Positions 1 through 32,557 of a stretch of 32,557 bases of DNA are shown one piece after another (position 1 is the first letter of the stretch; each line of letters opens with the position of its first letter). The DNA comes from Sphingobacteriales bacterium. Lineage in GTDB: Bacteria; Bacteroidota; Bacteroidia; Chitinophagales; Chitinophagaceae. A model generated the notes under the pieces. It did not search any database, had not been told where the DNA came from, and saw only the letters and a list, made by a program, of their open reading frames with translations. The stretch lies in NCBI GenBank assembly GCA_900299255.1, contig OMJB01000027.1:1-32557 (forward strand), in the 5' to 3' direction. A program made the position numbers and the translations under genes.

Positions 1-648
1 ATTGGTGGTAGTGCGGTAAGCCTGCCCTGCACCACCCGATGCCATCAGCGTACACTTGGCCAGAAGTTTCTCAATATTGTTGTTCTCCAGGTTTAGTGCA
101 TAAACGCCGTAACACGTAATATCCGGAGTTGATTTTGTTACCAGGTACCCCAGATGGTGCTGGGTAATAATATCAAGTACAAACCAGTGATTGTAAATCT
201 TAATATTACTGTAATGTTTCGATTCTTCTACGAGTGCACGTTCTATTTCAAATCCAGTAACGTCTTTGTGATGCAGTATCCTGGACTCTGAATGCCCCCC
301 TTCCTTGCCCAGCAAATAACTTCCGGACTTGTCTTTATCAAAGTTAGCACCCCAGTCTATTATTTCATTTACTCTTTGCGGGCCTTCCTTTATTACTATC
401 TCTACTATCTTTTCATTGCATAGCCCGTCTCCGGCTATAAGAGTATCTTCTATGTGCTTTTTATAGCTGTCGTTGGCTATATCATTTACTACTGCAATAC
501 CTCCCTGAGCATACTTTGTATTGGTTTCATCAGTTGTTGCCTTCGTAAGAATGGTTATTGTTTTATCAGGGAAACGGCGAGCAGTTTTGATAGCGAATGT
601 TAATCCTGCTATCCCCGAACCAATAACCAGAAAATCAGTTTTCAGCAT
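1..648 (-). CDS. nadB: L-aspartate oxidase, N-terminal part (cut by window edge)
   Basis: L-aspartate oxidase oxidises L-aspartate to iminoaspartate with FAD, the first step of de novo NAD synthesis, in the cytoplasm. The frame is open from the ATG at 646-648 (minus strand) to the window edge, giving 216 residues of a protein that is normally about 530. Visible features are the N-terminal FAD dinucleotide-binding motif VIGSGIAG (about residues 8-15), the family motif TKYAQGGIA (about 45-53) and the active-site segment EGGHSESRILH (about 117-127), typical of the NadB/succinate dehydrogenase flavoprotein fold. The HSxxRI pattern and the lack of a succinate dehydrogenase-like histidyl-FAD context favour NadB. 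A weak -7-like TACCTTTA (reverse strand) lies about 25 nt upstream of the ATG. The C-terminal half lies outside the window, so integrity cannot be judged. Confidence 0.9.
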   Translation of the reverse strand, partial: MLKTDFLVIGSGIAGLTFAIKTARRFPDKTITILTKATTDETNTKYAQGGIAVVNDIANDSYKKHIEDTLIAGDGLCNEKIVEIVIKEGPQRVNEIIDWGANFDKDKSGSYLLGKEGGHSESRILHHKDVTGFEIERALVEESKHYSNIKIYNHWFVLDIITQHHLGYLVTKSTPDITCYGVYALNLENNNIEKLLAKCTLMASGGAGQAYRTTTN

Positions 649-729
649 AGGTATTTCGTTTAGGATATATATAAAGGTATAAGACAAATTGCATCCTCAG
701 CGCGTATTTGGGAAAACGGTAGGCAAAAT

Positions 730-754
730 AGAAAATGCCCCCGGTTCGGGGGCA
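730..754 (-). terminator. Rho-independent terminator after the EGF-like lipoprotein gene
   Basis: Read on the minus strand, an 8-bp G/C-rich stem (TGCCCCCG / CGGGGGCA, 736-754) with a 3-nt loop is followed directly by a T-rich run (TTTTCTATTTT). It lies 30 bp past the stop codon at 784 and so ends that transcript before nadB. Confidence 0.8.
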
Positions 755-783
755 CTGATATTATTAATTTCCACAAAAGTGAT

Positions 784-1332
784 TTACTTGTTCCAAGCTG
801 ATGGGTCACTACCATCTGGCAGGTAATATCCAAAGTCATTAGGAACATTGGTAGCAGTGTCAATAACTTCGTACCTCATTGAAATTGAACCATACTGCCC
901 GTAAGTGCTGTTGGAAGAAATATAACCCTGCCCAAATACAACATAGCCTTCCAGCTGCTGGTTGGGGATATAAATTGTGTCGGCAATTACGTAGGCTTTG
1001 ATGGGACTCTGGAAGTAATTGTAAAAATTCTTTATGATTACATCCGTGATTTTGTTTACCTTTTCAATACTTACCGGATACTGAGCCGCATTAGTAATAG
1101 ACCCTTTTTCATAAACTGCCCATGCCCCAATAAACTTGTCACGAGAAACTGTTTCACAATTAGAACCTTCGTAACCCGACGGGCAGGTGCAAATACCTCT
1201 ATCGCACACTCCATTATGGGCACAAACTATTGTCTTACACTTATCCGGATTGCATGAAACATAAGTAAAAGAAAGCGCAACAGACAAAGTACCCAATGCA
1301 GTAACCAGAATTTTTTTCAAAGACATCTTCAT
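784..1332 (-). CDS. Lipoprotein with one EGF-like domain
   Basis: Predicted outer-membrane or periplasmic lipoprotein of unknown function, 182 residues. It begins with a signal peptide ending in a lipobox at YVSC (Cys27), followed at once by a six-cysteine EGF-like module: Cys32, 37, 43, 48, 50 and 59, with the GYEGSNC signature near its end. The remaining 120 residues look like a small beta-rich domain with no family I recognise. EGF-like lipoproteins of this layout are common in Chitinophagaceae (family knowledge), but no ligand is implied. The start may be the first ATG or the ATG two codons later (1326); both keep the signal peptide. The gene is monocistronic by appearance: a 165-bp gap separates it from the amidase and a strong terminator follows it. 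Confidence 0.8.
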   Translation of the reverse strand: MKMSLKKILVTALGTLSVALSFTYVSCNPDKCKTIVCAHNGVCDRGICTCPSGYEGSNCETVSRDKFIGAWAVYEKGSITNAAQYPVSIEKVNKITDVIIKNFYNYFQSPIKAYVIADTIYIPNQQLEGYVVFGQGYISSNSTYGQYGSISMRYEVIDTATNVPNDFGYYLPDGSDPSAWNK

Positions 1333-1497
1333 TATCGTTTCGAAGTTTTAATGAGCATAAAAGTAAAAAATAATCATAAAAGTACAATTAAAAACCGTAC
1401 TCCAGCCTGCTGCATTCGCAACGGGCAGTTATTTACAGGTATAAATATATTCCATAAGCCGCACTAAACTATAAAATTCAAAAAATATTTTTTAATG

Positions 1498-2337
1498 CTA
1501 TTTTTCTACATCTGCCTTATAGCTTCTGATTCCTTTAAAAATTGCCAGTGCCACTTCAAACTGCCCTCTCTCTGAATTAAGGTAAGCCTCCTCTTCAATA
1601 TTGGTAATAAAGCCAATTTCTACGAGCACGCCCGGCATTGCACTTCCTGCAAGTACTTCCAGCGGAAGCTGTTTTACACCGAGGTCAGGCCTGTTTTGCA
1701 GAGCAAACTGCTCCTGTATCTTGCTTCCTAAAGAGACACTTTTTGCCAGAAACACTTGTGAGTATTGTGCAATAATGATAGCAGTTTGTGGGTCGTTTTC
1801 ATCCAGCAGGCCCGATTCATTAGTGACATTCTCGCTGTACTCCCCTATTGATTTCTCTTTTTGGTAGTTCCTTCTTAATGCCAGCACATAGGTTTCCACC
1901 CCGCTCCGCTTGGTTTCATGATGCTTTACCTGCCGGTAAATCGGTTGTTTAACTGTCTTATGGTGTTTCTTTACCGTCTTATACCCTTCCAGCACCCTTG
2001 TGTATGTGAATGGCGTGGAGTTAACATGCACGGCAATAAACAGGTCGGCACTTGCCTGATTGGCTATTTCATGCCTGTCTACCAATGAGGGGTAAGAATC
2101 AGTTGTGCGGGTGTAAATCACTTGCACATCCTTTATACTATCGGCGAATATCTTACCTAGTTTCAGCGATACAGCTAGTGTAATGTCTTTCTCCATTGAT
2201 ATAGCCCCTCTTGCACCTACATCTTTACCTCCGTGGCCTGCATCAATTACTATCTTGTTTATTTTTTTCCCTTTTGCTGATACCAGAGCGGGAGAAGCAA
2301 AAAGCATCAGTATGACGAGAATGATCTTTGAACGCAT
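1498..2337 (-). CDS. N-acetylmuramoyl-L-alanine amidase (Amidase_3), exported
   Basis: Zinc amidase that cuts the bond between N-acetylmuramic acid and L-alanine in peptidoglycan, probably in the periplasm during cell separation or turnover. The 279-residue protein has a signal peptide (residues 1-21, ending ALVSA) and one Amidase_3 domain from about residue 27 to the end. Zinc ligands are visible as His in IDAGHGG (about 34), Glu in MEKD (about 49) and His in AVHVNS (about 104); the catalytic Glu is in LVEIGF near residue 242. An insertion of about 60 residues rich in His and Lys follows the HVNS motif and probably covers the active site. It is divergent from lptD with 71 bp between the starts, a neighbourhood often seen in Bacteroidota. 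It also serves as an internal comparison for the degenerate amidase domain near 13.1-13.7 kb. Confidence 0.9.
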   Translation of the reverse strand: MRSKIILVILMLFASPALVSAKGKKINKIVIDAGHGGKDVGARGAISMEKDITLAVSLKLGKIFADSIKDVQVIYTRTTDSYPSLVDRHEIANQASADLFIAVHVNSTPFTYTRVLEGYKTVKKHHKTVKQPIYRQVKHHETKRSGVETYVLALRRNYQKEKSIGEYSENVTNESGLLDENDPQTAIIIAQYSQVFLAKSVSLGSKIQEQFALQNRPDLGVKQLPLEVLAGSAMPGVLVEIGFITNIEEEAYLNSERGQFEVALAIFKGIRSYKADVEK

Positions 2338-2392
2338 AATTATGTTTCACAAAAGATTAAATATACAGACTGTAAAAACGCTGCCAATTAAG

Positions 2393-2400
2393 TATTTTTG
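2393..2400 (+). promoter_or_regulatory. Candidate -7 box for lptD
   Basis: TATTTTTG matches the Bacteroidota -7 consensus TAnnTTTG exactly. It ends only 8 nt before the ATG at 2409, which would leave almost no leader. Either the mRNA is near-leaderless or translation starts at the ATG at 2469. No convincing -33 TTTG is seen. Confidence 0.4.
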
Positions 2401-2408
2401 CTACGTTC

Positions 2409-5123
2409 ATGAGCCTGAGCGGTAAATTTATTTCAAAATTTCCATCCTTTCGTTGCTTTACTTACTGTATGGCAATCATTTTTATATTCTTTATAACAAA
2501 TAAAGGATATTGCCAGGCTGAAAAACCGTTGCAAATTACATCCTCAGGTATACAGAATGACAGCCTGAAAAAAGGTGCCGACACGATAACTATTGGCCTG
2601 GATTCTTTTGGTAAAGACAGCCTGAAAAAGGGCCCAGTGGCTACAGTTTCAGATACCACCCACCGCAGGCAGCTGGAGGAGTCTATGGGCATCACCATAT
2701 CCAAAGATGCACTCGATGCTGTGATCACAGCAACTGCACTCGACTCAGCTGTAATGGACATGGAGCACAACCTCTTTTACCTGTATAAGAATGCCCGCGT
2801 AAATTATCAGGACGTGCAGCTGGACGCAGGGCAGGTTACTTACGAGCAAGCTACAAGCATCATCACTGCGGCCCCATATGCCGGGCATACAGATTCGGCC
2901 GGAGAGAAGCAGACTTTCAAGCAGGGATCTGAGAAATTCACTTACGATTCCATGCAGTATAATTTTAAGAGCAAGCGGGCTATTGTAAGGAATGTTCATT
3001 CGCAGTACGGCGAAGGCTATGTATTCAGCGAGCAGGTGAAGCGCAACCCCGATCAGTCTATATACGGGTACCACAGCGTATATACCACCTGCGCCCTTGA
3101 TACCCCTCACTTTGGTATCAATGCCCGGAAGATCAAGGTCATTCCAGGCAAAGTAATAGTATCAGGATCGTGTAACATATCAATAGAGGGCGTACCTACC
3201 CCACTCTACCTGCCATTTGGTATTTTCCCGGTATCACAAACCCAGAAATCGGGATTTGTGCTGCCTACCTATACAGTAGAGGCAGCCCGTGGGCTGGGGT
3301 TGCTGAATGGTGGCTACTACGTATACCTTAACGATAAAATGGACCTGCTGGCTCAAGCCAACATCTATACCAAGGGCAGCTATGCACTCAGCGGCATGAC
3401 CGACTACAACAGCATTTACCGCTACAAGGGGGCGCTCAGGTTTTCGTATGCCTACAACAAGACAGGTGAAGACTTTGAGCCGGGAGCCTCTATCACTAAG
3501 GATTTCATGATCAACTGGACCCACAACTCAGACGGCAAGGCTATACCTGGCCAGAGTTTTAACGCATCGGTTGAGGCCGGGTCATCATCTTTCTATTCCA
3601 ACAACAGCTACGACCCCAATAAAATCCTTAACAACCAATATTCATCCAATATCAGTTATGCCAAGAACTGGCAAGGCAAGCCGCTGGGGCTTACGGTGAG
3701 TGCCCTGCACAGCCAGAACACACAAACCAAGCAGATCAATGTAACCCTGCCTGCTGTGAATTTTCATATTACCCAGTTTAACCCGCTGCAAAGCAAGCGC
3801 AGGATAACCCCCAGGTGGTATGACAAGATTACATCCAGCTACAACCTGGACCTGCTGAACCGTACTGTTTTCTACGACAGCACTTTTGACCTCAGCAAAC
3901 TTTCTTTCGATAAGTTTCAGTTTGGCATACACCATTCTATACCCATCAGCGCATCGTATACCGTGCTGCGGTATGTAAATATGTCGTTCAGTGTGAACTA
4001 CAATGAATACTGGCTTACCAACAAAATTTACCAGGGCTGGAACGCCGCCGATGGCAAGGTGGACAGCCAGGTTTCTAATGGGTTTTATACTGCTCGCGAT
4101 TTCAATGCCGGTGTTAACTTCTCAACCCGCATATACGGTATGAAGCTGTTCAAGAAGGGCAGCCTGCGCGGTATAAGGCATGTGCTTACGCCTGCGGTGG
4201 GTTTCCTGTACCATCCGGATTTTGGTGCTTCGCCCTTCAACTATTACTACCGCGCACACCTCGATTCCTCCACCAACCCATTTACAGCTACCTACCTTTC
4301 GCCCTACCCCAATTCAGTGGTGGGTGTGCCACCGAATGGCAAAGCCGGCCAGGTGTCTTTTGGTGTGAGCAATAACCTGCAAATAAAAGTCCGCTCATCA
4401 AAAGACACTGTTACGGGCTTTAAAAACATTACCCTTATAGATGCCCTTGGTGCCAATGTGGCTTACAACCTGGCTGTAGACTCGTTCCAGTGGAGCAGTA
4501 TTGGGCTGAATTTCCGCACCAATGTGCTGGATAAGATCAACATCAGTTCATCTGCAGCTTTTGACCCATATGCATTTGACTACGACTATGGCCGCCGCCT
4601 GCCGCAGACCATGAATGAAAAAGGATTTGGGCTGGCACGATTCAAAAATGCCTCACTGTCGCTGGGTACCAATTTCCACTCAAAACCCAAGGGCGGGGCT
4701 AAGAACCCAACCACCAGTGCCGAATACGGCCGCATTATGCGCAATGCCGGCTACAACGACTATGTAGATTTCAACATTCCGTGGAGCTTTAACTTCAGCT
4801 ATTCGCTTACATTGAGCCAGACGTACAACGCCTCATCAAAGCGCGATACTATGGTGCTGAACCATAGCTTTACACTGGCAGGAGAGCTGCAGCTTACTGA
4901 GCGCTGGAAACTGACCGTAAATACAGGCTATAACCTCGATATACATCAGGTAACCCTATCGTCAATTGATGTGTACCGCGACCTGCACTGCTGGCAAATG
5001 CACTTCCAGACGTTTCCTTTCGGCCCGCGCAAAAGCTTCAATTTTACGCTCAACGTAAAATCATCAATCTTACAAGACCTGAAACTTACCCGCAGAAGAG
5101 ACTATAGGGACACGCCGAATTAG
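2409..5123 (+). CDS. lptD: LPS-assembly protein LptD-like outer membrane barrel
   Basis: Putative outer-membrane beta-barrel that inserts lipopolysaccharide into the outer leaflet at the end of the Lpt pathway. The 904-residue protein starts with a signal peptide (hydrophobic stretch at about 21-30, cleavage likely after GYCQ at residue 36). A low-complexity linker follows, then an OstA-like periplasmic domain from about 110 to 290 with regularly spaced beta-strands. The diagnostic plug-to-barrel segment IEGVPTPLYLPFGIFPVS and the following KSGFVLP lie at about 260-284. The remainder is aromatic-rich amphipathic strands to the C-terminus. Bacteroidota LptD homologues have this size and layout (family knowledge). 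The ATG at codon 21 (2469) would still give a signal peptide and fits the nearby -7 box better. It is divergent from the amidase gene. Confidence 0.85.
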   Translation: MSLSGKFISKFPSFRCFTYCMAIIFIFFITNKGYCQAEKPLQITSSGIQNDSLKKGADTITIGLDSFGKDSLKKGPVATVSDTTHRRQLEESMGITISKDALDAVITATALDSAVMDMEHNLFYLYKNARVNYQDVQLDAGQVTYEQATSIITAAPYAGHTDSAGEKQTFKQGSEKFTYDSMQYNFKSKRAIVRNVHSQYGEGYVFSEQVKRNPDQSIYGYHSVYTTCALDTPHFGINARKIKVIPGKVIVSGSCNISIEGVPTPLYLPFGIFPVSQTQKSGFVLPTYTVEAARGLGLLNGGYYVYLNDKMDLLAQANIYTKGSYALSGMTDYNSIYRYKGALRFSYAYNKTGEDFEPGASITKDFMINWTHNSDGKAIPGQSFNASVEAGSSSFYSNNSYDPNKILNNQYSSNISYAKNWQGKPLGLTVSALHSQNTQTKQINVTLPAVNFHITQFNPLQSKRRITPRWYDKITSSYNLDLLNRTVFYDSTFDLSKLSFDKFQFGIHHSIPISASYTVLRYVNMSFSVNYNEYWLTNKIYQGWNAADGKVDSQVSNGFYTARDFNAGVNFSTRIYGMKLFKKGSLRGIRHVLTPAVGFLYHPDFGASPFNYYYRAHLDSSTNPFTATYLSPYPNSVVGVPPNGKAGQVSFGVSNNLQIKVRSSKDTVTGFKNITLIDALGANVAYNLAVDSFQWSSIGLNFRTNVLDKINISSSAAFDPYAFDYDYGRRLPQTMNEKGFGLARFKNASLSLGTNFHSKPKGGAKNPTTSAEYGRIMRNAGYNDYVDFNIPWSFNFSYSLTLSQTYNASSKRDTMVLNHSFTLAGELQLTERWKLTVNTGYNLDIHQVTLSSIDVYRDLHCWQMHFQTFPFGPRKSFNFTLNVKSSILQDLKLTRRRDYRDTPN

Positions 5124-5128
5124 TAGTT

Positions 5129-5178
5129 GGGGATTTGGAATTAGGGGTTAGGAATTGGGAAATGGGGGTTTGGGGAGG
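5129..5178. repeat. G-rich tract after lptD
   Basis: Just after the lptD stop codon the plus strand carries five runs of three or more G (5129-5132, 5144-5147, 5157-5159, 5164-5168, 5172-5175) separated by short A/T-rich spacers, with a rough repeat of GGAATTnGGG. The spacing allows a G-quadruplex in the plus strand or the lptD mRNA 3' end. Degenerate GGGATTAGGAATT-type tracts are common between Bacteroidota genes. Confidence 0.5.
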
Positions 5179-5287
5179 TAGGTTATTGGTATTTTGTTTA
5201 ACGGTCATTTTAGGGTGTATTTTTGAGCTTTGCCTGTACTTGGTTGGTCAAGAAAAACACAGACAAAGGCGAATGACTCTGAGTAAT

Positions 5288-6094
5288 TTACTCTAGCCTA
5301 AAAACTATTGGCTGGGTCAAATACTCTTTGACTTTGCAATCGTCAAATATTGCAGGGCTCCATTTCGGCATCCACGATATTACTTTGTATGCTTCCTGAT
5401 CACATCCTCCTCCTAATCGATTTAAGAGCGTAATATCAGATACACTTCCGTCTTCGTTAACGCAGAATTTTACATTTATCCTGCCTGTGATATTCTTGTG
5501 CCGTGCAACTTCAGGATAGCGAAAAGCGCGAGTCAGGAAATCTTTCAGATCAAATAGAGGCTTTGGAAAAATGTAAAATGGCATAAACGATATTTCATTC
5601 CCCTGTTCATCAAAGCTTTTTCCAGTTACCGCTGTATCGTTATATTTGTGTTGTTCTTTTCTTTTTATTTTTATTTTTATTTTGCCACTACGGTAGTAAC
5701 TCACTAATTCCCCTACCAGCCAACCCTCTTTGTAATTTGCTGTGTACCAGATGTTGCCGGTAGTATCATAAAATCCTTCCCATTTCCCGGTTCTTAAATC
5801 ATTAATAAAATTGCCCTGCCATTTTTTATGACCGTGATTATAATAATAAACAAAGTAGCCATCTTTGGTTTCTTTTTCCAGGTCTGAGTAATAACCGGTC
5901 ATTTGTAAGTTATTATTCAGATAATAGTCTTCTATTTTAAACCTGCTGCCTTCTTTATGGATTACCCGGTAATACTCGGCATTATCAAAAGTTCCCTTGT
6001 TCCAGTCATGATCGTAGTAAACAGTATCGCCCTGGCAGTAACCAGTAGCTGAGCATATAATCAAAAAGATGAATAGGCTAATGGTTTTACTCAT
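5288..6094 (-). CDS. Exported MORN-repeat protein with TonB C-terminal domain
   Basis: Secreted or periplasmic protein of 268 residues, function unknown. Translation most likely starts at the ATG at 6092-6094, which gives a clean signal peptide (MSKTISLFIFLIICSATGYC, residues 1-20); the longer frame begins 16 codons earlier and spoils it. The middle, about residues 60-150, holds MORN/YwqK-like repeats of the type GYFVYYYN, GKWEGFYDTTGN and GELVSYYRSGKIK. The C-terminal 90 residues form a TonB C-terminal domain: FRYPEVARHKNITGRINVKF, then a VNEDGSVSDITLL segment, ending at PIVFRLE. Proteins joining these two domains are frequent in Bacteroidota and lack the ExbB-interacting N-terminal helix of true TonB, so a role in energising a receptor is doubtful. 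It converges with lptD across 164 bp. Confidence 0.8.
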   Translation of the reverse strand: MSKTISLFIFLIICSATGYCQGDTVYYDHDWNKGTFDNAEYYRVIHKEGSRFKIEDYYLNNNLQMTGYYSDLEKETKDGYFVYYYNHGHKKWQGNFINDLRTGKWEGFYDTTGNIWYTANYKEGWLVGELVSYYRSGKIKIKIKRKEQHKYNDTAVTGKSFDEQGNEISFMPFYIFPKPLFDLKDFLTRAFRYPEVARHKNITGRINVKFCVNEDGSVSDITLLNRLGGGCDQEAYKVISWMPKWSPAIFDDCKVKEYLTQPIVFRLE

Positions 6095-6239
6095 TGTATG
6101 AAGATTTGTAAGCTGAGCCAAATATATGATTGATTTAAACAAATTTACTCGCTATTGCTTTCTTTTGTGCCAGTAGAATTTCTGAATGAAATACAATGCC
6201 ACTATAAATTCAACAACACTGCAGCACTACAGGGGTTTC

Positions 6240-6271
6240 TCATTTCGCCCCGGAGGCTGCATTCGAAATGA
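6240..6271. repeat. REP-like inverted repeat
   Basis: Eight-base arms TCATTTCG (6240-6247) and CGAAATGA (6264-6271) enclose a 16-base G/C-rich loop. Similar CATTTCG...CGAAATG palindromes occur in many copies between genes of some Bacteroidota (recalled, not checked here). Confidence 0.5.
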
Positions 6272-6292
6272 CGGTGCTTTCAACTTTGCCGG

Positions 6293-6384
6293 ACTTCCGG
6301 TTGCAGAAAAAATGCGGCAAAAAATTAAGTAATTGATTATTAACAATTTAAATTTCCGGTTACTTCCGTTTTACTTCCGGTTGC
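6293..6384. repeat. Two copies of a 12-mer in a TTCCGG-rich tract
   Basis: ACTTCCGGTTGC occurs at 6293-6304 and again exactly 80 nt later at 6373-6384. Around the second copy the motif is echoed as TTTCCGGTTACTTCCG and GCTTCCGCC. Confidence 0.5.
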
Positions 6385-6410
6385 TTCCGCCTGCCTGCCG
6401 GTGTGTCTCG

Positions 6411-6458
6411 TCCTGATTTTGGTAGACTTTTGGTTAGAAAATCCTGATTTTGGTTGAC
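6411..6458. repeat. 17-nt direct repeat, 31-nt period
   Basis: TCCTGATTTTGGTAGAC (6411-6427) and TCCTGATTTTGGTTGAC (6442-6458) differ at one base. Repeated near-terminal units of this size are characteristic of IS21-family ends, so this may be the remnant of one end of such an element. No transposase remains nearby, so the assignment is speculative. Confidence 0.35.
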
Positions 6459-6485
6459 AACCATTTTGCGATTGAAGTAAACTCC

Positions 6486-6620
6486 ATGCCACCTGCGCCC
6501 TTTGTAAATATCAGCTTTATGGAGGAAATTGCAAAATTGAAATTCTATGACGGGACATATACGGCTTATGATGGGACGGGTGTGGACTGTGATGGAAAAA
6601 AGTTGGAGAGATCTAGTTGA
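6486..6620 (+). CDS. Possible 44-codon ORF, doubtful
   Basis: An ATG-started frame of 44 codons, with an in-frame second ATG at 6519, encodes a short acidic peptide containing KLKFYDGTYTAYDGTGVDCD. No signal peptide, membrane segment or known family is seen, and no clear ribosome-binding site precedes it. It sits directly after the 17-nt direct repeats, so it may be a fragment of a lost gene or chance. Confidence 0.15.
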   Translation: MPPAPFVNISFMEEIAKLKFYDGTYTAYDGTGVDCDGKKLERSS

Positions 6621-6988
6621 ATAAACAGCATATTTAAGCGTAATTTTTAAATGGTAGGCGTGAACTCGGCAGTCGCCCTCCTTCGTTTTGAGCTATGGCG
6701 GGTGAGGAGAGGCCGAACTCTACAAGTGCATAAGCGGAGCCATATGCGCAACAAAAATATCTTTTATGTATGGAGCACTGAAGACAACATGGGACAATCT
6801 GTATAAGACTTCAACCCCGGTACAAAGATTTCGGCGAGTCCCGCAGAAAAAGCCGAGACACGCCGGCGACGGAAAAACAAACCAGGCTACCTCTCCCAGC
6901 CCGTTTCCCTTATTGCGTATAAATACCCAAAGTAATGTACATTTGACGTTGCTGAAATATTAACTTCAGTCGTTTATAGTAAATTAAA

Positions 6989-8398
6989 ATGTCTGTCCCC
7001 TACTCAATAGCAAACAGTGCCCCGGTGCAGATAGCCCGGCGCATTTTCAGGCATTTTGATACTATTCCGTCGTGTATTACCCTTAACCACTACCGTTTTT
7101 ATATCATTTCAAATATTGGCTATACTCTTGGCTGGGCACTGCACTCTATATGGCTGTTCATATTTCTGGCTATAGCCCAGCAGCAAATGATGTGGATACA
7201 GCTGGGCAGTATTGCCTGCCATGTTATTGCCATAATTATTAATCGCAGGGGCATACACCAACCGGCTATGGGCCTGGGCATGCTGGAGGTTGTGGTGCAC
7301 CAGGCTCTGGCTGTGTACTTTTTGGGCTGGGGCACGGGGTTTCAGTATATCATTATTGCCATTACCGTATTCCCGTTTCTGCTGCAGGATGGCAGCTGGT
7401 TGTTTAAGTCGGCATTGGTTACTATGTGTGCCGTCAGCTACATTATGCTACAGGCGTTGTGGGCAGAGCATACTCCGCTTGCGGTACTCACCCCATCGGC
7501 ATTAAGTGCATTCCGTTATTCAAATATTGTCATTTGTTTTGGGCTCATGGCCACCTGGGCTTATTTTCTTACAGTGGCTATACAGCGTGCAGAGGATGTG
7601 CTGGTGCAGCGCAATAAAGAACTTTTTCTGGCAGAAAAAGCAACAGAGCAGGCATCTATGCAGCACAAACTTGAAATGAAGGAACGGGATATGGAAATAT
7701 ACCGGCTGCGCAATGTGGAGCTGAAAAACAGCAATGAGGAAATAGCACTGCGCAACCTGCAGATAGAGGAAGAAAAGAAGAAATCTGAAAGCCTGCTGCG
7801 TAATATATTGCCTGAGGTTACAGCCAATGAGCTGCTGGCCAAAGGATCGGCCAGCACACACCGGTATGAGATGGTTACCGTAATGTTTTCTGATTTTGTG
7901 GAGTTTACCCATACAGCAGAGCAGATGTCGCCCGAGCGCCTGGTGCAGCAAATGGACACCTTCTTCAGGGTATTTGATGAAATTGTGCAGCGGCATGGGG
8001 TTGAAAAAATCAAAACCATTGGCGATGCCTATATGTGTGCAGGCGGCCTGCCGGTGGCCAATACCACCAAAGCTGAGGATGTGCTGAATGCGGCCCTTGA
8101 GATAGCAGCCTACATAAGAGCGAACAACGACCCGAGGTTCAGGATAAGAATAGGGATTCATACTGGCCAGGTGGTAGCAGGTGTGGTGGGACGGCACAAA
8201 TTTCAGTACGATATTTGGGGCGATGCTGTGAATATTGCAGCCAGAATGGAGCAAAATTCAAGCGAAGGAAAGATCAACATATCGCAGAAGACTTATGAAC
8301 TTGTAAAGGACAAATACAACTGTACTTTTCGGGGCGAACTGGAAGCCAAGAACAAGGGCAGGCTGCATATGTATTTTGTAGAAGGAAAGCTGGCGTAA
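6989..8398 (+). CDS. Membrane-bound class III adenylate cyclase
   Basis: Makes cyclic AMP from ATP at the inner membrane. The 469-residue protein has about six hydrophobic segments between residues 37 and 197, a charged coiled coil from about 205 to 270, and a class III nucleotidyl cyclase domain from about 290 to 465. Metal-binding Asp302 (MFSDFVEFT) and Asp346 (TIGDAYMC) are present. Asn415 and Arg419 of DAVNIAARM match the transition-state residues. Lys342 and Asp408 (YDIWGD) occupy the two purine-selecting positions and are the ATP-type pair, so adenylate rather than guanylate cyclase activity is predicted. All catalytic residues lie on one chain, so a homodimer would have two active sites. 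The N-terminal membrane region carries no sensor family I recognise. The gene stands alone; the next gene begins 98 bp on. Confidence 0.9.
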   Translation: MSVPYSIANSAPVQIARRIFRHFDTIPSCITLNHYRFYIISNIGYTLGWALHSIWLFIFLAIAQQQMMWIQLGSIACHVIAIIINRRGIHQPAMGLGMLEVVVHQALAVYFLGWGTGFQYIIIAITVFPFLLQDGSWLFKSALVTMCAVSYIMLQALWAEHTPLAVLTPSALSAFRYSNIVICFGLMATWAYFLTVAIQRAEDVLVQRNKELFLAEKATEQASMQHKLEMKERDMEIYRLRNVELKNSNEEIALRNLQIEEEKKKSESLLRNILPEVTANELLAKGSASTHRYEMVTVMFSDFVEFTHTAEQMSPERLVQQMDTFFRVFDEIVQRHGVEKIKTIGDAYMCAGGLPVANTTKAEDVLNAALEIAAYIRANNDPRFRIRIGIHTGQVVAGVVGRHKFQYDIWGDAVNIAARMEQNSSEGKINISQKTYELVKDKYNCTFRGELEAKNKGRLHMYFVEGKLA

Positions 8399-8496
8399 GG
8401 CATACCGGGGCAGCGTTACTCAATGACGATATACATATTATCCGTTTAAACGTAAAGCCAGAACTCATGCAATTCCGATATTTGCAAAAAGTAATT

Positions 8497-8718
8497 ATGA
8501 AATATCAGTTTAAAACCAATATAAATTGCGGTGGCTGCATAGCTGCTGTAACGCCATGTCTGAATGCGGTTAGTGACATTCAAAACTGGAGTGTAGATAC
8601 TGCAAATCCATCTAAAATACTGACTGTTGAAACCGGGGATATGAGTGCAGACCAGATAAGGGAAGTTGTGGAGCGTGCCGGATACAAAGCTGAGGCTGTA
8701 GCCACAGAGCAGGCTTAG
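8497..8718 (+). CDS. Heavy-metal-associated (HMA) domain protein, CopZ-like
   Basis: Small cytoplasmic metal-binding protein of 73 residues, the size of a lone HMA (ferredoxin-like) domain. The loop NCGGCIAAV near residues 10-18 carries the CxxC pair that binds Cu(I) or a similar soft metal; the usual MxCxxC Met is replaced (INCGGC). The rest, with the NWSVDTANPSKILTV strand and a C-terminal EVVERAGYKAE helix, fits the fold. The frame can be extended to an ATG at 8467, but a -7-like GATATTTG (8477-8484) falls inside that extension, so I prefer the ATG at 8497. No P-type ATPase or copper regulator lies in the window, so the client is unknown. Confidence 0.8.
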   Translation: MKYQFKTNINCGGCIAAVTPCLNAVSDIQNWSVDTANPSKILTVETGDMSADQIREVVERAGYKAEAVATEQA

Positions 8719-8749
8719 GGTGCTGGCCGGACAATTAAACCAGAAGCAG

Positions 8750-8757
8750 TATTTTTG
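8750..8757 (+). promoter_or_regulatory. Candidate -7 box overlapping the annotated TTG start
   Basis: TATTTTTG matches TAnnTTTG exactly and includes the TTG (8755-8757) that is the first possible start of the pseudouridine synthase frame. If the box is used, that TTG cannot be in the mRNA and translation must begin further down, for example at TTG 8776. Confidence 0.4.
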
Positions 8758-10455
8758 AGGCTTAAACTTTTTTACTTGCCCGCCGACAGCAGGATATCGT
8801 ATTTCACAGATGAATCTATAAAAGGGATAGCACTGCCAGAGCGGTTTACATTTCCGTTTTATTATGAGCCGCACCCGCTGACCAGAATTGCGGCCGGTGA
8901 ACTGCAGGCGTATCTGGAAACTCAGGCACATCTGGATCACAATTTCGGACTGAATGACGGCAAGGAAGGCCTTGTTATTGGTAAGATGTTTGGCGTGCTG
9001 GTGGTACAGGATAAGAATGGTCAATTAGGGTATCTCTCAGCATTCTCGGGCAAACTGGCTGGCACCAACGACCATCCCAGATTTGTTCCGCCAGTGTTTG
9101 ATATGCTGGTAGAAGACAGTTTCTTTCTGAAGGAACAGGAGGTAATCAATGCTATTAATTATCAGATTGATGATATACTGGGTAGTGATGCCTACCAACA
9201 TATAAAACATGAAACGGAGCAGCTGACTGCCCAGGCGGCTCAGGAGCTCAGTGAACTGAAACAGGAATTAAAAACCAATAAGGAAAACCGAGACAGTGTA
9301 AGGGCCGCGCAAAAAAGCGTGCTTAATGAGCAGGAATATGCGCTGCTGGAGGCTGGCCTGGTGGAGCAAAGCCTGCAGGGGCACTTCAGGCTTAAAGATG
9401 CCAAAAGGCAGTGGAAGGAAGTACTGGATACAAAAAACGCAGTGCTGGAAGAGTTTGAAGCCCGTATAGAAGCCTTAAAAAACGAACGAAAAGAGCGGTC
9501 TGCCGCATTACAGCAGCAGCTTTTTGAGCAGTATGTATTTCTGAATATTAAGGGCCAGAACAAAAGCCTGTACGATATCTTCCGCATAACTGCTTTTGGC
9601 CAGCCGCCATCTGCTGCCGGTGAATGCGCTACGCCCAAGTTGCTGCAATACGCATTTGCAAACGGATACAGGCCACTAGCTATGGCGGAGTTTTGGTGGG
9701 GAGCATCGCCCAGGTCTGAGATCAGAAAACATAAGCAGTTTTACCCGGCATGCACAGGCAAGTGTAAACCCATACTGGCCCACATGCTCGATGGAATGGA
9801 GATAGATGACAACCCGTTTTTGCAGATCGACCGCCGTGAAGGAGGGCTGGATGTAGTGTTTGAAGATGATTGCATTATAGTAGTGAACAAGCCTGCCGGG
9901 CTGCGCTCAGTGCCGGGTATTGAAGTGCAGGATTCGGTGTACACCAGGCTGAAACAGCTGATGCAAACAGAACCACAGATGGTGCACCGGCTGGATATGG
10001 ACACATCGGGCGTGCTGGTGGTAGCTAAGACGCGAGGGGCGCACAAGCACATTCAAAAACAGTTTCTGGAACGCACTGTAAGTAAGCGATATACAGCATT
10101 GCTTTCGGGGGTATTACAGGGGCAGGAAGGGTTAATAGACCTGCCTTTATGTGCCGACCCATTTAACAGGCCGCGGCAACTGGTTAGTTTTGAAACCGGA
10201 AAGAACAGCGTTACAAAGTGGAAAGTAAACACAAGGTATGCAGTAACCACAAAGGTGGATTTCTGGCCACTCACCGGGCGCACGCACCAGCTGCGTGTGC
10301 ATTCAGCTCATGAGCTGGGCCTCAACGCACCCATTGTGGGCGACGATATATATGGTACCGCATCAGAGAGGATGTACCTTCACGCGGCTCATATTGAATT
10401 GATACACCCAAAAACCAAGGAGCAAATCAGTTTCAGTGTAGCTGAGGGCTTTTAG
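8755..10455 (+). CDS. RluA-family pseudouridine synthase with long coiled-coil N-terminal half
   Basis: Converts specific uridines in rRNA or tRNA to pseudouridine. The 566-residue frame has an N-terminal domain (about 1-135) opening with a FTFPFYYEPHPLTRIAA segment, a coiled coil rich in Glu, Gln and Lys (about 145-260), a linker, and a catalytic RluA domain from about 365 to the end. The catalytic Asp lies in HRLDMDTSGVLV; other family motifs are VNKPAGLRSVPG, KRYTALLSG and PLTGRTHQLRVH. This extended form is common in Bacteroidota, whereas E. coli RluA-type enzymes are 220-330 residues. There is no ATG in the first 75 codons. TTG 8755 is the outermost start but overlaps a -7 box, so TTG 8776 is equally possible. 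The target nucleotide cannot be read from sequence. Confidence 0.85.
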   Translation: MRLKLFYLPADSRISYFTDESIKGIALPERFTFPFYYEPHPLTRIAAGELQAYLETQAHLDHNFGLNDGKEGLVIGKMFGVLVVQDKNGQLGYLSAFSGKLAGTNDHPRFVPPVFDMLVEDSFFLKEQEVINAINYQIDDILGSDAYQHIKHETEQLTAQAAQELSELKQELKTNKENRDSVRAAQKSVLNEQEYALLEAGLVEQSLQGHFRLKDAKRQWKEVLDTKNAVLEEFEARIEALKNERKERSAALQQQLFEQYVFLNIKGQNKSLYDIFRITAFGQPPSAAGECATPKLLQYAFANGYRPLAMAEFWWGASPRSEIRKHKQFYPACTGKCKPILAHMLDGMEIDDNPFLQIDRREGGLDVVFEDDCIIVVNKPAGLRSVPGIEVQDSVYTRLKQLMQTEPQMVHRLDMDTSGVLVVAKTRGAHKHIQKQFLERTVSKRYTALLSGVLQGQEGLIDLPLCADPFNRPRQLVSFETGKNSVTKWKVNTRYAVTTKVDFWPLTGRTHQLRVHSAHELGLNAPIVGDDIYGTASERMYLHAAHIELIHPKTKEQISFSVAEGF

Positions 10456-10459
10456 TGTA

Positions 10460-10480
10460 CTCGGCTGGAACTGAGCCGGG
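10460..10480 (+). terminator. Weak hairpin after the pseudouridine synthase gene
   Basis: Seven-base arms CTCGGCT and AGCCGGG (one G-T pair) with a 7-nt loop lie 5 bp after the stop codon. No U-run follows, so intrinsic termination is uncertain. Confidence 0.3.
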
Positions 10481-10537
10481 AACCAATTTAGTTATACCAT
10501 ACTATACAACTTTGCTAAAATATTCAGAGGCAACAAA

Positions 10538-11056
10538 ATGAAAACAGAAATAAAAAGGGCAACAGAAGAAGACTATATAGCAATTGTGGCAATTGGCCGC
10601 GTCTCTGTTTATGATGCTCATATTGCCAGTTGTTCTGAAGAAGACATGAATGATTATATGGCGCGCAGCTACAATTATGAAGCCGTAAGAACGGAGCTTC
10701 GCGACCCGGCCAACATTTACAGCATACTGTATGTAAATGAGAAGCCGGCAGGGTTTTCAAAGATTGTACTGAATGCAGCACACCCAAATATTACCCTGAA
10801 GCACACCACCAAGCTGGACCGGATATACCTGTTAAAAGAGTATCATGACCTTAAGCTAGGTTATGAACTGCTGATGCACAATGTTGTTTTCTGTAAGGCA
10901 AATGGCCAGGCTGGCATGTGGTTGTTTACCTGGACGGGCAATGCAAGGGCAGTGAGATTTTACGAAAAGGCAGGTTTTAAGATTGTTGGCAGCCATATGT
11001 ATAGAGTATCTGCTAACCACTCCAACCCCAATCACCATATGCTGCTTACCTGGTGA
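10538..11056 (+). CDS. GNAT-family N-acetyltransferase
   Basis: Acetyl-CoA-dependent N-acetyltransferase of 172 residues, cytoplasmic, substrate unknown. The GNAT core is visible: beta-strand YSILYVNEKPAGFSKIVL, motif A in LDRIYLLKEYHDLKLGYELL (the pyrophosphate-binding loop is poorly conserved, DLKLGY in place of Q/RxxGxG/A), and the C-terminal signature GNARAVRFYEKAGFKIVG. Homologues of this type are generic RimI-like or small-molecule acetyltransferases. A -7-like CAACTTTG (10507-10514) precedes the ATG by 23 nt, so the gene probably has its own promoter. It ends in TGA, evidence that TGA is a normal stop codon here. Confidence 0.85.
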   Translation: MKTEIKRATEEDYIAIVAIGRVSVYDAHIASCSEEDMNDYMARSYNYEAVRTELRDPANIYSILYVNEKPAGFSKIVLNAAHPNITLKHTTKLDRIYLLKEYHDLKLGYELLMHNVVFCKANGQAGMWLFTWTGNARAVRFYEKAGFKIVGSHMYRVSANHSNPNHHMLLTW

Positions 11057-11147
11057 TTGCAGTAACAATGAATTCTTCACATTTTCTTCTGATATTAATA
11101 GGTATATTTAGATACTGAAGTAATGCTGAAGTTATTGTTCTGTTTTC

Positions 11148-11648
11148 ATGAAAAGAACCCTTTTACTTGTTGCAATGTTGCTGCTGTCTGTTAAATTTTT
11201 CGGGCAGCAGTTGCCTGCTGTACTGATCAAAGATGCAACAACAGGAAGGAAGGTGGCTTTTAATGAAATTGTTGGTAAGGGTAAAGTGACCCTTGTTACC
11301 TTTTGGGGTACCTGGTGTGCCCATGGAAAAAAGGAGGTCAGAACAATAGCATCAAAGCTGCTCGACTGGCAAAAACAAGCTGATTTTAATTTTATAGCTA
11401 TTGCAGCACATGAGCAGCAGTCAGAAAGATTTGTGCGCATTTATGCAGATCAGCAGGGATGGAAGTTTCCGTGCTATACAGATGTAAATGCTGATCTGGG
11501 CAATACTTTTGATCTCAGGGCATTGCCGCTAACGTTGATAATTGACCAGAATGGCAAGGTTATATTTAGCCATACCGGGTATGATAATGGCAAGGAAATA
11601 GTCAGTGCATTGATGCGGATTTGCGGGCACTCGAATGTAAAAAGGTAG
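11148..11648 (+). CDS. Exported TlpA/thioredoxin-like protein lacking the second active-site Cys
   Basis: Periplasmic thioredoxin-fold protein of 166 residues with signal peptide (residues 1-19). TlpA/ResA-type proteins reduce disulfides, often in cytochrome c maturation. The fold is clear: TLVTFWGTWC at 48-57, and the cis-proline loop ALPLTLIIDQNGKVI at about 125-139 (Pro126). The active site that should read WCxPC is WCAHG here: Cys57 is kept while the resolving Cys is Gly60 and the Pro is His. A classical dithiol cycle is therefore not possible. The protein may work as a monothiol enzyme, bind a ligand such as haem or metal, or have lost catalysis. Cys108 and a Cys near the C-terminus could pair with Cys57. 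It lies just upstream of, and co-oriented with, blaI. Confidence 0.8.
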   Translation: MKRTLLLVAMLLLSVKFFGQQLPAVLIKDATTGRKVAFNEIVGKGKVTLVTFWGTWCAHGKKEVRTIASKLLDWQKQADFNFIAIAAHEQQSERFVRIYADQQGWKFPCYTDVNADLGNTFDLRALPLTLIIDQNGKVIFSHTGYDNGKEIVSALMRICGHSNVKR

Positions 11649-11708
11649 TTTTGCCAGTGCTTATTTACACTTCCTTTATCTCTTTTTAAAAATAATTTTT
11701 GAAATTTA

Positions 11709-11740
11709 TTTGGTGAACTATAAATATAGTTTTAGCTTTG
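11709..11740 (+). promoter_or_regulatory. blaI promoter (-33 TTTG, -7 TAGCTTTG)
   Basis: TTTG at 11709-11712 and TAGCTTTG at 11733-11740 are separated by 20 nt, a good match to the Bacteroidota promoter layout. The ATG of blaI is 20 nt past the -7 box. Both palindromic operators overlap or abut this promoter. Confidence 0.7.
11716..11731. promoter_or_regulatory. BlaI operator 1
   Basis: AACTATAAATATAGTT: 7-base arms AACTATA/TATAGTT around a 2-base centre. It fills the spacer between -33 and -7 of the blaI promoter, the ideal place to block RNA polymerase. Confidence 0.7.
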
Positions 11741-11756
11741 AACTATAATTATAGTT
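11741..11756. promoter_or_regulatory. BlaI operator 2
   Basis: AACTATAATTATAGTT is a perfect 16-bp palindrome with the same arms as operator 1, 25 bp centre to centre from it. It starts right after the -7 box, so it covers the transcription start and the leader, ending 4 nt before the blaI ATG. Confidence 0.75.
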
Positions 11757-11760
11757 TTAG

Positions 11761-12120
11761 ATGAAATCGTTGACAAGGGCAGAAGAACAGGTAATGAAAG
11801 TTTTATGGCAGCTGGAGAGCGGCCTACTAATGGGGGTGGTGGATAATATGCCACAGCCGCAGCCACATAAAAATACAGTAGCAACAATACTAAAGACGCT
11901 GGTAGAAAAAGAATTTGTAAGGATTGAGCAGTTGGGCAGGATACACAGGTATCACCCACTGGTTAGCAAAGAAGATTATTCGAGTTCATCACTCACTAAT
12001 GTGGTGAAGGGATACTTTGAAGGCTCGTTCAGTAATGTTGTATCATTTATGGTAGATGAGAAAAAGCTGTCTGTTGAAGACCTGGAACTACTTTTAAAAC
12101 AATTAAAGAAAACCAAATAA
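11761..12120 (+). CDS. BlaI/MecI/CopY-family repressor
   Basis: Winged-helix transcriptional repressor of 119 residues. BlaI/MecI proteins bind palindromes as dimers and are released when the partner M56 membrane protease triggers their cleavage. The N-terminal winged helix covers about residues 1-75 (TRAEEQVMKVLWQLE, then the recognition-helix segment NTVATILKTLVEKEFV and wing LGRIHRYHPLV). The C-terminal dimerisation helices follow (FMVDEKKLSVEDLELLLKQL). Two palindromes with identical arms surround its promoter, so it almost certainly represses itself and the M56 gene, which starts 10 bp after its stop. No beta-lactamase gene is present in the window, so the regulated response is probably not beta-lactam resistance. 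Confidence 0.9.
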   Translation: MKSLTRAEEQVMKVLWQLESGLLMGVVDNMPQPQPHKNTVATILKTLVEKEFVRIEQLGRIHRYHPLVSKEDYSSSSLTNVVKGYFEGSFSNVVSFMVDEKKLSVEDLELLLKQLKKTK

Positions 12121-12130
12121 AACTGTAGAT

Positions 12131-13761
12131 ATGGAAACCCTGGGCTTATTTATTCTGAAGAGCATTGTAGTCAGTGGACTGCTCACCTTATGGTATTTTG
12201 CGGCCCTGCGAGGCAGAAAGCTGCATCATTATAACAGATTCTTTCTGCTAACGATACTTTTTGCCAGCCTCGCCATTCCATTGCTTCATTTTAATTTGTT
12301 CAGTATCCCCCGCCCTGCCGCCATTCAACTCTCGGCTGTATCGGTTTCGGGCGAGGCAACTGATGAACATACTTATAACAACATAGTATCTACCGATACG
12401 CCGTCATCAGGTTTTGATTGGCCTCAGAAAGCAGGAATCGGAGTTGCTGCTGTTAGCCTGTTTTTGCTGTCTGTTTTATTGGTTAGAATAGTGAAACTCA
12501 ACAGGCTATTTGCAAAATACCCTGTAACCAGAATGGGCAGGATAAAGCTCATCAATACAGACCTTCAGGCAGCACCGTTCACGTTTTTAAATAACCTATT
12601 CTGGAACAGTACCATTCCAATGGATGATGAAATAGGCAGGCGTATACTCCGGCATGAGGAGGCCCACATAGCGGAGGGCCATACCTATGATAAACTCTTT
12701 TGTCAAATATTGTCTTGTATTTTCTGGTTCAATCCTTTTATTGGGCCATACTGAAAGAACTGGAAGTGGTTCATGAGTTTATTGCCGATGAGCAATCAGT
12801 TGACAACCGTGACACCGGCCTGTTTGCCATGATGATGCTACGAACATACAATAACGGCACCTACCCGATACCCGAACATCATTTCTTTTCCTCCAACGTA
12901 AAACGCCGTTTGAATATGCTTGAAAAATCAGCCGCACCTTCATTTTCATTATTGAGAAAGTTTATGGCGTTACCACTAATTACCGCCGCAGTAATGATGC
13001 TTTCGTTTAATATGGTTAGTTCAACAGCTGGCAGTATTACCCCTGCTAAAAAGAAAATTATACTTGCAGTAGACCCGGGCCATGGCGGTGATGATGCTGG
13101 TGCAAAATCCGGTGCATTTTTAGAAAAGGATATTTGCCTCTTATATGCAAAGAGATTGCAGGAGCTTGCATCAGGTTATAATATAGAAGTGCAGCTAACC
13201 AGAAACAATGATGAATCAGTGCCACTATCAAACAGGGTGGCATTGTGTGACAAAGTGAAAGCAGATTTATTCTTATCACTACATGTGGAAAATGAACAGG
13301 GTACTAATAAGGCTAAGGGAGATTTTGATATATTTATTTCAGGTAAAGCACCGTTTGCGGAGCGAAGTGGTAACTGTAGTAACTCAATTTTTACTGCTAT
13401 GGTTAACAGCGGCATTATCCCTGGTGAGACAGCCGGGTGCATGCACAATCCAAGCAAAGTGTGCAGTCAATGTATAGGCCTGCCTGCCAGCAATGTTGCC
13501 GTTTCAAAAAAAGAAGGTGTGTTTGTTTTGAACAATGCTCACGTTCCTGCTATGGTCATGGTGCTGGGAAATATCAAAAACACTCAGGCTATGCAGAATC
13601 TTGTTGATCACAACAAAATGGATCTGTTGTGCAATACTATATTGAAAGGTATAGTTGAAGGTGCTGAAGCTAAAACAATACCTAAAACAGGCTGTGGGCC
13701 AGTGCCACAAAGCAACGATAAGTACGTATTTGCCAGGTTAACACCCAATATGAATAACTAA
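12131..13761 (+). pseudogene. M56 (BlaR1-like) membrane metalloprotease fused to a degenerate amidase sensor domain; one frameshift
   Basis: Predicted inner-membrane signal transducer for the upstream BlaI repressor. Frame 1 (12131-12754, 207 residues) has membrane helices at about 5-26, 37-57 and 101-121, then the cytoplasmic zinc-protease motif HEEAH (175-179), and reads FWFNPFI before leaving the family. Frame 2 (about 12736-13761) continues with AILKELEVVHEFIADE, the next M56 motif with the likely third zinc ligand. It then has a fourth membrane helix (near 12960-13025) and an extracytoplasmic Amidase_3-like domain (13054-13660). One missing T near 12736-12743 restores a 543-residue protein. 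The amidase domain keeps zinc ligands in DPGHGG, LEKD and SLHVEN, but the catalytic Glu of VEIGF is Val (MVMVLGNI, codon 13561-13563). It also has a Cys-rich insertion (CMHNPSKVCSQC). Expected role: binding peptidoglycan fragments rather than cleaving them. The frameshift may be a sequencing error or real inactivation. Confidence 0.75.
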
Positions 13762-13791
13762 TACTTATTATTTATTTGTAGTTTTTACACA

Positions 13792-13806
13792 GGATACAAA
13801 GTATCC
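13792..13806. promoter_or_regulatory. Palindrome upstream of the propeller gene
   Basis: GGATACAAAGTATCC: perfect 6-base arms with a 3-base centre, 47 bp before the ATG of the propeller gene. It could be an operator or a small hairpin. It is unlike the BlaI operators. Confidence 0.35.
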
Positions 13807-13853
13807 CTAAACCATTATTGCCTTAACTTGTTACACCTCTTAATCAGTAAACT

Positions 13854-15308
13854 ATGAAAAAAGTATGCCTATTGCTGTTGGTAACAACAGTAGCTATCTG
13901 CGGATTTACGCAAACTAAAAAGAATGCAGGCCTATTTGCCGGAAAAGCAAGTAAGCCGAAACTGATTAACCCTGAAGGAAAGACGCCATTCCCTTATGCT
14001 CATTTTGTCAATAAAGGCTTTGAAGACAAATCAGGAATACTGTGGTTTGGTTCTTCTGAAGGCGTATACCGGTATGACGGCAATTTGTTTACACTATTTG
14101 AAGAAATGGACGGGACTGACGTTCGGTCTAAAATGAACTCGCTGACCAACATTACACAAGACAGAATGGGAAACGTTTGGTTTGGAGCGGTGGGCGCAGC
14201 TATCCGCTTCAACGGTAAAGCTTTTGAAAGTATTAAAATGCCTTCAAACAGCATAGCCGGCTATTTTGGAATTTCTGAATCCGGAAACTCAAAGCGCAAT
14301 CTTTGGGATGAAACACCTGAAGTAAAAGTCTTCCCTGATATAGCTGGCAATGTCTGGTTCTTCTCAGGTTGCAATGTTTTTCGACACAATGAGAAAACAG
14401 GGTTGGCAGAGCATACCGGGCTTGGCTACTACATGAAAAATGTAATTGCACCATACGATAGTGTGCGCAGAGATTATACGATACATACGGTTTATCAGGA
14501 CAGAATAGGCGGGCTTTGGTTTACGGCCTCTGGATGCCAGACTGCAAAAAATGAAGCCTACAGGCTGTTTGGTGGCTGGGCAGGCAATAAGTGTATTTTG
14601 AATCAATGCAATCAAGATCTTAAGCAGGCAAGTGATGTTGTGGCCCATAACAAACATATTGCGTCAAATTTCTCGAAGCTGTCACTCTGGGAAACCCATA
14701 ACACTTTTAGCTTTACTTGCTGCATGGAAGACCGTGATGGGAACATGTGGTTTGGCACAGACCGCGATGGCGTTTATCGTTATGATGTGAAAGGTGTTTC
14801 ATTAGATCCATCAACAGCGCATACACGAAATGACCACTACTTTATTACCCGGTTTACTTTGAATGACCAGCTGAGCAAGAGCTATATAGAAAAAATTCAC
14901 CAGGATCAATCCGGAAGAATATGGTTTGGTACCGGTCCTCAGAGTAATTTTCAGGGGGATGGTGTATTCTGTTACAACCCCAATTCCCCTCAGAAAAATG
15001 GTACCCCTGTTGTAAAACACTATACAACGGCTGATGGTTTATGCAGTAAAAGCCCATTTAGCAACAATGTAATTATGTCTTTTGCTGATGACAATTCCGG
15101 CAAAGTATGGTTCGGCGGAGATGGTGGGTTGAGTTATTTCGATGGGAAGAAATTCGTTAGCCTATTAAAGAAAGATGGCCTCACAGATGACCACGTTGGC
15201 TTTATAATCAAGGATAATAAAGGCAGAATTTGGCTAGGTACATGGAATCTTGGGTTGTACTCATTTGACGGAAAAACTATGAAGTGCTTCACTGAAAGCA
15301 ATTCCTAG
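13854..15308 (+). CDS. Periplasmic two-component-regulator-type beta-propeller protein (Reg_prop repeats), no kinase
   Basis: Exported protein of 484 residues with a signal peptide (residues 1-19, ending GFTQ). It contains repeated propeller blades of the Reg_prop type: DKSGILWFGSSEGVYRYDG, DRMGNVWFGAVGAAIRFNG, DRIGGLWFTASG, DRDGNMWFGTDRDGVYRYD, DQSGRIWFGTGP, NSGKVWFGGDGGLSYFDG and NKGRIWLGTWNLGLYSFDG, about seven blades in all. In hybrid two-component systems such blades form the periplasmic sensor in front of a histidine kinase. Here the protein ends after the last blade and no membrane or kinase segment follows, so it is either a free-standing secreted propeller or a binding partner for another sensor. 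It follows the M56 gene on the same strand after 92 bp, with its own palindrome and no BlaI-like operator. Confidence 0.8.
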   Translation: MKKVCLLLLVTTVAICGFTQTKKNAGLFAGKASKPKLINPEGKTPFPYAHFVNKGFEDKSGILWFGSSEGVYRYDGNLFTLFEEMDGTDVRSKMNSLTNITQDRMGNVWFGAVGAAIRFNGKAFESIKMPSNSIAGYFGISESGNSKRNLWDETPEVKVFPDIAGNVWFFSGCNVFRHNEKTGLAEHTGLGYYMKNVIAPYDSVRRDYTIHTVYQDRIGGLWFTASGCQTAKNEAYRLFGGWAGNKCILNQCNQDLKQASDVVAHNKHIASNFSKLSLWETHNTFSFTCCMEDRDGNMWFGTDRDGVYRYDVKGVSLDPSTAHTRNDHYFITRFTLNDQLSKSYIEKIHQDQSGRIWFGTGPQSNFQGDGVFCYNPNSPQKNGTPVVKHYTTADGLCSKSPFSNNVIMSFADDNSGKVWFGGDGGLSYFDGKKFVSLLKKDGLTDDHVGFIIKDNKGRIWLGTWNLGLYSFDGKTMKCFTESNS

Positions 15309-15458
15309 TCATTTTAACTTACTTACCCGGAAACTACAATCCAGACAGAATGTGGTTTTGGGATATGCCAAATCATTGGTTATTTTTACCTCGCTTTGCA
15401 CAACGGGCGCAACGCCAAAGCAGAGTAAGAACCAATAAACACTAAAAACTGATACCAA

Positions 15459-15860
15459 ATGAACATTTTAAAAACAACGGTAACTGCCGCTATCGTACTT
15501 GCCATTGCTTCTTGCAGCGGATTAAAGAAAAACACTTCCTCTTCTGCTGAAAAAACAGCCGGTGGCCAACCGGCAAAGAAATCGAAATCGGCTGATGGCA
15601 TTTATGCTCCCGGCAGTGATGAACTTGCTGCAGTGCAGAGCAAATATGCTGGTACTTCCATACAGACACTCACTGATGGTTACAAGCTTTATACCAGTGT
15701 TTGCACCAATTGCCATGATGCAAAGAATATCTATAGGGAGCCTGAGCAGTTATGGCCAGGTATAATTGATGCAATGGCCCAGAAAGCTTCACTAACTGCC
15801 GTGCAGAAAGATGCGGTACTCAGATATGTAATGTCTGTTAAGGCGGTGCAAAAAAAATAG
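15459..15860 (+). CDS. Small cytochrome c lipoprotein
   Basis: Exported haem protein of 133 residues, probably anchored to a membrane facing the periplasm. The signal peptide ends in a lipobox (AIASC, Cys19). A Lys/Ser/Ala-rich linker of about 35 residues follows, then one c-type haem site CTNCH (about 82-86). A Met in the IIDAMAQKA helix some 20 residues later could serve as the distal ligand, and the closing helix QKDAVLRYVMSV is typical of class I cytochromes c. The redox partner is unknown; no oxidase or dehydrogenase genes lie nearby. It ends 54 bp before the CDGSH gene. Confidence 0.8.
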   Translation: MNILKTTVTAAIVLAIASCSGLKKNTSSSAEKTAGGQPAKKSKSADGIYAPGSDELAAVQSKYAGTSIQTLTDGYKLYTSVCTNCHDAKNIYREPEQLWPGIIDAMAQKASLTAVQKDAVLRYVMSVKAVQKK

Positions 15861-15914
15861 TTGTTGACGGTGCGGGCTTATTTGAAATATTTCCCGCTCT
15901 GAAAAACCAATATT

Positions 15915-16142
15915 ATGCCTGATACTAAAATTACCGTAAATAATAACGGGCCTCTGTGAATACAGGGGTCTTTTGCAATTACTGATAAAGTTGGTGGTGT
16001 GTACGATCTTGCCGGACGAGATACAATAAGCCTTTGCCGATGTGGCTTATCGAAAAACAAACCCTTTTGCGATGGCTCTCACCGTGAGGGATTTCATCAT
16101 GAGGCAACTGCTTTCGCACTACCGCCTAAAAAACAGGCGTAG
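15915..16142 (+). pseudogene. CDGSH iron-sulfur domain protein gene with in-frame TGA
   Basis: CDGSH proteins hold a 2Fe-2S cluster with three Cys and one His. The frame from ATG 15915 to TAG 16142 is 76 codons. The segment CRCGLSKNKPFCDGSH carries the full motif, followed by HREGFHHEATAFALPPKK as in short bacterial members. Codon 15 (15957-15959) is TGA, between ITVNNNGPL and IQGSFAITD. Homology runs smoothly through it and family members have a sense codon here, Arg as I recall, so one change (CGA to TGA) would explain it. The cluster-binding half is downstream of the stop and could be made only by restart (GTG near 15993) or readthrough. TGA is a normal stop in other genes of this window. 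It is either a nonsense-mutated gene or a base error. Confidence 0.7.
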
Positions 16143-16289
16143 TTTTTGGTCGGTTACCGAAATCTGTTTACTCAAATTAAGCATGAATTTGAGATTGTAT
16201 TGGTATGTCACCCAATAGAGCGATAGTACTCACTGTCGTTAAACATGCATTTGCACAACACGCAATGATTATTTCGTTATGTGTACTGT

Positions 16290-16297
16290 TAAATTTG
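16290..16297 (+). promoter_or_regulatory. Candidate -7 box for the NlpC/P60 gene
   Basis: TAAATTTG matches TAnnTTTG, 57 nt before the first ATG. A second, one-mismatch candidate TATCTTTA (16332-16339) lies closer, 15-21 nt before the two possible ATGs. Confidence 0.35.
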
Positions 16298-16354
16298 TGC
16301 GAACGGGCTTTGCCCTAAGGCTATAATTCGTTATCTTTACATTAGATTTAATAT

Positions 16355-17116
16355 ATGCTGATGAGGAAACGATTTATTTTATTCACTTTTGCATGTATCA
16401 TCACCAATCTGCTGACAAGTTGCCATACGTCAGAGCAGGCCGTTTCAGACAAATCCTCACATCAACCCAGGTTCATTAACAATGTTTATATAGAGCCGCA
16501 CAACAGGTCAAGTGCCACCACTGATGCTATTGATAATTCCAAACAGCCAGTTGCAACAAGGAATAACGGCAAATTACATAAAACACATATACGTGAAAAA
16601 TCTGCTTCAAAACCGGTAGCAAAAACCGTTTCCACAGAGCCTGCACCCGCACCGCTTACACCGGTTGTAACAACAAAAGAGCTTCCTAAAAGTGCAAAAA
16701 GGAAATACGCAGACTTGTTAGGTGTATCAGCAACTGATATCAGCAACTCGGCACTGTATAATTTTATTGATAAATGGCTAGGTACAAATTACAGGATCGG
16801 AGGTTGTGATATTCAGGGTATAGATTGTTCCGGCTTTGCTCAAAAGCTGTACAGCGAAGTGTATGGTATTGACCTGTCGCGCACAGCAAGAGACCAGTTC
16901 AGCAACTGCAAAAGGATAAAGAATGCAGCAAATGCTGTGGAAGGCGACCTCGTGTTCTTTCACATACGCAGTAAACGTATTTCTCATGTAGGTATTTACC
17001 TGGCTAATAAATACTTTGTCCACGCTTCTACCTCAAATGGAGTTATTATCAGTAATCTCAATGAAGAATACTGGAGCAAGTACTATGCCGGATGCGGCAG
17101 GATTCCCAGGGGGTAA
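16355..17116 (+). CDS. NlpC/P60-family cell-wall peptidase lipoprotein
   Basis: Predicted peptidoglycan endopeptidase that cleaves within stem peptides (typically gamma-D-Glu to diaminopimelate), anchored as a lipoprotein. The 253 residues comprise a signal peptide with lipobox LLTSC (Cys23), a low-complexity Ser/Ala/Pro linker (about 30-110), and an NlpC/P60 domain (about 135-253). The catalytic triad is visible: Cys158 in DCSGF, His211 in SHVGIYL and His223 in FVHASTS. Conserved EGDLVFF and the terminal CGRI are also present. Two starts are possible, ATG 16355 or ATG 16361, and both keep the signal peptide. It is one of two intact wall hydrolases in the window, with the amidase at 1.5-2.3 kb. 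Confidence 0.9.
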   Translation: MLMRKRFILFTFACIITNLLTSCHTSEQAVSDKSSHQPRFINNVYIEPHNRSSATTDAIDNSKQPVATRNNGKLHKTHIREKSASKPVAKTVSTEPAPAPLTPVVTTKELPKSAKRKYADLLGVSATDISNSALYNFIDKWLGTNYRIGGCDIQGIDCSGFAQKLYSEVYGIDLSRTARDQFSNCKRIKNAANAVEGDLVFFHIRSKRISHVGIYLANKYFVHASTSNGVIISNLNEEYWSKYYAGCGRIPRG

Positions 17117-17143
17117 CCTGAAAATGTAATGCTGCCTACCCTC

Positions 17144-17353
17144 TCAGGCCAAAAACGAATCTCCATATTCCACAAGCGTGCTATTTGCCAATTCAATTGC
17201 TGATTGCTCATCGTCTGCCTCAACACACAGCCACTGTAGATATTTGATTCCTTTCTTTTCTTCAACAAGTATCAGGTCATCCGGGTGAGGAAACAACATT
17301 TTGGCAGCTGAAACTGCATTGTTGTTTTCGAACAAAACTTTGAATGTGCGCAT
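17144..17353 (-). CDS. Small conserved-looking cytoplasmic protein, unknown function
   Basis: A 69-residue soluble protein with no signal peptide or membrane segment and an alpha/beta look (strands around FKVLFENN, DLILVEE and KYLQWLCVEA, helix SAIELANSTLVEYG). I do not recognise a family. I treat it as real because it has an ordinary amino-acid composition, fills the gap between two genes, and is preceded at 18 nt by a reverse-strand TAACTTTA (17372-17379), one mismatch from the -7 consensus. It is divergent from the lipoprotein gene at 17583, with a palindrome between them. Confidence 0.65.
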   Translation of the reverse strand: MRTFKVLFENNNAVSAAKMLFPHPDDLILVEEKKGIKYLQWLCVEADDEQSAIELANSTLVEYGDSFLA

Positions 17354-17401
17354 ACCCTGGGTTTTACAATATAAAGTTAGAAGGTGTTATTCGATAAAAT
17401 C

Positions 17402-17417
17402 ACCGTTAAATAACGGT
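17402..17417. promoter_or_regulatory. 16-bp palindrome in a divergent intergenic region
   Basis: ACCGTTAAATAACGGT has perfect 7-base arms and a 2-base centre, the same 7-2-7 geometry as the BlaI operators but with different bases. It lies where the -33 region of the leftward gene would be. A degenerate second copy (CCGTTTTTTAGCGG) follows at about 17426-17439. Confidence 0.45.
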
Positions 17418-17582
17418 TTTCTGCCCCGTTTTTTAGCGGTAAAAGAAGCTATGACGGCACCTATTGCTGGAAAGCGGTTACCCGAAATAACTCGTGAACT
17501 GTTTGTGAGTTCACAATATAGCCGCCAGGGCCTTTGTTTTTCAGATTTTTAGGGCTAATATTGTTTCAGTAAATTATTGATT

Positions 17583-18038
17583 ATGCAGAAAAGTTTAGGA
17601 TTAGGTGTTATAGCATTTGCAGTTTTACTTATTGCTGGCTGTAAGAAAGCGCCCGATCAGACAGTAGATTCCGGAATGATGACGGCTACTGTTAATGGTG
17701 TCCCATTTAATGCATCCAGCTGTGTCGAGCGTTTTTCACTTGGTGCAACAGAGGATTATGTAATTACAGGATATGGCACAGACGGCCACACCAATATTGT
17801 TATTGACCTCAAGAAAAGCACTTACACCTCAACGACCGGTGATCAAATATTATATCCTTATTTGGGAACCAACTGGGCAAAATACGAGGTAAGCGGAGGA
17901 ACCATGTATTCAAAAACCGGAAAAGTGACCATTACTTCTGATTCTGTTGGGCAGGCGGTAAGCGGTACTTTCGAATTCACAGGCTTGGATGGCACTGCTG
18001 TTACAGGTGGTTCTTTCAGAGCTATTTTCAAACGCTGA
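17583..18038 (+). CDS. Small beta-rich lipoprotein (DUF6252-like)
   Basis: Exported lipoprotein of 151 residues, function unknown. The ATG at 17583 gives the signal peptide with lipobox LIAGC (Cys20) followed by two Lys; a TTG two codons earlier is a worse start. The mature part opens with MTATVNGVPFNAS and continues as alternating beta-strands to the closing GTFEFTGLDGT and GGSFRAIF. The opening NGVPF and terminal F-rich strand resemble the DUF6252 lipoproteins of Bacteroidota (tentative). A -7-like TAATATTG (17556-17563) lies 19 nt before the ATG. The next lipoprotein gene starts 26 bp after the stop, suggesting one transcript. Confidence 0.7.
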   Translation: MQKSLGLGVIAFAVLLIAGCKKAPDQTVDSGMMTATVNGVPFNASSCVERFSLGATEDYVITGYGTDGHTNIVIDLKKSTYTSTTGDQILYPYLGTNWAKYEVSGGTMYSKTGKVTITSDSVGQAVSGTFEFTGLDGTAVTGGSFRAIFKR

Positions 18039-18064
18039 TTTGTTTAAGCGTAGCAGATTTTAAA

Positions 18065-18544
18065 ATGATTCGCAGGGCACCGGCATATGTGATTATTATT
18101 TTGATGCTCGCTGTATTTGGGTGCTCAAGAAGAGCAGATTCTCCTTCCGTAAGTGTTCCTTCGGCTGTTGTAAAACATTACACATTGGGAATGGATGGGA
18201 TCAGGTATTGGCATTGTACCGATTCAGCCAACCTCAGATACCCCTACAATGGGCGGGATTCGGTTGTTTATTTCAACGACACATTCGGCTACACCGTTAG
18301 TAACGATTCTGTTATAAAGAGGGTGTACAGCAGTTCCCACACTGATTCATTCATATATCAATCAACAGACAGCGCTGCAGGCACTCATTATTTCACTGGC
18401 ACCTATATGTCTGGTGGATGGACGGTTAATACTGGTATATGGTATCACTGGGCAGACAACAGCATTAGGCAGAAAACATCAGGCAGTGGACCTGGTAGTA
18501 CCTATATGGGACAGTATGAAAAAATAACTAGTGTCACTCCATGA
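18065..18544 (+). CDS. Small lipoprotein, unknown function
   Basis: A 159-residue protein with signal peptide and lipobox AVFGC (Cys20). The mature part is rich in Ser, Thr, Tyr and Asp and has short repeats of the type HTDSFIYQST and GTHYFTGTY, suggesting an all-beta fold. No family recognised. It is probably co-transcribed with the preceding lipoprotein gene and is closed by the strong terminator at 18604-18641. Confidence 0.65.
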   Translation: MIRRAPAYVIIILMLAVFGCSRRADSPSVSVPSAVVKHYTLGMDGIRYWHCTDSANLRYPYNGRDSVVYFNDTFGYTVSNDSVIKRVYSSSHTDSFIYQSTDSAAGTHYFTGTYMSGGWTVNTGIWYHWADNSIRQKTSGSGPGSTYMGQYEKITSVTP

Positions 18545-18603
18545 TAACAGATTGGGCGCGGTGCAAGATTTTCGAAAAGAAAATAAATCATGTACATCTA
18601 TAG

Positions 18604-18641
18604 CCAATAAAAAAACTCCCGGACGGGAGTTTTTTTATTGG
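18604..18641. terminator. Bidirectional Rho-independent terminator
   Basis: A perfect 17-bp inverted repeat with a 4-nt loop (GGAC). The inner stem ACTCCC/GGGAGT is flanked by A7 on the left and T7 on the right, so each strand reads as hairpin plus U-run. It lies between the convergent lipoprotein gene (stop 18544) and T9SS gene (stop 18662) and should end both transcripts. Confidence 0.95.
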
Positions 18642-18661
18642 TAATAAGTCTCAGGTTCTAG

Positions 18662-19624
18662 TTATTTCTGGATAACTGTTCTGCCTGAATAGTTCACAGA
18701 TTGAGACCTGATATTGAGCATATACATTCCATCATTCAGATAGCCAAGATTAATCTCTTTCTGCCCGGAAGTTTCGTTCATTGCCAACTGAAAATTTCCC
18801 ATTCTGCGGCCTGTCATATCATATACATCCACATCGGCATTACCTGTTGCCTGGTTAGCCCACTGCAGATTGATACGACCAGATGTTGGATTTGGAAACA
18901 GGTTAAATGAGCCATTTGTTGAAGCTGATGAGTTAGCAACTGAGGTGCTGGCATTCATTGTCAGCCCAGTGGCATCAATATATGCATATCCGAAATGCGC
19001 ACCGCCACTGCTACAGGAACCAACTGTGAATGACACAATCATCGTATGCCCGGCATACCCTGTGAAGTTAATTGAGGTGTTAGTCCATCCTTTGTAGTGT
19101 ACAGTTGTATCAACAGTTGACTGCACAAAACCAGTTGAATTCGGCACAACGTACATACCCAGTGCTGAAATCAGAGTTAAAGGTGCGGTAGAATCGAAAA
19201 CATTTACCTCAAATACTGGCAGATTAGAGGGTGCATGGCCTGCATTCTGCAATACTGCCGCGTAGGAGTAATTAAAATTATAGCTACCTGTAGCAGGTAC
19301 ATGAATAAAGTATGCTGCAGCATCAGCATTGAAATTAATGGTATCATGTGCCAACTTCAGTGAATATGATCCTGTACCCACAACCGGAAATCCGCCGTAG
19401 GCATCAGTACCTGTGCCAGATGTGATGGTGTGCAGCCCCGGTGTTGCCGAACAGGGCGCCATGGAATACGTATGTATCGCCATGATTGTACCTGAGGTAA
19501 AATTCCAATTGGATGTTGTTCCGGTTTCAAAATCAATGTTGGGTGGAACAATTGTTTGTGCTTGTAAGCAGAGTTGAGCGCCGAGTGATAAGGCCGAACA
19601 GATCAAAATACTTTTGAGGTTCAT
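18662..19624 (-). CDS. Secreted protein with T9SS type A C-terminal sorting domain
   Basis: Protein of 320 residues exported by Sec and then by the type IX secretion system. I take the start at the ATG at 19622-19624, which gives a normal signal peptide (MNLKSILICSALSLGAQLCL, cleavage after QAQ); a longer frame adds 17 residues without signal-peptide character. The middle (about 25-225) is a beta-sandwich-like domain beginning NIDFETGTTSNWNF, a pattern often seen in adhesin or carbohydrate-binding-like modules of this phylum. The C-terminal 80 residues are a typical T9SS type A domain: SFNLFPNPTSGRINL, VDVYDMTGRRM, YLNDGMYMLNI and terminal RTVIQK. The substrate or ligand is unknown. Confidence 0.85.
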   Translation of the reverse strand: MNLKSILICSALSLGAQLCLQAQTIVPPNIDFETGTTSNWNFTSGTIMAIHTYSMAPCSATPGLHTITSGTGTDAYGGFPVVGTGSYSLKLAHDTINFNADAAAYFIHVPATGSYNFNYSYAAVLQNAGHAPSNLPVFEVNVFDSTAPLTLISALGMYVVPNSTGFVQSTVDTTVHYKGWTNTSINFTGYAGHTMIVSFTVGSCSSGGAHFGYAYIDATGLTMNASTSVANSSASTNGSFNLFPNPTSGRINLQWANQATGNADVDVYDMTGRRMGNFQLAMNETSGQKEINLGYLNDGMYMLNIRSQSVNYSGRTVIQK

Positions 19625-19777
19625 AATTAGATTTTTTTGGGGTTTAAGAATGGTTAAAACTTGGTAAATGTACATATTATTCTGTTAGTGAACACAGGAT
19701 ATCAGCCATCAGGCAAATGGTTTTAGATGCTTTAAAGGCGTTACATAAAATGATTAACCAACGAACAAAATAAGTAG

Positions 19778-21106
19778 CTACTTGGCCACAGCAATCAATA
19801 CTTTCTTATTCTTTATCTTTTCATTTTTAATCAGGTGCAGCACATTGTTAGCTTTGGATTTTCTGATGGCAGCAAAGGAAAAATGATCTTTGATTATTAC
19901 CAGCCCTATATCGTCTTTCTTCAACTCTCCTTTGTGCGAAAGAAATCCAACGATGTCAATCTTGCTAACTTTATCTTTCTTACCGGCGGCAATAAAAAGG
20001 GTCGTCCATTTAGGCCCCTCCGGCAGTACCTGTTTTTCAGGAAGCGTAATTTGTTCTACGCCGCTTTCAATATATGGTGGTAACGTTTCCTCTGGAGAAA
20101 GGATAATAATAGCTGTGCCGGTTGCCTCCATTCGGGCTGTGCGCCCGTTGCGGTGAATATAGCTTTCTTCATTCAGGGGCAGGTGATAGTGTATGATATA
20201 CCTGATGTCGGGAATATCCAGCCCGCGTGCTGCCAGGTCTGTTGTTACCAGAAAACTAACAGTGCCGTTCCTGAACTTGCAAAGAGCACTATCTCTCTGC
20301 TGTTGCTCCATACCCCCGTGATAAAAAGTATTGGGTATCCCTTTCTGCGCAATAAAAGAACTGGTTCGTTCTACCGAATCCCTATGGTTGCAGAATATAA
20401 TAGATGGCCTGTTACCGAGATAACAAAGCAGTTTAAACAATGTTTCCAGCTTGTCATTTTCGTCAGACAGTACAGTTTTGACCGCTAGTTTTTCAGGTGG
20501 CGGAGCATCTTCGGGCAGAAAGTTAAGGGTTACCGGATTTTTTAAACCTATAAATGCAGGCATAGCTTCAGCTTCCGTAGCCGAAGTAAGTATCTTCTTT
20601 TCAATATTACGGAGCGAATCGGTTACAAATGATACTTCTTCTTCAAATCCCATTTCCAGAGACTTGTCAAATTCATCGAGCACCAGCACCTTCACGGAGC
20701 CTGTAGTAATGTTACCCCTTCTTATATGATCGCCCAGCCTGCCGGGTGTTCCTACAATTATTGCCGGCGGTTGTTTGAGGTTGTTTTCCTCGGTTTCGCG
20801 CAGATGGCCTCCGTAACAACTGGTTATTTTAAGCCCGGTACCCATAGATTTAAACACCAGCTCTATCTGTTGCGCCAGCTCACGGGAAGGCACAATTATC
20901 AGCGCCTGTGTATTTTTATCAGTTGTGTCTATCAGCTGTAACAGCGGAATAAGAAATGCCAGCGTTTTACCCGAGCCGGTCGCTGACAATAAAATCACAT
21001 CATCCGATGCGGCAACAGCATTGATTGCCGCTTCCTGCATATTATTCAGCGACTTGATCCCAAGGTTGGCCAGAATATTATCTATTGGAAATTTAAGTTC
21101 CTGCAT
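19778..21106 (-). CDS. DEAD-box RNA helicase, DbpA-like
   Basis: ATP-dependent RNA helicase of 442 residues from the ATG at 21104-21106. Motifs in order: Q motif around IKSLNNMQEAA, Walker A SATGSGKT, Ia PSRELAQQ, Ib TPGRL, motif II as DEFD (a DExD variant of DEAD), motif III SAT, then YHGGMEQQQRD, TTDLAARGLDIPD, and motif VI as HRNGRTAR (normally HRxGRTGR). The last 75 residues (from about KWTTLFIAAGKKDKVSKID) match the DbpA RNA-binding domain, which in E. coli DbpA binds hairpin 92 of 23S rRNA, so a role in large-subunit assembly is likely. The longer frame from 21151 adds 15 residues but crosses an exact -7 box, so it is unlikely. Confidence 0.9.
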   Translation of the reverse strand: MQELKFPIDNILANLGIKSLNNMQEAAINAVAASDDVILLSATGSGKTLAFLIPLLQLIDTTDKNTQALIIVPSRELAQQIELVFKSMGTGLKITSCYGGHLRETEENNLKQPPAIIVGTPGRLGDHIRRGNITTGSVKVLVLDEFDKSLEMGFEEEVSFVTDSLRNIEKKILTSATEAEAMPAFIGLKNPVTLNFLPEDAPPPEKLAVKTVLSDENDKLETLFKLLCYLGNRPSIIFCNHRDSVERTSSFIAQKGIPNTFYHGGMEQQQRDSALCKFRNGTVSFLVTTDLAARGLDIPDIRYIIHYHLPLNEESYIHRNGRTARMEATGTAIIILSPEETLPPYIESGVEQITLPEKQVLPEGPKWTTLFIAAGKKDKVSKIDIVGFLSHKGELKKDDIGLVIIKDHFSFAAIRKSKANNVLHLIKNEKIKNKKVLIAVAK

Positions 21107-21111
21107 ACCAG

Positions 21112-21119
21112 CAAAGGTA
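21112..21119 (-). promoter_or_regulatory. Candidate -7 box for the DEAD-box helicase gene
   Basis: Reverse strand TACCTTTG is an exact TAnnTTTG match ending 5 nt before the ATG. If used, the mRNA would begin at or next to the start codon (leaderless). Confidence 0.45.
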
Positions 21120-21171
21120 CACAAGATTAATCGGCCTGATGGTTTCACCAAAAAAGGCCACCTGTTATCAA

Positions 21172-21354
21172 TTAAGTGTTGCCTTTGCCTTTCCTGGTGA
21201 AGATGCGTATGATCAGGCTTATCACCACTATCATCGCTACTGACATAACGCCCGTATACTGCTTATCCGCATCAAAATATCTCCAAATTAGACTGATGGC
21301 CAATAAGGATAACAGAATTGAAATGGTGGCGTAAACCTTATCACGCGTAGTCAT
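21172..21354 (-). CDS. Small two-helix membrane protein
   Basis: A 60-residue protein with two hydrophobic segments (about residues 9-24 and 36-50) and a basic C-terminal tail RIFTRKGKGNT. No family recognised. It lies 65 bp upstream of the helicase gene on the same strand and is divergent from bdhA. The hydrophobic pattern and tidy ends suggest a real gene. Confidence 0.6.
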   Translation of the reverse strand: MTTRDKVYATISILLSLLAISLIWRYFDADKQYTGVMSVAMIVVISLIIRIFTRKGKGNT

Positions 21355-21452
21355 TGTCTTATTTTATTAAAACGAATATTGTTAAAAGTACGAAATGAAG
21401 TAACCTGAACTAAACTTATTATTGCAATTCTGGTTGCTTACAGCGAAATGCC

Positions 21453-21460
21453 TATGTTTG
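21453..21460 (+). promoter_or_regulatory. -7 box for bdhA
   Basis: TATGTTTG matches TAnnTTTG exactly, 13 nt before the ATG at 21474, so the leader would be short. Confidence 0.5.
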
Positions 21461-21473
21461 CTATAAAAGTAAA

Positions 21474-22247
21474 ATGGTGGCAAAGACTGTTTTAATAACC
21501 GGAAGTACCAGTGGCATTGGCCTGGGCATAGCCAGAGAGTTTGCTGCCCACGGCTATAACATTGCGTTTAATGGATTGGAACCCGATGGGGCTGCAATTG
21601 CTCAGCAGGTTGCGGATGAGTTCAATATCAAACACACTTTCTCACCGGCAAATGTAATGTTCCCTGATCAGATCAGGCAAATGATTGGTGAGGCCATTAC
21701 CGCATTTGGCAGGATTGATGTGCTAATCAATAATGCAGGTATCCAGTTTGTATCTCCGGTTGACGAGTTTCCTGAAGATAAATGGGACAATATCATTGCC
21801 GTTAACCTGACTGCGGCTTTTCATGCCACGAAAGCTGTGTGGAGTACGATGAAAGAAAATCACTTTGGCCGCATCATCAACATTGCTTCTGCACATGGGC
21901 TGCGCGCCTCTCCGTTTAAAAGTGCTTATGTAGCTTCTAAGCACGGGCTTATAGGGCTTACCAAAACCATAGCGCTGGAAGGGGCCCCGTATGGTATTAC
22001 CTGCAATGCCATATGCCCCGGTTACTCAGAAACGAAAATTGTGGCTGATCAGATCCCCAATCAGGCGATGGTACACCATATGACTGAGCAGGAAGTAAAA
22101 GATAAAATTTTTCTGGAGCGCCATGCTGTGAAGGATTTTATACCAGTCAGCCTGATAGCCCGGGCCGCCCTTTTTCTGGCAGCAAATGAGGCTGCAACAA
22201 TTACCGGAATCTCCATGCCCATAGATGCAGGCTGGACTGCCCATTAA
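21474..22247 (+). CDS. bdhA: D-3-hydroxybutyrate dehydrogenase
   Basis: NAD-dependent short-chain dehydrogenase interconverting D-3-hydroxybutyrate and acetoacetate. The 257-residue protein has the cofactor motif TGSTSGIG (residues 9-16), NNAG (86-89), catalytic Asn111, Ser139, Tyr152 and Lys156 (YVASK). Gln91, His141 and Lys149 sit at the positions of the substrate-carboxylate binding residues of bacterial 3-hydroxybutyrate dehydrogenases (Gln94, His144, Lys152 in the Pseudomonas fragi enzyme, shifted by three). This makes the substrate call stronger than for a generic SDR. The C-terminal ITGISMPIDAGWTAH resembles the family's DGGWTAQ ending. The alpha/beta hydrolase gene follows after 38 bp and is probably co-transcribed. 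Confidence 0.9.
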   Translation: MVAKTVLITGSTSGIGLGIAREFAAHGYNIAFNGLEPDGAAIAQQVADEFNIKHTFSPANVMFPDQIRQMIGEAITAFGRIDVLINNAGIQFVSPVDEFPEDKWDNIIAVNLTAAFHATKAVWSTMKENHFGRIINIASAHGLRASPFKSAYVASKHGLIGLTKTIALEGAPYGITCNAICPGYSETKIVADQIPNQAMVHHMTEQEVKDKIFLERHAVKDFIPVSLIARAALFLAANEAATITGISMPIDAGWTAH

Positions 22248-22285
22248 TTATCAGGTTCAAATAACACTTCACTGCAATCCATTTT

Positions 22286-23119
22286 ATGAAAGACCATTAT
22301 TATCAGGCCAGCAATATCACGCTTCATTATACCGACTCAGAGAATAATAAACCAACACTGATACTATTGCATGGGCTTACCGCCAATGCACATGCATTTG
22401 ATAAAGTAACAGAGGGCCTTCTTGAACAATTCAGAATCATTTGCCCCGATTTCAGAGGCAACGGGCTAAGCGATAAACCTGATACCAATTACACAGTAGA
22501 AGACCATGCTACTGATATTGTGGCGCTTATCAGTCAGCTAGAGCTGGGCCCGGTTTATCTTGCGGGACACTCCTTTGGCGGATACCTGGCAGTATATATT
22601 GCAGCTTACTACCCCAAGCTGGTGAGTAAACTGATTATTCTTGATGCCGCAGTATCAATGAACCCCAATGCCGCTAAAATGCTCGCTAATGCTATCTCCA
22701 GGCTGGATGCAGTATATTCGGGTTTTGAGGAATATCTGGAACATGTAAAAAAGGCACCCTACCTCAATTTCTGGGATACAGCAATGCTCAGCTACTACCG
22801 CGCCGATGTGCATGATTTGCCTGACGGCACTGTAAAACCCCGCAGCCAATTGACTAGTATAACGGAGAAGTCAATGGGCCTTGGTAGAGTAAAATGGGCT
22901 GAAGTATTTCCAAATATCACCCAGCCCGCCTTGCTGGTTAATGCCACGGGCAACTATACGCTGGGAGAGCCGCTGCTGCCACAGGAGATTGCACAAAGCA
23001 CTGTCAAATCTATGCCTGATGCCAGGTATGCGGCTGTTGAGGGGAATCACCTGACCATGCTGTATCGGAAGGGCGCAGAACGTATTGCCGAGTTGACAAT
23101 TGAGTTTCTTGTCGGATAG
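22286..23119 (+). CDS. Alpha/beta hydrolase
   Basis: Cytoplasmic alpha/beta-fold hydrolase of 277 residues. The oxyanion-side motif is LLHGLTANAHAF (27-38), the nucleophile elbow is GHSFGG with Ser96, and the catalytic His is likely His254 (VEGNHLTML). The acid is less clear: the usual Asp after strand 6 is missing (LLVNATGNYT), so an alternative such as Asp119 or another loop residue would have to serve. Substrate unknown. Location 38 bp after bdhA suggests a role in releasing hydroxyacids from an ester or oligomer, but this is inference from context. The gene runs into the truncated 3' end of dinB: its TAG (23117-23119) is about 14 bp from where dinB homology stops. Confidence 0.8.
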   Translation: MKDHYYQASNITLHYTDSENNKPTLILLHGLTANAHAFDKVTEGLLEQFRIICPDFRGNGLSDKPDTNYTVEDHATDIVALISQLELGPVYLAGHSFGGYLAVYIAAYYPKLVSKLIILDAAVSMNPNAAKMLANAISRLDAVYSGFEEYLEHVKKAPYLNFWDTAMLSYYRADVHDLPDGTVKPRSQLTSITEKSMGLGRVKWAEVFPNITQPALLVNATGNYTLGEPLLPQEIAQSTVKSMPDARYAAVEGNHLTMLYRKGAERIAELTIEFLVG

Positions 23120-23891
23120 TTGTTCTACAGCTATAGGTATCTTCTGCCGCTACCGATTTTGTCTCGCGGTCAGGAACCACTGGACGTTCATCAATTCCCC
23201 GCACAATCTTGTAATAAAAACGCCCTGATTTTCCGAACAAATGTACCAGTTCATCTTCCGTCAGTCGTTTCAAATCGGTACCGGTAAAAAGGTTCAATTT
23301 CTTTATCTTATCGGCAGTGACCCTCCCCACTCCGTAATATTTTTCAACCGGCAGCTTTTCCATAAAACCGACTACATCAGCAGGAGCTATAAAAGTAAGC
23401 CCATCTGGCTTGTTCATATCTGATGCTATTTTGGCAACAAACTTATTGATAGAAACGCCTGCCGAGGCTGTCAGGTTAAGCTCTTGCTTGATGGAGGCTC
23501 GGATCTGTCGGGCAATATCAATTGCCGAACCTATATGCTGTTTATCATTGGTAACATCCAGATATGCTTCGTCTAACGAAAGTGGTTCTATAAGGTCAGT
23601 GTACCTTTTGAATATAGCCCGAATGCTATTGGAGACTTCTTTGTACACAGTAAATCGAGGCTTTACAAACAACACATCCGGACACAGTTCCAGTGCTTTC
23701 CTCGATGGCATTGCCGAACGGATACCGAATTTTCGGGCCTCATAACTTGCTGCAGCAACTACCCCACCCCTGCCCTCCGGCATGCCGCCTACCACCAGCG
23801 GCTTGCCTCGGTATTCTACATGGTCGCGCTGCTCCACAGAGGCATAAAAAGCGTCCATATCAATATGGATTATTTTGCGCTGGCCGGGCAT
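23010..23891 (-). pseudogene. dinB: DNA polymerase IV, C-terminally truncated
   Basis: Y-family translesion polymerase. The palm, fingers and thumb are intact: HIDMDAFYASVE with metal-binding Asp11, SLDEAYLDV with Asp107 and Glu108, the palm segment SAGVSINKFVAKIASDMNKP, and the helix-hairpin-helix YYGVGRVTADKIKKL. Family similarity stops at about residue 253 (SVAAEDTY, base 23133). The next 40 residues are only the antisense of the hydrolase gene, not polymerase. A complete Pol IV has about 350-365 residues, so the roughly 100-residue little-finger domain that holds the DNA and binds the sliding clamp is missing. The junction is next to the hydrolase stop codon. The gene overlaps the end of aat by 22 bp at its start. 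Catalysis would be poor or absent; most likely a decayed gene. Confidence 0.8.
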
Positions 23892-24550
23892 GTTGTTACA
23901 TCTTCAATGTTCGCTTCCAGCAGCCGCCTGAATTCTTTTCTGGATATCATACCTGCGCCCAGTGATTTCAGGTGATCGGTATAAACCTGGCAATCTATCA
24001 GTACAATGCCCAAGGACTTTAACTGCTCCACAAAGCTGATAAAGGCAAACTTGCTCGCATTGGGCTTTAAACTAAACATGCTTTCACCAAAAAACACCTT
24101 GCCCAGTAATACACCATATAAGCCGCCTGCCAGTTCTCCACCAGACTAAGCTTCTGCGCTATGTGCTATGCCGGCTATATGCAGCTCTGTATAGGCAGTT
24201 TCCACTTCATTTGTAATCCATGTGCCTACCTCACCTTTTCTCTTAGCGTACCGGCAATTAGAGATGACCGCTTCAAAATCTGTATTCACCTTAAATTCAA
24301 ACTCCTTTCTGCCCATGACCTGCCGCATACTCTTGCTCACTTTTAAATCATCCGGGAAAAGCACAAACCGTGGGTCTGGTGACCACCACAAAGGTGGGTC
24401 CTCATTGCTAAACCAAGGGAAAATTCCATTTTTATAAGCAAGCAGAATCCGTTCGGTACTCAGGCTGCCTCCGGCGGCAAGGAGGCCATCCGGCAAAGCC
24501 TCTTCCACATCGGGAAACCAAAGTTCGTCGCCAAGAAAATGCAGTGCCAT
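23870..24550 (-). pseudogene. aat: Leucyl/phenylalanyl-tRNA--protein transferase with in-frame TAG
   Basis: Aat attaches Leu or Phe to proteins with N-terminal Arg or Lys, marking them for ClpS/ClpAP (N-degron pathway). From ATG 24550 the frame reads the N-terminal signature FPDVEEALPDGLLAAGG, then GIFPWFSNEDPPLWWSPDPR and AYTELHIAGIAHSAEA. TAG at 24146-24148 follows, and the same frame then goes on with GGELAGGLYGVLLGKVFFGESMFS to a stop at 23870. The combined length, 226 codons, is normal. At the stop position the family has a nearly invariant Trp (AHSVEVW in E. coli), so TGG to TAG explains it. Without readthrough the product would lack the catalytic GNAT-like C-terminal part. It overlaps dinB by 22 bp. 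Confidence 0.8.
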
Positions 24551-24659
24551 ATATACAAATGTAAAACAACCCGGCCACAAGCCTGAAGAGTACCGTAAGT
24601 TTCAGCACGCCGATACGCCTGAAAATATCAGTAAAAGCTAAGCAGCAATAAAAGAAAAA

Positions 24660-25004
24660 TTAAACCGAAAACGATGTGCCACAGCCGCAGGTAGAGCTGG
24701 CATTGGGGTTATTAAATACAAATCCGCGGGCATTCAACCCGTCGGAAAAATCTATCTGCATTCCGTACAAATAAATACCGTGAGCGGTTTTCATCAGCAC
24801 TTTTATACCGTCTATTTCATGTATTTCATCGTCAGCCTCTGGCCTGTCAAAACCCAGCAGGTAGCTGAAGCCCGAGCAACCACCTCCCTTTACGCCTATT
24901 CTTAAGAATGTTTCTTTATCAAAACCCGGCTCATTCATAAGCCTGTTGATTTCTGCAACAGCACATGGTGTTAACTTGACAGGGGCACTTACGATTATAT
25001 CCAT
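24660..25004 (-). CDS. A-type iron-sulfur cluster carrier (IscA/ErpA/HesB family)
   Basis: Cytoplasmic carrier that receives Fe-S clusters from a scaffold and hands them to apoproteins. The 114-residue protein (ATG at 25002-25004) has the three conserved cysteines: one in KGGGCSGF (about residue 43) and the pair in the C-terminal CGCGTSFSV. IDGIKVLM and the DFSDGLNARGFVFNNPNA segment are also diagnostic. A longer frame from 25031 adds nine residues but crosses an exact -7 box, so it is unlikely. No isc or suf cluster genes are in the window, so IscA, ErpA and SufA cannot be told apart. Confidence 0.9.
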   Translation of the reverse strand: MDIIVSAPVKLTPCAVAEINRLMNEPGFDKETFLRIGVKGGGCSGFSYLLGFDRPEADDEIHEIDGIKVLMKTAHGIYLYGMQIDFSDGLNARGFVFNNPNASSTCGCGTSFSV

Positions 25005-25019
25005 CAGATAGCGTTTGTA

Positions 25020-25027
25020 CAAAACTA
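25020..25027 (-). promoter_or_regulatory. -7 box for the A-type Fe-S carrier gene
   Basis: Reverse strand TAGTTTTG is an exact TAnnTTTG match 15 nt before the ATG at 25004. Confidence 0.5.
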
Positions 25028-25156
25028 CCAATTGTTATCATTATGTCCAAAAATCTGTTTCAGGATAATGTTAATGTTTCACACACACCGTTTTGCCGAT
25101 TTTCCGGGTTGGTTATGGAACGGCAGTTTTACTTATTTTCGCATCAAATTCCAGCT

Positions 25157-25714
25157 ATGAAAAAAATCTGTTGCAGCCTGCTGTTTGTTATAGTAATGAT
25201 GCCTTCTATACTCAGGGCACAAAAGATATCTGAAGAAACAGTAAAAATGGGCAAGCAAAGTGCTGCTTGTTTTGTGGCTGCTATCAAGCATGAAAAAGAT
25301 GATGTGCAGGCGGCTTTGATTGCTGAGCTGGAAAAAGCCGGACTTAAAAAAGCAAAAAAGAAGAAGAAATTCTATCGTATGATGGGGGTGGAATGGCCTT
25401 CTGTGAGTTCGGGCAAACTGGACTTGTATTATAAGGTTTCAGGCAAAAGGCACAAGTCGAAAATTTACTTTGTCGCATCAAAAGGGTACGACAATTATAT
25501 AACCAATGCCAATGATGCCGGTGCGGCTTCTGCTATCAATGCATTTCTCTCAGGCATTAATGCGGCCGTAGAGCATAACATAGAAATCAAAAACAAGGAA
25601 GCAGAAGTACAGCAGATGAACGAAAAGCTGGAAAAAGAAAAACAGGACATGAAAAAAGCAGAGGAAAACAAAAGGAAAAAGGAGAAGGAACTAGAGGAAA
25701 TGAAAAAGAAATAA
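25157..25714 (+). CDS. Exported protein with long charged C-terminal coiled coil
   Basis: Periplasmic protein of 185 residues, function unknown. The start at ATG 25157 gives the signal peptide MKKICCSLLFVIVMMPSIL (cleavage near RAQ); the frame could open at 25043 but the added 38 residues hide the signal peptide. The mature part has a helical segment with a Lys cluster (LKKAKKKKKFYRMMGVEWP), a beta-rich centre (KLDLYYKVSG, SKIYFVASKGYDNYI), then a 50-residue Lys/Glu coiled coil ending EKELEEMKKK. The coil could mediate self-association. A -7-like TATTTTCG lies about 16 nt upstream of the preferred ATG. Confidence 0.65.
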   Translation: MKKICCSLLFVIVMMPSILRAQKISEETVKMGKQSAACFVAAIKHEKDDVQAALIAELEKAGLKKAKKKKKFYRMMGVEWPSVSSGKLDLYYKVSGKRHKSKIYFVASKGYDNYITNANDAGAASAINAFLSGINAAVEHNIEIKNKEAEVQQMNEKLEKEKQDMKKAEENKRKKEKELEEMKKK

Positions 25715-25738
25715 TTATTAAATCTACCATTTCCTGTT

Positions 25739-25746
25739 TACTTTTG
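25739..25746 (+). promoter_or_regulatory. Candidate -7 box for dnaX
   Basis: TACTTTTG matches TAnnTTTG exactly, 67 nt before the dnaX ATG, so the leader would contain the 14-nt tandem repeat. Confidence 0.4.
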
Positions 25747-25779
25747 AAAGCAGTCTTGTCCTATTCGCAACCCCAAACC

Positions 25780-25807
25780 TTACGACTAGCGACTTACGAC
25801 TAACGAC
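25780..25807. repeat. 14-nt tandem repeat in the dnaX leader
   Basis: TTACGACTAGCGAC (25780-25793) and TTACGACTAACGAC (25794-25807) are adjacent and differ at one base; a further ACT follows. The repeat ends 6 nt before the dnaX ATG and so occupies the ribosome-binding region. Confidence 0.65.
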
Positions 25808-25813
25808 TATAAG

Positions 25814-27649
25814 ATGAGCGAATACATAGTTTCAGCGCGCAAGTACCGCCCGCAGACGTTTGATACAGTTGTGGGGCAGGAGCATATAACTACTACCCTC
25901 AAGAATGCTATCAAAAATCAGCATCTGGCGCATGCATACCTGTTTTGCGGGCCCAGAGGCGTAGGCAAAACCACCTGCGCGCGTATTCTTGCCAAAACCA
26001 TCAACTGTGAGTCGCCCACAGAAGACATGGAAGCATGTGGCACCTGCGGTACCTGTGCCAGCTTCAAAAACAATACTTCATTCAATGTATTTGAGCTGGA
26101 TGCCGCCAGCAATAACTCTGTAGATGATATCAGGGAGCTCACCAATCAGGTGCGCTTTCAACCTCAGCAGGGAAAATACAAGGTATATATCATAGATGAG
26201 GTGCACATGCTGAGCGCAGCGGCATTTAATGCCTTCCTGAAAACGCTAGAGGAGCCACCACCCTATGCCATTTTTATACTGGCTACCACCGAGAAACATA
26301 AGATACTGCCAACGATCCTCAGCCGCTGTCAGATATTTGATTTCAGGCGCATTACTACCCAAGATATTGTGGGCCATTTGCAAAGCATAGCTGCGAAGGA
26401 GGGAATGATAGCCCAGGAAGCGGCACTGCACATCATTGCACAGAAAAGCGAAGGCGCAATGCGCGATGCCCTGTCCATGCTCGACAGAATTGCCAGCTTC
26501 ACTAATGGAATGCTTACGTACAGCAACACCATGGAGCACCTGAACCTGCTGGATGCCGATTTCTATTTTGGACTTACAGATGGTATGCTGGCACAGGATG
26601 TTGCAGGAACACTGCTCAAGCTGGACCGAGCGCTTGAAAAGGGGTTTGAAGGCGATGTTATCATCAATGGCCTGGCCGAGCATTTCAGAAACCTGATGCT
26701 GTGCAAAGACAGCCGCATGGCCAAATTGCTGGACATTCCCAACGATTTCAAACCGGTGTACAATGAAAAGGCTTATCAGGCACCGCCATCCTTTATTTTA
26801 TCTGCACTCAACGTAATTAACGACTGCGAACTGAACTATAAGCAGGCGACCAATAAACGGCTACATGTAGAAATGTGCCTGATCAGGATATGTTTCCTGC
26901 TCCAGTCAGGTTCAGCTGGCAGTTCCGGTACCGATGTTTTCGGCGATGTAAAAAAAAACTCTGATAGTGCCCTAAACAGCACTGCTCAGTCCTCTCCCAC
27001 AGTTGTACACCAACCTGCGGCAGCTCCTGTTGTTCAGGAAAATAAACCGGCACCTGTGATGCCGGAGGAGCCCAAACCTGTTCCGGCTCCGGCACCTACT
27101 ATTCTGGCTACTCCATTGCCTGACGAGGTTACACCTGTATCTCCTTCTCCCCGTCCCGCAGCTACAGCACCCGCAACAGGCGGCAAAAGCAGGCGGCTGA
27201 GTACGGGCATGCTCTCTGATATTGACGAAAAAGTAACTTCTGCTGCCAGCAAACAGAATGAAGCTCCGGTTTCACTGAGCCTGGTAACTGCGCTCAGCCT
27301 TTTTGAATTATACAAGCAAAAACTTGCTGCAGCCAACAAAAATGTCATCCATGCCCAGTTCAGTCTGATGCAGGTAGAGGTGTTTCCACCGGATGAGATC
27401 AGGATCATTTCGCCCAGCGAGCTTACAGATACTTATGCACGTGAGCAAAAATCGCAGCTGATAGACTTTTACAGCACAGAAACCAACTCACGGGTGCGTA
27501 TTACTACAGAGATAAGGGAAGATGAATCGGTAAAAGCGGCGCAGAACACTGTTGTACTCAGTAAAAGTGAAATTTTTGATGCCATGGTGCAGAAAAACCC
27601 GGCACTGGCTAAACTGAAAGATAGCCTCGGGATGACTATTGAGTATTAG
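25814..27649 (+). CDS. dnaX: DNA polymerase III subunit gamma/tau
   Basis: Clamp-loader ATPase subunit of the replicative polymerase, 611 residues. Motifs: RKYRPQTFDTVVGQEH at the N-terminus, Walker A GPRGVGKTT (46-54), a four-Cys zinc module (Cys65, 75, 78, 81), LDAASNNSVDDIREL, Walker B YIIDEVHML, sensor 1 FILATTEKHKI, and the SRC arginine finger in ILSRCQIFDFRRI. The clamp-loader collar follows to about residue 370. A Pro/Ala/Val-rich linker (about 385-465) leads to a C-terminal domain of about 140 residues (SLVTALSLFELYKQKL...), equivalent to the tau-specific region. I see no evident slippery A-run that would make the short gamma form. Confidence 0.95.
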   Translation: MSEYIVSARKYRPQTFDTVVGQEHITTTLKNAIKNQHLAHAYLFCGPRGVGKTTCARILAKTINCESPTEDMEACGTCGTCASFKNNTSFNVFELDAASNNSVDDIRELTNQVRFQPQQGKYKVYIIDEVHMLSAAAFNAFLKTLEEPPPYAIFILATTEKHKILPTILSRCQIFDFRRITTQDIVGHLQSIAAKEGMIAQEAALHIIAQKSEGAMRDALSMLDRIASFTNGMLTYSNTMEHLNLLDADFYFGLTDGMLAQDVAGTLLKLDRALEKGFEGDVIINGLAEHFRNLMLCKDSRMAKLLDIPNDFKPVYNEKAYQAPPSFILSALNVINDCELNYKQATNKRLHVEMCLIRICFLLQSGSAGSSGTDVFGDVKKNSDSALNSTAQSSPTVVHQPAAAPVVQENKPAPVMPEEPKPVPAPAPTILATPLPDEVTPVSPSPRPAATAPATGGKSRRLSTGMLSDIDEKVTSAASKQNEAPVSLSLVTALSLFELYKQKLAAANKNVIHAQFSLMQVEVFPPDEIRIISPSELTDTYAREQKSQLIDFYSTETNSRVRITTEIREDESVKAAQNTVVLSKSEIFDAMVQKNPALAKLKDSLGMTIEY

Positions 27650-27812
27650 ATTTCATTTAATTTGATTTCCTGCGGCAGTTTATAGTGCATTTTAAGCGGT
27701 TTTGAATGCTCGTGCAGACCTGATAGCGCAAATCAAAATACCTAAAGAAAGTTAATTTCTTAAATCTTGTTTTTACAGCACTACAGGGAATAGAAAATTC
27801 CTGTAAAAAATT

Positions 27813-27820
27813 TACTTTTG
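27813..27820 (+). promoter_or_regulatory. -7 box of the E2 gene, preceded by an imperfect palindrome
   Basis: TACTTTTG matches TAnnTTTG exactly, 22 nt before the ATG at 27843. Just upstream, ACAGGGAAT (from about 27784) and ATTCCTGT (to about 27804) form an inverted repeat with one bulged G, placed where an operator over the -33 region would be. Confidence 0.5.
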
Positions 27821-27842
27821 AACTTTAAACCACAGAACAGAT

Positions 27843-29090
27843 ATGGCTGAAGCAGTAAGAATGCCTTTATTGAGCGATACCATGAAAGAAGGTGTTATTG
27901 CAGAATGGCACAAAAAAGTTGGTGATACGGTAAAAGCAGACGATGTGATTGCTGAAGTAGAAACCGACAAAGCTACCATGGAGGTAATTCCTTATGTAGA
28001 TGGCACGCTGTTGTATCTGGGAGTGGAAAAAGGCAAGGGCGTTCCTGTAAATGGTATTATGGCCATTATAGGCAAACCCGGTGAAGATTTTCAGTCAATA
28101 TTGAGTGCAGAGGGCCTGGCCCCAGCCCCAGCCAACGCAGAACCGGCCAGTGCTCCTGTTGCGGCAGAACCAGCAGCAACGGTTGCTGAAACTGCGCCTG
28201 CGGTATCATCATCTGACGACAGGGTAAAAGCCTCTCCGCTGGCTAAAAAAGTAGCACAGGAAAAAGGCGTAGATATACATGTAGTAAAAGGAACGGGTGA
28301 CGGCGGCCGCATTATCAAACGTGATGTGGAAACGTTTGCACCTGCTGCAGAAGCACCTAAAACATCGAAAGCACCTGTTGCCGCTGTGCCAGCAATGCCT
28401 GTAGGCCAGGAAGGTTATACTGATATCCCTAACAGCCAGATGCGCCGCATCATTGCGCAGCGTTTGGGCGAAAGCAAGTTCGGTGCACCTCACTTCTACC
28501 TGCGCATGACGCTTAATATGGACAAAGCCATAGAAGCGCGCAAGGCTATTAACGATGTTTCCCCTGTAAAGGTTTCATTCAACGATCTGATAATTAAAGC
28601 CAGTGCTATGGCCCTGCGCCAGCACCCGGCTATCAACAGTTCATGGATGGGCGAGTTTATCCGCCAAAACCACCACATACATATAGGCACAGCAGTAGCT
28701 GTAGACGATGGACTGATTGTACCTGTGGTTAAATTTGCCGATCAGAAATCACTTTCGCAGATTGCGCAGGAAGCAGGCTCACTGATTGACAAAGCCCGTA
28801 CCAAAAAGATTCAGCCTAATGAATTTACCGGTAATACCTTCACTATTTCTAATCTGGGCATGATGGATATTGATGAGTTTACTGCTATCATCAATCCACC
28901 AGACAGCTGTATTCTTGCTGTAGGTAAGATCACGCCAACTCCTGTTGTTGAGAACGGAGCTGTGGTAGTACGCCAGTTAATGAAGGTAACGCTCAGTTGC
29001 GATCACCGCTCTGTAGATGGCTCTGTTGGTGCAAAATTCCTGCAGACACTTAAGACATTTGTGGAGAATCCGGTAACAATGATGGTGTAA
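27843..29090 (+). CDS. Pyruvate dehydrogenase complex E2 (dihydrolipoamide acetyltransferase)
   Basis: Core of a 2-oxoacid dehydrogenase complex, moving the acyl group from lipoate to CoA. The 415-residue protein has one lipoyl domain (1-80) with the lipoylated Lys43 in ETDKATME, a Pro/Ala linker (about 90-130), an E1/E3-binding domain (about 135-170, KASPLAKKVAQEKGVD and GTGDGGRIIKRDV), a second linker, and the catalytic domain (about 195-415) with the active-site DHRSVDG. The lipoyl sequence and NLGMMDIDEFTAIINPP favour acetyltransferase over succinyl or branched-chain types, but this is not certain. The E1 and E3 genes are not in the window; in Bacteroidota E2 is often encoded apart from them. 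It carries its own promoter. Confidence 0.9.
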   Translation: MAEAVRMPLLSDTMKEGVIAEWHKKVGDTVKADDVIAEVETDKATMEVIPYVDGTLLYLGVEKGKGVPVNGIMAIIGKPGEDFQSILSAEGLAPAPANAEPASAPVAAEPAATVAETAPAVSSSDDRVKASPLAKKVAQEKGVDIHVVKGTGDGGRIIKRDVETFAPAAEAPKTSKAPVAAVPAMPVGQEGYTDIPNSQMRRIIAQRLGESKFGAPHFYLRMTLNMDKAIEARKAINDVSPVKVSFNDLIIKASAMALRQHPAINSSWMGEFIRQNHHIHIGTAVAVDDGLIVPVVKFADQKSLSQIAQEAGSLIDKARTKKIQPNEFTGNTFTISNLGMMDIDEFTAIINPPDSCILAVGKITPTPVVENGAVVVRQLMKVTLSCDHRSVDGSVGAKFLQTLKTFVENPVTMMV

Positions 29091-29105
29091 TAGCCCGATT
29101 CTGAT

Positions 29106-29498
29106 TTACAGATTGGTAGTTCCGTCTGAATTTGTTTCTGGTTCCGGTACTATTTTAGTAAAGTAGTAAACAATCAGCGGGATAGTTCCGAACAATACAA
29201 ACAAGAGTATCCAGAATACTCTTTCAGCGTCTGACTTTAAAGCACGTTTTATTGCATCAATGATGTAGTAAATGAGCACGCCTAGTTTTGTAATGATGAT
29301 CAAAAACAGCAGCGCAAATGCTTTTCCTGAAAATATTTTAGACAGATAGCCGGACATTACCTCTGTGCCGCTTCCGGTACTGGTGACCATACGAATGATC
29401 TCGGGAATCATGGTGATATATACAAATACAAGCATCAGCCCCAACACCATTGGCATAAATGTGGCCACACCCAGCAGTACCTTTGAATTTCGTGTCAT
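29106..29498 (-). CDS. Small membrane protein, unknown function
   Basis: A 130-residue protein with three strongly hydrophobic segments (about 8-33, 58-80 and 94-113) and an acidic C-terminal tail (VPEPETNSDGTTNL). The third segment, FWILLFVLFGTIPLIVYYFTKI, resembles the PLD-nuclease N-terminal-like helix pair found in many small bacterial membrane proteins, but I do not assign a family. It converges with the E2 gene, with only 15 bp between the stop codons. Confidence 0.7.
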   Translation of the reverse strand: MTRNSKVLLGVATFMPMVLGLMLVFVYITMIPEIIRMVTSTGSGTEVMSGYLSKIFSGKAFALLFLIIITKLGVLIYYIIDAIKRALKSDAERVFWILLFVLFGTIPLIVYYFTKIVPEPETNSDGTTNL

Positions 29499-29663
29499 TG
29501 ATTGATACTTTTTTTAAAGGTAGTAAAATTGACCGATGTTGTGCGGCTTCGTTAAATCCTGATTCAGCATGTGTTCCAGGTGGCTTACCCGCAGGCTGGT
29601 AATACAGGTGCCGAAACACTGTATTTACCAAACTGTTAGCTGCAAATTAAAGATTCTTATAGA

Positions 29664-29693
29664 TTATATTACTATCTTTATCAGATAATATAA
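29664..29693. promoter_or_regulatory. Inverted repeat flanking a -7-like box upstream of the NHL-repeat gene
   Basis: TTATATTA (29664-29671) and TAATATAA (29686-29693) are 8-base arms around TATCTTTA (29673-29680), one mismatch from the -7 consensus. The ATG at 29699 follows 5 nt after the right arm. Confidence 0.4.
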
Positions 29694-29698
29694 ATCCT

Positions 29699-31013
29699 AT
29701 GAAATCTTTTCTTCTTGCCCTTCTTTTGTCTCCTGTTCTGGCAGGCGCGCAAATCATTAATACTATTGCCGGCCCCGGAACTGCCGGAGTTCTTAGAGAT
29801 GGAGGGCCCGCAATAGCTGCCGAAATCCTTTTGCCTCAGGGTGTTGCCACAGATACAGCCGGCAATATTTTCATTACTGATATGTCCCACTTGCGTATCC
29901 GGAAAATAGACGCATCTGGTATCATTACTACTATTGCAGGCACAGGGGTAAGAGGATGTACCGGTGATGGCGGGCCCGCAACTGCTGCCAAAATCAATGA
30001 CCCTTCAGGGATAATAGCAGATAAAAGGCAATATCTTTTTTTGCGAGGTTGGCTGTAATGTTATCCGCAAAATAGACAACATGGGCATTATTACAACTGT
30101 TGCCGGCAATGGCACCGGTGGTTATAGCAGAGACGGTGGACCTGCAACTGCTGCCAAAATAACTACACCCCGCAATATTGCAGTCGAAAGCGCCGGTAAT
30201 CTCTACTTTGCCGAACAGTCCAATCAAATCGTTCGTAAAGTAACCGCCGGTGGGTTAATATATACTTTAGCAGGCAATGGCACCATAGGTTTTAGCGGAG
30301 ATGGAGGAAATGCAACAGCAGCTCAATTTAATGGCCCAGTTGGAGTTACATGCGACGACTCAGGCAACGTGTTTATAGCAGACTGGAGAAACTACCGAAT
30401 TCGCAAAGTGAATGCAAGCGGTATCATCTCAACCATTGCCGGCACCGGTGTAGCCGGTATCACAGGCGATGGCGGGCCTGCAACAGCAGCCCACCTGGAG
30501 CCTTCGGGCAATCTGGGTTTTGATAAGCTTGGAAACCTGATCTGCACAGATGGTATTGGCAATGTAATCAGGGTAATTGATCATTCCGGAACAATTTACA
30601 GAATTGCCGGCACCGGTATTTCCGGCTTTAGTGGAGATGGCGGACCGGCAACTGCTGCGACAATGAAGGGGCCCTGCGCGACTGCAATAAATGCTGCCGG
30701 TGATATTTATATTGTTGATGCAGTAAATAACAGAATCAGAAAAATAACCGATTATACATCGCTGTTGGTTGGTAATACCTCTTCTAAAAATGACTTCAGC
30801 ATTTTTCCCAATCCGGCTAATTCTAAGATCACTATTTCATCAACTCAGATGATAAGAAAAGTAGCCATTTACAATCTGGAAGGGCAAGTTGTGTATTCGG
30901 CCAACTGTTTTGCCAACAATCTTCCGGTCGATGTTTCGGGGCTCAGCAATGGCATTTATTTAGTTAAGGTAAACGACAGCGAAACTTGTCAATTTGTAAA
31001 AAGGGAACAATAG
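29699..31013 (+). pseudogene. Secreted NHL-repeat beta-propeller with T9SS sorting domain; one frameshift
   Basis: Exported propeller protein. Frame 1 (29699-30058) has a signal peptide (MKSFLLALLLSPVLAGAQ) and the first two blades. Frame 2 (from about 30025) continues with the remaining four blades and the sorting domain. Each blade is about 56 residues (168 bp) with the pattern IITTIAGTG...GDGGPATAAKI...P.G...D..GN.F..D....RIRK. A T9SS type A domain ends the protein (FSIFPNPANSKITI, YNLEGQVVYS, LSNGIYLVKV). The break falls at 30023-30028 (TAAAAGG): two lost bases (or one gained) turn an expected D-K-x-G-N-I-F-F into D-K-R-Q-Y-L-F, with a stop at 30056-30058. The repaired protein would be about 437 residues. 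As given, only the secreted N-terminal two blades would be made. Confidence 0.75.
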
Positions 31014-31035
31014 CCAAATTGATGTTCATTTGGCT
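31012..31035 (+). terminator. Hairpin at the NHL-repeat gene stop codon
   Basis: AGCCAAAT (31012-31019) and ATTTGGCT (31028-31035) make an 8-bp stem with an 8-nt loop, starting inside the TAG stop codon. No U-run follows, so it may stabilise the 3' end or terminate weakly. Confidence 0.4.
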
Positions 31036-31191
31036 GGGGCACTTTGCGTTAAAAAGGAGGTTCTGTAGGTATTAAAAAATATTAATTCAAATGAGGAAGT
31101 GTAGCGCATAGCGGTTTTATGATTTTTGTGCTCAATGATTTAAGGTTACGCGGTTCTTTGTAGCTTTTGATATTCCTTCAACGAAATAATT

Positions 31192-31512
31192 ATGATTCGC
31201 GAAATACTTAATTTCCGTTTATTTGCTCGACTGTATTTCTCTTTGCTAATTGCATTTTTGTTTATTGGATCTATTGTATCTATTATGGGGCCGGGTTTTC
31301 CATGTAGTAACTTTTTATGGCCAATTATTATTTCATTGGAAGTAATACCTGGAGATATTTTAAACTTTTTCGATGAGCACAAAATTGTCCTTAATTATTG
31401 GTTTGAAGTAGTAGGGCTCTGGCTTGTTGGCTTTGGCGTTATTCCACTGATCTTTACACTTTTGACTGGAACGGCAAAACAAATTATAAAATCTTTGAAA
31501 GGAAAAGTATGA
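31192..31512 (+). CDS. Small membrane protein, unknown function
   Basis: A 106-residue protein with two long hydrophobic segments (about 13-50, probably two passes around GSIVSIMGPGF, and 70-92) and a basic C-terminal tail ending KSLKGKV. No family recognised. It is flanked by A/T-rich spacers and transcribed alone. The hydrophobic, in-frame pattern supports this strand over the overlapping reverse frame. Confidence 0.55.
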   Translation: MIREILNFRLFARLYFSLLIAFLFIGSIVSIMGPGFPCSNFLWPIIISLEVIPGDILNFFDEHKIVLNYWFEVVGLWLVGFGVIPLIFTLLTGTAKQIIKSLKGKV

Positions 31513-31660
31513 TCATAGCACATGAACCGCAGTTACAGGTCTTATTTTTGATGCTACCTTGGGCAGGATATTTCATCTTCGGTTCCCTGATGCTTTGTTA
31601 GTCAGAAAATAAGACCAATAAAGGCGGAAATATCTAAATCATCATTTAAATACGGGTACT

Positions 31661-32557
31661 TTACAAAGCGCGTAACTTCGCTTGTAAATCAGCCTTCGAG
31701 AGCAAAGTAACGTTTGCCTCTATGGCCATATCATTTGTTACATTTCCGGATTGCTCAAAGTAGTAAAAATTGTTTACGTCCTTTGGAATCATTAGTGCGA
31801 ATTTGCACGCCGGGCCTGTTGGTACCCATCCTTTAAAAGTCATTTCGTTTGAATTCGCGTTATATTGACTTGCGAACAAAATAGTTGCAACATTCAGTGA
31901 AGCGAACGATACACTTAGTGAGCCGCATGCCTGTTTAAAGCTATTGACACCAAACTTCACAGTTATCGTAACGTTTTTAGAGGTAGAATCATATGGATGG
32001 TCGCAATTGATCATTTTGAATGTACTACAGGAGTCAAATATGAAATAAGGTGCTTCTATAAGGCTCCAGCTTGTATCCGTTATCAATGAAGATTGCAGTA
32101 AAGAACCCATTTTGGTGATTGCCCAGACAGTAATTGAATCTGTATTGTTTTCACCTTTAACATATAGTGACATTGGTTTGTTTTGAACATTGCTGCTGGC
32201 TTTAAACCCTATCCGGTATTTATTGGCAAAAACTTCCTGCCCACCCATAGTGGCTTTAATGTTGACTTCCCCTCCGCTATTAAGTACACCGTAACTTGTT
32301 GTTGTCGAAGTACGGTTGGCAATCATTTCGCCTACACTGTACATCTCAGTTAACTCGATATTTACAGTTCCACTGGTAAGAATGTTGCCATTTTTATCCA
32401 TAAATGAATTCGGATAAAACTCAAGAAGGGTGCCGCTTGCGCCTTTTATTTTCTTACCGATTCCAGCTGTCACTGTAAAAGTCTGTGGTGCTGACCGAAG
32501 CGCGGAGAACATACTAACATCGCTTTTATTTACATCGGTAATTGTGCTTGAATTGTC
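31661..32557 (-). CDS. Secreted beta-rich protein of unknown function, N-terminus beyond window
   Basis: The frame is open from the window edge to the stop at 31661 (299 codons visible). An ATG at 32510-32512 is internal: the frame continues upstream of it through 15 more sense codons to the edge, so the true start is outside. The first visible part (TFTVTAGIGKKIKGASGTLLEFYPNSFMDKNGNILTSG, then VNIELTEMYSVGEMI) has the look of a ZU5-like or similar extracellular beta-sandwich: a glycine-rich axiom strand, a PxxxF turn, and E/M-rich strands. The rest is beta-rich with scattered cysteines (CSTF, NCDH, ACGS, ACKF). No T9SS domain is seen at the C-terminus, which ends SKADLQAKLRAL. Probably a lipoprotein or surface protein, by analogy only. 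Confidence 0.65.
   Translation of the reverse strand, partial: DNSSTITDVNKSDVSMFSALRSAPQTFTVTAGIGKKIKGASGTLLEFYPNSFMDKNGNILTSGTVNIELTEMYSVGEMIANRTSTTTSYGVLNSGGEVNIKATMGGQEVFANKYRIGFKASSNVQNKPMSLYVKGENNTDSITVWAITKMGSLLQSSLITDTSWSLIEAPYFIFDSCSTFKMINCDHPYDSTSKNVTITVKFGVNSFKQACGSLSVSFASLNVATILFASQYNANSNEMTFKGWVPTGPACKFALMIPKDVNNFYYFEQSGNVTNDMAIEANVTLLSKADLQAKLRAL

Follow-up and report, generated by a model that had tools for sequence, protein, structure and literature searches.

According to our analysis, the 32,557-nucleotide stretch of DNA studied here (the window; contig 27 of a 3.47-Mb draft genome in 146 contigs) harbors a blaI repressor gene directly followed by the gene of an M56 membrane protease that ends in an Amidase_3 domain, and in proteins of this architecture the catalytic Glu of the amidase has been lost repeatedly while the zinc ligands nearly always stay. 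By analogy, the pair is predicted to operate as a BlaR1-like relay with the Amidase_3 domain in place of the penicillin sensor of BlaR1, an assignment that we deem probable and hold with moderate confidence. The window's own domain reads as a zinc-retaining pseudo-amidase, and cutting is presumably lost in most members of the branch to which it belongs; in most relatives at large, the domain may still cut its ligand.

The blaI gene (11761..12120, plus strand) encodes a BlaI/MecI-type repressor of 119 aa that matches Pfam PF03965 (Penicillinase_R) with 99.7 bits, and it lies 10 bp before the M56 ORF. This ORF (12131..12754, plus strand) encodes the N-terminal part of the M56 protein, with three hydrophobic helices and the motifs HEEAH and WFNPF, and scores 35.1 bits against PF05569 (M56; cut-off, 31), the same place reaching 29.0 bits, below the cut-off, in the genome scan. 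Its frame ends at 12754, and a second ORF in another frame (12733 to 13761, read to 13758) carries the M56 remainder with HEFIADE and one hydrophobic helix, the last membrane helix (residues 72 to 90; about 12946-13002), both within 12733..13065 on the plus strand, followed by the Amidase_3 domain. In this assembly, the partner gene of blaI (12131-13761) is split, the frame breaking at the overlap of the two ORFs, and the M56 motifs (HExxH and the downstream Glu) are present but divided between two frames. Since the genome is a 146-contig draft, the break is possibly an assembly or read error. Among the nine other members of the branch, eight have single open frames, and the ninth, L338, is represented by a fragment close to where its contig begins. 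One of the intact relatives, L289 (genome G306, same genus), spans 543 aa in a single open frame and shares 71% identity with the second piece. The succession of blaI, a 10-bp gap, M56 protease, last membrane helix, and Amidase_3 domain, as read in the initial annotation of this DNA, is borne out by the ORFs, motifs, and Pfam matches, with the qualification that the window's own gene is frame-broken in the assembly.

The Amidase_3 domain (13066..13653, plus strand; residues 112 to 307 of the second piece) matches PF01520 with 100.3 bits. His117, Glu131, and His184 of the second piece, encoded on the plus strand at 13081-13083, 13123-13125, and 13282-13284, align with the columns of the zinc ligands, and residue 277 (13561-13563, gtg) is Val at the position of the catalytic Glu; the labels zinc ligand and catalytic Glu are those of the Amidase_3 family. 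All four residues are present in the window's other amidase (1498-2337, minus strand), with the Glu in LVEIGF. The AlphaFold model has a confident core, with 96 of 243 residues at a pLDDT of 90 or more, and Foldseek returned 34 matches at an E value of 0.001 or lower, all of them amidases or phage endolysin domains, the nearest solved fold being CwlV (1jwq; E value, 1.1e-11). At the C terminus, Pfam finds Amidase_3 only, and no penicillin-binding or class D beta-lactamase-like sensor. As for topology, positive charge is higher ahead of the last membrane helix than behind it in 62 of 80 relatives, with 14 ties and 4 in reverse, and the longer members, of which L013 and L014 were scanned, have Plug and TonB_C domains behind the amidase; because TonB_C works in the periplasm, its place behind the amidase fits a periplasmic domain. 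We infer from these features that the Amidase_3 domain is periplasmic, and the charge bias around the last helix agrees with the placement first proposed for it. The zinc ligands and the exchange of Glu for Val at 13561-13563 were likewise read correctly at the outset, and the loss proved to be common to sister species.

When we searched 294 genomes of the family, most likely Chitinophagaceae, matches were found in 287, many of them confined to the M56 half or belonging to other amidases. We worked with a hand-picked set of 87 loci in 86 genomes in which the listed match covers both halves or nearly so. The fusion, together with one exception (L126, the only locus of the 87 without an amidase domain), is thereby counted in at least 86 of the 294 genomes. 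The M56 HExxH motif is intact in 84/84 readable relatives, and the zinc ligands are intact in 85 of the 86 relatives having an amidase domain. A blaI gene adjoins 79 of the 87 loci, at least three of the remainder being cut by contig ends; since it does so, and since the Amidase_3 and BlaI scores lie far above their cut-offs, we regard the arrangement as beyond chance. A sample covering 395 genomes of the phylum gave, among the matches listed, two fusions apparently from outside the family, L345 and L349, each belonging to another family of the class; they retain the Glu and are closely preceded, by eye, by a BlaI-like ORF. A scan of named genomes listed 80 loci, among which the M56 part was also matched only in L209, a Sphingobacteriia bin with Glu, and L210, labeled a Flammeovirgaceae metagenome bin and apparently likewise outside the family, with Asn replacing Glu (both by eye). 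Among plasmids, 104 records were matched, none of them over as much as 80% of the second piece. For M56 and BlaI, the window's own genome gave three matches each (among the M56 ones, that of the fusion stays below the family threshold), and Amidase_3 was matched only twice, each time inside the window.

Some neighboring variants were met along the way. In L075 (5338-6741, reverse complement), which is the same gene as L010, an M56 fusion has an amidase that stops after the second His, and the tail beyond it resembles a LytTR DNA-binding domain; given the response-regulator-like gene just upstream, this fusion may be a product of recombination or assembly. Two separate lipoprotein-like Amidase_3 relatives occur in the same genus, one right behind the fusion gene in L339 (3658-4305; by eye, Gln for the first zinc His) and one in L340 (5155-5817, minus strand; by eye, His and Glu kept). 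Within the window, the gene before blaI (11148-11648) encodes a thioredoxin-like protein with WCAHG where a WCxxC motif is expected, one active-site Cys seemingly being absent, and a short protein encoded at 784-1332 (minus strand) has EGF-like matches, PF23106 (Teneurin-like EGF) barely exceeding its cut-off.

Two exact palindromes of the form AACTA-N6-TAGTT precede blaI at 11716..11731 and, 25 bp from the first, at 11741..11756, and we consider the tandem to be putative BlaI operators. Upstream of blaI, two or more ACTA-N6-TAGT sites were found in 73 of the 81 relatives' loci whose blaI start was located by motif (no start was located in 6 of the 87), with one site in 4 and none in 4, and single-base shuffles of these upstream regions gave any palindrome in 1/81. 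Searched for the exact pattern, the window's own genome contains six sites, namely the window pair, one before a blaI-M56 pair on contig 64, and three singles, so that its only exact pair stands upstream of the window's blaI; the reversed control pattern occurs at 19 sites. A wide BlaI regulon was rejected on these counts, 6 exact sites against 19 and one pair only, for the exact pattern in this genome. In the genomes of eight relatives, a close exact pair is, among the matches listed, at the fusion operon only. At the contig 64 locus (L061, 3339-4928), the M56 part of this second blaI-M56 pair is followed by a TonB_C domain, and because a palindrome of the same type lies upstream of the pair (C64:53270), the two BlaI proteins may cross-talk. 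A role for the window's BlaI as a copper repressor was discarded, since it scores 55 bits against TIGR02698 (CopY/TcrY; cut-off, 122) and is devoid of Cys.

The fate of the catalytic Glu was followed in 97 readable fused domains, drawn from a set of 101 (which leaves out L126 and the unfused L300) after dropping L010, L018, L085, and L118, whose Glu position is unreadable; fragment L338 is outside the tree. The Glu is present in 82 and absent in 15, where it is replaced by Ile (4), Val (3), Ala (2), Gln (2), Ser (2), His (1), and Gly (1). All three zinc ligands are kept in 14 of the 15, the other being L082, with Gln at both His positions. On the tree, the Glu position changed at least 10 times, or 9 with three long rows left uncounted, and at least 8 times on a smaller tree. 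In the 83 fused domains readable before the genus-level loci were added, window included, 73 have the Glu and 10 do not, against 70/70 control amidases of the same family with His, Glu, His, and Glu (Fisher's exact test, 10/83 versus 0/70, P = 0.002, uncorrected for relatedness). The controls were selected for their resemblance to the window's other amidase, itself included (30 best matches and 40 hand-picked), and some may carry further domains. Conservation in the fused domains is 99 to 100% at the zinc ligands and 88% at the Glu; since the fused domains are more divergent than the controls (mean pairwise identity, 33% versus 47%), part of the losses may reflect a faster clock. Of the Glu-less relatives, nine belong to the set of 87, and eight of these have an adjoining blaI, L097 being without; another of the nine, L111, sits on a very long branch, and no palindrome was found for it. 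L290, L291, and L292, also Glu-less, have blaI as well, and L289 and L293 lie at contig ends. Loss of the Glu as a hallmark of the whole architecture is thus rejected (82/97 retain it), and the initial annotation, which had named Glu-keeping homologues as its own refutation, is on this point unsupported in the form given. The alignment that it called for shows that the loss is not conserved among M56 fusions overall, and yet that it is recurrent (15/97) and mostly zinc retaining (14).

The window belongs to a branch of ten members (the window, L289, L290, L291, L292, L008, the fragment L338, L007, L314, and L082), of which the nine full ones are grouped with a support of 93 inside a group of 18 with a support of 100. 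The seven members from the window's genus (the window, L289 to L292, L008, and L338) have no Glu, and the six of these with whole domains keep all the zinc ligands; L289 has the same Val as the window, and at this position either Ile or Val stands in the remaining Glu-less members of the branch. Fusions of the same genus outside the branch have Glu in 9 of 10 cases, with Ser in L293. The remaining three members come from another genus: L007 and L314 keep the Glu, and L082 has lost it together with both zinc-binding His residues, although blaI, the tandem palindromes, the M56 motifs, and the Cys/His insertion described below are retained. A single clean loss of the Glu in the branch is unsupported, as L007 and L314 lie inside it; since they are nested among Glu-less members on weak nodes, repeated loss and loss followed by regain are both compatible with the tree. 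By eye, no compensating acidic residue common to the Glu-less branch members was seen.

The branch is further distinguished by a Cys/His-rich insertion, in the window CMHNPSKVCSQC (13438..13473, plus strand), which has the form CxHx5CxxC in eight of the ten members and CxCx2C with a nearby His in L290 and L008. A motif scan had hits in 3/87 and 4/15 fused proteins, all branch members, and missed L290. The C-terminal tail likewise contains one or more Cys residues in all ten (in the window, 13693..13695, plus strand). Downstream of the window's fusion gene lie the genes of a Reg_prop propeller protein (13854..15308, plus strand; PF07494, 85.2 bits; by eye, a signal-peptide-like start) and of a small lipoprotein-like protein with a CTNCH heme-c motif (15459..15860, plus strand), whose Pfam cytochrome matches are below the cut-off only; the former is a possible coregulated output and the latter a possible output. 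A same-strand gene follows the fusion in all ten branch members, encoding a propeller in eight and a protein of 158 to 170 aa in two (L064 and L330), and a cytochrome c-like lipoprotein with CxxCH is encoded downstream in five (the window, L329, L330, L333, and L063). None of the propeller, small-protein, and cytochrome-like types was found downstream of nonbranch fusions in the fetched flanks, mostly 1.5 to 3 kb, and no beta-lactamase gene was recognized among the downstream genes examined. One small-protein homologue lies upstream in L077. Beyond the operon, the window encodes an NlpC/P60 wall-hydrolase-like protein (16355-17116; 98.9 bits), and an equally placed lipoprotein-like ORF of comparable length is found in L329 (G306).

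What the sensor binds can be approached from two sides, since the kept zinc ligands favor wall fragments, such as the muropeptides first proposed, while L082 and the heme-c lipoprotein favor metal or thiol sensing by Cys/His. In L082, zinc appears dispensable, as both zinc His residues are gone and the remainder of the system is kept, and this protein counts against binding of an amidase substrate as the sole signal in the branch. It may be that, in this branch, the insertion is itself the sensing element, as a metal site or a thiol switch, and the amidase fold a scaffold only. We regard this as unlikely. In its favor, the insertion is found in 10/10 members, including the Glu-keeping L007 and L314 and the zinc-His-less L082, and a heme-c-like lipoprotein behind five of them would suit a response to redox state or metal. 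Against it, all eight other readable members retain the zinc ligands of the amidase, the Cys/His set is rearranged in L290 and L008, the insertion has a pLDDT under 50 in the AlphaFold model, and its conserved Cys residues could form a disulfide. The role of a ligand lid, suggested for the insertion in the initial annotation, finds no support in this model, which leaves the insertion without a defined position.

The fusion could also be an autoregulated, membrane-tethered amidase whose enzyme activity is the output and whose level is all that BlaI and M56 control, Glu-less copies arising from relaxed selection, which again seems to us an unlikely reading. It draws on the Glu of the 82 fused domains, on the restriction of the close palindrome pairs listed in the eight genomes to the fusion operon, and on the next ORF lying on the opposite strand in 9 of 14 readable nonbranch regions (mechanical ORF calling); the other 5 regions, as well as L335 and L337, have a same-strand gene next, which argues against it. 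So does the recurrent loss of Glu with the zinc ligands kept, set against the invariant Glu of the 70 controls, as well as the Glu-less form of the branch, which is shared, constrained, and followed by genes unseen behind other fusions. As to the constraint, dN/dS between the window and L289 is 0.087 for the first 200 codons of M56, 0.145 for the M56 end and helix, 0.109 for the amidase domain, 0.329 for the 32-codon tail, 0.073 for the propeller gene, and 0.080 for the cytochrome-like gene, values that are rough because dS against L289 is 0.9 to 3.3, near saturation. For the amidase domain, the ratio against L331 is 0.166, and the comparisons with L330 and L332 are saturated; between L331 and L332, it is 0.088 for M56 and 0.153 for the amidase part, the latter being looser. 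Judged by these ratios, the amidase domain in the window's lineage is not free to drift. Since the Glu-less form is common to sister species and dN/dS is low, it is not the decay of one gene.

Likewise unlikely is a history in which a blaI-M56-amidase ancestor gave rise to a branch that gained the Cys/His site and the outputs, lost the Glu and, in L082, the zinc His residues too, and became an envelope metal or redox sensor rather than one of wall fragments. That the gene is a fresh pseudogene in its own genome, Val and frame break (between 12131-12754 and 12733-13761) both being decay, is quite improbable, and one-genome decay as the origin of the Val is rejected, because the same Val stands in the open 543-aa frame of L289, Ile or Val takes the place of Glu in the other Glu-less members, and dN/dS against L289 is low in both pieces.

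Returning to the BlaR1-like relay, we envisage that a periplasmic ligand would bind the amidase-derived domain and that the last membrane helix would transmit the binding to the cytoplasmic M56 protease, which would then cleave BlaI; BlaI would leave the two tandem operators, and the operon would be derepressed. In Glu-keeping members, the ligand would possibly be cut, which would end the signal, or which would make the protein an enzyme on its own account. The gene and domain order, the conserved palindromes, the protease and zinc motifs, and the constrained, shared loss of Glu are all features of the compared sequences, on which the proposed operator function, BlaI cleavage, ligand binding, and direction of the signal are modeled.

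No paper describing an M56-Amidase_3 fusion was found in the open-licence literature searched, which is weak evidence of novelty, and the main text of PMC6403190, as far as accessible, does not mention M56. The nearest domain combination is that of M23 proteins also holding an M56 peptidase, listed among combinations making up <1% of hits in the accessible part of PMC9662197; as here, a wall-hydrolase domain is joined to M56, but it is M23 and not Amidase_3, and the same part of that source describes neither a BlaI relay nor inactivation. A regulatory amidase homologue that has lost active-site residues is known from mycobacteria in CwlM (accessible parts of PMC4946905 and PMC6180346), which, according to these, is cytoplasmic, acts on MurA after phosphorylation, and is devoid of zinc-coordinating residues, whereas here the zinc ligands are kept and the domain is fused to a protease. 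In Bacillus licheniformis, a wall-derived dipeptide binds BlaI/MecI (accessible part of PMC3305447), so that peptidoglycan turnover feeds a BlaI system, as it would here were the ligand a wall fragment, but there the fragment binds the cytoplasmic repressor and not a periplasmic domain.

The closest likeness is to the BlaR1/MecR1-BlaI/MecI systems (MEROPS M56), where, as here, the repressor gene directly precedes that of a membrane-bound M56 protease; the C-terminal domain of the protease lies outside the cytoplasm, as is predicted for the window's fusion. The BlaR1 sensor has a beta-lactamase-like fold with slow turnover (accessible part of PMC7593790), and the window's fusion would share with BlaR1 an enzyme-derived sensor that turns over little or not at all. 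The position held in BlaR1/MecR1 by the penicillin-binding sensor is occupied here by Amidase_3, and the palindromes here are of the form AACTA-N6-TAGTT. The comparison points to wall or envelope sensing, independent of beta-lactams, as a role of the BlaI/M56 pairs of this group, and a pseudo-amidase with its metal site kept may illustrate the conversion of an enzyme into a sensor. BlaR1/MecR1 is the textbook case of an enzyme fold turned sensor but presents the end state only, whereas the present family holds Glu-keeping, Glu-less, and zinc-less versions together with conserved palindromes, so that both the route from enzyme to receptor and the signal become testable.
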